Assembly: GCF_011761265.1 (NCBI RefSeq)
Contig: NZ_JAAOZB010000001.1
Location: 1,612,001 to 1,676,000, forward strand
Source of the DNA: Microbacterium halimionae
GTDB taxonomy: Bacteria; Actinomycetota; Actinomycetes; Actinomycetales; Microbacteriaceae
DNA: 64,000 nt
Direction: 5' to 3'
Shown piece after piece: positions 1 to 64,000 of the stretch (its first letter is position 1; every line of letters starts with the position of its first letter). The translations under genes were made by a program, and so were the position numbers. The notes under the pieces were generated by a model. It did no database searches and was not told the origin of the DNA. It saw only the letters and a program-made list of their open reading frames with translations.

Positions 1-125
1 GATTCCGATCATCGCTCCGACCGTCGATACCACTACAGAATGACGAAAGTCCGTGGCGTGATTGTGGCCGAGGCATCCGCAGCGCTAGCGTTCATAACGT
101 TCGTCCCACACTACGAGGAGAGATC

Positions 126-485
126 ATGACTGACCCCACGCCTCAACCGTCCGCCTACAACGCGCCGCCGCCACCGCCGGCCGCAGCTTCAACCGAGCGC
201 CCCGGGCGCACGATGGGCATCGTCGCCTTTATTCTTTCGTTCTTCATTCAGATCGTCGCGCTCGTGCTTGGCATTATCGCTCTGGTGCAAAGCCGGAAGG
301 CTGGACAGAAGAACGGGTTCGCGCTCGCCGCAATTATCCTCAGCGCTGTATTCATGGTTGTCGGCGTCATTATCGGGATTGTCGTGTTCGCGACCATCAT
401 GGGCTCGTACGCAGACCTGTGTGCTCAGTACGGCTCCGGTACCCACGAGATCGACGGCGTCAGCGTGATGCTCACCTGCAACTAG
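126..485 (+). CDS. Small DUF4190-type membrane protein
   Basis: This 119-residue protein has a Pro/Ala-rich N-terminal tail (about residues 4-22) and two hydrophobic segments (about 30-53 and 63-92) joined by a short basic loop (SRKAGQKNG), then a short tail with two cysteines. The layout fits the DUF4190 family of two-helix actinobacterial membrane proteins, whose role is unknown. The start is supported by a GAGGAG Shine-Dalgarno at 115-120, five bases before the ATG. It is convergent with the fumarylacetoacetase-family gene downstream. Family assignment is from overall layout only. Confidence 0.7.
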   Translation: MTDPTPQPSAYNAPPPPPAAASTERPGRTMGIVAFILSFFIQIVALVLGIIALVQSRKAGQKNGFALAAIILSAVFMVVGVIIGIVVFATIMGSYADLCAQYGSGTHEIDGVSVMLTCN

Positions 486-514
486 CCGCAGGGTTCGTCC
501 TTACTGCCGTGTCC

Positions 515-1378
515 TCAGCCGAGGATGCGGCAGTACGTCGTCAACTCACCAATGCCGTCAATGCCGACGGTGACCTTAGATCGGTCGCGAAGGAAGATTT
601 GTGGGTCTCGAGAGTAACCCGCGCCGCCCGGGCTTCCGGTTGAGATGAGCGTTCCCGGTAGCAAGGTCACCGACCGGGAAAGATGCGAGATTAACGTCGC
701 CACTCCTCGAATCATTTGCCCGGTCGATGCGTCTTGCACGGTCTGTCCGTCGACGACGGCCCAAATATGGAGGTCCTGCGGATCTGGGATTTCGTCGGCC
801 GTAACGACATAGGGACCGGTCGGGGTGAAGCCATCGAACGATTTGCACCGCGACCACTGTGCCTCCGCAAACTGGATGTCTCGGGCCGTGATGTCGTTGA
901 CGACTGTGTATCCCCAGACGTGCTCAAGCGCATCTTCGACGCTGACATCCTTGGCGGCGGAGCCGATAATGACGCCAAGCTCTGCTTCGTAGTCGACCGA
1001 TTCACTCAACGTTCGCGGCCAAGAGGTTGTGCTGCCATGGCCCGAGAGAGAATTCGGCCAGAGCACAAACACCGTGGGTGTGGAATCAGTTTTAAGACCA
1101 AGCTCGCCAGAATGAGCTGAGTAGTTGAGGCCGATAGCCAAAACGACGGGAGGCGAGAGTACCGCGGAGCCGAAGGTGAAGTCGGCGAGCTCATGCCGCT
1201 TCGCGCCGTGAGCCGCTTCGCGCACGTGCCTCAGTAGATCGTCGCCGCCCGCGATCAGCTCTTCGAGTACACGTGGTGCTCCGTCGAAAAGGTCGCCGAC
1301 GAGCGTCGCGCCCTCTTCATCAACGAGCACTAGTTCCGGCGTCTTCGCCGTTTCACCAATGACATGGGCAAAGCGCAT
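515..1378 (-). CDS. Fumarylacetoacetate hydrolase family protein
   Basis: A 287-residue protein of the FAH superfamily, which hydrolyses, hydrates or decarboxylates small oxo-acids using a divalent metal in an aromatic or sugar-acid degradation route. The catalytic C-terminal fold is visible: the YEAELGVIIG segment carries acidic metal ligands and is followed by GYTVVNDITARD and FDGFTPTGPYV, all typical. Near the C-terminus LISTGSPGG matches the usual LLTGTPAG-like turn. Length is normal. The gene is divergent from PrsW with a 42-nt gap, and a TAGCGT -10 box lies six bases before its ATG, so the mRNA is probably leaderless. The substrate cannot be told. Confidence 0.85.
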   Translation of the reverse strand: MRFAHVIGETAKTPELVLVDEEGATLVGDLFDGAPRVLEELIAGGDDLLRHVREAAHGAKRHELADFTFGSAVLSPPVVLAIGLNYSAHSGELGLKTDSTPTVFVLWPNSLSGHGSTTSWPRTLSESVDYEAELGVIIGSAAKDVSVEDALEHVWGYTVVNDITARDIQFAEAQWSRCKSFDGFTPTGPYVVTADEIPDPQDLHIWAVVDGQTVQDASTGQMIRGVATLISHLSRSVTLLPGTLISTGSPGGAGYSRDPQIFLRDRSKVTVGIDGIGELTTYCRILG

Positions 1379-1384
1379 GACTCC

Positions 1385-1390
1385 ACGCTA
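1385..1390 (-). promoter_or_regulatory. -10 box for the FAH-family gene
   Basis: TAGCGT on the minus strand ends six bases before the ATG at 1378. With no Shine-Dalgarno in between, this predicts a leaderless transcript. It lies back to back with the PrsW promoter. Confidence 0.5.
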
Positions 1391-1407
1391 GCGCCAGCTA
1401 GCTCTCC

Positions 1408-1413
1408 TAGGCT
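1408..1413 (+). promoter_or_regulatory. -10 box for the PrsW gene (leaderless)
   Basis: TAGGCT lies seven bases before the ATG at 1421, the spacing expected if transcription starts at the ATG itself. The same box and spacing recur upstream of dapB. This decides the start of the downstream gene. Confidence 0.55.
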
Positions 1414-1420
1414 GGATGCC

Positions 1421-2653
1421 ATGACTTTCCCGTCTGATGACGAGCGCCCGCAGCGACCGAGGCCGAGCTTGACGCCGCCGTCCTTTTCGGAACTTTCGAC
1501 AGAACCTCCGCAGGGTGCCGTCGTCGGTATCCCCGCAGTGGATGTGACTTTTCCAACGATTCCACCCGAGCACTCGTCGCGTGCGAATTGGCGACCGGCG
1601 ATCTGGCTCGTCGGTGCGCTCGTGATCGTGCTCGTCATCCTGATCGCCTACTTTCTGAGCGCACTCGGCAGCGCGGCCTCGCTCGTCGGCATGCTGCTCG
1701 CACTCATACCTCTTGCTGTCGTCTTTCTGGCCGTACGTGCAATCGACCGCTGGGAGCCCGAACCCCCAGCGGTCATGGCGCTAGCGGTCGCGTGGGGTGG
1801 TGTCGGAGCAGTGGGAATCACCCTGGGCGTCGATCTGGCCATCACGCTCCTGTTCGGCAGCGAAGAGTCTGCGATCGCCGTCGCGCTGACGACTGTCGTG
1901 CAGGCACCGTTCGTCGAGGAGGTGGCCAAAGGCCTCGGCGTCTTATTGATCTTCCTGATTTTTCGGAGCCGTTTCGACGGCCCCGTAGACGGACTTGTCT
2001 ACGGGGCACTTGTGGGTGCGGGCTTCGCTTTTACCGAAAACATCCAGTACTTCGCGATCGCATTCATATCCGGTGGCGTCGACCAGACGGGTGTGACGTT
2101 CTTCATGCGGGGAATCCTGTCGCCGTTCGCGCACGTGATGTTCACGAGTATTACGGGCCTTGCTCTCGGAATAGCTGCATGCCGCGGTCTCCGTCCCGCG
2201 GCATCGCTCCGCTGGTGGATATTGGGAGTTGCGGGTGCAATTGTGCTGCACGCGCTGTGGAATGCATCAGCCGTATTTTTCGATTTCTTCGCGCTCTATG
2301 CGCTCGTTCAGGTTCCGCTGTTTATCGTTTTCATTCTCGGAATCGTCGCTCTTCGTCGCGCTGAGTCGCGTCTCACGAGAGCGCGTCTTAGCGACTACGC
2401 AGCGGTGGGATGGTTCACGATCGAAGAAGTCGACATGCTCTCAACCGGTGCGGGTCGGCGCAAAGCGCTCGCTTGGGCCGCCACGTTGCACGGCGACAAA
2501 ACATCGCTCATGAAGAGTTTTATTGCGGATGCCACCTCGCTCGCTGCGGCGCGCCAACGTGTGTTGAGCGGACGCGATGACCAGGCTCAGAATGACGAGC
2601 GGGCTCTTCTGACGCGGGCGACAGCTACCCGGTCAGCACTCTTCAGTTTGTGA
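1421..2653 (+). CDS. PrsW family intramembrane metalloprotease
   Basis: A 410-residue polytopic membrane protein with about eight hydrophobic segments. The PrsW motifs are in order: FVEEVAKGLGV (the EExxK glutamates, about residue 165), GFAFTEN (about 205) and AHVMFTSITG with the conserved His (about 238). PrsW proteases cut membrane-bound anti-sigma factors within the bilayer; the substrate here is unknown. The N-terminal ~55 residues are Pro-rich and probably cytosolic, and the C-terminal ~90 residues are soluble and family-variable. An upstream ATG at 1364 is in frame but overlaps the divergent gene and precedes the -10 box, so ATG 1421 is preferred. Confidence 0.85.
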   Translation: MTFPSDDERPQRPRPSLTPPSFSELSTEPPQGAVVGIPAVDVTFPTIPPEHSSRANWRPAIWLVGALVIVLVILIAYFLSALGSAASLVGMLLALIPLAVVFLAVRAIDRWEPEPPAVMALAVAWGGVGAVGITLGVDLAITLLFGSEESAIAVALTTVVQAPFVEEVAKGLGVLLIFLIFRSRFDGPVDGLVYGALVGAGFAFTENIQYFAIAFISGGVDQTGVTFFMRGILSPFAHVMFTSITGLALGIAACRGLRPAASLRWWILGVAGAIVLHALWNASAVFFDFFALYALVQVPLFIVFILGIVALRRAESRLTRARLSDYAAVGWFTIEEVDMLSTGAGRRKALAWAATLHGDKTSLMKSFIADATSLAAARQRVLSGRDDQAQNDERALLTRATATRSALFSL

Positions 2654-2686
2654 GCATTCCGTCATCCAGCTGAAACATGCACGCAG

Positions 2687-2707
2687 TAGTGTGAACTGAT
2701 CAGTTCA
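2687..2707 (+). promoter_or_regulatory. Promoter with 16-bp palindromic operator
   Basis: A TAGTGT -10 box at 2687-2692 is followed directly by the perfect palindrome TGAACTGATCAGTTCA at 2692-2707. The expected transcription start (about 2699) lies inside the palindrome, a classical repressor position. It controls the adenosine deaminase-monooxygenase operon starting at 2739. A TetR-family gene sits at the far end of that operon and is the obvious candidate ligand, but this is inference. Confidence 0.55.
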
Positions 2708-2738
2708 TGCTCGATGTATTTTCCGGGAAGGCGCAGAA

Positions 2739-3755
2739 ATGGCTCACGACGAAACTCTGGCAGCGCGAGACCTCGCCAGACTGCCCAAGGGGCATTTGCA
2801 TCTGCACCTCGAAGCGGCAATGAGACCTGAAACCCTGACTGAGCTCGCAGCTCAGAAGGGTGTGACCATTCCGCCCACGAGCGGATTCTCGGGATTTTCC
2901 GCATTCGCTGGGATGTATCAGGGCCTTTTGGCGGTTCTCGCCGACGAAGAAAACCTGGAGCGACTCATTGACGAGGCGGTCGCTGACGCTGCAGCTGACG
3001 GCGCGTATTACGTCGAGTTCGGTGTGAGCCCCCAGTACTACATCGATACGTTCGGTTCGGTTGAGGCATCACTCGATCGACACCTCGAGTACGCGGCAGC
3101 AGCGGGCGCGCGCCACGGTGTTGAAATTGGGCTCATGGTCACAGTTGACCGCACTTTCGGTATCGAACCGGCTAGCGTTCTCGCGAGAGCCGCCGCGGCG
3201 CGAGCTGGGCGTGGCGTCGTGTCGTTGGGCCTTGCAAATGAAGAGCGCGGTTACCCCGCAGCTGAGTTCGCTGTTGCATTCGATATCGCGAAGGCTGCAG
3301 GTCTGCAATCAGCCCCACACGCCGGAGAACTCGTCGGGCCAGAATCGGTGTGGCAGGCGATTCACGCTTTGAAAGCTGACCGCATTTTGCACGGCGTGCG
3401 CGCGCTGGAAGATGAGGCTCTTGTCGCCGAACTTGCTCAGCGCGGCATCCCGCTGGACGTGTGCCTGACGTCCAACGTCATTCTCGGCGTGGTCGATGAT
3501 TTGTCTGAGCACCCGCTGCAAGCACTTTTGGCAGCAGGCGTTCGTTGCTCAATCAACGCGGATGACCCGATTTTGTTCGGACCTGGTCTGCTTGGCGAAT
3601 ACATCGCAGCTCGCGAGCAGGTCGGTTTGAGCGATGAACAACTCGCTGCATGCGCGTGGACGTCTATCGAGACCACTCTCGCATCGGACGATACGAAAGC
3701 CCGAGCGCGCACAGAAATCGACAACTGGCTATCAACCACAGGAGATGACCGCTGA
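2739..3755 (+). CDS. add: Adenosine deaminase family protein
   Basis: A 338-residue metal-dependent purine deaminase of the adenosine/adenine deaminase family. Zinc-binding and catalytic motifs are visible: HLHLEAA (HxH) near residue 21, HAGE with the catalytic Glu and metal His, LTSNV, and NADDPILFG carrying the final Asp pair. The first motif reads HLHLEAAM where adenosine deaminases usually have HxHLDG, so substrate preference (adenosine, adenine or a modified purine) is uncertain. The stop TGA shares one base with the ATG of the monooxygenase, implying translational coupling. A palindromic operator lies upstream. Confidence 0.8.
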   Translation: MAHDETLAARDLARLPKGHLHLHLEAAMRPETLTELAAQKGVTIPPTSGFSGFSAFAGMYQGLLAVLADEENLERLIDEAVADAAADGAYYVEFGVSPQYYIDTFGSVEASLDRHLEYAAAAGARHGVEIGLMVTVDRTFGIEPASVLARAAAARAGRGVVSLGLANEERGYPAAEFAVAFDIAKAAGLQSAPHAGELVGPESVWQAIHALKADRILHGVRALEDEALVAELAQRGIPLDVCLTSNVILGVVDDLSEHPLQALLAAGVRCSINADDPILFGPGLLGEYIAAREQVGLSDEQLAACAWTSIETTLASDDTKARARTEIDNWLSTTGDDR

Positions 3756-5125
3756 TGTCACAACTTCACTTCGGGATTTTCGAATCCTTCCAGCCTCAAA
3801 CGGGCGGCACGCACAGCTGGCCGCATCCTCTCGACGACGGGGAAGACTTCCTCGACCCCGAGCGCTGGGTGCGGATGGCACGTGTCATGGATGAGACGGG
3901 ATACGACTTCCTCTTCCTGGCTGACCAGTACGGCTACCCGATTGTTGGCGATGACATCAGCACCGTCGCTGTCGAGCGAGGAATCAATTTCCCGACTCTC
4001 GACCCGATCGTGCTCGTCGCCGCGCTCCTGCGCGAGACGGAGAACCTCGGCTTTGTTGTGACGGCCACCACCGGAATTGACCATCCGCTGCAGATGGCTC
4101 GCAGATTTACCGCACTCGATCACCTGTCCGCGGGTCGTATCGGGTGGAACATCGTCACGGGGGCATCGCAGAACGCTCAAGCTGAACTGCTCGGGCACGA
4201 GACGCTCGTGCCGCACGACGTGCGATACGAGATGGCTGACGAATACGTTCGCCTCGCGCGTTCGTATTGGGAGGACAGCTGGGAAGACGGCGCCCTCGTC
4301 ATGGTCGCGGACCAGCAGCTCGCTGTGCGCCGCGACCTCATCCATCGCACGATGTTCGAAGGCTCTCACTACCAGTCGCGCGGCTATTACACGTCGCCCC
4401 CGTCGCCCCAACGCACTCCGGTTCTCTTCCAAGCCGGAACCTCGCCGGCGGGCCGCGCGTTTGCCGCGACCCATGCTGAGTGTGTTTTCGTTCAGGCAAC
4501 GGTGCCGGCGCACACGGCGCGAAGCGTCGCTGATATTCGCCAGCGTGCTGCGGATGCCGGGCGCGATCCGCGCCAGCTGCGTCTTATGGCTGGCATGACT
4601 GCGATCGTCGCCGATACGGAGGCCGAAGCGCGGGCCCTTGAGACAGAATTCGATGCTCTGCAAACTGACGAGATCGTTGCGGCCCTTTACGCCGGCAACA
4701 CCGGCATCGATCTGTTGAGCCTCGATCCCGACAAGACGCTACGAGACATCATGGAAGCTGGCGGGCTCGTGGGCCAGCTCGGAACGAGCAATATTGAGCG
4801 TTTCCTTGGTAGTGCGGATACCCCTGCCCCCACGGTTCGCGAGATTCTTGACCAGCTACGTGGGCGTGGCACGCGCGGTTTCCGCGTCGTCGGAAATCCC
4901 GATCAGGTCGTCGATCAGATCGAGGCTCTTGCCGCTGAGACGGATCTCGACGGGTTCCTCATCGAACCCGCGTTTGGTTCGCGCGACGTCGAGGTGTTTG
5001 GTCGTGAGATTCTGTCTCGCTTGCGTGATCGCGGTCGCCTCGCACCGCCGGTCGGATCTACCCTTCGGGAACGCATGCGTGAGACCGAAGGGCCATTGGC
5101 CGACCGTCTCCCGGCTAAGTCGTAG
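3755..5125 (+). CDS. LLM-class flavin-dependent monooxygenase (NtaA/DmoA type)
   Basis: A 456-residue bacterial-luciferase-fold monooxygenase of the NtaA/SnaA/DszA group, which uses FMNH2 from a partner reductase to oxidise small molecules. Typical features are ERWVRMARVMDETGYDFLFLAD near residue 28, LDHLSAGRIGWNIVTG near 125, and SPQRTPVLFQAGTSPAGRAFAA near 220. Length is normal for the group. The ATG overlaps the deaminase stop (TGATG), preceded by an AGGAG Shine-Dalgarno within the deaminase gene. Pairing with a purine deaminase suggests scavenging of an N-heterocycle, but the substrate is unknown. Its last 11 bases overlap the convergent TetR gene. Confidence 0.85.
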   Translation: MSQLHFGIFESFQPQTGGTHSWPHPLDDGEDFLDPERWVRMARVMDETGYDFLFLADQYGYPIVGDDISTVAVERGINFPTLDPIVLVAALLRETENLGFVVTATTGIDHPLQMARRFTALDHLSAGRIGWNIVTGASQNAQAELLGHETLVPHDVRYEMADEYVRLARSYWEDSWEDGALVMVADQQLAVRRDLIHRTMFEGSHYQSRGYYTSPPSPQRTPVLFQAGTSPAGRAFAATHAECVFVQATVPAHTARSVADIRQRAADAGRDPRQLRLMAGMTAIVADTEAEARALETEFDALQTDEIVAALYAGNTGIDLLSLDPDKTLRDIMEAGGLVGQLGTSNIERFLGSADTPAPTVREILDQLRGRGTRGFRVVGNPDQVVDQIEALAAETDLDGFLIEPAFGSRDVEVFGREILSRLRDRGRLAPPVGSTLRERMRETEGPLADRLPAKS

Positions 5126-5702
5126 CGTTGGGAGCGCCGCCGAAGAGCGCGTCTACGGCGGCGTCGTGGGCGACGTCGAGCACTTCGGCGGGCGTTCCCG
5201 AAATCAATGCGAATTGCAGGCCACGCCACAGTGCCATGAGCTCTACAGCGGCTGTCGCAGCCTCGTCCGTCGAGTAGCCACGCAGCGAAAACGCCGCTCG
5301 AATGTGGCTCGGCCAATGAGTCGCCAGCACCTCAAGGTGTGCGTGGTTCGCGTCGGGGTCGCGTGCGGCCGCCGCGAGCGCTTCGAAAAAGAGCGTGATG
5401 TATGGAAGGTTCTCTTCGTGGCGTAGCTGGCGCCAGCCATGCTTGAGGGCCACGCTCATGTCGCCCGGCTTTTGTAGCCCGGGCATCAATCCATGCAGAC
5501 GCGGATACCTGTCATACGCCGCGCGAATTGCCTCTGTGAAAAGGCGATCTTTCGACGAGAAGTAGTACAACAGCATCCGGTTGTTTGAGCCGACCGCGCG
5601 AGCGAGTTGTGAGAGCGAGACATTCATGACGCCTCGCTCGAGTATGACGTCGACGCTGCGGTCGAGAAGTCGCTGAGCTTCTGGGTATTCCTCGCGGTCC
5701 AC
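5115..5702 (-). CDS. TetR family transcriptional regulator
   Basis: A 195-residue regulator: an N-terminal helix-turn-helix (EAQRLLDRSVDVILERGV, then LSQLARAVGSNNRMLLYYF, about residues 6-50) and a C-terminal ligand-binding helical domain. The GTG at 5702 is chosen because a TATGCT -10 box ends six bases upstream, the leaderless spacing used by neighbours, and because the domain then starts at the usual distance. A TTG at 5792 would add 30 residues of low similarity to the family. It converges on the deaminase/monooxygenase operon and overlaps it by 11 bases, so it may regulate that operon through the palindrome at 2692-2707. Confidence 0.8.
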   Translation of the reverse strand: MDREEYPEAQRLLDRSVDVILERGVMNVSLSQLARAVGSNNRMLLYYFSSKDRLFTEAIRAAYDRYPRLHGLMPGLQKPGDMSVALKHGWRQLRHEENLPYITLFFEALAAAARDPDANHAHLEVLATHWPSHIRAAFSLRGYSTDEAATAAVELMALWRGLQFALISGTPAEVLDVAHDAAVDALFGGAPNATT

Positions 5703-5708
5703 TTGCCC

Positions 5709-5714
5709 AGCATA
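5709..5714 (-). promoter_or_regulatory. -10 box for the TetR gene
   Basis: TATGCT on the minus strand lies six bases before GTG 5702. It supports the shorter start and a leaderless mRNA. It would fall inside the coding region if the TTG at 5792 were the true start. Confidence 0.45.
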
Positions 5715-5867
5715 GACGTGCCATAGAAAAGACTCAGCGCCCGGTGCCGCGGCGATGCCTGCGTGACTCCCGAGCGCTGAGCTGGTGTACAAACAGAATG
5801 CTCCCGTCTCCTGGGACTGTCAAGACCCACTACCCAAACGAGCCGGTCCTCATGCTTGGATAGAGAT

Positions 5868-6236
5868 ATGACTGACAACCGCACTAAGCCCGAAATCGAT
5901 GCACCCGAGGGTGACGCTCCTGCTGAACTCGTCGTGCGCGACCTGATCGAGGGTGATGGCGCCGAAGCTAAGCCCGGCGACACAGTAACCGTTCACTACG
6001 TCGGCGTTGAGTACACGACGGGTGAAGAATTTGACTCCTCATGGGGTCGCGGCGAAACAATCCAGTTCCCACTTCGTGGGCTCATTCAGGGCTGGCAGGA
6101 CGGCATTCCCGGTATGAAGGCTGGCGGACGCCGCGAACTCGTCATCCCTCCCCACCTTGCCTACGGACCGGCCGGTGGTCACTTCCTGGGCGGAAAGACC
6201 TTGATCTTCGTGATCGATTTGATTAGCGTCGGCTAA
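5868..6236 (+). CDS. FKBP-type peptidyl-prolyl cis-trans isomerase
   Basis: A 122-residue single-domain FKBP that catalyses proline isomerisation during protein folding in the cytosol. FKBP core motifs are in order: GDTVTVHYVGV, EEFDSSWGRGE, GLIQGWQDGIPGMKAGGRR, LVIPPHLAYGP and a closing LIFVIDLISVG. The ATG at 5868 matches the usual N-terminus; an in-frame TTG at 5856 would add only four residues. There is no signal peptide. A strong terminator follows. Confidence 0.9.
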   Translation: MTDNRTKPEIDAPEGDAPAELVVRDLIEGDGAEAKPGDTVTVHYVGVEYTTGEEFDSSWGRGETIQFPLRGLIQGWQDGIPGMKAGGRRELVIPPHLAYGPAGGHFLGGKTLIFVIDLISVG

Positions 6237-6250
6237 TTTCTCGCTGATTC

Positions 6251-6289
6251 AACAAAGAGCGGATGCCGTCACGGCATCCGCTCTTTGTT
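6251..6289 (+). terminator. Rho-independent-type terminator after the FKBP gene
   Basis: A perfect 19-bp inverted repeat: the arm 6251-6269 (AACAAAGAGCGGATGCCGT) and its complement 6271-6289 with one central base. The descending arm ends in CTCTTTGTT. It can act on both strands; only the FKBP gene reads into it. Confidence 0.85.
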
Positions 6290-6390
6290 ATGAATATGCT
6301 GATTTTTTATTCTTTGGAATAGATTCGACCGCCAGTGAGTTTGAATTGTGCGAAGGCCGCGAACGGCGCGGCGACAGACTTGGAGAAACC

Positions 6391-6948
6391 ATGAGCGACA
6401 CCACGATCGACCTTCCCGGATACAAGTCGGGTACCTGGGTACTTGACTCCTCACACAGTGAGGTCACTTTCTCAGTGCGTCACATGATGATCTCGAAGGT
6501 GCGTGGCAACTTCGGCGTCAAGAGCGCGACCATCACCGCTGGTGAAAACCCGCTCGACACCAAGGTCGAGGCGACGGTTGACGTCGCGTCGGTCGACACT
6601 AAGGACGAGGGCCGCGACGCGCACCTCCGCTCCGCTGACTTCTTCGACGCGGAGAACTTCCCGACGTTCACGTTCACATCGACCGGTGTCCGCTACGAAA
6701 AGGGCGATCTGCTCGTCGATGGCGACCTGACGATCAAGGGCACCACGAAGTCCGTTACCTTCGAGCTGGAATTCGGTGGCTTCGGTACCGACCCGTGGGG
6801 CAACTACAAGGCTGGTGCCACGGCGAAGACCGTCATCAACCGTGAAGACTTCGGTCTCACCTGGAACGCGGCTCTTGAGACCGGTGGTGTTCTCGTCGGT
6901 AAGGACGTCACCATCGAGCTCGACCTGCAGGGTTCTGTGCAGGCCTGA
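6391..6948 (+). CDS. YceI family protein
   Basis: A 185-residue YceI-like protein, a lipocalin-like beta-barrel that binds isoprenoid or other amphiphilic ligands. The family opening is visible (GTWVLDSSHSEVTFSVRHMM) with the later DGDLTIKGTTKSVTFELEF and FGLTWN motifs. There is no signal peptide, so it is cytosolic, as usual in actinobacteria. ATG 6391 has a GGAG Shine-Dalgarno; the longer frame upstream lacks similarity. A terminator follows the stop by eight bases. Confidence 0.9.
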   Translation: MSDTTIDLPGYKSGTWVLDSSHSEVTFSVRHMMISKVRGNFGVKSATITAGENPLDTKVEATVDVASVDTKDEGRDAHLRSADFFDAENFPTFTFTSTGVRYEKGDLLVDGDLTIKGTTKSVTFELEFGGFGTDPWGNYKAGATAKTVINREDFGLTWNAALETGGVLVGKDVTIELDLQGSVQA

Positions 6949-6956
6949 TCTGCTGT

Positions 6957-7002
6957 CACGAAGGAGGGGCAGGGTGCTGAGGCATCCTGCCCCTCCTTCG
7001 TG
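6957..7002 (+). terminator. Terminator after the YceI gene
   Basis: A 17-bp perfect stem (6957-6973 pairs with 6986-7002) containing GAAGGAGGGGC and its complement, with a 12-base loop. It ends in CCTTCGTG without a clear T-run, as is common in high-G+C genomes. Confidence 0.8.
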
Positions 7003-7045
7003 CCGTGCCGGATAGTGCGGGTTTCCGCGGCCCCGGTCGGGCTGG

Positions 7046-7051
7046 TAGAGT
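7046..7051 (+). promoter_or_regulatory. -10 box for rpsO
   Basis: TAGAGT at 7046-7051, predicting a leader of about 85 nt before rpsO. S15 autoregulates through its leader in several bacteria, so this leader may carry such a site; no known structure was recognised. Confidence 0.45.
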
Positions 7052-7142
7052 AAGGAGGTTGCCGTTTAATCGGCCGCGGCTAAAGAGAGCTCACGCATAC
7101 GGCGAGGAGCACCGCGCAACGAGAAGAGAGGGGATCAAATTT

Positions 7143-7412
7143 ATGGCACTCGAAGCAGACGTCAAGAAGGCGATCGTCGAACAGTACGGAACGCACCCCG
7201 GTGACACCGGATCCCCCGAGGTGCAGGTTGCGTTGATGACTAAGCGCATCAGCGACCTCACGGAGCACCTGAAAGAGCACAAGCACGACCACCACTCACG
7301 TCGTGGTCTGTTCCTGCTCGTAGGTCAGCGCCGCCGTCTTCTCAGCTACCTTCAGAACGTCGACATCGCGCGTTACCGCTCGTTGATCGAACGTCTGGGT
7401 CTTCGCCGCTGA
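7143..7412 (+). CDS. rpsO: 30S ribosomal protein S15
   Basis: An 89-residue uS15 protein that binds the central domain of 16S rRNA. It has the typical [19 protein letters not shown] and [25 protein letters not shown] segments and ends [12 protein letters not shown] 7143 gives exactly the family length; the longer open frame upstream is the leader. In most actinobacteria pnp follows directly, but here pnp is about 8.9 kb away. Confidence 0.98.
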
Positions 7413-7437
7413 GCGCACCCACGTATATCGCTTTCTT

Positions 7438-7470
7438 CAAGAGCCGCCCCATGGTGTGGGGCGGCTCTTG
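7438..7470 (+). terminator. Terminator after rpsO
   Basis: A 14-bp perfect stem, CAAGAGCCGCCCCA at 7438-7451 pairing with 7457-7470, with loop TGGTG, followed by TCGTTTCT. It separates rpsO from what lies downstream, so pnp cannot be co-transcribed efficiently with rpsO. Confidence 0.85.
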
Positions 7471-7518
7471 TCGTTTCTGCCGCTAACTCTCTAAACCGCC
7501 AGCGGTACCCGCCACATT

Positions 7519-7602
7519 GCCGAAACGCTGCTTGCACGAGTGAAACGCCGGGCTGTGGCATCCGTCTATCGGCGTGGTGCGGTGCCCGAGCAGCGTTTCG
7601 GC
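7519..7602. repeat. Inverted-repeat element, copy 1
   Basis: An 84-bp element with perfect 14-bp inverted ends: GCCGAAACGCTGCT at 7519-7532 and its complement at 7589-7602. The interior contains TATCGGCGTG twelve bases before the right arm, a position shared with copy 2. Copies 2 and 3 lie at 24622-24704 and 25736-25818. It sits between the rpsO terminator and the stop of the convergent oxygenase gene, at the point where the usual rpsO-pnp adjacency is broken. The interior has no coding capacity. Confidence 0.75.
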
Positions 7603-7629
7603 GTGGGACGTGGGTACTCAGCGGGGGAG

Positions 7630-8649
7630 TCAGACTGCGGCGGCGCGAGCTGAGAGGAGGTCGCTGTGCCAGCGTTCGGCGACATCCGGGTGGGCGCGAA
7701 GGCGAGATTTGAGGGCATTTTCGCCATACGTCGAGTGGATGGGGTTCTCGGGATCCTGAGTAACGCCCGCCGCAGCCGTAGCCAGCTCGTCGGGGAGCTG
7801 GATGATGGGTAGCCGCGCGTCGAGGGCTGGGTTGAAGAAGAACGGAACCGAAATACGGTCATCAGGATGCTGCGGCGAAATGACGCGGTGATTGGTCGCC
7901 GTGAGGTAGCCCTGGGTCGCGTACTCGAGAAGCTCGCCGATGTTTACAACAAACGCGCCAGGGACAGACGGGGCATCAACCCACTCGCCGTCTCGAAGCA
8001 CCTGGAGGCCACCTTTTCCTGGCTCCACCCACAGCAGCGTGAGGACCCCGGAGTCTTTGTGTGCACCGACTCCCTGCTGCGGCGTAGGGTCATCTTTGCC
8101 GGGGTATCGCACGATCTTTATGAGAGTCGATGGGTCATCGAAGTGCTCGTCGAAGACCGTGGGCTCGGCGCCGAGCGACTCGGCCCACGCGGCAAGGAGC
8201 TTGTGAGCGACCTCCGTGAGTCGGTCGTGCCACTCCAGAGCAACTTCGCGGAGCTCTGGATGTGCGTCGGGCCAGAGGTTGGGTCCGGTGAGACGCGCGA
8301 AATCGGGCGCACCGTCACTCGTAATCGCTTCGCGTTCGGGGCCGATGTCGATCTGTTCCCGCCAATCAATCCGACCCTGCGTGAGCTCGCCACCTATGCG
8401 CGTGTAGCCGCGAAAATGTGGACTCTTTATGTTTTCAATGGCGAGTTTGTCGGCCACGGGAAGGTCGAAGAACTGCCGCGCGGCGGTGTGGAGACGGGCC
8501 TCAAGCTCCGGACTAACTCCGGTTCCGACGAGGTAGAAGAACCCGACGTCGTGTGTTGCCGCGCGCAGGTCTTGGCGAAACTTCTCAGCGGCAGCGGGTC
8601 CAGCGTCGAGCTGGGACAGGTCCAGAATTGGCAGGTTGGCATCGTCCAT
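7630..8649 (-). CDS. 2-oxoglutarate/Fe(II)-dependent oxygenase (isopenicillin N synthase family)
   Basis: A 339-residue oxygenase with the N-terminal non-haem dioxygenase domain (VGFFYLVGTGV near residue 36) and the C-terminal 2OG-Fe(II) domain. Iron ligands are visible as HKDSG (HxD) and the later TNHRVI histidine, followed by RISVPFFFNP with the RxS 2-oxoglutarate-binding pair. Such enzymes hydroxylate or cyclise small molecules; the substrate is unknown. A TAGCCT -10 box lies six bases before the ATG, so the mRNA is probably leaderless. Confidence 0.88.
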   Translation of the reverse strand: MDDANLPILDLSQLDAGPAAAEKFRQDLRAATHDVGFFYLVGTGVSPELEARLHTAARQFFDLPVADKLAIENIKSPHFRGYTRIGGELTQGRIDWREQIDIGPEREAITSDGAPDFARLTGPNLWPDAHPELREVALEWHDRLTEVAHKLLAAWAESLGAEPTVFDEHFDDPSTLIKIVRYPGKDDPTPQQGVGAHKDSGVLTLLWVEPGKGGLQVLRDGEWVDAPSVPGAFVVNIGELLEYATQGYLTATNHRVISPQHPDDRISVPFFFNPALDARLPIIQLPDELATAAAGVTQDPENPIHSTYGENALKSRLRAHPDVAERWHSDLLSARAAAV

Positions 8650-8655
8650 GAGTTG

Positions 8656-8661
8656 AGGCTA
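8656..8661 (-). promoter_or_regulatory. -10 box for the oxygenase gene
   Basis: TAGCCT on the minus strand, six bases before ATG 8649; predicts a leaderless mRNA. Confidence 0.5.
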
Positions 8662-8716
8662 CGACGAGTTTTAAGGCGAGCGGGTCAATGTTTCACTTCA
8701 TGACCGACACCTGTGC

Positions 8717-9862
8717 TTAGGGTTGTGGCCTCTCTTTGCCGGGCGCAGCGTCGGCGTCACGGCGCGAGCCGGTTGGGTCGTTGTCGTGCCCATTGGATCG
8801 CGTCCATGCCGTATCGGCGAAGAGCCACTTGGGGCGTGGTTCCACGATTGGTCTGAAGACTTTCCGCACCGGTGCTGACGACAATCCAACGGCGATCCCA
8901 ACGGAGGCGATTGCAACGGTCGGCAGCCAAATCCATGAGGGTTCCAGCCCACGAAGCACGCCAGATTCGCGCAACGGGTAGAGCACGAACGAATGCAAGA
9001 GGTAAACGTACATCGTGTACTGGCCGTAGCGCGTCCAACGGTGAGTGTCTCGTGGGATGAGTACAAAAAACGCCGTCATGAGAAGTATTGCGACAGCCAT
9101 GAGACCGAGTCTCACGCCACCGGCCCACCACTCGGTGATGCCGAGTGAGGAGTAGTCCTCGTCGTAGAAAAGCCACTCGCGGAGGTTGACGTCACGCCAG
9201 GTGCCGGCGAAAGTCCATGTGACCCACCCGGCTGTGGCGAAGACCACAATTGATGCGGCCGGTAGCCACCACTGTCGGTGTCGCAGCAGGCGAAGCTTTC
9301 GCACGAGGTCATGCTCGTTCAACCACCAGCCCAGGGTGAAGAAGGGCAACAGGCCGAGAGTTCGAGACAGGGAAAGCGTTGAGTCGATGTTGGACATATA
9401 GCCAGCCGCGATAGAGATCCCGATGGTCCACAGAAGCGGCCATTTTAAGAGCGCAATGTAGGGCAGAAGTAAGCGGAAGATTCCCAGCGCGAGGAGGAAC
9501 CACAGGGTCCACGAGGGCTCGGTCGGATTCGGGTTCGCGCGTCCCTCTACGAGCCACTTTGTCAGTGTCCACAGGCTCTCGAAGATGACGTACGGAACAA
9601 GGATGTCGGTGATGACTCGCGACATCTGGCGCTTACTCTGCTGGCCGCCTTTGGAGAAGTAGCCGGAGATCACCGCAAAAGCTGGCATGTGGAACGCGTA
9701 CACGACGAGATAGAGCGATAACGCCGCATCGGAGTCGTATGTAAGTCGCTGGAGAGCATGACCCAACACCACGAGGACTATGCACGCGAAACGTGCGTTA
9801 TCCCAGAACGGGACGCGACGCTTGTGTTCGCGTGCCGGCGCGGGCTGAGAAATAGTGGCCAT
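8717..9862 (-). CDS. Acyltransferase 3 family membrane protein
   Basis: A 381-residue integral membrane protein with about ten hydrophobic segments. It belongs to the OafA/acyltransferase-3 family, which O-acylates sugars of glycans or lipids at the cell surface. The opening RRVPFWDNARFACIVLVVLGHAL carries the conserved WDN and catalytic His. The C-terminal ~40 residues are polar and cytosolic. Its acceptor is unknown; the nearby glycosyltransferase-SGNH gene hints at cell-envelope glycan decoration, which is inference. A TAACCT box at 9872-9877 lies nine bases before the ATG. Confidence 0.85.
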   Translation of the reverse strand: MATISQPAPAREHKRRVPFWDNARFACIVLVVLGHALQRLTYDSDAALSLYLVVYAFHMPAFAVISGYFSKGGQQSKRQMSRVITDILVPYVIFESLWTLTKWLVEGRANPNPTEPSWTLWFLLALGIFRLLLPYIALLKWPLLWTIGISIAAGYMSNIDSTLSLSRTLGLLPFFTLGWWLNEHDLVRKLRLLRHRQWWLPAASIVVFATAGWVTWTFAGTWRDVNLREWLFYDEDYSSLGITEWWAGGVRLGLMAVAILLMTAFFVLIPRDTHRWTRYGQYTMYVYLLHSFVLYPLRESGVLRGLEPSWIWLPTVAIASVGIAVGLSSAPVRKVFRPIVEPRPKWLFADTAWTRSNGHDNDPTGSRRDADAAPGKERPQP

Positions 9863-10032
9863 GACCTGGAAAGGTTACTCGGCACAGTGTCTACAGCGAG
9901 GATTGTGTTTGCTGGGCTATGATTCCCGCCGATTCGCGAACCAGGGAATAATTTCGCAGAGGGTGCGTTGTAAGCGTTATATTCACTTGCATAGAAGGGG
10001 ATGCGAAGGCATCCGGAAAGCGAGAAGAGATC

Positions 10033-11265
10033 GTGAGCGAGAGCAGCGCCTGGCAAGGGATGCAGTTCGGCATCATGACGGTGAGTGACATCACCCAGGA
10101 CCCCACCACCGGGCACACCCCGTCTGAGGCCGAGCGCATTCGCGCAACCATCGAGATCGCTCGTCATGCCGAAGAGGTCGGCCTCGACGTTTTTGCACTG
10201 GGTGAGCATCACAACCCGCCGTTTTGGTCGTCATCACCGACGACAACGCTTGCTGCGATCGCTGGTCAGACCGAGAAGCTCGTTCTCTCCACTTCGACAA
10301 CGCTGATCACGACAAACGACCCCGTGAAGATCGCGGAAGACTACGCGATGCTGCAACACGTGTCGGGTGGCCGGAGTGACCTCATGCTGGGCCGCGGCAA
10401 CACCGGACCGGTTTATCCGTGGTTTGGCAAAGACATCCGTCAGGGCCTCCCGCTCGCCATCGAAAACTATGCGCTGCTCCACAAGCTGTGGCACGAGGAT
10501 GTCGTGGACTGGGAAGGTCGGTTCCGCACACCGCTGCAGGGTTTCACATCGACGCCGCGACCGCTCGATGGTGTTGCGCCGTTCGTATGGCACGGCTCGA
10601 TCCGCACGCCCGAAATCGCGGAGCAGGCCGCGTACTACGGTGATGGCTTCTTCGCGAACAACATCTTCTGGCCGAAAGAGCACTACCAGCGCCTGATCTC
10701 GCTCTACCGCCAGCGCTACGCCCACTACGGTCACGGCACGCCCGAACAAGCGATCGTCGGACTCGGCGGACAGGCATTCATGCGCGCAAAGTCACAGGAT
10801 GCTGTCGCTGAATTCCGGCCGTACTTCGATAACGCGCCGGTCTATGGCCACGGACCGAGCCTCGAGGACTTCACCGAGATGACGCCGCTCACTGTCGGCT
10901 CACCGCAGCAGGTCATCGATCGCTATGCATCGATGCGCGACTACTTCGGCGACTACCAGCGCCAACTGTTCTTGATGGACCACGCGGGCCTTCCGCTGAA
11001 GACAGTGTTGGAGCAGCTTGATATCCTGGGCGGCGAAGTTGTGCCAGTGCTGCGCAAGGAACTGCAGCGAAATCGCCCCGCAGACGTGCCGAACGCCCCG
11101 ACCCACCGCGCACGCGTTACTGCTGCGTACGGAGATGGCCCCGCCCGAGAGGCGCGGCCGCGCGCCAACCGTGGCGACAACCTCACAGCCGGTTCGCCCT
11201 ACCAGGACGCTCCGGTACCCGCGGGTTCCGCTTTCGGCGCAGCTGCTGTTCGGCAGGGGGCGTGA
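10033..11265 (+). CDS. LLM-class FMN-dependent monooxygenase (CE1758 type)
   Basis: A 410-residue luciferase-like monooxygenase. It has the luciferase-fold opening MQFGIMTVSDIT, LDVFALGEHH, the LSTSTTL strand and LQHVSGGRSDLMLGRGN. It fits the group named after Corynebacterium efficiens CE1758, which is encoded with its own FMN reductase. That reductase follows here one base after the stop. The last ~50 residues are Ala/Arg/Pro-rich and probably disordered. The start is GTG 10033 after a purine-rich AGAAGAGA; a small GGATGC/GCATCC hairpin (9999-10014) precedes it, and TATATT at 9978-9983 is a likely -10 box. The substrate is unknown. Confidence 0.85.
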   Translation: MSESSAWQGMQFGIMTVSDITQDPTTGHTPSEAERIRATIEIARHAEEVGLDVFALGEHHNPPFWSSSPTTTLAAIAGQTEKLVLSTSTTLITTNDPVKIAEDYAMLQHVSGGRSDLMLGRGNTGPVYPWFGKDIRQGLPLAIENYALLHKLWHEDVVDWEGRFRTPLQGFTSTPRPLDGVAPFVWHGSIRTPEIAEQAAYYGDGFFANNIFWPKEHYQRLISLYRQRYAHYGHGTPEQAIVGLGGQAFMRAKSQDAVAEFRPYFDNAPVYGHGPSLEDFTEMTPLTVGSPQQVIDRYASMRDYFGDYQRQLFLMDHAGLPLKTVLEQLDILGGEVVPVLRKELQRNRPADVPNAPTHRARVTAAYGDGPAREARPRANRGDNLTAGSPYQDAPVPAGSAFGAAAVRQGA

Positions 11266-11266
11266 G

Positions 11267-11911
11267 ATGACATCGCGTCGAATCGCCGTCGTCTCGGCCG
11301 GGCTTTCGAACCCGTCGTCGACCAGAATGCTGGCTGATCGCCTTGCAACTGCAACAGCTGCTGAACTCAAAGCGCATGACATTTCAGTGACGTTCGATGT
11401 GGTTGAACTGCGCGACTATGCGCACGATATTACGAACAATCTCTTGACCGGGGTTGCAGTACCGGCGCTCGAATCTGCGATCAACGCAGTGGTTTCGGCT
11501 GATGCGCTGATCGCTGTGACACCGATCTTCTCTACGAGCTATTCCGGTCTCTTCAAATCCTTCATCGATGTCCTCGATCCCGAGGCGTTGCGCGGGATGC
11601 CAGTACTACTTGGCGCGAATGCGGGTACAGCGCGTCATTCTCTCGCTATCGATTACGCGATCCGTCCGCTGTTCACCTACCTGCACGCAGAACCGGTGTC
11701 GACGGGCGTCTTTGCCGCGTCATCTGATTGGGGAGGGAGCGCAGATAGTGTTGCGCCCCTTGCCTCCCGCGTAGAACGCGGGGCGAAAGAGCTGGCAGAG
11801 GCGATTATTCGCCGCGATGCTCGCGTATCGAAAGATCCCTACGATCCCGAGAACTATCTCGGAAACGGCCGGTCCTTCGGCGACCTTCTCGGGGGACTCG
11901 CAGGGGAATGA
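11267..11911 (+). CDS. NAD(P)H:FMN reductase (CE1759 type)
   Basis: A 214-residue flavodoxin-fold reductase that would supply reduced FMN to the adjacent monooxygenase. It begins RRIAVVSAGLSNPSSTRMLAD, the phosphate-binding loop of the NADPH-dependent FMN reductase family, and has the TPIFSTSYSGLFKSFIDVLD segment of the flavin pocket. ATG 11267 lies one base after the upstream stop (GTGAGATG). The longer open frame running back into the monooxygenase gene is not real coding. Together they form a two-component system. Confidence 0.88.
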   Translation: MTSRRIAVVSAGLSNPSSTRMLADRLATATAAELKAHDISVTFDVVELRDYAHDITNNLLTGVAVPALESAINAVVSADALIAVTPIFSTSYSGLFKSFIDVLDPEALRGMPVLLGANAGTARHSLAIDYAIRPLFTYLHAEPVSTGVFAASSDWGGSADSVAPLASRVERGAKELAEAIIRRDARVSKDPYDPENYLGNGRSFGDLLGGLAGE

Positions 11912-11915
11912 CCTC

Positions 11916-12524
11916 TTAGTCCCCGCGTGCTAATGGCGCGCGGGGACTTCGGCGTGCGACGAACGCGTCGATGGTGAACCCAAGAATGAGGGCGACCGCA
12001 ATGGATACCAGAACGGCAGCGATCGACCCGCCCGGGATGAGCGTGGCGACGACGGCTCCAATGACAGCCTGGTAGGAAGCCCATCCAAGCGCTGCAACCG
12101 CGGCGAGAGCGAGATATCGGCCAGCCCCCGTGCGAGTGGCGCCTGCCGTGAGGTTGACAGCGAGTCGTGCGAATGGAATGAAACGCGCTGTGAAGACTAC
12201 GGCGCCCGTGCTGCGATCAAGCCTGCTGCGCGCGATAGCAAAAGCTCGCTGCATTCTGGGTCGCTGCATCCAACGCCACCGCGTGAGCCCCACTCGACGG
12301 CCGACTGCATAACAGCACGCGTCGCCGGCGAAAGCCGCGGCTCCCGCGATCAGAATGACCACGATGAGCGGTGGCGACCCCGTTGAAACGGCGAGGGCGC
12401 CGAATGCAGTGACAGCAACTTCCCCCGGGAGTATGACGAAGAATGCATCGCCGAACACCAGCACGGCGAGCAGCAGCAGACCCAGCGGGCTCGTGGAGAG
12501 AAACATCGCCAATTGTTCGGTCAC
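11916..12524 (-). CDS. DedA/VTT-domain membrane protein
   Basis: A 202-residue protein with about five hydrophobic segments and the VTT (SNARE-associated) domain of the DedA family, implicated in lipid transport across the membrane. Typical features are FVILPGEVAV near residue 30, GDACCYAVGRRVG near 68, and FTARFIPFARLAVNLTAGATR near 110. The probable start is GTG 12524. It converges on the FMN reductase gene, with four bases between stops. Confidence 0.85.
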   Translation of the reverse strand: MTEQLAMFLSTSPLGLLLLAVLVFGDAFFVILPGEVAVTAFGALAVSTGSPPLIVVILIAGAAAFAGDACCYAVGRRVGLTRWRWMQRPRMQRAFAIARSRLDRSTGAVVFTARFIPFARLAVNLTAGATRTGAGRYLALAAVAALGWASYQAVIGAVVATLIPGGSIAAVLVSIAVALILGFTIDAFVARRSPRAPLARGD

Positions 12525-12664
12525 CTAACGCTGCTTACGCCGACACGGTGAACACGAAGCGAACGAAAGACGTCAGGTGACGCGCAAGCGGTCATCCGGT
12601 GAACTCTCGGTGATGATCAGCGCTTTACGCAGTTTTTGCGTGCGAAAGGGTTCACGCTGACTCT

Positions 12665-14629
12665 GTGAGAGTCGCGTTGATCGCTGAGTCCTACCTGCCA
12701 CACATGAACGGTGTTACCGGGTCTGTGCTGCAGGTTCTTCATCATCTTGAAGCCGCCGGGCACGAAACGCTCGTCATTGCGGCACGTGCTGCCGAGACGA
12801 TTGCACCGGTCGGACGAGCGCGTACCGAGTTTCTTCGTTCGGTTCCGCTGCCTTCCTACCCTCAGGTGCGAGTTGTGTTCGCGAGTGCTGCGCGTATCGC
12901 CGGCATCCTTCGTTCATTCCGTCCCGATGTCGTGCATCTCGCATCGCCATTCGTGCTGGGCTGGCAGGCGCTCGCCGCCGCTGACGCACTGAAGATACCG
13001 GCAGTGGCGATCTATCAAACCGATGTCGTTGCGTATGCGGAAAAGTACGGGATGCCTCAGGCCACAGCGCTTGCCGCGGCACACGTAGCTCGGCTTCATC
13101 GTCGCGCCACGTTAAACCTTGCGCCGTCGCGGTCGTCTGCGGAGCAGCTCGAGCGACTGGGCGTCGACCGGATTGAACGTTGGGGCCGCGGCGTCGATGC
13201 CGTGCGGTTTACGCCGGAGCGCAGAAGCGCCCACTGGCGCCAATGCGTTGCGCCGGGGGAGCTCGTCATCGGGTACGTTGGCCGCCTGGCCGCTGAGAAG
13301 CAGGTGCGTGATCTCGCAGCGCTCGATGCGTTGCCGGGAGCGAGGGTCGTGATTGTCGGAGACGGTCCAGAGCGAGCGAGCTTGGAACGCCTCCTGCCGC
13401 GGGCGGTATTTCTCGGGCATCTCTCCGGTACCGACCTCGCCGAAGCGATGGCGAGCTTCGACGTGTTCGTTCATCCGGGCGAGAGCGAGACCTTCGGCCA
13501 GACCATTCAAGAAGCTCTCGCAAGCGGCGTGCCGGTAGTGGCAACCGGAGCTGGCGGGCCGCTTGACCTTGTCCACTCGAGCGTTGACGGGTGGCTGTAT
13601 CGCCCCGGGGACCTCGCTGACATGCGTGCACGAGTGAGCGACCTGCTGGGCGACGATGCGAAGCGGCGAGCGTTTGCCCACGCGGCTCGCGAATCAATCC
13701 GAGACCGTACATGGGAGGCCCTCAGTATTCAGCTTCTGAGCCACTATGAAACGGCACGAGTGCTTCGCCCGATCGATGACGCCATGCTCGTGCGCATCTC
13801 GCCGCGTCCGTGGAGCCATGTGCCACGCACCTCGTCGCCACCACGGTGGTCAAGGTACGTCGCGCTCGGCGATTCGCTGACCGAAGGACTTTGCGACTCT
13901 TCACGTATGCCAGCGGGTGCATATCGCGGTTGGGCCGATCGTTTGGCGCCGCTATTGGCGCAGACAGCTCGAAACGGTAAGGGGTTCAAATACGCAAACC
14001 TTGCCGTTCGAAGTCGACGCATGCGTGACCTCACAGACGAGCAGATTCCGCACGCGCTCCGCCTGCGGCCGGATCTCGTTTCGATCCTGATGGGCGGCAA
14101 TGACCTGGTTCAGCGTCGTGTCGACGTGACAGCGCTCGCCGATGAGCTGGAGCGCGGGGTGACACGGCTTCGTGAGTCGGGCGCCGACGTTCTCCTGGTG
14201 ACGGCGTTTCTCCCGCGGCGTCGTGCATCGCGTTTTCTCGCGCCCCGATTTGCCGCCTTCAACGCACACGTCCGCCGCATCGCGATGATTCACGGATGCC
14301 GTCTGCTCGACCTCGATGCGTTGCCGGCGATATCCGGACTTGAGATGTGGGCTGACGACCGCGTTCACTTGCGCTCCGGCGGTCATCGGTTCTTGGCCTA
14401 CCGCGCGGCCGAGGCACTGGGCGTGCCCGACGCGGAAGCTCTGGGCGACCTCGAGGCTGCGCTCCACGACGATGAGCCGACTCAAGGCGGTTGGCTTAAA
14501 CGAGATGTCTTGCCATGGATGTGGCGTCGGGTGCGGGGGCGCACCGCCGGCGACGGTATCACCGCCAAACACAGCGACTACGTAGATATTCGCGGTCCGG
14601 GCATGAACCGCACGCAACGAGCGCTGTGA
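12665..14629 (+). CDS. Glycosyltransferase family 4 - SGNH/GDSL hydrolase fusion
   Basis: A 654-residue fusion. Residues 1 to about 375 form a GT-B glycosyltransferase resembling GDP-mannose-dependent mannosyltransferases (opening RVALIAESYLPHMNGVTGSV; donor-site EX7E motif in GESETFGQTIQEALASGVPV near 272). Residues about 395-610 form an SGNH hydrolase: ALGDSLTEG near 399 (nucleophile Ser), GGND near 476, and DDRVH near 563 (catalytic Asp-His). A short basic linker joins them. No signal peptide or membrane helix is seen, so both act in the cytosol. Adding a sugar and trimming or moving an acyl group on an envelope glycolipid is a reasonable inference. The start is GTG 12665. Confidence 0.85.
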   Translation: MRVALIAESYLPHMNGVTGSVLQVLHHLEAAGHETLVIAARAAETIAPVGRARTEFLRSVPLPSYPQVRVVFASAARIAGILRSFRPDVVHLASPFVLGWQALAAADALKIPAVAIYQTDVVAYAEKYGMPQATALAAAHVARLHRRATLNLAPSRSSAEQLERLGVDRIERWGRGVDAVRFTPERRSAHWRQCVAPGELVIGYVGRLAAEKQVRDLAALDALPGARVVIVGDGPERASLERLLPRAVFLGHLSGTDLAEAMASFDVFVHPGESETFGQTIQEALASGVPVVATGAGGPLDLVHSSVDGWLYRPGDLADMRARVSDLLGDDAKRRAFAHAARESIRDRTWEALSIQLLSHYETARVLRPIDDAMLVRISPRPWSHVPRTSSPPRWSRYVALGDSLTEGLCDSSRMPAGAYRGWADRLAPLLAQTARNGKGFKYANLAVRSRRMRDLTDEQIPHALRLRPDLVSILMGGNDLVQRRVDVTALADELERGVTRLRESGADVLLVTAFLPRRRASRFLAPRFAAFNAHVRRIAMIHGCRLLDLDALPAISGLEMWADDRVHLRSGGHRFLAYRAAEALGVPDAEALGDLEAALHDDEPTQGGWLKRDVLPWMWRRVRGRTAGDGITAKHSDYVDIRGPGMNRTQRAL

Positions 14630-14636
14630 GATCGCG

Positions 14637-15830
14637 TCAGTACCAGCCCGTGCTCTCGGAGTGCCCCCACGCGGCGCAGGGTGTGCCGTATCGATCTCGA
14701 ATGTAAGCCAAGCCCCAATTGATCTGGGTGTTGCCATTGGTGCGCCAGTCAGCACCCGCCGCCGACATCTTGTCGCCCGGCCACGCTTGCGGAATGCCGT
14801 AGGCGCCGCTGCTGGGATTAAGCGCATCTGCGCGCCAGCCTGACTCCCGGTTCCACAGCGAGACGAGGCATCCGAATTGATCGTCTCCCCATCCGTAGCT
14901 ACCGAGGGCGCCCCGAGCATAGGCTTTGGCTCCCTCCGGGTCGACAGTGACGCCGTAGGTCGGGATATCGGGGGTTGGTGTGCTGGGCGTGGCGGGTGTG
15001 TTCGGCGTAGTGGGGGGTCCGGCGGAGCCCGAGGAATCTTCGTTGTTCGGGGGAGTGCTCGGGCTCTGGGCCGCGACAGCCAAGCTCAGTTGATAAGCAC
15101 GCTCGAGTTCTGCGGTTGTGTTCCTGAGCGCCGCGAGCTGCGCATACATCGTGTCGGCACGTTGTTGGACGTCGGTGACAGCTCGCTGTTCCTCATCGGC
15201 CGCCGCTTGCGCCTCGGCTGCGGTCGTTTCCGCGGCGTCAGCGCGCTCAATGCGCGCTGTCTCAGCAGCGGTGGCTTGTTCTTTGAGTGCAGTGGCGAAG
15301 TCGGCACTAGACCTTGCGCTTTGGGCTTGAGATGACCAAGAAGCGCGCAAACGGTCGAGTAAACCGAGATTCTTCAAAAGTGCATCGGGGTCTGTCGAAG
15401 TGAGGAGTTGAACGCTGAGGGGAGCTGTCGATTCTGCCCGCATCCGCGACGCGACGACTGCTCCCACGACGTCCGACGTTTCAGCGAAGGCGTTCGCTGC
15501 CTCCTCGCTTTGCGCTGTGAGCGCCGACGCTGTTGCCTCAGCGGCGGTAGCTTGCTGCCGTGCGGTTGTGGCTGCGGCGGCGGCTGAAACTGCCGCAGAC
15601 GACGCCTCAGCTGCGGCATCTTGCGCTGACGAAAGAGCGAGCTCTATTCGGGCGATTTCTGAGCGAGTGGCTTCTTCATCGCCCTGCGCCTCCTGAACGT
15701 CAGACCAGGTGGGGTCATCGCGTATCTCCGCGCTGTTCGCACCCATCGGTGCCTGCGCGAACCCCAGAGAGGCAACGATGGCAATTCCGAGCCACCGCAG
15801 GCGATGGGTGCGAACAGGAACCGTCAACAT
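14637..15830 (-). CDS. Secreted coiled-coil protein with lytic-transglycosylase-like C-terminus
   Basis: A 397-residue secreted protein: a signal peptide (about residues 1-33, ending near GANSA), a long Ala/Glu-rich coiled coil (about 45-260), a Pro/Thr/Ser linker (about 265-300), and a C-terminal domain of ~100 residues like those of aggregation-promoting factors and lysozyme-like transglycosylases. The latter has CLVSLWNRESGWRADA, with the candidate catalytic Glu, then GAYGIPQAWPG and NWGLAYIRDRYG. The layout suits a cell-wall hydrolase kept inactive or positioned by its coiled coil. Enzyme activity is inferred. Confidence 0.85.
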   Translation of the reverse strand: MLTVPVRTHRLRWLGIAIVASLGFAQAPMGANSAEIRDDPTWSDVQEAQGDEEATRSEIARIELALSSAQDAAAEASSAAVSAAAAATTARQQATAAEATASALTAQSEEAANAFAETSDVVGAVVASRMRAESTAPLSVQLLTSTDPDALLKNLGLLDRLRASWSSQAQSARSSADFATALKEQATAAETARIERADAAETTAAEAQAAADEEQRAVTDVQQRADTMYAQLAALRNTTAELERAYQLSLAVAAQSPSTPPNNEDSSGSAGPPTTPNTPATPSTPTPDIPTYGVTVDPEGAKAYARGALGSYGWGDDQFGCLVSLWNRESGWRADALNPSSGAYGIPQAWPGDKMSAAGADWRTNGNTQINWGLAYIRDRYGTPCAAWGHSESTGWY

Positions 15831-15845
15831 AGTGCTGGCGGCGTG

Positions 15846-15995
15846 TCAGCCTTCCATACCCTGCTCGAATTCTTGAACTTCCAGCGCGATCTGGCGACGG
15901 ATGTCTGCCTCTTCGCGGGCGTCGAGTTCTTTGCTGGCGTCGACATCCGAAGCGGCTGGTTCGCGTGACTCGTGCTTGTGGTCGTGATTGCTCAT
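15846..15995 (-). CDS. Small acidic hypothetical protein (49 residues)
   Basis: A 49-residue open frame beginning MSNHDHKHES, with a His-rich start and a charged helical remainder ending EFEQGMEG. Support comes from an AGGAGG Shine-Dalgarno on the minus strand seven bases before the ATG, and from its place 15 bases upstream of the secreted transglycosylase-like gene in the same direction, probably the same operon. I do not recognise a family. The HDHKH stretch could bind metal, which is speculation. Confidence 0.65.
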   Translation of the reverse strand: MSNHDHKHESREPAASDVDASKELDAREEADIRRQIALEVQEFEQGMEG

Positions 15996-16331
15996 CGGTG
16001 GCCTCCTCTGCCGGGTGCGCCGTGATGCGCTGTTCTCACGATAGGCATCGTGAGCGCGGTTCGCCAGCCGCGAGGCGCCCCCTGATAGTGTTGAGGTGGA
16101 TGCCCCTGTGGTATTCGCTCAAATTCCATACGAGCTACACGGAGCAGGCCGGCAGAAAGCTGGTCTCCTGTGGTGGATTCCCCGTCGAAACGCCGGGTGT
16201 TCTTCTACTGGTGACCAGCGCAGGCGCGAATTGCGGCATAGCCGCGCGCTTATATCTGCCTGTTCCTGCTCCTTCGCGAAACCTCGCGCGCCATACGGGT
16301 GTGCGAGGTAAAACAAAGAAGGAGAGACCTC
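15996..16331 (+). promoter_or_regulatory. pnp upstream region with leader
   Basis: A 336-base stretch without a convincing gene. It holds the reverse-strand Shine-Dalgarno of the 49-residue gene at its left edge, a candidate -10 box TAGTGT at 16086-16091 for pnp, and a leader of about 240 nt. The leader contains a G+C-rich hairpin (GCGGC ATA GCCGC at 16234-16246, extendable by GCGCG/CGCGC) and the palindrome CTGGTGACCAG at about 16210-16220. PNPase genes are often autoregulated through RNase III-cut leader hairpins, so this may be such a site; that is inference. Confidence 0.4.
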
Positions 16332-18611
16332 TTGGAAGGTCCTGAAATTACTGCAGCCGAGGCTGTTCTAGACAACGGCCGTTTCGGCACCCGCACAGTT
16401 CGGTTTGAGACCGGACGCCTCGCTCAACAGTCACAAGGCGCTGTTGCCGCGTACCTCGACGAGGAAACAATGCTGCTCTCTGCGACCAGCGCAGGTAAGC
16501 ACCCTCGTGAAGGCTTTGACTTCTTCCCGCTGACTGTCGACGTTGAAGAGCGTTCGTACGCCGCGGGCAAGATCCCCGGCTCGTTCTTCCGCCGTGAAGG
16601 TCGTCCCTCAACCGAGGCGATTCTCGTTTGCCGTCTCATCGACCGCCCGCTGCGCCCGTCCTTCGTTGAGGGTCTCCGCAACGAAGTTCAGATCGTCATC
16701 ACCGTGCTCTCAATTGCGCCCGGTGAGTTCTACGACGCTCTCGCAATCAACGCGGCATCACTTTCCACCCAGATCTCCGGCCTGCCGTTCTCGGGACCGA
16801 TCGCTGGCATTCGTCTGGCGCTCATCCCCGGACAGGGCGAGCACAAGGCTCAGTGGGTTGCGTTCCCCAAGGCTGAGCAGCTCGAAGATGCTGTCTTCGA
16901 CCTGATCGTCGCCGGCCGTGTTCTGCCCGACGGTGAAGTTGCGATCATGATGGTCGAAGCTGAAGCAACAGAAAACAGCTGGAACCTGATTCGTGGCGGC
17001 GCCACGAAGCCGAACGAAGAGGTCGTCGCCGAGGGACTTGAAGCGGCAAAGCCCTTCATTACCCAGCTCGTCGCCGCGCAGAACGTTGTCGCGTCGACTG
17101 CTGCCAAGGAAATCCAGCCTTACCCCGTGTTCCCGCCGTACGCGCAAGAGACCTACGACTTCGTCGCTGGCAGCGTTTATGACGAACTCGTCAACGTCTA
17201 CCAGATCGCTGACAAGGTTGAGCGTCAGAACGCTGACGACGCACTGAAGGATCGCGTCAAGGGTGAAGTTGCTGCGGCCGTCGAAGAGGGCAAGCTGCCG
17301 GCTTCCGCGCTCGGCGAGGTTTCCGGCGCATTCAAGTCCGTCACGAAGAAGATCGTTCGCGGTCGCATCCTGACAGACGGTGTGCGAATCGACGGACGCG
17401 GCCTTGCCGACATCCGCCCGCTCGACGCTGAGGTGCAGGTCATCCCTCGTGTTCACGGCTCCGCGATCTTCCAGCGCGGTGAAACCCAGATTCTGGGTGT
17501 CACGACTTTGAACATGCTCAAGATGGAGCAGCAGATCGACTCGCTGTCGCCGATTACGCGCAAGCGTTACATGCACCACTACAACTTCCCGCCCTACTCG
17601 ACCGGTGAAACCGGCCGAGTAGGTAGCCCGAAGCGCCGCGAGATCGGGCACGGCTTCCTTGCCGAGCGTGCTCTCGCACCCGTGCTCCCGAGCCGTGAAG
17701 ACTTCCCGTACGCGATCCGCCAGGTATCCGAGGCTCTCGGTTCCAACGGTTCGACCTCAATGGGTTCTGTCTGCGCCTCAACGCTGTCGCTCCTCAACGC
17801 TGGTGTGCCGCTGCGCGCACCGGTTGCGGGTATCGCCATGGGTCTCGTTACCGACGAGGTTGACGGACAGACGCGCTACGCCGCGCTGACCGACATCCTG
17901 GGCGCAGAAGACGCACTCGGTGACATGGACTTCAAGGTCGCGGGTACGAGCGATTTCGTTACGGCGATTCAACTCGACACGAAGCTTGATGGCATCCCGT
18001 CCTCGGTTCTCACCGCCGCGCTCACCCAGGCTAAGGATGCTCGCCTGACCATCCTCAACGTATTGAACGCCGCGATCGACGCGCCTGACGAGATGGCGCC
18101 GACGGCGCCTCGCGTCATCAGCGTGCAGATCCCCGTCGACAAGATCGGTGAGCTCATCGGGCCCAAGGGCAAGACGATCAACTCGATCCAGGACGAGACT
18201 GGCGCTCAGATTTCGATCGAGGAAGATGGCACCGTGTACATCGGCGCCACCGATGGTCCGTCTGCTGAAGCTGCCCGCGCGCAGGTGAACGCGATTGCCA
18301 ATCCGTCCAACCCTGAGGTCGGCGAGCAGTTCCTGGGTACGGTCGTCAAGATCGCAACCTTCGGTGCGTTCATCTCGCTGATGCCCGGCAAGGACGGACT
18401 CCTGCACGTCAGCGAAGTTCGCAAGCTCGCCGGTGGCAAGCGTGTTGAGAACGTCGATGATGTTCTCAACGTTGGTCAGAAGCTGCTCGTTCGCATCACG
18501 AAGATCGACGACCGCGGCAAGCTGTCGCTTGAGCCGGTCCTCGAAGAGGCCGCTGATCAAGAAGGTTCTGCTGCAGCGAACCCCGGCCCCGAGGCACCCG
18601 CCGAAGGTTGA
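16332..18611 (+). CDS. pnp: Polynucleotide phosphorylase (PNPase)
   Basis: A 759-residue 3'-5' phosphorolytic exoribonuclease that degrades mRNA. Two RNase PH domains are visible (the second contains the [23 protein letters not shown] and [16 protein letters not shown] active-site segments), then a KH domain ([18 protein letters not shown], about 605) and an S1 domain ([27 protein letters not shown], about 680). TTG 16332 is chosen because AAGGAGAGA lies just upstream and the protein then begins [15 protein letters not shown] like its relatives. Confidence 0.97.
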
Positions 18612-18630
18612 GCTTCGTCTCACGCAGTGT

Positions 18631-18672
18631 CACACGATGCCCGCTCCCACTTGTGGGGGCGGGCATCAGTGT
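18631..18672 (+). terminator. Terminator after pnp
   Basis: An inverted repeat around GATGCCCGCTCCCAC (18636-18650) and GTGGGGGCGGGCATC (18653-18667), fifteen pairs with one G-T wobble, flanked by partly pairing CACAC and GTGTG. It lies 20 bases after the pnp stop. Confidence 0.75.
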
Positions 18673-18835
18673 GAAAACCCTGAGATTCTCAACAAAAGCG
18701 TTATCGAATATTTATCAGAGGCACGCGCCAGAGTACGGCCGTGCACCACTGCTGCTTTAACCTCGAATAAGGCGTGGGGGCGTGAGGTGCGAGTCAGTCA
18801 GCTGAGTCGTTTTGATGACACATCAGGGGTGCGAA

Positions 18836-19852
18836 ATGGGATCGTCCGGAACGGGATCTGCGAATCCGGCGATCGCGCCGGTGCATTCGCATCTGTCCGC
18901 GCCCATTCCTGTGCAGGGGCCCTCATTAGGAACCCATGTACGGGTACAGCTCGGCGATAGCGCGCACGTCGTATTTCCACTCATATTGGGCGGGGCCGAG
19001 TTTGGCTGGAACCTGAACATCGATGACAGTCACGCAATCATAGATGAGTTCGTCACGAGCGGTGGAAACACACTCCACACCGCCGACAGCTTCGTTGGCG
19101 GACGCAGTGAACACATTATTGGCCAGTGGTTGCACACTCGTCGCCTTCGTGACGACATAGTGCTGACCACCAGGGTCGGTGCGCACCCCGATAATCCAGG
19201 GCTCGGGCCAGTGCAACTCGTTCGCGCAGTTGAAGCGTCGCTGACGCGGTTACAGACCGACCATGTCGACGTGCTCTATCTCGACGGATCGGTTGCCGAC
19301 GCCCCACTCGAAGAGACCTTGGCGACGACAGAGTGGTTGGTTGAATCGGGCAAGGTTCGAACCCTTGGCGCATATAAGTTCAGTCCATCGCAGCTCGTTG
19401 AGGCGAGAATCTTGTCGTCTGCGGGTTATCCGCGCATATCGGTGCTCGACGTTCCCTATAACGTCGTCCGTACTGCGGACTTCACTGACGATCTTCGACT
19501 CGTTGCGAGCGCACAGGGGATAGCGGTCACTCCATCGCATGCCCTCGAACACGGCTTTCTCGCGGGTTTCACACGAACCAGGGCTGACGCTGCGAAGTCC
19601 GTCCGCGGCGGCCAGAAGCTCGACAATCTCACCAAGCGCGGAACCCGAACCCTCCGCGCCCTAGATGCAGTCGGCAATGAGCTGGGCGTTCCGACAGCTG
19701 CTGTCGCGGTCGCTTGGCTCCTTTCGCAGAAAGTCGTTGCGGCACCGATTGTGAGCGTCGATGCGCCCTCGCAGGTGCACGAGTTGGTCCAGGGAGTGGG
19801 CGTCAAGCTCAATCGTGTTCAGCTGGCCGATATCGCTCGCGCATCCCAATAG
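18836..19852 (+). CDS. Aldo/keto reductase-like protein lacking the catalytic tetrad
   Basis: A 338-residue protein with the full aldo/keto reductase barrel: LILGGAEFGWNL, VEASLTRLQTDHVDVLYL, ESGKVRTLGAYKFSPSQL and a C-terminal AWLLSQKVVAAPIVSV. All four catalytic positions are changed. The FDTAD..Y segment reads LHTADSF (Asp to His81, Tyr to Phe86), the catalytic Lys segment reads LTTRVG (Arg113), and the LH segment reads YLDG (Asp150). It is probably not a reductase and may bind a nucleotide as a sensor or scaffold. ATG 18836 has an AGGGG Shine-Dalgarno; ATGs at 18812/18815 are alternatives. Confidence 0.8.
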   Translation: MGSSGTGSANPAIAPVHSHLSAPIPVQGPSLGTHVRVQLGDSAHVVFPLILGGAEFGWNLNIDDSHAIIDEFVTSGGNTLHTADSFVGGRSEHIIGQWLHTRRLRDDIVLTTRVGAHPDNPGLGPVQLVRAVEASLTRLQTDHVDVLYLDGSVADAPLEETLATTEWLVESGKVRTLGAYKFSPSQLVEARILSSAGYPRISVLDVPYNVVRTADFTDDLRLVASAQGIAVTPSHALEHGFLAGFTRTRADAAKSVRGGQKLDNLTKRGTRTLRALDAVGNELGVPTAAVAVAWLLSQKVVAAPIVSVDAPSQVHELVQGVGVKLNRVQLADIARASQ

Positions 19853-19891
19853 ACCACCCGACCGAGCGGTTCTTCGATCTGGTTCGTGGCC

Positions 19892-19897
19892 TAGGCT
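19892..19897 (+). promoter_or_regulatory. -10 box for the histidine phosphatase gene
   Basis: TAGGCT, giving a leader of about 45 nt before GTG 19949. It lies 40 bases after the reductase-like gene. Confidence 0.4.
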
Positions 19898-19948
19898 GGA
19901 TCGTTGACGTGCGTTTCGCACCCACCGCCCCCAACGAAGAGAGCAGTA

Positions 19949-20551
19949 GTGACTCACTACCTGTATCTGGTGCGACACGGAGAACACCAGGACGCAGAGC
20001 ACGGTTTGATCGACGGACCGCTCTCGGCCAGAGGGCGACGCCAGGCTGAACTTGTCGCTGATCGGCTGTCGGGCGTCCCCTTTGACGCAGTGTGGCACTC
20101 ACCGCTGCTTCGTGCCGCTGAGACAGCGAAGGCCGTCGCCGAGCGACTGCCGTCGGTCTCGCCCGTGCCGTCGGCGCTCCTGTTCGACTGCGTGCCAACG
20201 GGTATGACTCCCGACACGCCGTCAGCTTTCGAGCCTTTCTTCGGCGGCGTCACGGAGGCAGAGATTGATGCTGGTCGTGCCCAGATGTCTGACGCTGTCG
20301 GCGAGTTTCTCGTTCGCAAACACGGCGATGTGCACGAGCTCATCATTACCCACAACGCTGTCATCTCGTGGTTCGTGCGCGACGTGCTTCAAACGCCGGA
20401 GTGGAAGTGGATGACGCTCAACCAAGCCAATTGCGGCCTGACGGTTTTGGCGCAAAAATCAGGTCGCCCATGGGTTGTGTTTTCGCACAATGACCTGGCT
20501 CATCTGCCCTTTGAACTTCGAACAGGCTTGCCTGAAGTACCTCTCGTCTAA
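19949..20551 (+). CDS. Histidine phosphatase family protein
   Basis: A 200-residue phosphoglycerate mutase-like phosphatase. The nucleophile motif LVRHGEHQ is at residue 7, the catalytic Glu region is around residue 95, and the second His is in IITHNAVISWF near 133. It hydrolyses phosphate esters; the substrate is not predictable. GTG 19949 is preferred since the family starts shortly before LVRHG and a GAAGAGAG purine run precedes it; the upstream extension is Pro-rich and unlike the family. Confidence 0.85.
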   Translation: MTHYLYLVRHGEHQDAEHGLIDGPLSARGRRQAELVADRLSGVPFDAVWHSPLLRAAETAKAVAERLPSVSPVPSALLFDCVPTGMTPDTPSAFEPFFGGVTEAEIDAGRAQMSDAVGEFLVRKHGDVHELIITHNAVISWFVRDVLQTPEWKWMTLNQANCGLTVLAQKSGRPWVVFSHNDLAHLPFELRTGLPEVPLV

Positions 20552-20583
20552 GCGCGGGAGGGCGATCGCACTCCCGGCAGCTC

Positions 20584-20589
20584 TAGGCT
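20584..20589 (+). promoter_or_regulatory. -10 box for dapB (leaderless)
   Basis: TAGGCT seven bases before ATG 20597, with no Shine-Dalgarno; identical in box and spacing to the PrsW promoter. Confidence 0.55.
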
Positions 20590-20596
20590 GGAACAC

Positions 20597-21418
20597 ATGA
20601 CCACAGCTGTAGCGATCGTAGGCGGCACGGGAAAGCTCGGAAGCATCATTCGTGCGGTGATCGACGATGCTGCCGACTTCGAGGTGACCGCCGTGCTCTC
20701 GTCGAGTTCCGACCTATCCGAGCTCGATGGTGCAGACCTGATCATCGACGCGTCGATCCCGGCGGTGTCGATGGATGTCGTCCGGGCGGCAACAGAGCGC
20801 GGCATCAATGTACTTGTCGGCACCTCTGGGTGGTCGGCTGAGCGGATCGCCCTCATCCGGGCGCTGGTTGAAAATGCTGGCACGGGCGTTGTCTTCATCC
20901 CGAACTTTTCGTTGGGCTCAGTCATCGGTTCTGCTATAGCCGCTGCGGCCGCGCCGTTCTTTCCCTCGATTGAAATCGTTGAGGCACATCGCGAGAGCAA
21001 AATCGATTCGCCGAGCGGCACTGCTGTGCGAACCGCCGAACTCATCGCGGCGGCGCGCGCATCAGTTGGTCCCGTTGATTCTCCCCACGTTGACCAGCGC
21101 GCGCGCGGGCAACAAATAGCGAGTGTGCCTATCCACTCTCTCCGGCGGCCCGGCGTCGTTGCGCGACAAGAAACCGTTCTTTCCGGGCCGGGCGAGTCGC
21201 TCTCGGTTGTTCACGACACGATAGAGCCGGCCGCGGCATACGCCCCAGGCATCCGGTTGGCTCTTCCGGCGGCGCGAGACGCGGTCGGAGTGATTGTCGG
21301 TCTCGACTCCTTTGTTGATATCGGCATTCGCCATCCCTCCGAGCGGTCGCACGGAAAAGGTGGGGGACTTGCGGAGGGCAACGTGCCAGGCCAAGTAGCG
21401 CGAACGACGGGCGCATGA
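20597..21418 (+). CDS. dapB: 4-hydroxy-tetrahydrodipicolinate reductase
   Basis: A 273-residue reductase of the diaminopimelate/lysine pathway. It has the nucleotide-binding GGTGKLG loop, IPNFSLGSVIG, and the active-site EAHRESKIDSPSGTA, where the first catalytic His and the Lys are kept while the second His of the usual HH pair is Arg. The family ends near VGVIVGLDSFVDIG (residue 243); here about 30 further residues, Gly/Arg-rich, run on into an ATGA overlap with the next gene. That tail is probably disordered. Confidence 0.92.
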   Translation: MTTAVAIVGGTGKLGSIIRAVIDDAADFEVTAVLSSSSDLSELDGADLIIDASIPAVSMDVVRAATERGINVLVGTSGWSAERIALIRALVENAGTGVVFIPNFSLGSVIGSAIAAAAAPFFPSIEIVEAHRESKIDSPSGTAVRTAELIAAARASVGPVDSPHVDQRARGQQIASVPIHSLRRPGVVARQETVLSGPGESLSVVHDTIEPAAAYAPGIRLALPAARDAVGVIVGLDSFVDIGIRHPSERSHGKGGGLAEGNVPGQVARTTGA

Positions 21419-21861
21419 GCGCTCGCATCGGCGTCGGTGTGATGGCGCTGCTCCTTGCGCTTTACATCGTGCTTGTGGCCCAGCGTGCGGTGCTTTTTCT
21501 TACGGGTGGAGATGCAGTGGGTATCGCGATCGGCGCGGCCCTCGTGGTGTTCCCGACTATCGCTGTGTGGGCCTTGATCAGGGAGATCATGTTTGGCGCT
21601 CGGGCCGCGAGCCTTGGCCGCAGGATGGAGGCTGAATCTGCTCTCCCTACCGAGGAAGTTCAGGTTCGCGCGAGCGGGCGGGTGTTGCGAGAAGAAGCAG
21701 ATGCGCTGTTTCCCGCCTATCGAGCAGCGGTCGAACAGGCACCCGAAGACTGGCGGGCGTGGTTTCGTCTTGGGCTCGCCTACGACGCGTCTGGCGATCG
21801 ACGCCGCGCGCGGGCAGCGGTCCGAACAGCGATCACGCTAGAGCGCACGTCGGCTCGATAG
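21415..21861 (+). CDS. Membrane-anchored TPR-like protein
   Basis: A 148-residue protein with two N-terminal hydrophobic helices (about 8-29 and 36-60) and a cytosolic C-terminus containing one tetratricopeptide-like repeat (ADALFPAYRAAVEQAPEDWRAWFRLGLAYDASGDRRRARAA in outline, about 98-140). Its ATG overlaps the dapB stop (ATGA), so the two are translationally coupled. This small TPR protein follows dapB in related actinobacteria as far as I recall; its function is unknown. Confidence 0.75.
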   Translation: MSARIGVGVMALLLALYIVLVAQRAVLFLTGGDAVGIAIGAALVVFPTIAVWALIREIMFGARAASLGRRMEAESALPTEEVQVRASGRVLREEADALFPAYRAAVEQAPEDWRAWFRLGLAYDASGDRRRARAAVRTAITLERTSAR

Positions 21862-21875
21862 CCATCCCCACGCGC

Positions 21876-22796
21876 TCAGCATTCGGGTACGACGGCAGCT
21901 ACCGCCTCTTCGACAGTGGGATACCTGAACTCGAAGCCGCTCTTCTCCAATACTTCCGGCTTCACATCCGCATCCGTTGTCAGAAGGGCCTCGGTCGCAT
22001 CAGCACCGAGGGCAGCGCGAAGCGCCCATTCGGGGGCCCGGAGAAAATAAGGCCGATTCATGCGTCGTGCCAAAGCGAAGCCGAGGTCATTCGCCGTCGT
22101 CCGAGTCGGAGCCGTGAAATTGACCGGTCCTGTGATTTCGGCGTCGAGAATATGACGGATGCCGCGAATCTCGTCATCGAGTGAAATCCAGGGCCAGACC
22201 TGAGTGCCGCGACCGAGGGGTCCCGAGACACCCAATTTCGTAAGAAGCAGGAGCGGGCGAAGGACACCCTCCGGGTGAACTATCGGGGCTGTACGCATGA
22301 GCGCAACCCGAGCCTTGCCGCCAGCGTGAAGCGCGGCACTTTCCCACTCGCCACAGAGCTCGGCCAGAAAGGATGAGCCCTGCGGACCTGACTCCGTCAT
22401 GACACCTTTTGGGAAGGCGCCATAGTATCCGCTGGCAGATGCGCTGATGAAGGTGGGCGCGTCATCGCCAAGCTGGCGTACTGCAGAAGCGAGCGCGCGC
22501 GTCGGGGTGATTCGTGACCAGAGCAGTGTGCTCTTGTAGCTTTTCGTCCACGGGAAATGGCCCACGCTGGCACCGTTTAGCCCGATGACTGCCTTTGCCC
22601 CGGCGAGGACGTCGGGCGAGAACGGTGTTGAGTCAGTGAGCCACGACACCTCGTCTTTGTTGCGTGCCTCTCGGCGCACGAGCGTCGTGACAGTGAACCC
22701 GTCGGCTCGGAACGACTCCGCCAGGGCGGTGCCTATGAGGCCTGAGGCCCCAGCAAGCACCACCCGGCCGGGTGTCGACGAGCTTTGGTCAGGCAA
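21876..22796 (-). CDS. TIGR01777 family epimerase (SulA-like)
   Basis: A 306-residue short-chain dehydrogenase-like protein with the VVLAGASGLIGTALAESF nucleotide loop near the start, SASASGYYG (active-site Tyr region) near residue 130, and the C-terminal DUF1731 segment (LRAPEWALRAALGADATEALLTTDADVKPEVL in outline). Family members are called nucleoside-diphosphate sugar epimerases, but the activity is unproven. The likely start is TTG 22796, which overlaps the stop of the upstream OsmC gene; the frame upstream lies inside OsmC. GTG at 22763 is an alternative. Confidence 0.82.
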   Translation of the reverse strand: MPDQSSSTPGRVVLAGASGLIGTALAESFRADGFTVTTLVRREARNKDEVSWLTDSTPFSPDVLAGAKAVIGLNGASVGHFPWTKSYKSTLLWSRITPTRALASAVRQLGDDAPTFISASASGYYGAFPKGVMTESGPQGSSFLAELCGEWESAALHAGGKARVALMRTAPIVHPEGVLRPLLLLTKLGVSGPLGRGTQVWPWISLDDEIRGIRHILDAEITGPVNFTAPTRTTANDLGFALARRMNRPYFLRAPEWALRAALGADATEALLTTDADVKPEVLEKSGFEFRYPTVEEAVAAVVPEC

Positions 22797-23214
22797 GTGT
22801 TGCCTCGATAGTGATATCAATGCCCGCAAGTGCCTGTGAAACCGGGCAGTTCGATTTCGCGTCCGCCGCGATGCGATCGAAGTCCTCTTGCTCGATTCCG
22901 GGGACTGCCGCATTCACGTTGAGGTGGCTTCCAGTGATTCCGGTGCCGGGAATGAACGTGACAGAGGCCGTCGCATTGATTGATGTCGGCGGCGTGCCGT
23001 TTTGGCCAAGCGCGTTAGAAAAAGCCATTGCGAAACAGGAAGCGTGCGCCGCGGCGATGAGCTCTTCCGGAGTCGTAACCGAGCTTGAGCCTTCGCTTCT
23101 CGCCTTCCAATTGACGTCGAAAGTTCCGAGCCCCGACGACGCAAGTGTCACAGTGCCGGCTCCGTCTACGAGTCCGCCCTGCCAGGTTGTGGTGGCTTCG
23201 CTAGTTGTAGTCAT
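22789..23214 (-). CDS. OsmC/Ohr family peroxiredoxin
   Basis: A 141-residue OsmC-like protein that reduces organic hydroperoxides using two cysteines. The first Cys is in TPEELIAAAHASCFAMAFS and the second in IAADAKSNCPVSQAL, both typical. ATG 23214 has a GAGGAGGA Shine-Dalgarno; the upstream extension lacks similarity. Its stop overlaps the TTG of the epimerase-like gene, suggesting a two-gene operon. Confidence 0.9.
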   Translation of the reverse strand: MTTTSEATTTWQGGLVDGAGTVTLASSGLGTFDVNWKARSEGSSSVTTPEELIAAAHASCFAMAFSNALGQNGTPPTSINATASVTFIPGTGITGSHLNVNAAVPGIEQEDFDRIAADAKSNCPVSQALAGIDITIEATLA

Positions 23215-23292
23215 AGTCTTCCTCCTCGACATGAATGCACGATGTGCGCTCGTATCCAAAGCCTACGACCGGGGTAGGGCGTGTGAGGCGGA

Positions 23293-23727
23293 TTACTTCT
23301 CAGTAAGTTGCGAGAGCTCCAAAGCGACAACATCGCGACTGGGCACGCCACCGAACCTGGTGCGAATCATGCCGTTGCTGTCGAGGATCAGCGTGGTCGG
23401 TGTTTGCACGACGTGAAAATGCTGGGCGATGTCAGGGCGCTCGGTCACATCAATATCGAGGTGGTTCACGCCGGAGGAGTCGTTCGCTAACGCCGAGAGA
23501 GTGCGGTGCATGCCAGGGCATCTGCCGCAACTCAGGGTGCTGAACTGCAGAAGCGTCGCTGATGTACCGAGCGGCCCTGCACCGAGTCGCGATGGATCAA
23601 CGACGTTTGCAAAAGACAGTGAGCCTTGTAACCTGCCACGCAAAAGAATGACTGCGCCAGCGCTCAAAGTTGCCACCAGCAGTGCTGAGATGACGACGAG
23701 TACGGCGAGCAGATCCACAACAGTCAA
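23293..23727 (-). CDS. Membrane-anchored thioredoxin-like protein
   Basis: A 144-residue protein with one N-terminal membrane helix (about residues 4-29) and a thioredoxin fold carrying a CGRC active site in FSTLSCGRCPGMHRTL (about 67-70) and the cis-Pro loop QTPTTLIL. It probably acts outside the membrane as a thiol reductase. TTG 23727 is chosen with GAGGG eight bases upstream; GTG four codons later is possible. It is divergent from thyX. Confidence 0.82.
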   Translation of the reverse strand: MTVVDLLAVLVVISALLVATLSAGAVILLRGRLQGSLSFANVVDPSRLGAGPLGTSATLLQFSTLSCGRCPGMHRTLSALANDSSGVNHLDIDVTERPDIAQHFHVVQTPTTLILDSNGMIRTRFGGVPSRDVVALELSQLTEK

Positions 23728-23787
23728 CGCTAGCCCTCAGAAGGAGGCGCGCGCACCACTGATCCCCAACCGATGGCAAGCGCGCAC

Positions 23788-23793
23788 TAAAGT
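23788..23793 (+). promoter_or_regulatory. -10 box for thyX (leaderless)
   Basis: TAAAGT seven bases before GTG 23801, with no Shine-Dalgarno. This fixes the thyX start, since the open frame continues upstream for 124 codons. Confidence 0.5.
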
Positions 23794-23800
23794 GGCTCCT

Positions 23801-24559
23801 GTGACGGATGCCACTTCCCAGACTGAGACCGACGCCCCAACCATCGAGTTCCGCAGCGACATGAGTGTCGAACTCATACGCTCCAGTGCTGCCGACGCTG
23901 ACGTGCTGTTCGCCGCACGCGTCTCGACGCAGGGCGAGCAGACACTTGAGTCCGCTGCTGCCGGGACCGAAGCATCCGGTCGCGATCGTGGACTTATTAA
24001 TTACCTGATGCGCGACCGTCACGGCTCGCCCTTCGAACACAACTCGATGACTTTCTATGTGCAGGCGCCGATTTTTGTCTTCCGTGAATTCATGCGGCAC
24101 CGCACGGCGTCTTACAACGAAGAATCGGGCCGCTACCGCGAGTTGCGTCCGGTATTTTATGTTCCTGCCAACGATCGGAATCTCGTTCAGGTGGGTAAGC
24201 CCGGCGCGTATGACTTTTTGCCCGGTTCGCCCGAACAGAGCGAGCTCGTAGACGCAGAAACACGCGAGGCATCCGCTCGTGCGTTCGAGTCTTACCAAAA
24301 GATGCTTGACGCGGGTGTTGCGCGCGAGGTCGCTCGCATTGTGCTGCCGCTCAACATTTACTCGTCGATGTACGTCACCATGAATGCTCGCGCGCTGATG
24401 AACTTCCTTTCCCTTCGCACCAAGGTAGAAGGAACCCATTTTCCGTCGTTCCCCCAGCGTGAAATCGAAATGTGCGCGGAGAAGATGGAAACAGTGTGGG
24501 CTGAACTCATGCCAATGACGCACGCCGCGTTCAACGCGAACGGCCGAGTTTCTCCCTGA
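23801..24559 (+). CDS. thyX: FAD-dependent thymidylate synthase
   Basis: A 252-residue flavin-dependent thymidylate synthase that makes dTMP from dUMP. The ThyX signature RHRTASYNEESGRY is present (about residue 100), with SPFEHNSMTFYV before it and RARWALNFL-equivalent NARALMNFLSLRT after. In actinobacteria dapA usually follows closely; here about 2 kb containing a nuclease gene, repeats and a NUDIX gene intervenes. Confidence 0.96.
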   Translation: MTDATSQTETDAPTIEFRSDMSVELIRSSAADADVLFAARVSTQGEQTLESAAAGTEASGRDRGLINYLMRDRHGSPFEHNSMTFYVQAPIFVFREFMRHRTASYNEESGRYRELRPVFYVPANDRNLVQVGKPGAYDFLPGSPEQSELVDAETREASARAFESYQKMLDAGVAREVARIVLPLNIYSSMYVTMNARALMNFLSLRTKVEGTHFPSFPQREIEMCAEKMETVWAELMPMTHAAFNANGRVSP

Positions 24560-24621
24560 TCTCGCCGTCCCGACCGGACCCGGACGTTGTCCTTTCGGTC
24601 TATTCTCTCGACGCGCAATTC

Positions 24622-24704
24622 GCCGAAACGCTGCTTCCCGCGTGCGGCGCGCCGCAGCCTCACCAGACTGTCGGCGTGTCTGGGTCGGACACCAGCGTTT
24701 TGGC
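24622..24704. repeat. Inverted-repeat element, copy 2 (slightly degenerate)
   Basis: An 83-bp element. The left arm GCCGAAACGCTGCT at 24622-24635 is identical to copy 1. The right arm ACCAGCGTTTTGGC at 24691-24704 has two changes. The interior TGTCGGCGTG lies twelve bases before the right arm, as in copy 1. It sits between thyX and the nuclease gene. The rest of the 240-base gap here shows nothing further. Confidence 0.7.
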
Positions 24705-24798
24705 TCATGCATGGGCGAAGTCACCTCTCGTCCACACGTGGAGCGTGGGGGAAGTGATCCCCAGATCCGGGTGAATCACACAGTGCGTTCGGCTCTGC

Positions 24799-25689
24799 GT
24801 GAAGTGTCAAGGGATGCTCAACCACTCTGTCGAGGCGTGTCTCCGTGCTGGAGGTGTCGCGCGCACGCGCACCCTCCGAAGCGCCGGCATCCCGCGTTTC
24901 TTCTTCGAAGAGGCCGTGCGCGAAGGCGTACTCATTCGCCCGCGGCGCGGAATCTACGCCATGCCCGAAACTTCACCGTCCCTCGTGCACGCGTTGTCAC
25001 ACCGCGCGGTTTTGGCTTGCGTAAGCGCTGCCCACCACTTCGACCTGTGGATGCTGGAGGCAGACAATCCGGAGAAGCCCCACACGTGGGCGCATCCAGA
25101 TAGGCAGACGACAAGGCCACCCGACTGCGATTGTGTATGCCATCGCGACCACCCAGTCGGACGCTTCACCCTCACGACCGTGAGCGTGCTGCAGTGCCTA
25201 GTGCAGCTCGCGAGTTGTTGTGGATCAGAGTCCTTTCTCTGCGCTCTTGAGTCTGCGAGACGCCGTGGCCTGATCTCTCCGGCGCAACTAATTGAACTGC
25301 GACGCCGCGTGCCTGCTGCGGTTCGTCCGTTGATCGATTTTTCACGCGCCGATGCCGACAGCGGTTTGGAGACGCTTGTGCGTTACCGGCTGCACCTTCT
25401 GGGAATCGAGTGTCTGAGTCAGGTTCGGTTGACTGGAGTAGGAGTCGTGGATCTGATCGTCGGTGATCGCCTCATAGTCGAGGCCGACGGCTCCACTCAC
25501 GACGGCCCCGGAAGACACCGCGACCGTGTCCGAGATGCTGCCGCGTTAGCGCTTGGCTTCGTCACGCTCCGTTTCGACACCGCGATGATTCTTCACGATT
25601 GGCCGGCGGCCGAGGCCGCGATCATCTCTGCTCTCAGCCTCGGTTTGCATGAGAGCCCGCTCGGACTCCGCGTCCGATCGTCGCTCTGA
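24799..25689 (+). CDS. AbiEi-like winged-helix plus DUF559 (Vsr-like) endonuclease protein
   Basis: A 296-residue protein with an N-terminal winged helix like those of AbiEi antitoxin-type proteins (ARTRTLRSAGIPRFFFEEAVREG, then RPRRGIYAMPE, about 20-55). Its C-terminus is DUF559-like, related to very-short-patch repair nucleases of the PD-(D/E)xK fold: Glu in SGLETLVRY (about 190), Asp in VVDLIVGD (about 217), and VEADG (about 228). The middle is Cys-rich (CDCVC, ASCCG). No partner toxin gene is adjacent. The gene is flanked by two copies of an inverted-repeat element and interrupts the thyX-dapA neighbourhood. The start is uncertain: GTG 24799 or ATG 24814, neither with a good Shine-Dalgarno. 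Confidence 0.78.
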   Translation: MKCQGMLNHSVEACLRAGGVARTRTLRSAGIPRFFFEEAVREGVLIRPRRGIYAMPETSPSLVHALSHRAVLACVSAAHHFDLWMLEADNPEKPHTWAHPDRQTTRPPDCDCVCHRDHPVGRFTLTTVSVLQCLVQLASCCGSESFLCALESARRRGLISPAQLIELRRRVPAAVRPLIDFSRADADSGLETLVRYRLHLLGIECLSQVRLTGVGVVDLIVGDRLIVEADGSTHDGPGRHRDRVRDAAALALGFVTLRFDTAMILHDWPAAEAAIISALSLGLHESPLGLRVRSSL

Positions 25690-25735
25690 GCTGCAGCGAC
25701 CCCACCCGCCCTGCAGCGACCGCCGCCGCACGGTC

Positions 25736-25818
25736 GCCGAAACGCTGGTGAGCGCGCACGACACACCGGGCGGCAGCATCCGCAACCGGCGAGTCGGCAG
25801 CAAAAGCAGCGTTTCGGC
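25736..25818. repeat. Inverted-repeat element, copy 3
   Basis: An 83-bp element with left arm GCCGAAACGCTGGT at 25736-25749 (one change from copy 1) and right arm AGCAGCGTTTCGGC at 25805-25818 (identical to copy 1). The interior is 55 bases, as in copy 2, and contains CAACCGGCGAG at the position of the conserved TCGGCGTG. It lies 46 bases after the nuclease stop codon. Confidence 0.75.
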
Positions 25819-25854
25819 GGATGGAGAAGGAGAAAAAGGAGAGAGGAGACGAGA

Positions 25855-25977
25855 GGGGACGAGAAGAGAGGGGGAGAGAGGGGACGAGAAGAGAGGGGGA
25901 GAGAGGGGACGAGAAGAGAGGGGGAGAGAGGGGACGAGGGGGAAGAGAAGAGAAGAGAAGAGAAGAGAAGAGAAGAG
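25855..25977. repeat. Tandem repeats: three 25-bp units and (AAGAG)7
   Basis: Three perfect 25-bp units start at 25855, 25880 and 25905, each beginning GGGGACGAGAAGAGAGG, and a partial fourth starts at 25930. They are followed by seven copies of AAGAG at 25943-25977. All lie within an almost all-purine strand, a composition that can form triplex or slipped DNA. No spacers separate the units, so this is not a CRISPR array. Confidence 0.9.
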
Positions 25978-26009
25978 TGGACGAGAGGGGACGAGAGGAG
26001 CTGAGGGCG

Positions 26010-26552
26010 CTAGCGGAAACGACCGAGGTGGATGCCTGCGTACATCAGAGCACCGATGGTCTCACCATCGGTGATGCTGCCATCGGCGATACGTTCCAGC
26101 ACCTCGGGGAACGGAATCCACTCGACCAGGTCGATCCCCTCCTCATGCTGGCTTGTCGTGGCATCCGTTGCTGTTGTGAGTGCCCGGGCAAGGAAAACAT
26201 GCTCGGGGGCGTTAGCAATCCCATTGAGGGCATTCATTTGACCGAGCCACGTCCAGTCGGCAGCCTCGTAGCCGGTTTCTTCGAGCAACTCGCGCTTTGC
26301 CGCGATGAGCGGCGATTCGCCGTCGGATCCGCCGGCCGGCACCTCGCTGGAACGCTCATTCGTGGGATATCGATCGAGAGTGAGAAGACAGATTCGCTGT
26401 CGTTCGTCGACGGCAACGACAAAAACCGCAGGATGCTGCATCTCAACCACGCCGTAAATGCCGGTTCCGTGCGGGCCAACGACTTCGTCCTCTCGCACGC
26501 GAATCCAATGGTTCTCATAGACGGTACGGGTGCTCTGGGTATGCCACGCCAT
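26010..26552 (-). CDS. NUDIX hydrolase (ADP-ribose pyrophosphatase-like)
   Basis: A 180-residue NUDIX hydrolase. The NUDIX box runs through AGGSDGESPLIAAKRELLEETGY (GX5EX7REX2EEXG pattern), preceded by EVPAGG as in ADP-ribose pyrophosphatases. It cleaves a nucleoside diphosphate linked to another moiety; the substrate is unproven. The ATG at 26552 has a TAGGGT -10 box seven bases upstream and matches the usual N-terminus. It is divergent from dapA, 60 bases apart. Confidence 0.88.
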   Translation of the reverse strand: MAWHTQSTRTVYENHWIRVREDEVVGPHGTGIYGVVEMQHPAVFVVAVDERQRICLLTLDRYPTNERSSEVPAGGSDGESPLIAAKRELLEETGYEAADWTWLGQMNALNGIANAPEHVFLARALTTATDATTSQHEEGIDLVEWIPFPEVLERIADGSITDGETIGALMYAGIHLGRFR

Positions 26553-26559
26553 GGATGTC

Positions 26560-26565
26560 ACCCTA
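26560..26565 (-). promoter_or_regulatory. -10 box for the NUDIX gene
   Basis: TAGGGT on the minus strand, seven bases before ATG 26552. With the dapA box it forms a divergent leaderless promoter pair. Confidence 0.5.
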
Positions 26566-26600
26566 TCTACGTCGGTGCCTGGTCTGGTGGCTGGAACCGA

Positions 26601-26606
26601 TACCCT
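26601..26606 (+). promoter_or_regulatory. -10 box for dapA (leaderless)
   Basis: TACCCT six bases before ATG 26613. It fixes the dapA start, since the open frame continues upstream through the repeat tract. Confidence 0.5.
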
Positions 26607-26612
26607 GGAGGC

Positions 26613-27590
26613 ATGACGCACTCGGCCAATCCCTTCGGTCAGGTCCTTGTCGCGCTGATCACTCCGATGACAGCCGACGGTGAAGTCGACTGGCCTGCGG
26701 TCGAGAAGCACATCGATCACGTGATTTCGGCGGGTGCCGATGGCATCGTCGTCACGGGTACGACGGGGGAGACATCGACCCTCACCGACCCTGAAAAGAT
26801 TCGACTCGTTGAAGTTGGCAAGAACGTCTCGGCTGGTCGCGCGAAGATCATCACCGGCGGCGGTTCGAATGAAACCGCGCACGCTATCGAGCTATACAAA
26901 GCGAGCGAGCGTGCGGGCGCTGACGGAATCATGATCGTCACGCCCTACTACAACAAGCCGACCCAAGCGGGCATCTTGACCCACTTTCGGCTTGTCGCGG
27001 ACGCGACTGATCTGCCGGTGATTCTGTATGACATCCCGGGCCGCACGGGTGTCCCCATCAAGTACGAGACCATCCTGCGCCTCGCCAATCACCCGAACAT
27101 CCTTGCGGTCAAAGATGCCAAGGGCGACTTCAGTGAAGTCAGCCGTGTGCTGAATCAGACTGATCTCATGTACTTCTCGGGCGACGACGCCAACGTGCTG
27201 CCGCACCTTTCGATTGGTGCCGCGGGTCTGATCGGGGTGACAGCGAATGTTGCCGCGCAGCCCTACCGCACGATCATCGATGCTGTGAATCGTGGCGATC
27301 TTGCCGCGGCCACTATCGCGCACAAGCAACTCGAACCCCTCGTTCGTGCCGTCATGACGCACGTGCCGGGCACGGTATCGGCGAAATACATTCTGCACGG
27401 ACTCGGACGTATCTCGAGTCCGCGTGTTCGGCTGCCCCTGGTCGGTCCCGAAGAGTGGGAGGCCGCCCTCATCGAGGACGAGCTCGCACTCGTACGCGAC
27501 GTGCCCGGTGCGGATTTCTCAAACTTCCGTCCCGACCGCAATGCGGCCGCTGGCGGTGCCCTGCCTAAGGTGCACGGCACAACACGATGA
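26613..27590 (+). CDS. dapA: 4-hydroxy-tetrahydrodipicolinate synthase
   Basis: A 325-residue aldolase of the lysine/diaminopimelate pathway, condensing pyruvate with aspartate semialdehyde. Motifs: VTGTTGETSTLTDPEK near residue 46, TPYYNKPTQAGI with the active-site Tyr near 110, and ILAVKDAKGD with the Schiff-base Lys near 168. The C-terminal ~25 residues extend beyond the shortest family members. Length and start are normal. Confidence 0.96.
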   Translation: MTHSANPFGQVLVALITPMTADGEVDWPAVEKHIDHVISAGADGIVVTGTTGETSTLTDPEKIRLVEVGKNVSAGRAKIITGGGSNETAHAIELYKASERAGADGIMIVTPYYNKPTQAGILTHFRLVADATDLPVILYDIPGRTGVPIKYETILRLANHPNILAVKDAKGDFSEVSRVLNQTDLMYFSGDDANVLPHLSIGAAGLIGVTANVAAQPYRTIIDAVNRGDLAAATIAHKQLEPLVRAVMTHVPGTVSAKYILHGLGRISSPRVRLPLVGPEEWEAALIEDELALVRDVPGADFSNFRPDRNAAAGGALPKVHGTTR

Positions 27591-27656
27591 CGCACGACAC
27601 CTCGCGCGTATAAAAATGACGGATGCCTGATCTCAGGCCTCCCGGAAAGGCACCGG

Positions 27657-29333
27657 ATGCCCACGAACGTTTACGACCCGCCCGCCCTCGAATCCGGAAC
27701 CCTACGGGTCATCCCGCTGGGCGGACTTGGCGAAATCGGCCGCAACATGACGGCCTTCGAATATGACGGCAAGCTGCTCATTGTGGACTGCGGTGTCTTG
27801 TTCCCGGAGGAGAACCAGCCGGGTGTGGACCTGATCCTTCCCGATTTCGAGCCGATCAAGGATCGTCTCGATGACATCGTCGGGGTCGTTCTCACCCACG
27901 GTCACGAAGACCACATCGGCGCCGTGCCGTACCTCCTCAAGCGCAAGGGTGACCTGCCCCTCTTGGGATCAGGGCTGACTCTTGCGCTCGTTGAGGCCAA
28001 GCTCAAAGAGCACCGCATCAAGCCCTACACGATGACGGTCGCTGAAGGTCAGCGTGAACAGCTCGGCCCGTTCGATCTCGAGTTCATAGCTGTGAACCAC
28101 TCGATCCCGGACGCTCTCGCGGTCGCTATTCGCACACCTGCCGGACTCGTCCTTGCAACTGGTGACTTCAAGATGGATCAGCTGCCGCTTGATGGTCGCC
28201 TGACTGATCTTCGTGCCTTCGCGCGTTTGGGCGAAGAAGGCGTCGATCTTTTCATGGTGGACTCGACCAACGCGGACGTTCCCGGATTCACGCCGCTTGA
28301 GCGCTCGATCGGCCCGGTTCTCGACCAGGTGATCGGTAAGGCTCCGCGCCGCGTCATCGTGGCGAGCTTTTCGAGTCACATTCACCGCGTTCAGCAGGTT
28401 CTGGATGCCGCCGCCGCTCACGGGCGGAGGCTCGCGTTCCTCGGTCGCAGTATGGTGCGCAACATGACGATCGCCGAAGACCTCGGCTACTTGCATGTGC
28501 CTGACGGCGTGCTGATCGACTACAAGAAGGCCAAAGAGCTTCCCGACGACCAAATCGTCTACATGTCGACGGGCTCGCAGGGTGAGCCGATGGCGGTTCT
28601 GTCTCGTATGGCGAACCTTGATCACGCAATTGAGCCAGGTGAGGGCGACACTGTCATCCTTGCCTCGAGCCTTATCCCCGGCAACGAGAACGCCGTTTAC
28701 CGCGTGATTGACGGGCTCACCAAGCTCGGTGCCACCGTCGTACACAAGGGCAACGCGAAGGTGCATGTGTCGGGCCACGCTGCCGCTGGCGAACTGCTTT
28801 ATTGCTACAACATCCTCACCCCGCGAAACGTCTTGCCGATTCACGGGGAATATCGACACCTGGTGGCAAACGCGAAACTTGCGCAGGAAAGTGGTGTTCC
28901 TGCGGAACGCACGATTCTTGGCGAAAACGGTACTGTCGTCGACTTGAAAGATGGTGTTGCGCGGGTCACAGGTCAGCTCGACATCGGTTTCGTGTACGTC
29001 GATGGTTCCACCGTGGGCGAAATCACGGATGCTGACCTCAAAGACCGCCGCATTTTGGGAGAAGAGGGCTTCATTTCCGTCATCGTCGTCGTCGATGCGG
29101 CAACAGGAAAGATCGTCACAGGTCCCGAAATTCACGCCCGCGGCTTTGCGGAAGCGGATGCTGTCTTCGACAGTGTGAAGCCAAAGATCGCTGCCGCGCT
29201 GGCTGAGGCCGCAGAGTCGGGTGTCCGCGATACTCACGCCCTCTCGCAGGTTGTGCGGCGAACGATCGGTCGCTGGGTCAACCAACGTCTTCGTCGACGT
29301 CCCATGATTGTGCCGCTCGTTATCGAGGCGTAA
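27657..29333 (+). CDS. rnj: Ribonuclease J
   Basis: A 558-residue metallo-beta-lactamase/beta-CASP ribonuclease for RNA maturation and decay. It shows GGLGEIGRNM, VDCGVLFPEE, the zinc motif LTHGHEDHIGAVPYL (HxHxDH), TGDFKMDQ, and the C-terminal HVSGHAAAGEL and PIHGEYRHL. A TATAAA at 27609-27614 is a likely -10 box, and the leader holds the small hairpin GCCTGA TC TCAGGC (27625-27638). It follows dapA as usual in actinobacteria. Confidence 0.97.
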   Translation: MPTNVYDPPALESGTLRVIPLGGLGEIGRNMTAFEYDGKLLIVDCGVLFPEENQPGVDLILPDFEPIKDRLDDIVGVVLTHGHEDHIGAVPYLLKRKGDLPLLGSGLTLALVEAKLKEHRIKPYTMTVAEGQREQLGPFDLEFIAVNHSIPDALAVAIRTPAGLVLATGDFKMDQLPLDGRLTDLRAFARLGEEGVDLFMVDSTNADVPGFTPLERSIGPVLDQVIGKAPRRVIVASFSSHIHRVQQVLDAAAAHGRRLAFLGRSMVRNMTIAEDLGYLHVPDGVLIDYKKAKELPDDQIVYMSTGSQGEPMAVLSRMANLDHAIEPGEGDTVILASSLIPGNENAVYRVIDGLTKLGATVVHKGNAKVHVSGHAAAGELLYCYNILTPRNVLPIHGEYRHLVANAKLAQESGVPAERTILGENGTVVDLKDGVARVTGQLDIGFVYVDGSTVGEITDADLKDRRILGEEGFISVIVVVDAATGKIVTGPEIHARGFAEADAVFDSVKPKIAAALAEAAESGVRDTHALSQVVRRTIGRWVNQRLRRRPMIVPLVIEA

Positions 29334-29344
29334 ACCTTTTGAAG

Positions 29345-29390
29345 TGCGAAACGGCCCGGATATGCATTGCGTATCTCGGGCCGTTTCGCA
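29345..29390 (+). terminator. Terminator after rnj
   Basis: A 14-bp perfect stem TGCGAAACGGCCCG (29345-29358) with its complement at 29377-29390, extended by GATA/TATC inside, then TTTCG. It starts 11 bases after the rnj stop. Confidence 0.8.
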
Positions 29391-29455
29391 TTTCGAGTGC
29401 GCAGCCGACCGCGGCGGACCCCGCGTCGCTACCGCTCGACGTCGGTGGTCGGTCG

Positions 29456-29461
29456 TACCGT
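29456..29461 (+). promoter_or_regulatory. -10 box for ftsK (leaderless)
   Basis: TACCGT seven bases before ATG 29469. It argues against the 34-codon upstream extension, which would run through the rnj terminator. Confidence 0.5.
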
Positions 29462-29468
29462 GGGATGC

Positions 29469-32135
29469 ATGCCCAAGAGTTCCAGCTCAACAACGCGCGG
29501 TCGCGCCGCCGCGAAGGGGTCTGCGTCACGTTCCCGTAAGCCCGAACCCGCTCCCAAACGCTACGTCGGAGATGCCGAAAAGCCGCCCGTGATTGCCCGC
29601 ATGTGGCTTGCACTCGCGCACGCCACCGGCGGACTGTTCCGCGCGTTTGGCCCCGAAAATCTGGAAAAAGAGCAGCGCCGTGATGGGCTGCCCTTCTTCA
29701 TCGTGCTGTTGGCGATCGCTGGTGCCGTCATCGAGTGGTTTCTTATCGGAACTCCCGCATCGAGCTTGATCAGCGCTTACAGCGTGGGCGGGCTGGTAGG
29801 TCGGGTCTCGTTTGTACTCCCAGTGTTGCTTCTGCTGCTTGCAGGTTGGCTCTTCCGGCATCCCTCCTCTGTGCATGACAACGGGCGCATCGGAATTGGC
29901 TTCGTGCTGTTCATCTTGACCGTGGCGGGCTTTTGCCACGTCTTTGGTGGCCGGCCCGCTCCCAGCGAGGGACTGCCTGCGCTGAGTGCAGCTGGCGGCC
30001 TCTTCGGCTGGATGATCGGAGAACCTCTCGCACTCTTTTTGACAAACATCGGGGCCGGAATTGTCCTCGGGCTCTTCGCCATTCTGAGCGTTCTCATTCT
30101 GACGAAGACGCCCCCTAATCGCATTGGCACCCGCTTGGGTGACCTCTACGCATGGATGTTTGACGCTGAGCGGCCAGAGAAGTCTGCCCCCGCTGAAGCT
30201 AGTGCTGCGGTCGAGGCCGACTCGGATGCGGCAGGTGATCTGCCTTGGTGGCGTCGGAACAAGACTGGTCGCGAGAAGGACCCCGAAAACGAGCTTGGCT
30301 CTGATGACCTCACTGAACTTCTTTTCTCAGGCGAATCTGCGCCCAGTGGATTTGACCAAGCCATCGTCAGCGCTCCGCCGGTCCCACCGCTTCCGGACGC
30401 CGTAACTGAAGTCATCACTCCTTCGGTACGCGCTGAGGCGCAGCGTGCTGCAGCCGGCGGCGGCACCGCCATTCACGATGACGGCGACGCCGCCGAAGTC
30501 GACGGCGTCGACGACACAAGCGTTTCGAGCTTCGGCGGCTCTGGAGACCGCACGCCACCAGCCGCCGCGTACCGACTGCCGTCCGTCGCGACGCTGTCTT
30601 CGGGTACACCGCCCAAGGCGCGCTCTGAAGCCAACGACCGCGTCGTGCAAGCCATCCGCGGCGTTTTCGAGCAGTTCAATATCGACGCACGTGTGACTGG
30701 TTTTTCACGTGGACCAACAGTGACGCAGTACGAGATCGAGCTGGGTCCCGGTGTCAAAGTTGAGCGCATCACCGCGCTGACGAACAACATCGCCTACGCG
30801 GTTGCCTCGAACGAAGTCCGCATCCTCGCTCCCATCCCGGGCAAGAGCGCAATCGGTGTCGAAATCCCCAACACTGACCGCGAGACGGTAACTCTCGGCG
30901 ATGTGCTTCGGTCGCCCGCTGCCGCGCAGCAAACACACCCCATGACAATCGGCGTCGGTAAAGACGTCGGTGGGGGCTTTGTCATCGCCAACCTTGCGAA
31001 GATGCCCCACTTGCTCGTCGCAGGCTCCACGGGTTCGGGAAAGTCAAGCTTCGTGAACTCCATGATCACGAGCCTGCTCATGCGCGCAAAGCCGTCAGAC
31101 GTGCGAATGGTTCTGATCGACCCGAAGCGCGTCGAGCTCACCAACTACGCCGGCGTTCCGCACCTGATCACGCCCATCATCACTAACCCTAAAAAGGCAG
31201 CCGAGGCGCTGCAGTGGGTCGTGAAAGAGATGGACATGCGTTACGACGATCTCGCGTCCTTCGGATTCCGCCACATCGATGATTTCAACAAGGCAGTGGT
31301 CGCGGGCACGCTAGAAGTTCCGCCCGGCAGCGAACGAGTCTTGAAGCCGTATCCGTATCTGCTGGTTGTCGTTGATGAGCTCGCAGACTTGATGATGGTT
31401 GCTCCGCGTGACGTCGAGGACTCCATTGTCCGTATTACCCAGCTCGCGCGTGCGAGCGGAATCCACCTTGTGTTGGCAACTCAGCGACCAAGCGTCGATG
31501 TCGTCACTGGCTTGATTAAGGCCAACGTGCCCTCTCGATTGGCGTTCGCCGTCACAAGCGTCACAGATTCTCGCGTCATCCTCGATCAGCCGGGTGCTGA
31601 CCGTCTGATCGGGCAGGGCGACGCCCTCTTCTTGCCGATGGGTACGGCTAAGTCGATACGCGTCCAGGGCGCGTGGGTGACGGAAGAAGAAATCGACTCC
31701 GTGGTCAAATACGTCACAGCGCAGGCACGTCCGGAGTATCGCTCTGACGTTGCTGCTGTGGCGGCAAAGAAGGAAGTCGATGCTGACATCGGCGACGACC
31801 TCGACCTGCTGTTGGCTGCGGCTGAGCTGATTGTGACGTCACAGTTCGGTTCAACCTCGATGCTGCAGCGGAAGCTCCGTGTGGGATTCGCCAAAGCCGG
31901 GCGCCTCATGGACCTCCTCGAATCACGTGAGATCGTGGGTCCTTCCGAGGGATCGAAAGCTCGAGATGTCTTGGTGACGTCAGAGCAGCTGCCCGGGGTG
32001 CTGGCACGACTTCGCGGTGATGAGGCTGGTGCCGCTGGCACAGCAGATCCAGTAGATCAGCAGTTCGCGGGGATTCCTGTCGCCGAGGATGACGAAGGAA
32101 CCGAAGATGCATGGCAGCTGACGGGGCGCGACTGA
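29469..32135 (+). CDS. ftsK: DNA translocase FtsK/SpoIIIE
   Basis: An 888-residue DNA pump for chromosome segregation at the division septum. A basic N-terminus is followed by four membrane helices (about 65-215), an acidic and variable linker (about 235-400), and the motor: [14 protein letters not shown] (Walker A), [11 protein letters not shown] (Walker B) and [13 protein letters not shown]. The C-terminal gamma winged helix is present ([29 protein letters not shown]). The stop overlaps the pgsA start (TGATG). Confidence 0.97.
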
Positions 32136-32713
32136 TGGCGGTTCCACGGCAACTGCCGAATGCCATCACGATCGCGCGTATCCTCTGTGCGCCCGTCTTT
32201 CTCTGGATGCTTCTTGTCGACAACGGAAGCGATGGTGCGCTTCGCTGGTGGGCAGCAGCGCTGTTCGTCGTTGCGATCGCGACTGACGGTATCGACGGCT
32301 ACATCGCCCGCAAGTACAACATCGTTACCGACCTCGGCAAGCTTCTTGACCCGATCGCTGACAAGGTTCTCACCGGAGTCGCGTTCATCGGACTCTCGAT
32401 ATTGGGTGAACTGCCCTGGTGGGTCACGATCGTCGTCCTCGTGCGCGAAATCGGGATCACGGTCTACCGTTTCATCGTTGTCAATAACCACGTCCTGGCG
32501 GCTGCGTGGATGGGCAAGCTGAAAACGGTTGCGCAATCCGTCGCGCTCACCCTGGCCCTCGCTCCGTTTGCTGCACTCATCGGAGACTGGGCCAACTGGG
32601 TCAACATCGTCACGATGTGGATCGCGGTCGCACTCACAATCGCGAGTGGGCTCGACTACATCGTGTCTGAAGTGCGCGGGGCGCGCACTCAGCGTGCGAC
32701 TGGTAAGAAATAG
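32135..32713 (+). CDS. pgsA: CDP-diacylglycerol-glycerol-3-phosphate phosphatidyltransferase
   Basis: A 192-residue CDP-alcohol phosphatidyltransferase making phosphatidylglycerol phosphate, with about five membrane helices. The family signature runs from DGIDGYIARKYN through DLGKLLDPIADK (DGX2ARX8GX3DX3D). ATG 32135 shares its A with the ftsK stop; the ATG at 32111 lies inside ftsK. Substrate assignment follows the conserved position between ftsK and cinA. Confidence 0.9.
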   Translation: MAVPRQLPNAITIARILCAPVFLWMLLVDNGSDGALRWWAAALFVVAIATDGIDGYIARKYNIVTDLGKLLDPIADKVLTGVAFIGLSILGELPWWVTIVVLVREIGITVYRFIVVNNHVLAAAWMGKLKTVAQSVALTLALAPFAALIGDWANWVNIVTMWIAVALTIASGLDYIVSEVRGARTQRATGKK

Positions 32714-32715
32714 TG

Positions 32716-33270
32716 ATGTCAGATGAGCGACCGCCCATCATTGGGGTTGATGACTTCGATGTTGAGACCACTGTTGTCCGGCGTAAGAAGCGCATGAGCG
32801 ATGCAGAACGCCTTCTCGCTCGGCTCGCTGAGCTGAAGTGGACTGTTGCGACGGCCGAGTCTCTCACTGGGGGACTCGTCGTTGCATCTCTCGTTGCTGT
32901 ACCTGGCGCATCTGCTCATGTACGTGGGGGCATCGTCGCGTACGCAACAGACGTTAAACAGTCGCTGCTTGGCGTCGATGCGACACAGTTGGCGCTCCAC
33001 GGTGCGGTCGAGTCGAAAGTTGCGCGTCAGATGGCCGAGAAGGTTCGAGATGCGTTGGCCGAGGGCGGCACCCGCGTTGACGTCGGAATAGCAACAACCG
33101 GGATAGCCGGTCCGCAATCTCCTGATGGCCAACCCGTGGGGACCGTGCACATTGCAGTATCGACGCCACTCGGCACGAGGGTCGAGTCTCTCGTGCTCGA
33201 AGGTGACCGTGAGGCCATCCGCGCGGAAACCGTTCGTCGGTCGTTGAAGCTCGCTCTATCTGCGCTTTAG
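32716..33270 (+). CDS. cinA: CinA C-terminal domain protein (nicotinamide-nucleotide amidohydrolase type)
   Basis: A 184-residue stand-alone CinA C-terminal domain, related to enzymes deamidating NMN in pyridine nucleotide recycling. Motifs: TVATAESLTGGLVASLV-like segment near residue 45, GGIVAYATDVKQSLLGV, and IATTGIAGPQSPDGQPVGTV. About 26 extra N-terminal residues precede MSDAERLLARLAEL. The start could be GTG 32713, ATG 32716 or ATG 32794. It sits in the pgsA-cinA-clgR-recA order typical of actinobacteria. Confidence 0.88.
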   Translation: MSDERPPIIGVDDFDVETTVVRRKKRMSDAERLLARLAELKWTVATAESLTGGLVVASLVAVPGASAHVRGGIVAYATDVKQSLLGVDATQLALHGAVESKVARQMAEKVRDALAEGGTRVDVGIATTGIAGPQSPDGQPVGTVHIAVSTPLGTRVESLVLEGDREAIRAETVRRSLKLALSAL

Positions 33271-33435
33271 GGGCACTTGAACGCGCTCCGGAGACAAACT
33301 CATGTATTTCACAGGCGTTACATTGTTCGATTGCGGCCCTTTAGACCACCGTCGGGATTAGATTGGCATCACGCGGTGTTATAGCCTTATGCACCCGTAA
33401 GAACAACGGAACTAGCAGTGAGGAGGGGGCCCGAG

Positions 33436-33756
33436 ATGATTTTAGTTCGTCACGAAATTGGTGAAGTCCTACGTGACTTCCGCCAGCAAAAGGGACGCAC
33501 TCTCCGTCAGGTCGCCGGACGCGCAAGCGTCGCTCTCGGTTATCTCAGCGAAGTAGAGCGTGGTCAGAAAGAAGCATCGAGCGAAATTTTGGCGTCCGTC
33601 GCTGAAGCACTCGAGGTTCCTATCTCGATAATCATGCGTGAGGTGAGCGACCGGCTCTCTGTTCTCGAGGGCATGCCCACGTTCCCGGATGTTGTTCCGG
33701 ACGACTTGGTGGCGCTTGACGCCGAGCTTGCCGAGTCCGAACTTTCCCTCCACTGA
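33436..33756 (+). CDS. clgR: ClgR-type XRE family regulator
   Basis: A 106-residue protein with a Cro/C1 helix-turn-helix (IGEVLRDFRQQKGRTLRQVAGRASVALGYLSEVERGQKEAS, about 7-47). Size and position just after cinA fit ClgR, the actinobacterial activator of clp protease and stress genes. ATG 33436 follows an AGGAGGGGG Shine-Dalgarno. The 165-base gap upstream carries candidate -10 boxes (TAGATT 33359-33364; TAGCCT near 33383), with no clear ClgR box recognised. Confidence 0.82.
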   Translation: MILVRHEIGEVLRDFRQQKGRTLRQVAGRASVALGYLSEVERGQKEASSEILASVAEALEVPISIIMREVSDRLSVLEGMPTFPDVVPDDLVALDAELAESELSLH

Positions 33757-33762
33757 CGCTCG

Positions 33763-33987
33763 ATGCGTCGCAGCGAATTCGATCGCGCCGTTTCTGAAGA
33801 GTTCGGCGCACAAGCCCCAGTGCTGACGGCAGATCTCGTTCTGTCTTCAGCCGGTGGCCGGACGGCAGCACAGGCGCTTGGAGCCGGTGTGCCACCGCGT
33901 GAAGTCTGGCTCGCGCTGTGTGCTGAAACTGACGTACCCCTCAACCGGCGCTACGGTGCTGGCAGGCAAGAACCTCGTCGCCGCTAA
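33763..33987 (+). CDS. DUF3046 family protein
   Basis: A 74-residue protein matching DUF3046: MRRSEFDRAVSEEFG at the start, LVLSSAGGRTAAQAL in the middle, VPPREVWLALCAETDVP near the end. It is an actinobacterial family of unknown function found between clgR and recA. It starts six bases after the clgR stop, probably in the same transcript. Confidence 0.88.
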   Translation: MRRSEFDRAVSEEFGAQAPVLTADLVLSSAGGRTAAQALGAGVPPREVWLALCAETDVPLNRRYGAGRQEPRRR

Positions 33988-34018
33988 CGAGTCTGGATGC
34001 TCGATATTCGGCGTGTCG

Positions 34019-34048
34019 TCGAATATCTGTTCGATATCGGCATAGTCT
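34019..34048 (+). promoter_or_regulatory. LexA (SOS) box and -10 box of recA
   Basis: TCGAATATCTGTTCGA at 34019-34034 matches the actinobacterial SOS box TCGAAC-N4-GTTCGA at 11 of 12 defined positions. A TAGTCT -10 box follows at 34043-34048. The leader to recA is then about 175 nt. The rest of the 245-base gap holds no gene. Confidence 0.8.
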
Positions 34049-34232
34049 CCTGCACAGGTGATGTCCGAAAGATGTCGTTCACGTTTTGAAGGCCGTTCGA
34101 CGCAATGTCGGAGGCTCCTCGTAACGTGAACGACGTCATCGCGCATCACACGCCTTGTCGCAGCGTCCCACTCATCCGAGGGGGAGCGCGACAGCCTACA
34201 GGCGACACAGAAGCGAGCAAAAGGAGCACGTT

Positions 34233-35282
34233 ATGCCATCACCCGCAGACCGCGAGAAGGCCCTTGAGTCGGCCCTCGCCCAGATTGACCGTCAGTTTGG
34301 AAAAGGCTCGGTTATGCGACTGGGTAGCGACGATCGCGCGCCGGTCGAGGTCATCCCGACGGGCTCCATCGCCCTGGACGTCGCTCTCGGCGTCGGAGGA
34401 TTGCCGCGCGGACGCATTATCGAGATTTACGGGCCGGAGTCGTCGGGTAAAACGACACTTACGCTCCACGCCATCGCGAATGTGCAGCGTGCCGGTGGCA
34501 TTGCAGCGTTCGTTGATGCTGAGCATGCCCTCGACCCCGACTACGCGCAGAAGCTCGGCGTCGACATCGACCAGCTGCTCGTTTCTCAGCCAGACACCGG
34601 CGAGCAAGCACTGGAAATATCGGACATGCTCGTCCGCTCCGGAGCTGTAGACCTCGTCGTTATTGACTCCGTTGCCGCTCTCGTACCCAAGGCTGAGATC
34701 GAGGGCGAGATGGGAGATTCGCACGTCGGTCTCCAAGCGCGTTTGATGTCTCAGGCGCTTCGTAAGCTCACTGGTGGTCTCAACACAACGAACACGACCA
34801 TGATCTTCATCAACCAGCTGCGAGAGAAGATCGGTGTCTTCTTCGGCTCTCCCGAAACGACAGCCGGCGGTAAAGCTCTGAAGTTCTACGCATCGGTGCG
34901 ACTCGATATTCGTCGAATTGAGACTTTGAAAGATGGCACCGAGGCAGTGGGTAACCGGACGCGCGTCAAGGTTGTAAAGAACAAGATGGCGCCGCCGTTC
35001 AAGCAGGCCGAGTTCGACATTCTCTATGGCGTTGGTATCTCTCGAGAGGGCAGCCTGATCGACTTCGGCGTTGAGCACGCCATCGTGAAGAAGTCCGGGG
35101 CTTGGTACACCTACGAAGGTGAGCAGCTCGGACAGGGCAAGGAAAACGCGCGAAACTTCCTGCTGAAGAACCCCGATATGGCCAATGAGATCGAATCCAA
35201 GATCAAAGCGAAGCTCGGTATCGGTCAAGCCAAGGCCGAAGATGCTGCGGCAGACGAGCTTGCGGCTCGTCGTCCGGCATAG
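34233..35282 (+). CDS. recA: Recombinase RecA
   Basis: A 349-residue RecA for homologous recombination and SOS activation. Motifs: Walker A in [41 protein letters not shown] (Walker B) and [30 protein letters not shown] 34233 has AAGGAG seven bases upstream; the 26-codon extension upstream is leader. No intein is present. Its stop shares a base with the recX GTG. Confidence 0.99.
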
Positions 35283-35956
35283 TGGTTCACTTTGTCGAAG
35301 ACGGGGGCGAGCAGGAATCGCTTGCCCCCGTCACACCCTTGTTTCGTGATCGTAGCTCCGACGCGTCTGTTGCGAAGTCACATGAGTCGCGAGAACGCCC
35401 AGCTCAACGAAACGTCTCTGGGGCTCTGAGCAAGTCTCGTGGTCAAAGCAACCGCAGCTCAAGTGACCGCCACCCAAATGACCCTGCGCCCGAAGCAACG
35501 AGCGCTACGGCAGAGAGTGCTCTCCTCCGAAAACTGCGTGCTCGTTCGCTCTCGATCCGGGAGGCGCGTGCGGTAATTGGCGCACATATCTCGGATGCTG
35601 ATGCGCAGCAAGAGTTGATTGATTCGTTTCTTGAGCGTGGATATCTCGATGATGCCGCTCTCGCTGAGCAGCTGATTTATTCCGGCACGGAGAGGAAGGG
35701 CCAGGGGCGTCGCGCAATTGCACAAACCATGATGCAACGCGGGATATCTCGCGACGTCTCCGATGCAGCGCTGGCCGCCCTTCCCGACGACGACGACGAT
35801 CGGGCCCTAGATTTCGCCCGCTCGAAGGCACGCTCGCTGCGTTCAGTTGAACGGCAGGCAGCGCTTCGCCGATTGGCTGGGCAGCTCGGCAGACGCGGGT
35901 TTCCAGGTAACGTCGCTCTTAGTGCAGCTCGTCAAGCACTGGATGAGCTCGAGTAG
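35282..35956 (+). CDS. recX: Regulatory protein RecX
   Basis: A 224-residue RecX that modulates RecA filaments. The first ~75 residues are polar and low-complexity; the conserved three-helix repeats follow (LRKLRARSLSIREARAVI, LIDSFLERGYLDDAALAEQLI, GQGRRAIAQTMMQRGIS and the C-terminal RRLAGQLGRRGFPGNVA). GTG 35282 overlaps the recA stop by one base, implying coupling. Confidence 0.92.
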   Translation: MVHFVEDGGEQESLAPVTPLFRDRSSDASVAKSHESRERPAQRNVSGALSKSRGQSNRSSSDRHPNDPAPEATSATAESALLRKLRARSLSIREARAVIGAHISDADAQQELIDSFLERGYLDDAALAEQLIYSGTERKGQGRRAIAQTMMQRGISRDVSDAALAALPDDDDDRALDFARSKARSLRSVERQAALRRLAGQLGRRGFPGNVALSAARQALDELE

Positions 35957-35997
35957 CGCGCAGGGTGCACTCGCGTGCCATAGCCGCATTCGGCTCG

Positions 35998-36003
35998 TAG
36001 AAT
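35998..36003 (+). promoter_or_regulatory. -10 box for miaB
   Basis: TAGAAT at 35998-36003 ends ten bases before ATG 36014 and covers the alternative ATG at 36002, so the downstream ATG is preferred. A GAGG in between could serve as a weak Shine-Dalgarno. Confidence 0.45.
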
Positions 36004-36013
36004 GAGGTACATC

Positions 36014-37564
36014 ATGACTTTCCCCTCGTCCGCTCCCACGCTGATTTCGCCCTCTGTTGCTGCCCACGATGCCAGCGGGCGTAAGCGCACGTACGAAGTG
36101 CGTACCTTCGGCTGTCAGATGAACGTGCACGACTCTGAGCGCCTCTCAGGCTCGCTCGAGAGCGCTGGGTATGTGAAGGCGGATGCTGGGAATGATCCGG
36201 ATGTCGTGATCATTAACACGTGCGCTGTCCGTGACAACGCAGCAGGAAAGCTCTACGGCACACTGGGCTACCTCAAATCTCGCAAAGACAAGCACGAGGG
36301 CATGCAGATAGCTGTGGGTGGGTGCCTCGCCCAAATGGACAAAGACACAGTGCTCGATAAGGCCCCGTGGGTTGATGTCGTCTTCGGTACCCACAACATG
36401 GGTTCACTGCCGACTCTGCTTGAGCGCGCGCGCCACAACGGCGAAGCGGAGCTCGAGATCCTGGAATCTCTCGAAGTTTTCCCATCGACGTTGCCGACGA
36501 AGCGTGATTCAGTGTCGAGCGGATGGGTGTCCATCTCGGTCGGATGCAATAACACCTGTACTTTCTGCATCGTTCCGAGCTTGCGAGGTAAAGAGAAAGA
36601 CCGTCGACCCGGCGATATCCTCAATGAGATCCGTCTGCTCGTTGAAGATGGCGCTGTAGAGGTCACGCTCCTCGGCCAAAATGTGAACTCGTATGGCGTC
36701 GAGTTCGGCGACCGTTCCGCGTTTGGAAAGCTCTTACGAGCGGCGGGCGAGATCGAAGGCCTAGAGCGAATTCGATTTACAAGCCCCCACCCGGCAGCTT
36801 TCACCGATGACGTTATCGACGCGATGGCTGAGACTCCTGCTGTGATGCCGTCGCTTCACATGCCCCTGCAATCGGGGAGCGACCGGATTTTGAAAGAGAT
36901 GCGGCGCTCTTACCGAAGTTCGAAGTTCCTCGGCATCCTTGACCGTGTGCGTGACCGCATTCCTAACGCTGCGATTACCACGGACATTATCGTTGGCTTC
37001 CCTGGCGAGACAGAGGAAGACTTCGAAGAGACGATGCGCGTGGTGGAGCAGTCACGCTTTGCGAGCGCCTTCACCTTCCAGTACTCGATTCGTGAGGGCA
37101 CACCGGCCGCAACGATGCCGGACCAGGTGCCGAAAGATGTTGTTCAGCAGCGCTTCGAAAGGTTGGCAGCGCTACAAGATCGCATTTGCCTCGAAGAGAA
37201 TCAGCTTCAGGTAGGCCGAACGGTCGAGGTTCTCGTTTCGAAGAGCGAGGGCAAGAAGGATTCCGAGACTCACCGTCTGACGGGCCGAGCCGAAGATAAC
37301 CGCCTTGTGCACTTCGAACTACCTCCTCACTCCGACCAGCCTCGTCCGGGCGATGTGGTGTCTGTAGAGATTACTCACGCGGCGCCCTTCCATCTGCTGG
37401 CTGATTCACTCGACGGTGCTCCTTTGCGCATCCGTCGCACGCGCGCCGGCGATGCGTGGGACCGAAACCAGGCCGATTCGTGTGCGGTTCCTGCGAGCCC
37501 CGGGCAGTCGGGTGGATCGGGCGCGGTTTCGCTAGGGCTCCCCACGCTTCGAATTGGCGTGTGA
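36014..37564 (+). CDS. miaB: tRNA-2-methylthio-N6-dimethylallyladenosine synthase
   Basis: A 516-residue radical-SAM methylthiotransferase modifying A37 of tRNAs. The N-terminal UPF0004 domain has the cluster cysteines in [15 protein letters not shown] and VGGCLAQ. The radical SAM motif is [13 protein letters not shown] near residue 176. A TRAM domain follows near 390-460. The last ~55 residues are extra and variable. The stop overlaps the miaA start (GTGA). Confidence 0.95.
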
Positions 37565-38484
37565 GCCTTCCTCCGTCGCCACGGCTTTGGGTAGTCGTTG
37601 GTGCAACTGGTACCGGTAAGACGCGTCTGTCTCTCGACCTTGCAGATGCGCTCCAAGAGCACGGCCGACCATCCGAGATCGTCAACGCTGACGCCATGCA
37701 GCTCTATCGCGGAATGGATATCGGCACCGCAAAGATCTCGGATGCAGAGCGCCGAGGCATCCCGCATCACCTCTTTGACGTTCTCGACGTCACGCAGGAA
37801 GCCGCAGTCGCCTGGTTTCAAGACACCGCACGAGCCACGATCGCTGAGATCCATTCCCGCGGTGCTGACGCTGTTTTTGTCGGTGGGTCGGGGCTCTATG
37901 TCTCGAGCGTTGTCTACGATTTTCGCTTTCCGCCGCGGGACGAAGGCATCCGCGCTCGACTTGAAGCAGAGCTTCTCGCGAGGGGCCCCGGGGTGCTTTT
38001 TGATCGGCTTCGCGACCTCGACCCCGTGACTGCAGACCGAGTGGATCCCCGCAACGGGCGACGCGTTGTGCGGGCTCTGGAAGTCATTGAGCTGGGGGAG
38101 CGGACGCACGGGGCGGCATTGCCGGAAGAACCCGCGCTTTGGCATCCGGAGACGACCCTCGTGGGTGTTTCCGTGCCTCGCGCTGAGCTGGTCGAGCGGT
38201 TGGATGAACGAGTCGCGGCTATGTGGCGCGATGGATTAGTGGCGGAGGCGTCGAAGTTGCGCGACGTCGGGCTAGAAGACGGCGTAACCGCAGGCAGGGC
38301 TATTGGGTACGCGCAGGCATTGGCACAGTTGCGTGGCGAAAAGTCAGAGGCCGACGCAATAGCTGAGACGCAGGCGCTCACGCGGCGGTACGCGCGGCGC
38401 CAGGTGTCGTGGTTCAAGCGTCTCTCGGGTGTGCAATGGGTCACCCCCGACTTTGATGCTGCAGAGCTGGTGAATCAACAGTGA
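37561..38484 (+). CDS. miaA: tRNA dimethylallyltransferase
   Basis: A 307-residue enzyme that prenylates A37 of tRNA, the step before MiaB. P-loop [11 protein letters not shown] near residue 13, [23 protein letters not shown] and GGSGLYV are all present. GTG 37561 overlaps the miaB stop; the longer upstream frame lies inside miaB. Its own stop overlaps the GNAT gene (GTGA), so miaB-miaA-GNAT are coupled. Confidence 0.95.
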
Positions 38485-38903
38485 CCGTCGAGATTCGCGC
38501 TTTTGCCCCTGGCGACCTCGAACCTGTCATTGCTCTGTGGGAAGAGGCCGAATTAACTCGGCCATGGAATGACCCACGCAAGGACATCGAGCGAAAGCTC
38601 GCCGTGCAGCCTGAGCTCTTCCTCGTCGCAGAGCGCGAAGGAAAAGTCGTCGGCACAGTTATGGCGGGTTACGACGGACATCGAGGTTGGCTGTACTACC
38701 TCGCAAGTTCTCGTCAGTATCGTGGCTCTGGTATCGGCCGGGCGCTGGTCACTGAGGCGGAAGAACGGTTACTTGCGATGGGATGCCCAAAGGTGCAACT
38801 GATGGTGCGGCCAGAGAACGCAGGAGCCCGTGGTTTTTATGGTGCCCTCGGGTACGAGGCATTCGACGTATGGTCTACCGGCAAGCGGCTAATCGCCGAC
38901 TGA
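38481..38903 (+). CDS. GNAT acetyltransferase (YpeA-like)
   Basis: A 140-residue GNAT fold protein closely resembling E. coli Ype[63 protein letters not shown] in outline, and a closing GKRLI. The acetyl-CoA loop [12 protein letters not shown] is intact. The substrate is unknown. It is coupled to miaA through GTGA. Confidence 0.88.
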
Positions 38904-38953
38904 TACGCGCGCTGAATGCGAGAGGCCGCCACGTGGCTCTCGAAGGAGCGGCC

Positions 38954-38959
38954 TAGAAT
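38954..38959 (+). promoter_or_regulatory. -10 box for dapF (leaderless)
   Basis: TAGAAT six bases before ATG 38966, with no Shine-Dalgarno between. Confidence 0.55.
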
Positions 38960-38965
38960 TGATGG

Positions 38966-39817
38966 ATGCCACACACCATCGCGTTTACGAAAGGCCACGG
39001 CACCGGAAACGATTTCGTGATCGTGGCCGACCCCGACGGCTCACTCGCTCTGTCTGACGCGCAGGTGGCAGCGCTGTGTGATCGACATTTCGGTATCGGC
39101 GCCGATGGTCTCTTGCGGGTCGTGCGCACCTCAGCGATTGCTGAGGGCGCAGCGTACGCGTCTGCTGCCGAGTGGTTCATGGACTATCGCAATGCGGACG
39201 GTTCGGCCGCCGAGATGTGCGGAAACGGCATCCGAGTTTTTGCTCGCTATCTCGCGGATCATGGCTTCGCCGAGATTGACGAGACGCCGATTGCGACACG
39301 CGATGGAGTGAAAATTCTGCGGCGCCACGAGCGCGGCTTCGAAGTGGATTTGGGGCGCTGGGTAGTCGAGGACGCAGAGTACCGCGTGCGCGCCAAGGGT
39401 CTAGACGTCGCTCGTCCAGGTCTTGGCATCGACGTGGGAAATCCGCACGTCGTCGTGGCGCTTCCCGCTGACAGCGACCTCGATGGACTCGACCTGACGT
39501 ACCGACCGATCCTTGATCCGGATCCATCGGCGGGCGCGAATGTCGAGTTTGTTGTGCCTGCTGACCCGCTTGTTCAGCACGGTGTTGGGTCCCTGCGAAT
39601 GCGCGTGTTCGAGAGAGGCGTTGGCGAGACGCTCAGCTGCGGAACCGGAGTCGCGGCGAGCGCACTCGCTGTTCACCACTGGGCGGGTCCGGCCGCTCCC
39701 GATAGCTGGCGCGTTGACGTTCCGGGCGGCACGCTCGCGGTCCGCATGGCCGATGGACACGTTCATCTCGCTGGCCCGGCGACCTTGGTGTACTCGGGCC
39801 AGATCACTCTCGCCTGA
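38966..39817 (+). CDS. dapF: Diaminopimelate epimerase
   Basis: A 283-residue epimerase converting LL- to meso-diaminopimelate for peptidoglycan and lysine. Both catalytic cysteines are present: [13 protein letters not shown] (about residue 80) and [13 protein letters not shown] (about 226). It opens [14 protein letters not shown] as usual. The stop lies four bases from that of the convergent methyltransferase. Confidence 0.96.
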
Positions 39818-39821
39818 CGAC

Positions 39822-40463
39822 TCAGAGAAGAGAAATCGGCTCGGTCGGAGGCGAACCGTGCCTGCGTATTTTGAGCACTCGGTAGCCTTTGCCTGTCGCC
39901 GCCCGGTGAACACTGAAGCCCTCGTGAAAGCTTGCTGCGATCCAGCGCTGGAGTGAGTCTGAGCCGAGATTTCGCTGCACAACGAGCCAGGCGTCTGACT
40001 TCTCGTCGAGTCGTGGAATCCAGCGCTCGAGCAGGCTATGAAGTTCGTTCTTTCCCACTCGAATCGGAGGGTTTGAACGGATGCTGCGAAATGACACATC
40101 CTCGGGAACATCGCCGGGCTTTACGGCGTTGACGTTAGAGAGGCCGAGGGCCTCAGCATTCCTTCGGACGAGATCAAGTGCACGCTCATTGACGTCGACA
40201 GCCCACACCGTGGCGTGAGGTGACTCAATCGCAAGTGAGAGTGCGATCGGACCCCAGCCGCAGCCGAGGTCGAGAAGGTTACCGCCTGATGGTGCAGGCG
40301 GGGTGTGCGCGAACAGCACCGCCGTCCCGGTGTCTAGCCGGTCGGGACTGAAGATGCCACCAGCGGTGGTGAGTTCGACGTCGCGTCCGGCGAGGGTGAC
40401 TTTGAGAGTGCGAAGTTTCTCGGGACTGGCAGGCGACGCGCTGAAATAGTGGTCGCTCGACAT
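39822..40463 (-). CDS. Class I SAM methyltransferase (RsmC/RlmG-like)
   Basis: A 213-residue methyltransferase with the SAM loop LLDLGCGWGPIALSLA near residue 63 and NPPIR, the NPPF/Y-type motif of N-methylating enzymes that modify rRNA guanines. It opens DHYFSASPAS like the C-terminal domain of RsmC, so 16S rRNA is a plausible target. ATG 40463 has a TACGAT -10 box six bases upstream; the longer frame upstream has no similarity. Confidence 0.85.
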   Translation of the reverse strand: MSSDHYFSASPASPEKLRTLKVTLAGRDVELTTAGGIFSPDRLDTGTAVLFAHTPPAPSGGNLLDLGCGWGPIALSLAIESPHATVWAVDVNERALDLVRRNAEALGLSNVNAVKPGDVPEDVSFRSIRSNPPIRVGKNELHSLLERWIPRLDEKSDAWLVVQRNLGSDSLQRWIAASFHEGFSVHRAATGKGYRVLKIRRHGSPPTEPISLL

Positions 40464-40469
40464 TCTGAG

Positions 40470-40475
40470 ATCGTA
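40470..40475 (-). promoter_or_regulatory. -10 box for the methyltransferase gene
   Basis: TACGAT on the minus strand, six bases before ATG 40463; leaderless spacing. The divergent hflX promoter (TAAAGT at 40503-40508) lies nearby. Confidence 0.5.
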
Positions 40476-40567
40476 TCGGAGGACACCGCCATTGCGGGAA
40501 GCTAAAGTTGAAGAAGGCCGAAATACGCAGAGACATCCGCGCTGTCGGCTACTGGTGAAAGGACACA

Positions 40568-42091
40568 ATGACGCAGACGTCTGACGTCACAGGCTCTGAG
40601 AACGAGCGCATCGATGCGGTAGACCGCGTTCTCGCCCGTTCAGAGGGGCGCGCTGGTTTGCACACCTTCGGGAGCGCGCAAGCGCTCCAAGCGGCCGGTA
40701 CGGCCAACTACGGCGACTCTGACGGCGACCAGTGGGATCGCGAAGAGCGCGCTGCGCTTCGTCGGGTCCCGGGGCTCTCTACCGAGCTGCAAGACGTTAC
40801 TGAGGTTGAATACCGGCAGTTGCGTCTAGAGAATGTCGTTCTTGTCGGCGTTCACCCACAGGGTCAACAGCAGGATGCCGAAAACTCGCTTCGTGAACTC
40901 GCGGCACTCGCCGAAACTGCGGGAGCTGTTGTGCTCGACGGTCTGCTGCAGCGTCGCCCCCACCCCGATCCAGCAACATACGTCGGTCGGGGTAAGGCCG
41001 AAGAGCTTCGCGGCGTTGTCGCCGCCGTCGGCGCTGACACCGTGATCGCCGATACCGAACTCGCACCGAGCCAGCGCCGCGCGCTCGAGGATGTTGTGAA
41101 GGTCAAGGTCATCGATCGCACGACTGTGATCCTCGACATCTTCAGCCAGCATGCGAAGAGCCGCGAGGGTAAGGCGCAGGTCGAACTTGCGCAGCTCGAG
41201 TACCTGCTGCCCCGCCTACGTGGTTGGGGTGACTCCATGAGCCGTCAAGCGGGTGGCCAGGTGGGTGCCGGCGGTGCCGGAATGGGATCCCGTGGCCCCG
41301 GTGAGACAAAGATCGAACTCGACCGTCGCCGCATCCGTACCCGTATGGCACTTTTGCGCCGCCAGATTCGCGACTTCGGACCGGGTCGCGATGCGAAACG
41401 CGCCGAGCGCAAGCGCAACACGATCCCGTCTGTTGCGATCGCCGGGTACACCAACGCCGGAAAATCGAGCCTCCTCAATCGCCTCACAAGCGCTGGCGTG
41501 CTCGTAGAAAATGCGTTGTTCGCCACACTGGATGCCACTGTGCGGCGTGCTGAGGCATCCGATGGTCGTATCTATACGCTGACCGACACCGTGGGTTTTG
41601 TGCGAAATCTGCCGCATCAACTGGTCGAAGCGTTTCGCTCGACGCTCGAAGAGGTGGGCGATGCGGATGTGATCGTGCACGTCGTTGACGGTTCTCACCC
41701 CGACCCTGGTGCGCAGCTCGCGACGGTGCGCGACGTGCTCGGCGATGTGGGGGCGCGCTCAACGAACGAGCTGGTTGTGTTCAACAAGGCAGACCTTCTC
41801 GATGACGACGAGCGACTGATACTGCGTGGTCTTGCTGCAGATGCATACTTCGTTTCTTCGCGGACAGGCGAGGGCATTGATACGCTCCGTGCCGCGATTG
41901 AAGAAGCGCTGCCGCTGCCTGCCGTTGAAGTACACGCGCTGGTTCCGTACGACCGTGGCGAGCTTGTTTCTGCGGTGCACGAAACTGGCTTGATTATCAC
42001 CGAGGAGCACCACAACGAGGGCACGCTCTTGCACGCGCATGTTTCTGCGCGGCTCGCGGCAGACCTTTCTGCCTTTGCGCTCCAGCCCTAG
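40568..42091 (+). CDS. hflX: GTPase HflX
   Basis: A 507-residue ribosome-associated GTPase that rescues stalled ribosomes. It has the N-terminal HflX domain (HPDPATYVGRGKAEEL near 137), the glycine-rich GGQVGAGGAGMGSRGPGE region, and the G domain with GYTNAGKSSLLN, DTVGFVRNLP and NKADLL. The first ~75 residues are a variable extension. AAAGGA precedes ATG 40568. Its last four bases overlap the convergent peptidase gene. Confidence 0.95.
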   Translation: MTQTSDVTGSENERIDAVDRVLARSEGRAGLHTFGSAQALQAAGTANYGDSDGDQWDREERAALRRVPGLSTELQDVTEVEYRQLRLENVVLVGVHPQGQQQDAENSLRELAALAETAGAVVLDGLLQRRPHPDPATYVGRGKAEELRGVVAAVGADTVIADTELAPSQRRALEDVVKVKVIDRTTVILDIFSQHAKSREGKAQVELAQLEYLLPRLRGWGDSMSRQAGGQVGAGGAGMGSRGPGETKIELDRRRIRTRMALLRRQIRDFGPGRDAKRAERKRNTIPSVAIAGYTNAGKSSLLNRLTSAGVLVENALFATLDATVRRAEASDGRIYTLTDTVGFVRNLPHQLVEAFRSTLEEVGDADVIVHVVDGSHPDPGAQLATVRDVLGDVGARSTNELVVFNKADLLDDDERLILRGLAADAYFVSSRTGEGIDTLRAAIEEALPLPAVEVHALVPYDRGELVSAVHETGLIITEEHHNEGTLLHAHVSARLAADLSAFALQP

Positions 42092-44013
42092 GAAAGTTCG
42101 ATCGGCGGCACGCCGGTGGGTGTGAAACCGAAGACACTGCCCAGAAACGCTACTTCTTTCTCCAGCGAGTCAACGATCGTTTCTTGACGTCGAAAACCGT
42201 GCCCTTCGCCTTCGTAAAGCACGTAAGCGAGAGGGATGCCGCGGGCTCGAAGCGCGTCGCGGATCGCTTCGGCTTGAGACGGCGGTACGACGGCATCATC
42301 TGTTCCTTGCAGGATGAGCATGGGCGCCGTAAAACCGTCGACGTGAGATAGCGGCGAGCGCTCTCTGTACAGCTCATCAGCTCCGGGCAGCGGGCCGATC
42401 AGGCCATCAAGGTATCGGGCCTCGAAGTCGTGCGTGTCTGTCGCAAGGGTGCGCGCGTCACCGACGCCGTAGCGCGAAATACCCGCAGTGAAGACATCCG
42501 TTCGAGCCAGCGCTGAAAGCACTGTCCACCCTCCAGCTGAGCCGCCCTCGATAGCGAGCCGGCGTGGATCAGCGCGGCCGCTATCGGCCAGACCGGATGC
42601 GGCGGCGGCCACGTCTTGAACATCGACAACACCCCACTGGCCACGCAGCCGTTCGCGGTACGCACGCCCGTAACCGGTTGAACCGCCGTAGTTGACGTCG
42701 AGCACTCCGATGCCGCGTGATGTGAAGTACATGATCTTCGACGAGACGGCACCACCGACATGACTCGTGGGTCCGCCGTGAACGAAGACTACGTACGGGG
42801 GTAGTTCGCCGTTCGGTGGCGACACATCGGGATTGTGGGGCGGGTAGTCGAACGCGTGAACGAGCCCACGCGCGCTTGCGAAAGACACGGCTCGCGGCTC
42901 TGGCATCCATTCTTCGGCGACTCCTGCGGCGCCACCCGCGACAGCGATGCATGTGCCAGCATCAACATCTACGAGCCACACCCCCGACGCAACTTGCGCA
43001 CCTGAACCAGTGATCAGAACCTGTGACCCCTGACCGTCTTCGATATTGAGCTGCGACGACAACGGCAGTTCTAGCGCGCGCTCTGTCGACGTCTTCTGAT
43101 CGATCACGAATACTTCGTCTGCACCGTTCGTTCGGAGCGACACTATGCGTTCGTTATCAAGCATCGTGAACCAACGGGCGCCGAGCACCCAGAGCCCGCC
43201 GCCGGTGTCAGCGTCCGCCGAGGCGAGCGGCTCTGGTTCCTGGCCTAGCCGGTATCTCCAGAGATTCCAGCGCCCTGTCGGATCGTCGCAGAATATGACT
43301 TCGTCAGCGGCACTCCACACTGGCTGGAGGGGTGCTGAACCGTTGCCTCCTGCAGCGACGATCGTAGTGCCCTTGTCAGCGCCCGCCAGCGTTGTCAGAC
43401 GGAGTGTGGTCTGGTCCCACGGCATATCGGGATGGTCCCAGCCGATCCAGGCGAGTTGCGTGCCATCCGGAGATAGCGAGGGTTGAGCTGCAAAATCACA
43501 GCCCGACGCGAGCACCTGTAGTTCGCTTGCCTCACGAGCGGCCGTGCCGTCGAGGGGGATGGCGACAATGTCGCGCGCAGGGATATCGATCGCATCGCTG
43601 TGCCGTTCGCGCACGGCGAGCAGAACGCCTGCCTCGAAGCGGAGACCTCCGAATCGGGTTCCTTCTTCAATTGGAGTCAGTGGCACAGGTGTGTCTCCAG
43701 GCTTCACCGCCCACACTCGGTCGTCGGAGCGCTCGCTGAAGAGAAGAGTTCCGTCCGACGTCGCCGTCCACGCGGCGCCACCGTATTCGTGAACGCGAGA
43801 ACGCGCGTTCCAGGGCGCGGGCAGGAGTTCTTCCACCGTGTCATCGGCGCGTCTGCGTCGAACTGTCGTCCGTCCGCCCTCGTCTGGCAGACCTTGGCCC
43901 CACCAGATCTCGTTGCCGACGAAGCGTGCACCGTCAAAACGAGATGATGAGGCTGCGGCATCAGCCGCGCTGAGCGGAGAAGGCCATGTGCCGTAGGGGA
44001 GCGTTTCAGTCAA
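42088..44013 (-). CDS. S9 family peptidase (prolyl oligopeptidase-like)
   Basis: A 641-residue serine peptidase: an N-terminal beta-propeller (about 20-370) and a C-terminal alpha/beta hydrolase. The catalytic triad is visible: Ser in EGGSAGGW (about 490), Asp in GTDDAVVPP (about 573) and His in GEGHGF (about 604). No signal peptide, so it is probably cytosolic and cleaves small peptides. The start is TTG 44013, directly abutting the stop of the upstream membrane protein gene (TAATTG), which points to coupling in the lexA operon. Confidence 0.9.
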   Translation of the reverse strand: MTETLPYGTWPSPLSAADAAASSSRFDGARFVGNEIWWGQGLPDEGGRTTVRRRRADDTVEELLPAPWNARSRVHEYGGAAWTATSDGTLLFSERSDDRVWAVKPGDTPVPLTPIEEGTRFGGLRFEAGVLLAVRERHSDAIDIPARDIVAIPLDGTAAREASELQVLASGCDFAAQPSLSPDGTQLAWIGWDHPDMPWDQTTLRLTTLAGADKGTTIVAAGGNGSAPLQPVWSAADEVIFCDDPTGRWNLWRYRLGQEPEPLASADADTGGGLWVLGARWFTMLDNERIVSLRTNGADEVFVIDQKTSTERALELPLSSQLNIEDGQGSQVLITGSGAQVASGVWLVDVDAGTCIAVAGGAAGVAEEWMPEPRAVSFASARGLVHAFDYPPHNPDVSPPNGELPPYVVFVHGGPTSHVGGAVSSKIMYFTSRGIGVLDVNYGGSTGYGRAYRERLRGQWGVVDVQDVAAAASGLADSGRADPRRLAIEGGSAGGWTVLSALARTDVFTAGISRYGVGDARTLATDTHDFEARYLDGLIGPLPGADELYRERSPLSHVDGFTAPMLILQGTDDAVVPPSQAEAIRDALRARGIPLAYVLYEGEGHGFRRQETIVDSLEKEVAFLGSVFGFTPTGVPPIELS

Positions 44014-45432
44014 TTAACTCTCCACCGGTGATGTCTCAGCCATCGAGATCTCTTCGAAGTCGGACGGCTGGCGGCTTAGGAGGGTCACGATCAGCCATGC
44101 CGATAGCCCGACGACTGACGTGAGGAGAATGTCACCGAATGTCAGCGGGCGCAGGAAGAACAGTGTCAACACGGTGAGGCCGATGAGGAGAATTCGCACT
44201 AGGACTCGCTGTTGGTCGAGCCAGCCTCCGAATGCGCCGGTGTTGAGGCCACGCCGCTGAAGCCCCCGACGAGCGCTGCCGCTTAGTGACGCGCCCAGTG
44301 CCCGAGTGCGGATGGCAGGACTCCACCTTCCGCTCAGCCAGGCGGAAAGAGCAACCACGATGCCGAGGAAAACCAATGCCAAGGCTGTGTCCCGCATCCC
44401 ACCGACAATCATGAAATAGACAGACTCGAGAGTTGCTGCGGGAATCCCGACCGCTCCCGCGTTTAGCCCGATTATGGCGTTTGCGCCGGTCAATGCGGCA
44501 GCGAGTGTGCCGGCTCCAAGAGCTATACCGATACCGGCACCCAGAAGCGCTGTAGTGCGGCGGCGCGCTACTGCGATGCCTACCGCCAGGAGAGTCATCG
44601 CAGCGAAGGGCAACCAATAGCCGATCGTCGCTGCGAGGTTGTATATCGCGCTGAGAGCAAGGAGAGCATCTGATTGTGCGATAACGATCGTCGAATTGAT
44701 CGTCGGGATTGCTGAGGCGAAGCTGAAGCCGTTCTCTATCAGCTGGGCCTTCAGATCATCGATGATAGGTCCGAGTTGGATGCCGATCTGGCCTTTGTCG
44801 TCAATCGACACCGTGCCTGATCCGTCGTTGGTTGCGACGGCGACCAGCGATCTGTGGCTGGCTTCAAGAGCTGTTCGCCACACGGAAGAAAAAGCATCCG
44901 AACTGACGATTCGTGAAATGGATGACTCGATGAGGTTCTGCACGCCGGCGGCCGCTGGCGCGCGGAGAAGATCGATAGCGCTGCTCGCGCTCGGCGGAAG
45001 GTCAAGGCTCGTGAGCCCATCGAACAGGTCGTTCGTCAATCCGCTGATGTCGACAGCGTCATCGATTGCAGCGGTCGCTTGATCAACGATCACTGCCTGC
45101 ACGCCCGGATCGTCGATGAGTGGGGCGAAAGTCGAGACAAAGCTGTCTTCATCCACCAACTGGACGCGCGCCCAGCTGCCCACCACAGACACCGGTATCA
45201 CGATGGCTGCCATCGTGATGCAGATTGCGGAAATAAGTCCACGCCACCACCCCTGGCGGCGTCGCGCCGTCACCGGGACCTGATCACCCGAAGGCGTTTT
45301 GCCGCCGCGAAGTGTCTCGTTTTCGGCTTGCAGTAGCGCAATCTGAGCCCTGAGCTCATCGATTTCAGCGGCCATGTGCCCAACCTTCTCCTGGTTGACG
45401 CCCAGACTAGCGACCTCTGAACTCTGAGTCAC
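44014..45432 (-). CDS. Coiled-coil membrane protein of unknown function
   Basis: A 472-residue protein: a short coiled coil (about 20-43, [21 protein letters not shown]), a basic stretch, one membrane helix (about 64-88), an extracytoplasmic domain of ~165 residues rich in Asp/Ser, then at least five membrane helices (about 265-465). I do not recognise a family with known function; such proteins occur in actinobacteria. GTG 45432 overlaps the lexA stop (GTGA), and the S9 peptidase TTG follows its stop directly. Confidence 0.75.
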
Positions 45433-46112
45433 ACAGCGCGCAGTATTGCGACAACTTTTCCGAGTACAACAGCCTCGTCGCCAAGAATCGGTTCGAATGC
45501 GCTGTTACGGGGCAGAAGCCAGGTGTGGCCGTCTCGCTGGCGGAAGGCCTTTACTGTCGCTTCGCCATCCAGCATTGCCGCGACAATGTCGCCGTTGTTG
45601 GCCGTCGGCTGAGAACGAATGACCACCCAGTCGCCGTCACAAATTGCGGCATCGATCATCGATTCTCCGGAGACCTTCAACATGAACAGATCGCCCTTGC
45701 CAACGAGCTGACGCGGGAGAGGGAAAATCTCGTCGACCTGCTGCTCGGCCGTAATAGGCACACCCGCCGCGATGCGCCCGACAAGAGGGACGAGTGCTGC
45801 ATCGCCGACGGGCGGTGCAGAGTCGGCAGGGTTTTCACCAGAGACGCCGGGAAGGTCGATGAGGACCTCCATCGCGCGAGTCTTTCCGGCATCGCGACGA
45901 AGGTAACCGCTGAGCTCTAGCTGGTTGAGCTGATGAGTGACGCTTGAGAGCGACTTAAGGCCGACAGCGTCGCCAATCTCACGCATGCTCGGCGGATATC
46001 CATGTGCGCTGATCGACCGCTGAATGACCTCGAGAATCGCGACCTGCTTGTCGCTGAGGCTCTTGCGTCGACGGGTCTGCGGACGCTGTGCGCCGGCGGA
46101 TGTGTCGCTCAT
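45429..46112 (-). CDS. lexA: LexA repressor
   Basis: A 227-residue SOS repressor. The N-terminal winged helix ([29 protein letters not shown], about 19-48) precedes the S24 self-cleavage domain with the scissile Ala-Gly in GRIAAGVP, catalytic Ser in SGESM and catalytic Lys in [11 protein letters not shown] 46112 follows GGGAG; the 36-codon extension upstream is not family-like. It is divergent from the LysM gene and overlaps the next gene by four bases. Confidence 0.97.
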
Positions 46113-46266
46113 GATGATGCTCCCGTCTCGCGGCCATCCGGCAGCGTTCTTCGAATGTCGGAGGTTGGTGATGGTCTCCGTGTATCGAAACGTTATCCGC
46201 ATTCGAGCGCGACTACGCACAACTTGCCGCGTGTCGCGTTCGATTGGGTTCCGAATTTGTAAGTAC

Positions 46267-46298
46267 TTGACTGTTTTATGAATCGAAGATAGCTTCGG
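46267..46298 (+). promoter_or_regulatory. Putative LexA box and promoter of the LysM gene
   Basis: A TTGACT -35 box (46267-46272) lies 17 bases before TAGCTT (46290-46295). Overlapping the latter is TCGAAGATAGCTTCGG (46283-46298), which keeps the TCGAA-N6-TTCG(A) half-sites of the SOS box but has G and C swapped at the inner positions and one outer change. Position and symmetry support LexA control; the match is imperfect. Confidence 0.5.
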
Positions 46299-46302
46299 AA
46301 GA

Positions 46303-46349
46303 GAAGTTCGTACCGAGCGCTCCTGGCCGAGCGCTCGGTACGAAACTTC
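46303..46349. repeat. Long inverted repeat in the lexA-LysM intergenic region
   Basis: Arms 46303-46322 and 46329-46349 pair over 20 bases with a single bulged T and a six-base loop. Each arm contains the self-complementary octamer GAGCGCTC (46315-46322 and 46329-46336). It lies between two divergent genes, in the predicted 5' leader of the LysM gene, so it is not an ordinary terminator. It may be an mRNA hairpin near the ribosome-binding site or a double operator. Confidence 0.8.
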
Positions 46350-46369
46350 CTCGCCAGATGGGAGTCAGA

Positions 46370-46750
46370 ATGACCACGATCAGCGCAACACCTTTCTTGT
46401 CCACGGCGCCAGCCACGCGCCACAGTTCGACGCGCCTGCGTATGACGACACGGGGTCGTCGGGTTCTCCTGATAGTCGCGGCGGCCCCGATTGCCATCGC
46501 GCTTGTTCTCACATTCCTCAGCGGGGGAGCGGCACTGGCTTCCCGCGACGCGGGTGCGGCTGCCGGCACGTTTGAGACGCTCACTGTCGCGACGGGTGAC
46601 ACCCTCTGGGCGATCGCTGAAGAGATCGCGCCGACGGCCGACCCACGCGATGTCGTCGATGCGCTTATTCGCTTCAACTCCCTCGATGGAGCTGTCGTAG
46701 CAGCGGGCCAGACACTGGCGATCCCCGCTGAGTATTCCGCAGCCCCGTAA
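46370..46750 (+). CDS. LysM-domain protein, candidate SOS cell-division inhibitor
   Basis: A 126-residue protein with a basic cytosolic N-terminus, one membrane helix (about 30-52) and a C-terminal extracellular LysM domain (TLTVATGDTLWAIAEEIAP to GQTLAIPAEY, about 70-120). A LysM membrane protein divergent from lexA matches YneA of Bacillus and Rv2719c/ChiZ or DivS of actinobacteria, which block division during the SOS response. Function is inferred from layout and position. ATG 46370 has GGGAG upstream. Confidence 0.8.
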   Translation: MTTISATPFLSTAPATRHSSTRLRMTTRGRRVLLIVAAAPIAIALVLTFLSGGAALASRDAGAAAGTFETLTVATGDTLWAIAEEIAPTADPRDVVDALIRFNSLDGAVVAAGQTLAIPAEYSAAP

Positions 46751-46799
46751 CGCGGCTGCGCGCATTGGACAGCCTTGATGTCAACACCGATCGCGGAAG

Positions 46800-46805
46800 T
46801 ACCAT
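46800..46805 (+). promoter_or_regulatory. -10 box for hisC
   Basis: TACCAT seven bases before GTG 46813. It supports that start over the in-frame upstream codon at 46765 and predicts a leaderless his operon mRNA. Confidence 0.45.
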
Positions 46806-46812
46806 AGAGCGG

Positions 46813-47898
46813 GTGAGCGTTCGTCTAGAAGACCTGCCCCTCCGCGATGATCTGCGCGGGATGACCCCCTACGGTGCGCCTCAGGCGCCTCTCCCTGTGA
46901 CGCTTAACGTCAACGAGAACACCCACCCGGTGCCGGAGGAAGTTGCTGACGACATCCTTGATTCGATCGCTCTAGCGTTACGCGACGTCAATCGTTACCC
47001 CGACAGAGAATTCACTTCGCTTCGAGAGAGCTTCGCGGAGTATCTCGGTCACGGCCTGACACCAAATCAAATTTGGGCAGCGAACGGCTCAAACGAGGTG
47101 CTGCAGCAGGTCCTGCAGGCTTTCGCTGGTCCAGGACGCGCCGCGATGAGTTTCACGCCCACTTACTCCATGTATCCGTTGTTAGCTCGTGCGGTTGGCT
47201 CGTCATGGATCGCGGGTCGTCGGGATGCGGATTTTTCTCTTTCGGTCGAAAGTGCAGTAGCTCAAGTGCTCGAAGCGTCTCCAGACGTCGTGTTTTTGTG
47301 CTCTCCCAACAATCCGACGGGAACTCCGATGTCGCTCGATGTCATCGAAGCCGTGTACGAGGTTGCTCCTGGCATCGTGGTCGTCGACGAGGCGTATCAA
47401 GAGTTCGCGCCACGTGAAGAACGCTCAGCGTTAACGCTCTTGCCGGGCCGAGAGCGTCTCGTTGTCTCACGCACAATGAGCAAGGCGTTCGCCTTCGCGG
47501 GCGCACGAGTGGGTTATCTCGCCGCGGACCCCGCGGTGATAGATGCGCTGCGGTTAGTTCGGCTTCCATATCACCTGAGCAGCCTCACGCAGGCCGCCGC
47601 GACTGCGGCTCTTCGGCATGCCCCCGTGATGCTCCAGATGGTCGATGAGATCGTGTCTCAGCGTGACCGAATTTCCGCAACCGTTGAAGCGCTCGGCTAT
47701 GAGGCGCACCCATCTTGGACGAATTTCGTTTTGTTCGGCGGCGTCGAAGACACGACTGCGACGTGGCGGGGTCTCTACGACCGCGGTGTGCTTATTCGCG
47801 ATGTGGGGCTCGCCGGCCACTTGCGCGTGTCAGCGGGAACTGACGAAGAGACCACCGCGTTCCTTGATGCGCTCGCCTCGGTACACTCGGGCTCATGA
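46813..47898 (+). CDS. hisC: Histidinol-phosphate aminotransferase
   Basis: A 361-residue PLP-dependent aminotransferase. Motifs: [11 protein letters not shown] near the start, [34 protein letters not shown] and the Schiff-base Lys in [17 protein letters not shown]. It catalyses the seventh step of histidine synthesis. Its stop overlaps the hisB ATG (ATGA). Confidence 0.94.
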
Positions 47899-48515
47899 CG
47901 TCCTCCAGCCTTGTCGGCTCCAGAACTGCCTCTGTGCGCCGCGAAACCAGTGAATCTCACGTTGAGCTCGATCTAGATCTCGACGGTACTGGTCGTAGCT
48001 CGATCGATACCAGCGTGCCCTTTTTCGATCACATGCTGACCGCTTTTGCGAAGCACTCGTTGACCGATCTCACGGTGCGTGCGTCCGGGGACACTCACAT
48101 CGATGCGCACCACACGGTTGAAGACGTGTCTATCGTGTTGGGCCAGGCTATCCGGGCGGCGCTTGGAGACAAGGCTGGGATATCGCGCTACGGAGATGCC
48201 TTGGTTCCGCTTGATGAAGCCCTGGCTCAGGCTGTCGTCGATATCAGCGGTCGCCCTTATCTGGTTCACTCCGGCGAGCCTGTCGGGTTCGAGCACCACC
48301 TCATCGGCGGCCACTTCACAGGTGCACTCGTGCGTCACAGCTTCGAGGCAATCAGCTTTCACGCGGCTCTCACCGTCCACATCCGCGTCCTTGGCGGTCG
48401 TGACCCGCACCACATTGCTGAAGCGGAATATAAGGCGTTCGCGCGCGCATTTCGCCAGGCGAAGTCCCTCGATCCTTTGGTTGAAGGTATTCCCAGTACG
48501 AAGGGTGCTCTGTGA
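47895..48515 (+). CDS. hisB: Imidazoleglycerol-phosphate dehydratase
   Basis: A 206-residue stand-alone HisB dehydratase. The metal-binding motifs are intact: [21 protein letters not shown] and [14 protein letters not shown]. No phosphatase domain is fused. It overlaps hisC by four bases and the hisH GTG by four bases. Confidence 0.97.
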
Positions 48516-49156
48516 GCGACAGACCGGTTGTAGCGGTTCTTGACTACGGCTCAGGTAATGTTCACTCGGCCGTGAAGGCGCTCATTGCTGCCGGCGCAGA
48601 TGCACGCCTCACGAACGATCGTGGTTTGGTCGCCGATGCTGACGGTCTTGTCGTTCCCGGCGTAGGCGCATTTCGGGCCGTCATGGACGCCTTGCGGGCG
48701 AGTCGTGGCGATGAACTCATCGACCGGCGTCTTTCGGGCGGTCGGCCGGTTCTAGGGATTTGCGTCGGTATGCAGGTGCTTTTTGGTCGCGGCGTTGAGC
48801 GTGGCGAAGACACCGAAGGAATGGGTCAGTGGCCAGGAGCCGTGACTGAGCTCGACGCGCCAATCTTGCCCCACATGGGCTGGGACACCGTGCGCGCTGA
48901 TGCGAATTCGCGTCTCTTTCGCGGTATCGAGCACGAGCGTTTCTACTTCGTGCACTCATTTGGCGCGCAGTCTTGGCACCTCGAAACGATGCCGCCCTTT
49001 CCCTCCCCAGCGTTGACGTGGTGCGATTACGGCACGCCATTTCTTGCTGCGGTTGAGAATGGCCCACTGTCTGCAACACAATTTCACCCCGAGAAATCAG
49101 GGGAGGCGGGGATTCGGCTCCTCTCCAACTGGATCGAGGGGCTACCTACGGGCTAG
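48512..49156 (+). CDS. hisH: Imidazole glycerol phosphate synthase subunit HisH
   Basis: A 214-residue glutamine amidotransferase supplying ammonia to HisF. The nucleophile Cys is in [10 protein letters not shown] (about residue 86) and the His/Glu pair in TQFHPEKSG. It starts with GTG 48512 overlapping the hisB stop. No hisF is in the window. Confidence 0.95.
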
Positions 49157-49213
49157 TCTCTCAGCTTGTGCCCTGGGACGCGCGACCGCGCGCCAGCTTC
49201 TGCACGAGGAGCC

Positions 49214-49960
49214 ATGAACGATTTTGCGTCTACACCCGAATTGACCCTGCTGCCCGCGGTCGATGTCGCCGGCGGAAAAGCAGTCCGCCTTACCCAAGGA
49301 GAGGCGGGGAGCGAGACCGAATACGGCGACCCCGTCGACGCCGCTGTGGACTGGGCGCGTCAGGGGGCGAAGTGGATTCACCTCGTTGACCTCGACGCCG
49401 CGTTCGGCCGTGGCAACAACACCGCGGTTCTTCGCCGGGTCATCAAACAGATAAAGGGCGTTCAAGTCGAGCTCTCCGGTGGCATCCGTGATGATGCTTC
49501 TCTTGAGGCCGCCCTGGAATCAGGCGCTACCAGAATCAACCTTGGAACTGCGGCACTCGAAAACCCGGAATGGGCGGCGGATGTCATCAGCCGTTACGGC
49601 GATGCTGTAGCTGTGGGTCTGGATGTGCGCGGCACCACACTCGCTGCTCGCGGTTGGACTCGTGATGGTGGAGACCTGTGGGCAGTGCTTGAGCGTCTTG
49701 AAAACTCCGGATGCAGCCGTTACGTCGTCACCGACGTCACGAAAGACGGGACTCTCCGCGGCCCCAACCTCGAACTGCTCCGCGAAGTGGCAACCCGCAC
49801 ACCGAAGCCCGTCGTGGCATCCGGCGGTATCTCTAATCTCGATGACATCGCGGCCCTCCGTGAGCTCGTACCTCTCGGAGTTGAAGGGGCAATCGTCGGT
49901 AAAGCGCTGTATGCCGGCGCCTTCACACTGGCAGAGGCGCTTGATGTCGCCGGAGGCTGA
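49214..49960 (+). CDS. priA: Phosphoribosyl isomerase A (HisA/TrpF bifunctional)
   Basis: A 248-residue (beta/alpha)8 isomerase. It opens [17 protein letters not shown] and has [10 protein letters not shown] and [13 protein letters not shown], with both catalytic Asp residues. The loop [14 protein letters not shown] carries the Arg-Gly-Trp typical of PriA, which serves both histidine (HisA) and tryptophan (TrpF) synthesis in actinobacteria. ATG 49214 follows GAGGAG; the longer frame upstream is not family-like. Confidence 0.92.
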
Positions 49961-50729
49961 CGGATCCACTCCCGCCCGCGCGGGCGACTCGGCGGGCGTG
50001 CCGTGGGAAGGGCGAAGCTTCGAGCCCAACACGCATTCCGATGATGACGGTTCTGCTGACCCTCAACTGATCGCGGCTCTTGAAGCGCCACGCGGTGAGA
50101 GCGGCAACTCGGTTGCGATTATCGAGTCTTATCGCACTGCGCGGCTGCTCATTCCTCTCGTCGCTAAAAAAGGCGAAGAGGGGGTGTCCCCAACTGGGTT
50201 GCGAGTAGACAAGACGCAGGAACTATCCATCGTGACAGTTGGAGCTCCTGACGGGCGAACGGTCATGCCGGTCTTCACGAGCGTCGACGCGATGAGATCG
50301 TGGGATGCCGCGGCTCGACCGGTTCCGGCAGATGGTGTCCGAACAGCCGTTGCCGCTGTGACGGAACAGACAGATCTCATCGTCATTGATCCGGGATCTC
50401 CATCCGAGTACGTAGTCCGCCGACCGGCGCTTTGGGCACTTGCCCACGGCGAAACCTGGGAGCCGAGCTATCGGTCGCCTGCTGTCTTCGCCGGAATCGA
50501 AGAGAGCATTTCGGGGGAGTTGTCGGTCATCGACTTTGCCGTCGCTGACGGTGATCCCGAAGGTCGGCTGCGCGGGCCCGAGCTGATTGTGATTCTCGAT
50601 CTGGCTGATGGCCTCGCTCAGGAACAGCTTGACGCCGTTCTTTCGCGACTCGCGCGACGGTGGGCGACCGACGACCGCATCGCAACGCTCGTGGATTCGC
50701 TACAGGTGACTCTGCGCACGTCTCGCTAA
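49944..50729 (+). CDS. SseB family protein
   Basis: A 261-residue protein with an SseB N-terminal domain ([12 protein letters not shown], then [14 protein letters not shown], about 60-155) and a second similar region towards the C-terminus. The family is of unclear function in actinobacteria, where it commonly follows hisA. Its ATG lies 17 bases before the priA stop in another frame, so the two genes overlap. A longer open frame inside priA is not coding. Confidence 0.85.
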
Positions 50730-50736
50730 TGCTCGC

Positions 50737-51141
50737 CTAGATAACCGGACCGGTCCATTTTTCGCCGGGTGCTTTCCCGATCGGGTCGGGGATCACTGAA
50801 GCTTCACGGAAAGCAAGCTGAAGAGAGCGGAGGCCATCACGAAGTGATCGCGCATGCATGTCGCTGATTTCGGGCGCCCCCGCGGTGATGAGTCCCGCCA
50901 GTGCATTGATCAGCTTCCGCGCTTCGTCGAGGTCTGTTTGCGTGTCTGGGTCATCGGCGAGGCCAAGCTTTACCGCCGCCGCGCTCATGAGGTGCACTGC
51001 CGCTGTCGTGATGATCTCCACGGCTGGAACGTCGGCGATGTCACGGGTTGCGGCAGAAGCGGCTCGATCCTGTTCTTCCCAGCGCTCTTCGCGCTCGTCT
51101 GGGGTGTAGGTAGGCTCTTCGGACGGCTGAGTCGATTCCAC
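50737..51141 (-). CDS. DUF1844 family protein
   Basis: A 134-residue protein: an acidic, disordered N-terminus (about 1-35) and the DUF1844 helical region (VEIITTAAVHLMSAAAVKLGL, then DLDEARKLINALAGLI). Function unknown; it is regularly found next to infC. GTG 51141 is the start. It converges on SseB with seven bases between stops and is divergent from infC. Confidence 0.88.
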   Translation of the reverse strand: MESTQPSEEPTYTPDEREERWEEQDRAASAATRDIADVPAVEIITTAAVHLMSAAAVKLGLADDPDTQTDLDEARKLINALAGLITAGAPEISDMHARSLRDGLRSLQLAFREASVIPDPIGKAPGEKWTGPVI

Positions 51142-51155
51142 GGTGTGCTCTCTGC

Positions 51156-51386
51156 TAGACTGTGCGAGCGCCGGAGTGTTGTGCTCCGGATGAAAGTGGA
51201 TTACATCCCACCCGCGCTTGCCGTTCCAGGCTACCGGGTCATCGCACTCCGCTTGTCTCTAAGGGGACAGGTTGTCCAGGGTGTGTAAAGCCGACGCTTT
51301 AGGTCGCGCTGGGTGGAATGATTCCGATTTCGCCCGCGTCGAACCCTTCGTCGCGGTGGCATAAACCGCACGAAGAGGAGTTCCGC
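51156..51386 (+). promoter_or_regulatory. infC-rpmI-rplT promoter and structured leader
   Basis: A TAGACT -10 box at 51156-51161 starts a leader of about 220 nt. It contains three small hairpins: CCGGAG/CTCCGG (51171-51189), GGACA GGT TGTCC (about 51265-51277) and TAAAGC/GCTTTA (51286-51301). No T-tract attenuator is visible. Operons encoding L20 are often autoregulated by L20 or IF3 through such leaders, so this is a plausible site. Confidence 0.5.
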
Positions 51387-52001
51387 ATCAGCGATCCCCG
51401 AACCAACGACCGCATTCGCGTTCCCGAGGTACGCCTCGTGGGCCCGGCCGGCGAACAGGTCGGCGTTGTCCGCATTGAGGTCGCCCTGCGTCTCGCGCAG
51501 GACGCAGATCTCGATCTCGTCGAGGTAGCTCCGAACTCGAAGCCTCCTGTGGTCAAGATCATGGACTACGGGAAGTTCAAGTACGAAGCCGCCCAGAAGG
51601 CCAAGGAAGCTCGTCGCAATCAGGCCAACACGATCCTCAAAGAGGTTCGTTTTCGCCTGAAGATTGAGCCCCACGACTACGAAACCAAGCGCAAGCGCGC
51701 TGAAGGCTTCTTGCAAGCCGGTGACAAGGTCAAGGCCATGATTCTTTTTCGTGGACGCGAGCAACAGCGTCCCGAACAGGGCGTGAAGCTTCTACGTAAG
51801 TTCGCCGAGGACGTTGCCGATCTCGGCACCGTTGAGTCGAACCCAACGATCGACGGTCGAAACATGGTCATGGTCGTTGCACCGCATAAGAACAAGTCCG
51901 AGGCGAAGGCGGAGCAAAACGCACAGCGTGCCGCCACGAAGGAAGCCGCGCGTCAGGCGCGCTCCACCCCAGACGAGCCCACGCCGGCTGCTGCCGAGTA
52001 G
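51387..52001 (+). CDS. infC: Translation initiation factor IF-3 (ATC start)
   Basis: A 204-residue IF-3 with the N-domain ([22 protein letters not shown]...) and C-domain ([32 protein letters not shown] in outline), ending in an Ala/Glu-rich tail. The family N-terminus begins at SDPRTN, directly after an ATC codon at 51387 with GAGGAG six bases upstream (51375-51380). No ATG, GTG or TTG fits this position. Rare AUU/AUC starts are the known means by which IF-3 limits its own synthesis. An ATG at 51318 in frame would add 23 residues with no Shine-Dalgarno. Confidence 0.9.
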
Positions 52002-52046
52002 GCCCCACGACTCCCGCATCGCGGGATGACAACGAAGGAAGAGAAG

Positions 52047-52241
52047 ATGCCGAAGCAGAAGACCCACTCGGGTGCCAAGAAGCGCTTCAAGATCACCGGC
52101 AGCGGAAAGCTCAAGAAGCAGCAGGCCGGTATGCGCCACAACCTCGAGGGCAAGTCGAGCCGTCGCACACGTCGCCTCAACAAGGACCAGGTCCTGTCCA
52201 AGGCTGACACCAAGATGGCCAAGAAGCTCCTCGGTCGCTGA
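52047..52241 (+). CDS. rpmI: 50S ribosomal protein L35
   Basis: A 64-residue bL35 opening [21 protein letters not shown] and ending [16 protein letters not shown] 52047 follows a GGAAGAG purine run; the ATG seven codons earlier is not conserved. It is the middle gene of the infC-rpmI-rplT operon. Confidence 0.97.
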
Positions 52242-52269
52242 GCGCCGAAGCACGTTAGGAATATAAGAA

Positions 52270-52656
52270 ATGGCAAGAGTAAAGCGGGCCGTCAACGCCC
52301 ACAAAAAGCGTCGCGTCATTCTCGAGCGCGCATCCGGTTACCGGGGCCAGCGTTCGCGTCTGTACCGCAAGGCTAAAGAGCAGGTCACGCACTCGCTCGT
52401 TTACGCCTACCGCGACCGCCGCAAGCGCAAGGGCGACTTCCGCCGTCTGTGGATCCAGCGTATTAACGCTGCGAGCCGCCAGAACGGTCTCACCTACAAC
52501 CGCTTCATCCAGGGACTGGGTGCTGCAGGCGTTCAGGTAGACCGTCGTATGCTTGCTGACCTCGCGGTCAACGACCCGGCCACGTTCACCTCACTCGTTG
52601 AGACCGCCAAGAAGGCGCTCCCGAGCGATGTCAACGCTGCGAAGGTTTCTGCGTAA
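52270..52656 (+). CDS. rplT: 50S ribosomal protein L20
   Basis: A 128-residue bL20 with [15 protein letters not shown], the [14 protein letters not shown] region and [21 protein letters not shown]. It binds 23S rRNA and often autoregulates its operon. The C-terminus has a few extra residues after the family core. A strong terminator follows. Confidence 0.98.
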
Positions 52657-52668
52657 TAGCTGCACATA

Positions 52669-52711
52669 ACGACGAAGGGTGCTCCCGCGAGGGGGCACCC
52701 TTCGTCGTTTG
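52669..52711 (+). terminator. Terminator of the infC-rpmI-rplT operon
   Basis: A 14-bp perfect stem ACGACGAAGGGTGC (52669-52682) with its complement at 52695-52708 and a 12-base loop, ending in GTTT. It is 12 bases after the rplT stop. Confidence 0.85.
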
Positions 52712-52728
52712 CGTGTGAAGTTTCGCCA

Positions 52729-52734
52729 TAGACT
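52729..52734 (+). promoter_or_regulatory. -10 box for the TrmH-family gene
   Basis: TAGACT six bases before GTG 52741; leaderless spacing. Confidence 0.5.
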
Positions 52735-52740
52735 TGCGCC

Positions 52741-53541
52741 GTGCTTGAGAACCCGCGATCCCCGCGCGTGCGCGCAGTTGCCAAACTCCACAAACGCAGC
52801 GCACGAGCTGAAACAGGGCTGTTTCTTCTTGAGGGTCCACAAGCAGCGCGCGAAGTGCTGACGTATCGTCCAGGCAGCGTCGAGGAGCTCTTTGCAACTC
52901 CCACGGCCATGGAGCGACACGTCGAGTTGAGAGATGCCGCCGCCGCCGCTGAAATCGAAATCGTCTACACAACGGAAGCCGTGCTCGACGCGATGGCCGA
53001 CACCGTGACTCCCCAGGGAATTCTGGCCGTCGCTCGACAGTCGCCGACGTCACTGAAGGATGTCTTTGCTGCATCGCCGCGACTTATTGCAATCTGCCAA
53101 GAAGTAAGGGATCCCGGAAATCTCGGGACCATAATTCGCGCGGCCGATGCTGCCGGCGCTGACGCCGTCATCCTTACCGGCCGAACTGTCGACCTGTACA
53201 ACCCGAAAGTTGTTCGCGCAACGACTGGGTCCCTGTTCCATCTTCCTGTGTGCGTCGGAGTCGAACTGCCTGCGGTCGTAGAACGAGCGCGGGCTGCAGG
53301 GGTTCGGGTCATCGCGGCAGATGTGGGGGGCGCAGACTTTTTGGCTGCCCGAGAGATGCTGACGGAACCCACGGCGTGGCTCTTCGGCAACGAGGCGCGT
53401 GGACTCGACGAGGAGTCTCTGGCCTTGGCTGACGCGTCACTGCGTCTTCCCATCTACGGGGCAGCAGAGTCTTTAAACCTTGCTAGCGCCGCGAGCGTGT
53501 GCCTATACGAAAGCGCATTCGCGCAGCGTTCCTCCGCGTAG
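52741..53541 (+). CDS. TrmH/SpoU family RNA methyltransferase
   Basis: A 266-residue 2'-O-methyltransferase: an N-terminal substrate-binding domain (KRSARAETGLFLLEGPQAARE, about 18-40) and the SPOUT knot with RDPGNLGTIIRAADAAGADAV, FGNEARGLDEE and the SAM-binding ESLNLASAASVCLYE. It probably methylates 23S rRNA; the position is not predictable. It follows rplT and precedes pheS as in other actinobacteria, with an ABC importer inserted between. Confidence 0.92.
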   Translation: MLENPRSPRVRAVAKLHKRSARAETGLFLLEGPQAAREVLTYRPGSVEELFATPTAMERHVELRDAAAAAEIEIVYTTEAVLDAMADTVTPQGILAVARQSPTSLKDVFAASPRLIAICQEVRDPGNLGTIIRAADAAGADAVILTGRTVDLYNPKVVRATTGSLFHLPVCVGVELPAVVERARAAGVRVIAADVGGADFLAAREMLTEPTAWLFGNEARGLDEESLALADASLRLPIYGAAESLNLASAASVCLYESAFAQRSSA

Positions 53542-53613
53542 CGCTCCCGCCGAAGCCCTGTTACGTCTAGGTAAAGCTCTCGTCAACCCCTTGGGCGATA
53601 ATGCGGAGCGACC

Positions 53614-53619
53614 TATGGT
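53614..53619 (+). promoter_or_regulatory. -10 box for the amino-acid ABC importer operon
   Basis: TATGGT six bases before ATG 53626; leaderless spacing. Confidence 0.45.
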
Positions 53620-53625
53620 TTAGCC

Positions 53626-54423
53626 ATGTCATCGCCTGATGCGGAAAGTCCAGCACCGCGAACGTCCAACATCACGGTACGTCGAGGGGAACCACTGGTT
53701 GTCATCGAAAATGTCGACAAATATTTTGGTGATCTTCACGTTTTGCGCGATATCTCGACCGTCGTAAATCGTGGTGAGGTCGTGGTCGTCATTGGCCCTT
53801 CCGGCTCGGGTAAGTCGACGCTTTGTCGCGCGATCAACCGTCTCGAGACAATCGATTCCGGACGCATACTGATCGACGACCAGCCCCTGCCTGAAGAGGG
53901 CAAAGAGCTAGCGCACCTCCGTGCCGACGTCGGAATGGTGTTCCAATCCTTCAACCTTTTTGCTCACAAGACGGTGCTGGAGAACGTGACGCTCGGGCCC
54001 ACGCGAGTGCGCGGGATGAGCCGAAAAGCCGCGGATGAAAAGGCTATGAAGATTCTCGACCGCGTGGGCGTGGCGAACCAGGCCAAGAAAATGCCAAGTC
54101 AGCTCTCCGGCGGTCAACAGCAGCGGGTTGCGATTGCGCGATCGCTCGCGATGGACCCGAAGCTGATTTTGATGGACGAGCCGACGAGCGCGCTCGATCC
54201 CGAAATGATCAACGAAGTGCTCGACGTCATGATCGGTCTCGCGACGGAGGGCATGACGATGATCGTCGTCACCCATGAAATGGGCTTTGCCCGCAAAGCC
54301 GCAGACCGTGTCCTTTTCATGGCCGACGGCGCAATTGTCGAAGAAGCTACACCCGAGCAGTTCTTCACGAACCCTCAGAGCGAGAGGGCACAGGACTTCT
54401 TGTCCAAAATCCTCGAGCACTGA
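53626..54423 (+). CDS. Amino-acid ABC transporter ATP-binding protein (GluA/GlnQ type)
   Basis: A 265-residue ATPase of a polar amino-acid importer. All motifs are intact: Walker A GPSGSGKSTL, Q-loop VFQSFNLFAH, signature LSGGQQQRVAIARSLA, Walker B LILMDEPTSALDPE, and the switch His in VVTHEMGFA. About 20 extra residues precede the domain. It is the first gene of a four-gene operon resembling gluABCD for glutamate uptake. Confidence 0.94.
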   Translation: MSSPDAESPAPRTSNITVRRGEPLVVIENVDKYFGDLHVLRDISTVVNRGEVVVVIGPSGSGKSTLCRAINRLETIDSGRILIDDQPLPEEGKELAHLRADVGMVFQSFNLFAHKTVLENVTLGPTRVRGMSRKAADEKAMKILDRVGVANQAKKMPSQLSGGQQQRVAIARSLAMDPKLILMDEPTSALDPEMINEVLDVMIGLATEGMTMIVVTHEMGFARKAADRVLFMADGAIVEEATPEQFFTNPQSERAQDFLSKILEH

Positions 54424-54500
54424 CACGACCCGGATGCCATAAGCATCTGGGAACCGAAGATGGGTCGCACAAGCGGCCGCACACAGCAAAGGACGAAGAC

Positions 54501-55367
54501 ATGAAGCGACTGAGAACCCCTCTTATTGCACTGGCCGCGGTGGGCGCGTTGGCTCTTTCTGCCTGCGCCGGCAGTACAGATGGTGGAGATGCGGCTGAGC
54601 CGGCTCCTGCCGACGTGACCTTCGAAGAGGGCACGACGATGGCTGCCCTGAATGAAGCCGGAACGATCACCATCGGCACGAAGTTCGACCAGCCGCTGTT
54701 CGGCCTGATGGGCCCAAGCGGAACTCCTGAAGGATTCGACGTCGAGATCGGCAAGATCATCGCGGCCGAGCTCGGCATCTCTGCGGAAAACATCGAGTGG
54801 ACAGAAACTGTTTCCGCCAACCGAGAACCCTTCATCGAGAACGGTCAGGTTGATCTCGTTGTGGCGACTTACACGATCAACGATGAGCGCAAGGAGGTTG
54901 TCTCGTTCGCCGGCCCCTATTACATGGCGGGGCAATCGATTCTCGTGCTCGCTGACAACGAAGACATCACCAGCGAAGAAGATCTCGTCGGCCAGCCGGT
55001 GTGCTCAGTTACCGGCTCCACTCCGGCGGCAATGCTGGAAGAGATCGGCGCTGAGCCCGTGCTCACTGACACCTACTCGAACTGCCTGGAGCCGCTCCGA
55101 AATGGTGCAGTGGTTGCCGTCTCGACAGACAACGTGATCCTCGCCGGTCTCGCAGCTCAGAACGAAGGCGAATTCAAGGTGGTCGGCGAACCTTTCACTG
55201 AGGAGCCTTACGGCATTGGACTCGCGCTTGATGACACCGATTTTCGGATGTGGATAAACGATGTTCTCGAGGCTAGCTACGAAGACGGCAGCTACGAAGA
55301 GGCCTGGAACAAGACAGCCGGCACTGTGTTGCCGTACGTCGACCCGCCCACGCCGGACCGCTACTAG
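54501..55367 (+). CDS. Glutamate-type ABC transporter substrate-binding lipoprotein
   Basis: A 288-residue extracellular binding protein. The signal peptide ends in the lipobox LSAC with Cys22 as the lipidated residue. The mature SBP_bac_3 domain has GTITIGTKFDQPLFG, GFDVEIGKIIAAELG and VDLVVATYTINDERKEVVSFAGPYY, like GluB. Glutamate is the likely ligand by similarity. A strong hairpin follows the gene. Confidence 0.92.
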   Translation: MKRLRTPLIALAAVGALALSACAGSTDGGDAAEPAPADVTFEEGTTMAALNEAGTITIGTKFDQPLFGLMGPSGTPEGFDVEIGKIIAAELGISAENIEWTETVSANREPFIENGQVDLVVATYTINDERKEVVSFAGPYYMAGQSILVLADNEDITSEEDLVGQPVCSVTGSTPAAMLEEIGAEPVLTDTYSNCLEPLRNGAVVAVSTDNVILAGLAAQNEGEFKVVGEPFTEEPYGIGLALDDTDFRMWINDVLEASYEDGSYEEAWNKTAGTVLPYVDPPTPDRY

Positions 55368-55374
55368 CGCGTTT

Positions 55375-55407
55375 GCTGTCCGGGCCGAGACGCTCGGCCC
55401 GGACAGC
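55375..55407 (+). terminator. Intra-operon hairpin after the binding-protein gene
   Basis: A perfect 15-bp stem GCTGTCCGGGCCGAG (55375-55389) with its complement at 55393-55407 and a three-base loop, seven bases after the stop and 32 before the first permease gene. It has no T-run. Such hairpins partly terminate or protect the upstream mRNA, giving more binding protein than permease. Confidence 0.8.
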
Positions 55408-55439
55408 ACTTCAACTGATCATTTGTGAGAGGACAACGC

Positions 55440-56090
55440 ATGGTGGAACAGCTGTGGTCGCTCATGCCCGAATTCTGGCAGGGGTTCCGCGTGACGCTAC
55501 TTCTTCTGGTGGTTTCGGGCATCACGGCGCTTGTCATCGGAACGCTCATCGCTGCGATGCGCGTCTCTCCGGTGCCGGTGCTGAGCTGGTTCGCTGCGTT
55601 CTGGACAGAGATCGCTCGAAACACCCCGTTGACCCTCGTGTTTTTCTTCACAGCGTTTGTGCTCCCGATGCTGGGGTTGCGGGTTCCGTATCTCCTCTTG
55701 GCTTTCGTAGCGCTGAGTTACTACACATCACCGTTTGTCGCAGAGGCACTGCGCTCTGGAATCAACGGAGTGCCTGTGGGGCAAGCGGAGGCTGCGCGAA
55801 GCATAGGACTGGGGTTCGGAACGACCGTCACGCTCGTTGTCTTGCCACAGGCATTTCGCATGACGGTGCCGCCCCTGATCAACGTCTTTATCGCGCTGAC
55901 GAAGAACACCTCTGTGGCGGGAGGGTTCTTCGTCGTTGAGCTCTTCGCGACTACTCGCCAACTCGCGAACGACAACGGGAACATCGTGATACCGATCTTG
56001 CTCGTTGCGGCCGCGCTATACCTCGTAATTACCGTTCCGCTCGGCTTTGTCGCCGGCATGCTGGAGAAGCGTTGGGTGATGAGCCGATGA
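55440..56090 (+). CDS. Amino-acid ABC transporter permease (GluC type)
   Basis: A 216-residue membrane protein with about five helices. The HisMQ-type permease loop is visible: EALRSGINGVPVGQAEAARSIGLGF near residue 105, with RNTPLTLVFFF near 60. ATG 55440 has AGAGGA upstream. Its stop overlaps the next permease (ATGA). Confidence 0.92.
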   Translation: MVEQLWSLMPEFWQGFRVTLLLLVVSGITALVIGTLIAAMRVSPVPVLSWFAAFWTEIARNTPLTLVFFFTAFVLPMLGLRVPYLLLAFVALSYYTSPFVAEALRSGINGVPVGQAEAARSIGLGFGTTVTLVVLPQAFRMTVPPLINVFIALTKNTSVAGGFFVVELFATTRQLANDNGNIVIPILLVAAALYLVITVPLGFVAGMLEKRWVMSR

Positions 56091-56992
56091 CGAGTGTCCT
56101 CTTCGACGTACCCGGGCCGAAGGCCCGCCGAGCGTCTCGTATCGCCTCGATCATTTCGCTGGCTGCCATCGCGGCAGTCGTCACATGGTTGGCTTTTCTC
56201 CTTGCTGCACCGCGTGAATCTGGCGGGATTACCCTCCCGGGGATGTTCGATGGCAGTCGCTGGGATATCTTCGCCGACGCGCAGGTGTGGAGCTACATCG
56301 GTGAAGGAGTAATCGGGACGTTGCGCGCAGCCGGTCTAGCAACGCTCGGAGCGATTCCACTCGGCATCGTTTTGTCGCTTTTGCGGAGCTCGGCGATTTC
56401 CTGGGTCCGAATTCCCACAGCGTGGATTATCGAGTTCTTCCGCGGCATGCCAGTGCTCTTGATGATGCTGTTTATCCTTCTAGTGGGATCGACAGGTTCG
56501 CTTGGGGCGGTCGTGATAGCGCTGATCATCTACAACGGCACGCTTATCGGTGAGGCGCTGAGGGCCGGGCTTGTTGCTCTTCCCCGAGGACAGCGCGAGG
56601 CTGCGCTCAGTGTGGGAATGCGTGAGTTTCAATCAAAGATGCTTGTTGAGTTTCCGCAGGCTTTTCGACAAATGCTGCCCATCATCGTGGCTCAACTTGT
56701 CGTGCTCTTGAAAGACACGTCACTCGGGTACATCGTCGGTTACAACGAGATTATTCGCACGAATATGTACTATCTCGGCAGTTACTACGGCAACCGCTAT
56801 ATGTTCTCGCTGTTCGCCGTGACTCTGTTGATCTACCTGGCGATCAACCTCACCCTGTCGTGGTTCGCGCGCTGGCTGTCTAAACGCACCGCGAGCGGTG
56901 GCGGACGTGCCACTGCTGTTCCAAGCGGTGATATCGATCCAGATCAAGAGATCACAGCCGCGGAGGCCGAAGGTTCGACGCACCGTCGGTAG
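56087..56992 (+). CDS. Amino-acid ABC transporter permease (GluD type)
   Basis: A 301-residue membrane protein pairing with the preceding permease. It has about six helices, [13 protein letters not shown] near 120, and the coupling loop [24 protein letters not shown] near 158. The polar C-terminal ~40 residues are an extension. Its TAG stop (56990-56992) forms part of the pheS -10 box. Confidence 0.92.
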
Positions 56993-56995
56993 ACT
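56990..56995 (+). promoter_or_regulatory. -10 box for pheS, overlapping the upstream stop codon
   Basis: TAGACT at 56990-56995 includes the TAG stop of the permease gene and ends eight bases before GTG 57004. It predicts leaderless pheS mRNA independent of the importer operon. Confidence 0.45.
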
Positions 56996-57003
56996 CGTCT
57001 CTC

Positions 57004-58053
57004 GTGTCCGACACACCCGATTCCCCCGTTATCTCGCCCGAAGCAGTTGACGCTGCCGTCGATGCGGCGCTCGCCGCAATTTCGACCGCTTCCGACACCG
57101 CCACACTGAAAGCCGCGCGCTCGGCCCACGCGGGCGATGCCTCGCCGCTTGCACAACTGAACGCGCAATTGCGAAATGTTGAGCCCACCCGTAAAGCGGA
57201 GTTCGGCAAGCTCGTCGGTGGTGCGCGTGGCCGTGTTAATCAAGCTCTCGCTGCTCGGGAGAAGGAGCTCGCAGCTGCGGAAACCGCAGCGCGCTTAGAT
57301 GCTGAACGCATCGACATTACGGCGCAGCCACATCGCGCGCGCATTGGGGCGCGGCATCCGATTTCGCTGCTCCAGGAAGAAATTTCCGATCTCTTCGTCG
57401 GCATGGGGTGGGAAATTGCTGAGGGCCCGGAGCTAGAGCACGAGTGGTTCAACTTCGACGCGTTGAACTTCGATGTTGATCACCCCGCGCGTCAGATGCA
57501 AGACACATTCTTTGTCGATCCGGTTGATCGACACCTCGTCATGCGGACCCACACAAGTCCCGTGCAGGTGCGCTCCATGCTTGACCGCGAGCTGCCGATT
57601 TACATCCTGTGCCCGGGGCGGGTCTACCGCACCGACGAGTTCGACGCGACCCATCTTCCTGCCTTCACTCAGTTCGAGGGTCTCGTCATCGATAAGGGCA
57701 TCACGATGGCAAACCTCAAAGGCACGCTCGACCACGCGGCGAAGGTTCTGTTCGGGCCCGAGGCCAAGACGCGCTTTCGGACCAACTACTTTCCGTTCAC
57801 CGAGCCGTCGGCAGAGCTCGACCTTTGGCACCCGACGTTCAAGGGCGGTGCACGCTGGATTGAATGGGGCGGATGCGGCATGGTCAACGCCAATGTGCTG
57901 CGCGCCGCCGGAATCGATCCAGATGTGTACTCCGGATTCGCGTTCGGGATGGGAATCGAACGGACGCTGATGTTCCGGAGTGACGTACAAGACATGCGTG
58001 ACATGGCCGAGGGCGATGTACGCTTCAGCGAGCAGTTCGGGATGGTGGTGTGA
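57004..58053 (+). CDS. pheS: Phenylalanine-tRNA ligase alpha subunit
   Basis: A 349-residue class II synthetase subunit. The N-terminal coiled coil (about 10-95) precedes [26 protein letters not shown], motif 2 ([23 protein letters not shown]) and motif 3 ([13 protein letters not shown]). GTG 57004 is the start. It overlaps pheT by one base if pheT starts at ATG 58053. Confidence 0.97.
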
Positions 58054-60557
58054 TGCGCGTTCCGCTGTCGTGGTTGCGTGAGTTCGTCGATGTACCGGTG
58101 GGCGCAACACCTGAAGACATCCACGAAGCATTCGTGTCTGTCGGGTTCGAAGAAGAAGATGTCCACGATTTCGAGCTCGAGGGCCCGATCGTTGTTGGCG
58201 AGGTGCTGGAGTTCACTGAAGAGCCTCAGACCAACGGCAAGACGATTCGTTGGTGCCAGGTCGATGTCGGTGCCGATAACGGCGGCGTGCGCGGAATCGT
58301 TTGCGGCGCCGGCAACTTCTTCGCCGGCGACAAGGTTGTTGTGACCCTTCCAGGATCGGTTCTTCCGGGGCCCTTCCCGATTGCGGCGCGAAAAACCTAC
58401 GGGCACGTCTCTGACGGCATGATCGCGTCGGCGAAAGAGCTGGGTCTTGGTCAGGAGCACTCCGGCATCCTGCGGCTGGTCGAACTCGGGCTCGATGCTC
58501 CGGTAGGTACCGACGCAATTGCGTTGCTCGGGCTCGATGATGTCGCCGTCGACATCAATGTGACCCCTGACCGCGGATACGCTCTGTCGATTCGCGGCGC
58601 GGCGCGTGAGTATTCGCACGCGACCGGTGCTGCGTTCCGCGACCCCGGATTGCGCCCGACGACAGAGCTTCACCCGGGTGATGGCTTTCCGATCGTGATC
58701 GATGACCGCGCACCAATCCGAGGCCGCGCGGGGGCAACTGAACTTGTAGCCCGCGTTGTGCGCGACGTGGATGCCTCGCGCCCGACCCCGACGTGGATGA
58801 TCACTCGCCTTGCGCTTGCGGGCATCCGGTCGCTCGGGGTGCTCGTCGATATCACCAATTACGTGATGGTCGAGCTCGGCCAACCAATTCACGGGTACGA
58901 CCTCGATAAGCTTCGCGGCGGACTCACTGTGAGGCGTGCCGAGGCCGGCGAGAAGCTCGAGACGCTCGATGGTCAAATTCGTACTTTGGACGTTGAAGAC
59001 CTGCTCATCACTGACGACTCGGGCCCGATTGGGCTCGCGGGTGTCATGGGTGGCGGTACCACTGAGATGACCTCAGCGACCCGCAACGTTCTCATCGAAG
59101 CTGCCATTTTTGACACTGTGTCGATCGCGCGCACTGCGCGTCGCCACAAGCTGCCTTCTGAGGCATCCCGTCGGTTCGAGCGTGGCGTGGACCCACGCAT
59201 CCCGTTCGTGGCAGCACAGCGGGTAGTAGAGCTCATGGTGGAGTACGCAGGCGGGAGTCTCGATGACACGGGTGGTGCTGTCTACGCGCAGTGGTCTGCA
59301 ACCCCCGTGACTCTGCCGGAGGAATTCGTCAGCGGTCTCATCGGTGTCGAATATTCCGATGACGAAGTGCGCCACGCGCTCGAACTCATTGGCTGTTCCA
59401 TCGAGGAGCAGGGCGCTTCCTGGCGGATCACACCCCCGTCGTGGCGCCCAGACCTCACCGACAAGTGGACTCTCGCAGAAGAAGTGGCCCGAATTCACGG
59501 TCTGGATCGGGTGCCTTCGGTGCTACCGACCCCGCCGTCGGGCCGCGGCTTGACGAAAGCGCAGCGTGGTCGTCGTCGGGTGCTGAACTCTCTGGCAGCA
59601 GCTGGGTACACCGAGGTGCAGGCATTCCCGTTCACGACCGAAGCGCTCAACGATCTTCACGGGTCGGCCTCGGGCGGGCATCTGCCGAGCATTGCGCTCG
59701 CCAACCCGCTCGACGGACAAGCTCCGTTCCTCCGTCGATCCCTCCTGCCGGGCCTGATCGATATCGCACATCGCAATGTGTCGCGCGGTTTGACAGATGT
59801 TGCCGTGTTCGAGACGGGCTCCGTATTCTTGCCGAAGCCCGGCGTGACCTACGGCACTCGCGCTGTTCCGCCTCTTGGTGCCCGGCCGGATGCCGCGACA
59901 CTCACCGAGCTTGACGCGTCGATTCCACCGCAGCACCGCTACTTGGCAGTGCTGGTCGCCGGAAACGCACAACCGAAACAGCCAGGTCGTGCGGCTGAAC
60001 CCTCCGGTGTCGTTGAAGCACTTGACGCCGTGCGTGTCGTCGCGAACGCCGCAGGCGTAACGATTGATGTGACGCAAGCAAAGCGAGCTGCGCTCCACCC
60101 GGGTCGAGCGGGAACGCTCACCGTCGACGGCACTGAGGTTGGCTACGTGGGGGAGTTATTGCCTGCCGTGGTCGAGGCATCCGATCTTCACGGGCGCGTC
60201 GCCGTTGCCGAGCTGAATCTCGATCTCGTGGTGTCGCTCGCGGGAGAGCTTGACGTTGCGGCATCGCTTTCGGGGTTTCCCGCAGCGACACAAGATGTTT
60301 CGCTCGTCGTTGGATCTGATGTGCCTGCAGTTGATGTGCAGGCGGAATTGGCGCTTGGTGCTGGCGAACTACTGGAGACAATTCGTTTGGTGGATGACTA
60401 CCGAGGCCAGGGCGTTGCGGAGGGCGCGAAGAGTTTGACGTTCGCGCTTCGTTTTCGGGCGCCTGATCGCACACTGACGGCAGCGGAAGCGACGGAAGCG
60501 AAGCTTGGCGGGGTCTCACGTGCTCAAGAGGCGTTCAGCGCACGCCTTAGGGAATAG
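58053..60557 (+). CDS. pheT: Phenylalanine-tRNA ligase beta subunit
   Basis: An 834-residue subunit opening [15 protein letters not shown]. Domains in order: tRNA-binding OB fold (about 40-155), B3/B4 editing region (about 210-395), B5 (about 405-485), the catalytic-like core (about 500-720) and the C-terminal anticodon-binding FDX-ACB domain (about 740-834, FPAATQDVSLVVGSDVPAVDV in outline). ATG 58053 shares its A with the pheS stop; GTG 58050 is one codon earlier. Confidence 0.96.
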   Translation: MRVPLSWLREFVDVPVGATPEDIHEAFVSVGFEEEDVHDFELEGPIVVGEVLEFTEEPQTNGKTIRWCQVDVGADNGGVRGIVCGAGNFFAGDKVVVTLPGSVLPGPFPIAARKTYGHVSDGMIASAKELGLGQEHSGILRLVELGLDAPVGTDAIALLGLDDVAVDINVTPDRGYALSIRGAAREYSHATGAAFRDPGLRPTTELHPGDGFPIVIDDRAPIRGRAGATELVARVVRDVDASRPTPTWMITRLALAGIRSLGVLVDITNYVMVELGQPIHGYDLDKLRGGLTVRRAEAGEKLETLDGQIRTLDVEDLLITDDSGPIGLAGVMGGGTTEMTSATRNVLIEAAIFDTVSIARTARRHKLPSEASRRFERGVDPRIPFVAAQRVVELMVEYAGGSLDDTGGAVYAQWSATPVTLPEEFVSGLIGVEYSDDEVRHALELIGCSIEEQGASWRITPPSWRPDLTDKWTLAEEVARIHGLDRVPSVLPTPPSGRGLTKAQRGRRRVLNSLAAAGYTEVQAFPFTTEALNDLHGSASGGHLPSIALANPLDGQAPFLRRSLLPGLIDIAHRNVSRGLTDVAVFETGSVFLPKPGVTYGTRAVPPLGARPDAATLTELDASIPPQHRYLAVLVAGNAQPKQPGRAAEPSGVVEALDAVRVVANAAGVTIDVTQAKRAALHPGRAGTLTVDGTEVGYVGELLPAVVEASDLHGRVAVAELNLDLVVSLAGELDVAASLSGFPAATQDVSLVVGSDVPAVDVQAELALGAGELLETIRLVDDYRGQGVAEGAKSLTFALRFRAPDRTLTAAEATEAKLGGVSRAQEAFSARLRE

Positions 60558-60638
60558 CGCCGCGAGTTCTCGCTCGGGTTTACGTTACGCTTCGGCATGG
60601 GCACGAAGCGCGTGCGTTTCCACGGGGAGGACGCGACG

Positions 60639-63500
60639 ATGTCATCGTTGCTGTATCGGCTAGGTCGTTTTTCTGCAAAATACCGCTGGTGGGTGATTGC
60701 AGTATGGCTGGTGATCGTCGTCGCAGCCGGGGGAATCGCAACTGCTCGCGGCGGCGCAAGCAACCTTGAAGCTTCGTACGCGATCCCGGGGACGCCCGCG
60801 CAAGAGGCGCTCGACGTCCTTGGACAGCGATTTCCTGAGCTGAGCGGCGCGAGTGCGCGCATTGTTGTTGACGCTGGCGACGGCGCCGACATCGCGGACC
60901 ACTCCGATGTAATTTCCACTGCATGTGAGGATCTTGCTTCTCTCAGTGCCGTGAAGTTAGTCACGTGTCCGTTTCCCATGACGGCATCGGGCTCTTCAGC
61001 ATCCGGTTCGGGAGATCCTTCTCAAATTTCGTCGGATGCCTCGATGGCTTTCATTTCGGTTCAACTGTCGTCTTCGACCGCGAGCAATTCTGTGGTCGCG
61101 GCGGCCGAATCAGCCATGAAACCCGTAAGCGACGCCGGCGTAAAAGTTGCATACTCGGGCTTGGAAGCCACCGCGTCATCGTCGAGCTCGACGGAGTATT
61201 TCGGCGTTGGGATTGCATTTCTTGTCTTGGTGATCACCTTCGGCTCGTTCATCGCCGCCGGCATTCCGCTCATCACAGCCCTACTCGGAGTGGCACTCGC
61301 GTCGAGTGCCATTTACATAACTGCCTCGTTAGCGCCTGTTTCGCAGACCGCACCACTTCTTGCGACCATGCTGGGGCTTGCCGTGGGTATTGACTACTCG
61401 CTCCTCATCACATCCCGCCACCGTGCGCAATTGCGCGCGGGAATGAATCCCCGCGAATCGGTTGCTGTGGCCACCGCGACCGCCGGTACGGCCGTCGTTT
61501 TCGCAGGAATCACGGTCATGATTGCGCTCATCGGACTCTCCGTTGCAGGAATCCCGTTTCTCACCGTCATGGGGTTGGGCGCAGCTGTTGCAGTGTTAGG
61601 CGCACTCGCTGTCGCTGTCACATTGCTACCGGCACTTCTCGCAGTCTTTGGGGGAGCGCTCCGCCCACGCGCGCCTCGTCGAAGCCGTGCGGTTCGCACA
61701 CCCAAGCCTCCGATCTGGGTTCGGGGTGTGACCGCTGCACCTGTTGCGGCAATCGTCCTGATCATCGGGTTACTGGGAGCTGCCGCGATTCCAGCTTTTG
61801 GCGCCCGCCTCACGCTTCCAGACGCCGGGTACGACCCCCCGGGAAGCCCCGCGCGTGTGGCGTACGACCTGCTAGATGAGGGGTTTGGGCCTGGCTTCAA
61901 CGGTCCGCTCGTCATCACTGCGGACATTTCGGGGACGCTTGACATCGAAAAAGCACTTGACGCGCTCGACGCTGAGTTCGATGGAGTAGCGAACGTTGCG
62001 GCAGTCTCGAAGGCGTCACCCAATGAAGCACTCGACTTTGCTGTGCTTTCTGTCACCCCCAAGAGTTCGCCCTCATCGACGGCGACTGCTGATCTTGTCT
62101 CGACCCTGCGGGATCTCGCGCCGGCCTTCGAGAAAGAGAATGGCTTCACCTTCGAGGTCACAGGGCAAACGGCGCTCGGAGTCGATATCTCCGCGCGTCT
62201 CAGTGCGGCATTGCTGCCATTCGGCATCGTCGTGGTCGGGCTTTGTCTGATTCTTCTGACCATCATGTTCCGCTCAATTGCGGTACCGCTATCGGCGACC
62301 GTTGGGTACCTTCTGACCGTCGGGGGAGCCCTCGGTGTCACCCGCCTCGTGTTTGAGATGGGGTTCGGCGCGTCTTTCATCGGCGTTGCCAAGGTGGGGC
62401 CGGTCGTCAGCTTTATGCCGATCCTCGTGATGGCGGTGCTGTTCGGTCTCGCGATGGATTACCACGTGTTCCTGGTGTCGAGGATGCGTGAGCAATTTTT
62501 TGAAACTGGCAATGCTCGTACGGCAGTGCTGCAAGGATTTTCGGCATCCGCTCGTGTTGTCACAGCTGCCGCTCTTATCATGTTCTCGGTCTTCTTCTCG
62601 TTTGTGCCCGGGGGTTCCGCAGCCATCCAGCCGATCGCCTTTGCGCTCGCCGTGGGTGTCCTCATCGACGCATTTATCGTGCGTATGACCTTCATTCCCG
62701 CCGTCATGGCACTTCTCGGAGATAGAGCCTGGTGGGTACCGAAATGGCTTGATCGCGTTTTGCCCAACGCGGATATCGAAGGCGAAGTGGTGCAGCGCAT
62801 GTTGCGCCAGCGCCAGTGGCAGAGCGATGACGGATCTGAAGAAGCTGGCTTGTGGGCCGAAGACCTTTCGGTTGCAGGCAGCACGCCCGCAAGTTTCCGA
62901 GCTTCTGAGCGCGATGTTGTGATCATCGGCGGCGACAGCGCCGGCGGTGTCGTTGCTGCGATTGCGGGCAGGGCTGCCGACACCGCTGGCAACCTCAGCG
63001 TGCAGGGGAGGCTCATCCCATTCGAGCGCTCGGCTGTTGCGAGAGAGTCTCGGTTCGTGCCGGCTGTCCCCGATGTGCCGGGCGGCGAAACGGTGCACGA
63101 GCGGCTTCGCGCGCGAATACGCGAATCAGGGCATCACCGAAGTGAGCGCTCCGCTCTGGTGGCTGAGGCCGCCGAAACTTTCGATCGCCTCATGGTCGCT
63201 GTCTCAGATGACTTACATTCGACCATTGAACTCACAACTCTGGCCGGGTCTCTGACCGATGCGCAATTGTGGTTTCTTGATGTGGCAGCGGCTTTGGCGC
63301 CATCGTCTCGTTTGGTTGCGATCGACGCGACCGGCAAGTTGCCCGCGGACGCGGTGTTGGCGGTCATCGTTGCTCGTGCACGCACTGACGCCACCCTGGT
63401 CGTCGCAACGACGGCCGGCAATGCTGTCACCGACCGTCGCGTCGTCACGGTCACGCTGAGCGAACACGCTGATACCGGCATGAAAGGAACCCGCGCATGA
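60639..63500 (+). CDS. MMPL/RND-family transporter fused to a degenerate ABC ATPase domain
   Basis: A 953-residue protein. Residues 1 to about 715 are an MMPL transporter: two repeats of six membrane helices each, with extracytoplasmic domains after helices 1 and 7, and LGLAVGIDYSLLI and LFGLAMDYHVFLVSRMRE as the proton-relay helices. Residues about 752-945 resemble an ABC ATPase: P-loop-like GDSAGG at 765-770 but Val771-Val772 in place of Lys-Ser/Thr, signature-like SLTDAQ at 871-876, and Walker B-like LVAIDA with Ala897 in place of the catalytic Glu. This domain is unlikely to hydrolyse ATP. ATG 60639 follows GGGGAGG. The stop overlaps the YhgE/Pip gene (ATGA), so they probably form one export system. 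Confidence 0.88.
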   Translation: MSSLLYRLGRFSAKYRWWVIAVWLVIVVAAGGIATARGGASNLEASYAIPGTPAQEALDVLGQRFPELSGASARIVVDAGDGADIADHSDVISTACEDLASLSAVKLVTCPFPMTASGSSASGSGDPSQISSDASMAFISVQLSSSTASNSVVAAAESAMKPVSDAGVKVAYSGLEATASSSSSTEYFGVGIAFLVLVITFGSFIAAGIPLITALLGVALASSAIYITASLAPVSQTAPLLATMLGLAVGIDYSLLITSRHRAQLRAGMNPRESVAVATATAGTAVVFAGITVMIALIGLSVAGIPFLTVMGLGAAVAVLGALAVAVTLLPALLAVFGGALRPRAPRRSRAVRTPKPPIWVRGVTAAPVAAIVLIIGLLGAAAIPAFGARLTLPDAGYDPPGSPARVAYDLLDEGFGPGFNGPLVITADISGTLDIEKALDALDAEFDGVANVAAVSKASPNEALDFAVLSVTPKSSPSSTATADLVSTLRDLAPAFEKENGFTFEVTGQTALGVDISARLSAALLPFGIVVVGLCLILLTIMFRSIAVPLSATVGYLLTVGGALGVTRLVFEMGFGASFIGVAKVGPVVSFMPILVMAVLFGLAMDYHVFLVSRMREQFFETGNARTAVLQGFSASARVVTAAALIMFSVFFSFVPGGSAAIQPIAFALAVGVLIDAFIVRMTFIPAVMALLGDRAWWVPKWLDRVLPNADIEGEVVQRMLRQRQWQSDDGSEEAGLWAEDLSVAGSTPASFRASERDVVIIGGDSAGGVVAAIAGRAADTAGNLSVQGRLIPFERSAVARESRFVPAVPDVPGGETVHERLRARIRESGHHRSERSALVAEAAETFDRLMVAVSDDLHSTIELTTLAGSLTDAQLWFLDVAAALAPSSRLVAIDATGKLPADAVLAVIVARARTDATLVVATTAGNAVTDRRVVTVTLSEHADTGMKGTRA

Positions 63501-64000
63501 GCGCCCTGTGGAGCATGGTCGGCGCGCCCGCGGCGGGCGCCCGGCGAACACGAGTACTCATCGTTGTCGCAGTCGCGGTACTCGCACCACTTCTCATAGT
63601 GCTGGCACTCGTTCCGCGAAGCGAAGATCAGGCGATTCCGGTCGCGGTCGTCAATCTTGACGTACCGATAGGTCTCACAACTGATTCGCCCGTCATCGCG
63701 GGGAAGCTGCTGACGGAGAACATCGTCACGGCTGACAGCGGTGTTGATTGGACAATTACCGATACGACTAGCGCAACCGCGGGGTTGGACGATGGCACGT
63801 ATGTCGCCATCGTCACAATTCCGGCAGACTTTTCGAAGTCCGTTGCGACAGTCTCGTCAGAGAGCCCGGTGGCTGCGACGATTGCGGTGCAGACGTCTAC
63901 CGCTCACGGCTATGCGGGGGGAGTTATAGCGAATGCTCTTGCGGCACGGATCCCGAGCGGAGTGTCCACGGCAATCACGACGAATTACGTTTCGGCGACT
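63497..64000 (+). CDS. YhgE/Pip family membrane protein (truncated by window end)
   Basis: The first 168 residues of a longer protein. A short basic N-terminus leads into one membrane helix (about 19-41, VLIVVAVAVLAPLLIVLALV), followed by the YhgE/Pip extracellular region (VAVVNLDVPIGLTTDSPVIAGKLL in outline, then DDGTYVAIVTIPADFSKSVATV). Family members have five further C-terminal helices, expected beyond the window. The ATG overlaps the stop of the MMPL gene, so the two are translationally coupled. Related proteins act in phage infection, virulence-factor secretion or membrane export. Confidence 0.88.
   Translation, partial: MSALWSMVGAPAAGARRTRVLIVVAVAVLAPLLIVLALVPRSEDQAIPVAVVNLDVPIGLTTDSPVIAGKLLTENIVTADSGVDWTITDTTSATAGLDDGTYVAIVTIPADFSKSVATVSSESPVAATIAVQTSTAHGYAGGVIANALAARIPSGVSTAITTNYVSAT

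Follow-up and report, generated by a model that had tools for sequence, protein, structure and literature searches.

Why does a nuclease gene in an actinobacterial genome lie between two copies of the same short palindrome, and do gene and palindrome belong together? The question is raised by a locus of Microbacterium halimionae, which lies in a stretch of 64,000 nucleotides (hereafter the window, the whole stretch of DNA that was analysed) of a 2.94 Mb genome. An earlier note, made from the letters of this stretch alone, had suggested that a winged-helix DUF559 nuclease gene and two flanking copies of an ~83-bp element form a selfish or domesticated REP-nuclease unit. This guess gained support from our analysis, as brackets of matching palindromes recur across species and around three nucleases in the same genome. 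The features of the window on which the analysis is based are the following:

7519..7602, no strand assigned: dispersed copy 1 of palindrome family A, 84 bp, between convergent genes; the orthologous site in the sister genome G285 is occupied
24622..24704, no strand assigned: copy 2 of palindrome family A, 83 bp, with thyX on one side and the nuclease gene on the other
24799..25689, + strand: gene for an AbiEi-like winged-helix/DUF559 (Vsr-type) nuclease, GTG start with an alternative ATG at 24814; Pfam AbiEi_4 and DUF559 above cut-offs
25736..25818, no strand assigned: copy 3 of palindrome family A, 83 bp, 3′ of the nuclease gene; a counterpart exists in G285

The palindromic element and the nuclease gene in the window

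Both elements around the nuclease gene proved to be real, and each measures 83 bp. The earlier note had placed them 95 bases before and 46 bases after the gene; the second distance was confirmed, and the first was corrected to 94 bases from the GTG or 109 from the ATG. The 14-bp ends that it described as shared also exist, but they are the arms of an imperfect palindrome, which pair at 12 of 14 positions in copy 2 and at 13 of 14 in copy 3. In copy 1 all 14 positions pair. Overall, family A elements are nested palindromes of 83–84 bp with outer arms of approximately 13 bp and inner arms of approximately 10 bp, and their spacers are variable in sequence and nearly constant in length. With at most two mismatches allowed, the window contains 12 occurrences of the 13-mer compared with 5.2 expected, and none of 100 shuffles reached 12. 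The hairpins predicted for the elements are strong. Base pairing in the family A spacers is near chance level, and in families A and C each palindrome half carries an outer and an inner motif, which suggests that the halves are double-stranded half-sites rather than parts of one long hairpin. A scan of the window against Rfam at gathering scores returned no family. Behind copy 3, at 25840–25977, we observed a GA-rich tandem array with a period of 25 and approximately 5.6 copies, which is missing at this place in G285.

In the encoded protein, Pfam AbiEi_4 covers residues 11–51 (30.6 bits, cut-off 25) and DUF559 covers residues 195–273. PADLOC AbiEi models match the N-terminal half, and NCBIfam gave no match for the 2 proteins searched. 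The AlphaFold2 model has a mean pLDDT of 90. Its residues 1–178 resemble the AbiEi structure 6y8q (Foldseek E 2.5e-5, Z 8.1), and three structures resemble its residues 183–280: 3r3p, which is the homing endonuclease I-Bth0305I of the EDxHD type (Z 9.1 over 94 residues), 3hrl, a DUF559 protein (Z 8.7), and 1vsr, which is Vsr (Z 6.6). When the PDB was searched by sequence, 3hrl was the sole match (E 0.0014). The putative active-site residues E186, D213, E223, D225 and H229 do not vary among the 18 sequences compared. The prediction combines a DNA reader of the AbiEi type with a nuclease of the Vsr/EDxHD type. No AbiEii-like partner was found among the immediate neighbours, which are thyX, a NUDIX-like gene and dapA as named by reading their translations.

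Family A copies in the genome and in a sister genome

At least 13 copies of family A were found in the genome that contains the window, all on contig C1; this count is a lower bound, as copies with both arms decayed would escape it. Ten of them have exact arms, and the same pattern read backward, used as a control, gave 0 matches. Two of the 13 copies bracket the nuclease gene and 11 are scattered. All of them are intergenic, with 7 in convergent, 4 in tandem and 2 in divergent settings according to manual reading of simple ORF calls.

In the sister genome G285, the nuclease-palindrome unit likewise lies next to thyX and dapA, in the corresponding position, and the counterpart of copy 2 is damaged in the right arm. 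This comparison with one sister genome, where the place is occupied, revealed no site that lacks the whole unit. An orthologous counterpart in G285 exists for 12 of the 13 family A elements. Since these sites are common to both genomes, movement of the palindromes appears to be slow or past, and none was observed to be recent. The thirteenth element (C1:731800) sits in a stretch that is missing from G285. This gene-sized stretch (C1:730455–731968, locus L003) corresponds to ~180 bp between matching flanks in G285, and a near-twin of the palindrome lies at 732371. At one further site the element is present in Microbacterium sp. Leaf288, M. trichothecenolyticum and G557 and absent in G513 and G515. 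This is a gain or a loss; its ends are not clean, so it does not provide a clean empty site.

Comparison of the 12 element pairs between both genomes showed identity at 309 of 336 positions in the outer arms and 205 of 240 in the inner arms, compared with 261 of 424 in the spacers and loop and 984 of 1440 in the 60-bp flanks. The arms of family A are preserved, either by constraint or by being kept uniform, and the other parts drift. The same pattern, arms preserved and middle drifting, disfavours the possibility that the elements are relics of MITEs.

The element family across the genus

The exact family A arm pair was absent from the 198 other genomes of the bacterial family that were searched. 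We also built a structure-and-sequence model, R1, from the copies in the M. halimionae genome and scored at most 11 candidates per genome. At E 0.001, R1 had matches in 117 of 366 genus genomes, including the one it was built from, and the idea of a unit private to that genome was rejected on this genus-wide detection. In the best R1 loci the inner palindrome is near-constant and close to CGACACGCCG...CGGCGTGTCG. The outer arms vary by lineage yet stay complementary, with changes on both sides at 13 of 13 outer pairs in an alignment of 92 rows, which was fitted to the structure and contains both strands of most elements. An independent MAFFT alignment of 21 elements displayed compensatory change too, and for cells changed on both sides none of 500 shuffles was as high. 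Within the 13 copies of family A alone, covariation is weak. Across 59 genomes, R1 matches and the nuclease clade showed no clear co-occurrence (12 of 17 vs 22 of 42 by manual count), with a model that is biased toward the arms it was built from.

We derived a second model from 21 diverse elements. It produced 7 to 91 strand-hits in each of the 14 genomes chosen, where one element is mostly counted on both strands. Copy numbers of the palindromes reach tens per genome. Arrays occur as well: four copies lie ~207 bp apart in L068 and three are closely spaced in L063.

Palindromes bracket many of the nuclease genes

With a profile of the nuclease clade we kept the best 80 of 251 relatives as named Microbacterium and Agromyces loci. 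According to synteny, these loci occupy few conserved places, chiefly groups of 32, 17 and 13. In the group of 17, dapA lies directly downstream of the homologous nuclease gene in 15 loci. The earlier description of the gene as interrupting the usual thyX-dapA order is misleading, since a nuclease gene with dapA downstream is a recurrent arrangement in this group.

Elements with the inner motif are concentrated at the nuclease genes. We counted 92 in the 94,475 bp that lie no more than 600 bp from a gene, including near matches that are doubtful by eye (L080 of Microbacterium ulmi, L129, L142 and L148), and 27 in the remaining 896,260 bp, a 32-fold difference in density. They are found on both sides of the gene in 28 loci, on one side in 12 and on neither in 40. 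In a motif-free test, genes were scored for inverted repeats on both sides with shared arm words. Bracketing was detected for 37 of the 80 nuclease genes and for 3 of 330 control genes of similar size from the same loci (Fisher p 9e-27). Shuffled flanks gave 0 of 80; this control covers the 80 named loci, and the 30 class-level loci described below have no shuffles of their own. An inverted repeat with arms of at least 10 on at least one side was present at 68 of the 80 nuclease genes and 88 of the 330 controls. Altogether 52 of the 80 loci passed either the inner-motif or the motif-free test, and 28 failed both, including L075, the closest named homologue among the best 80 of 251. The earlier note had regarded copies scattered with no DUF559 association as evidence against its proposal. 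Most copies in the genome of the window are indeed scattered (11 of 13), but the association is strong, and the copies do not refute the proposal.

Each nuclease has its own arms

We compared the arms upstream and downstream of the same gene with those of other loci. Agreement in at least 9 of 10 bases was found within 27 of 28 loci, compared with 96 of 756 pairs drawn from different loci (permutation p 1e-4). Protein distance and arm distance are correlated in Mantel tests of 36 loci, a set that omitted L080, L129, L142, L148 and L110, with r of 0.48 both for the whole protein and for its middle part, 0.39 for its first 60 columns and 0.34 for its nuclease part. In the group of 17 with dapA downstream, the arms still vary among species. 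In the group of 13, L099 and L114 carry the same arm on both sides, with shorter palindromes from which the inner motif is missing. A side observation concerns L099, L107, L114, L145 and L150, where the spans are mostly ~40–90 bp, the arms are like TCCCGATCTGCTG and there is no inner CGACACGCCG.

Dispersed copies were assessed with 40 matches of the second model from ten genomes, of which L223 and L232 were set aside as nuclease-flanking. Thirty of the remaining 38 carry the arm, or a variant of it, of the nuclease locus known from their own genome, partly as judged by eye; the script reaches this number by counting a tie (L216, which carries the second arm by eye), the cognate variant of L231 scored just under that of another genome, and the count by eye is 30 of 38 too. 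A second arm is found in the other 8, which come from Microbacterium sp. Leaf288 (five) and M. ureisolvens (three). One of the second-arm copies, L212, has a second nuclease homologue at most 1.2 kb away, which shares 68% identity with another member of the clade over 244 residues.

The genome of the window itself contains more than one such pair. A second nuclease gene (C1:1345899) is bracketed by palindromes with arms AACTCAGGC; exact pairs of these arms number 9 in the genome, including the two at the gene. Similarly, a third (C2:803748) is bracketed by arms CGGAGAATC, with 6 exact pairs, all of 62 bp and two of them at the gene. Backward-pattern controls for both arms gave zero. Three nucleases are accordingly accompanied by three palindrome families, which comprise at least 13, 9 and 6 copies and each include dispersed ones. 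Overall, five DUF559-type genes were found in this genome. C1:431780 showed no shared brackets, and for C1:1365223 (L011) the bracketing test is weak, the locus having been cut around the domain instead of the gene. Behind the latter gene, at L011:1802–1859, we noticed a 58-bp palindrome with perfect 19-bp arms. Elsewhere, a dispersed family-B palindrome (C1:962801–962885) lies ~170 bp from a family-A palindrome at 963055, with two families in one intergenic region.

Each of these nuclease genes is tied to a palindrome family of its own, and we regard it as highly probable that gene and family are a cognate pair.

Relatives beyond the close clade

In a class-level search, a relative of the nuclease was present in 127 of 246 genomes. 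We examined 30 of the class loci, 8 from the close clade and 22 from outside it. Seven of the 22 (L249, L250, L251, L257, L259, L264 and L266) are bracketed by a shared-arm palindrome pair, and their arms are quite different. Within the close clade, only 2 of the 8 loci from this search passed the strict bracketing test. Nine more distant bracketed proteins, among them the paralogues from the M. halimionae genome, match either DUF559 or MTES_1575, a related Vsr-type domain; for four of the nine, the matches stay below curated cut-offs. An AbiEi model was reported for 4 of the 9, and none at E 0.01 for the other 5. MTES_1575 is named in a HEPN fusion according to PMC3710099. L264, from another family of the class, has bracketing palindromes with very different outer arms in which an inner CGACACGCC-like motif appears again. 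Given this recurrence despite the different outer arms, the inner motif may be old.

Alternative explanations

The AbiEi-like half of the protein could have a role in regulation. It could repress the gene with the upstream palindrome as operator, as in abiE, and the dispersed copies could be binding sites or decoys that check a toxic nuclease, with nothing moving at all. AbiEi itself is reported to bind two 23-bp inverted repeats, 3 bp apart, at its own promoter and to repress it (PMC3985639), and conserved arms between sister species are what binding sites would show. An operator, however, would not readily account for the matching copy behind the gene, for arrays and tens of copies per genome, or for the settings of the copies in the M. 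halimionae genome, which by manual reading lie between convergent genes in 7 of 13 cases and between divergent genes in 2. We consider this explanation unlikely, and an operator role may coexist with spread or upkeep of the palindromes.

The resemblance of the N-terminal half to PADLOC AbiEi models also brings defence to mind, AbiE being described as an abortive-infection system (PMC3985639). As a defence or toxin-antitoxin system, the nuclease would attack foreign DNA bearing the palindrome, and the genome's own copies would be marks or sinks. No AbiEii-like partner was seen among the immediate neighbours as read from their translations, and the genes occupy fixed genomic places common to many species, which makes this reading improbable. 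Finally, the palindromes would very improbably be structural, terminator-like intergenic elements with an incidental nuclease neighbour: their strong predicted hairpins and intergenic positions, frequently between convergent genes by manual reading, fit such a role, but a simple terminator scan of the unit (24500–26100) gave no terminator-like site, and neither the 32-fold density at the nuclease gene nor three nucleases with arms of their own would be expected.

Comparison with known systems

The closest analogue of the nuclease-palindrome unit is the RAYT-REPIN system. In Pseudomonas fluorescens SBW25, three RAYTs each have their own adjoining REPIN cluster (PMC3116915). REPINs, as described there, share with the palindromes studied here the dispersed intergenic placement of short paired palindromes, an enzyme gene beside its cognate repeats, several enzymes per genome each with its own repeat group, and tandem arrays. 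RAYTs, however, are IS200-like Y1 (HUH) transposases, whereas here the enzyme is a winged-helix DUF559/Vsr-type protein, the repeats are others and the host is an actinobacterium. As the enzyme class differs, the unit is an analogue of RAYT-REPIN and not a member of that family.

AbiEi of the type IV toxin-antitoxin system AbiE is similar to residues 1–178 in predicted fold, and Pfam AbiEi_4 matches within this part. Here, in contrast, this part is fused to a nuclease domain and the palindromes lie on both sides of the gene and dispersed; in AbiE, AbiEi is also bicistronic with the AbiEii toxin, of which no counterpart was seen among the immediate neighbours as read from their translations. 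Residues 183–280 are predicted to have the catalytic fold of the EDxHD homing endonuclease I-Bth0305I and of Vsr, and contain conserved acidic and His residues, but the gene is free-standing between palindromes rather than in an intron, and any cutting or homing is putative. Integron attC sites resemble the element in their nested inverted repeats, comparable length and the gene between two copies; they differ in that here the arms are specific to each nuclease and the copies are mostly single. The attC core motif is not matched by the element, and integron cassettes were set aside on this motif and the mostly single copies.

Proposed mechanism and its meaning

We propose a cognate nuclease-palindrome system that resembles RAYT-REPIN and employs an unrelated enzyme, a model that we consider fairly probable as a whole and in which binding, cutting and mobility are inferred. 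The nuclease gene sits between copies of its own palindrome and, as the sister genome and synteny show, keeps a fixed place over species. Its AbiEi-like half would read the outer arms, and its Vsr/EDxHD-type half would nick or cut there. Repair or replication of these cuts could copy the palindrome to new intergenic places or keep the copies uniform, which would make the palindromes passengers that depend on the nuclease and are themselves non-autonomous. The arms change together with the reader, being shared by the two sides of one gene and different in other genes and species. Evidence against the model comes from the 28 of 80 loci that failed both bracketing tests, the 2 of 8 close-clade loci of the class search that passed the strict one, the 12 of 13 family A sites common to G285, and the lack of clear co-occurrence of R1 matches and the nuclease clade. 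That spread or upkeep of the palindromes runs through the nuclease is a reading we slightly favour. Our view leans to a similarly small degree towards a wider one, in which fusions of an AbiEi reader and a Vsr nuclease with cognate palindromes are actinobacteria-wide selfish or domesticated replicators independent of RAYT/REPIN, with each nuclease reading its own arms, room for several orthogonal pairs in one genome, and readers that co-diverge with their arms.

In the openly licensed PubMed Central literature, judged by titles and the beginnings of abstracts, we found no description of this pairing; absence there is not proof. The same arrangement in relatives, with palindromes of other sequence, suggests an enzyme-and-repeat partnership of an undescribed kind. 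So far, the RAYTs are the one enzyme family to which REPINs have been linked. If our model is true, partnerships between an enzyme and its palindromes would have evolved more than once, the second time with an unrelated enzyme. The model would also account for a large family of actinobacterial palindromes and give DUF559 a testable role. The many natural reader-arm pairs would help to understand how a winged-helix protein picks its DNA, and co-diverging readers and arms would constitute a natural set of matched protein-DNA specificities.
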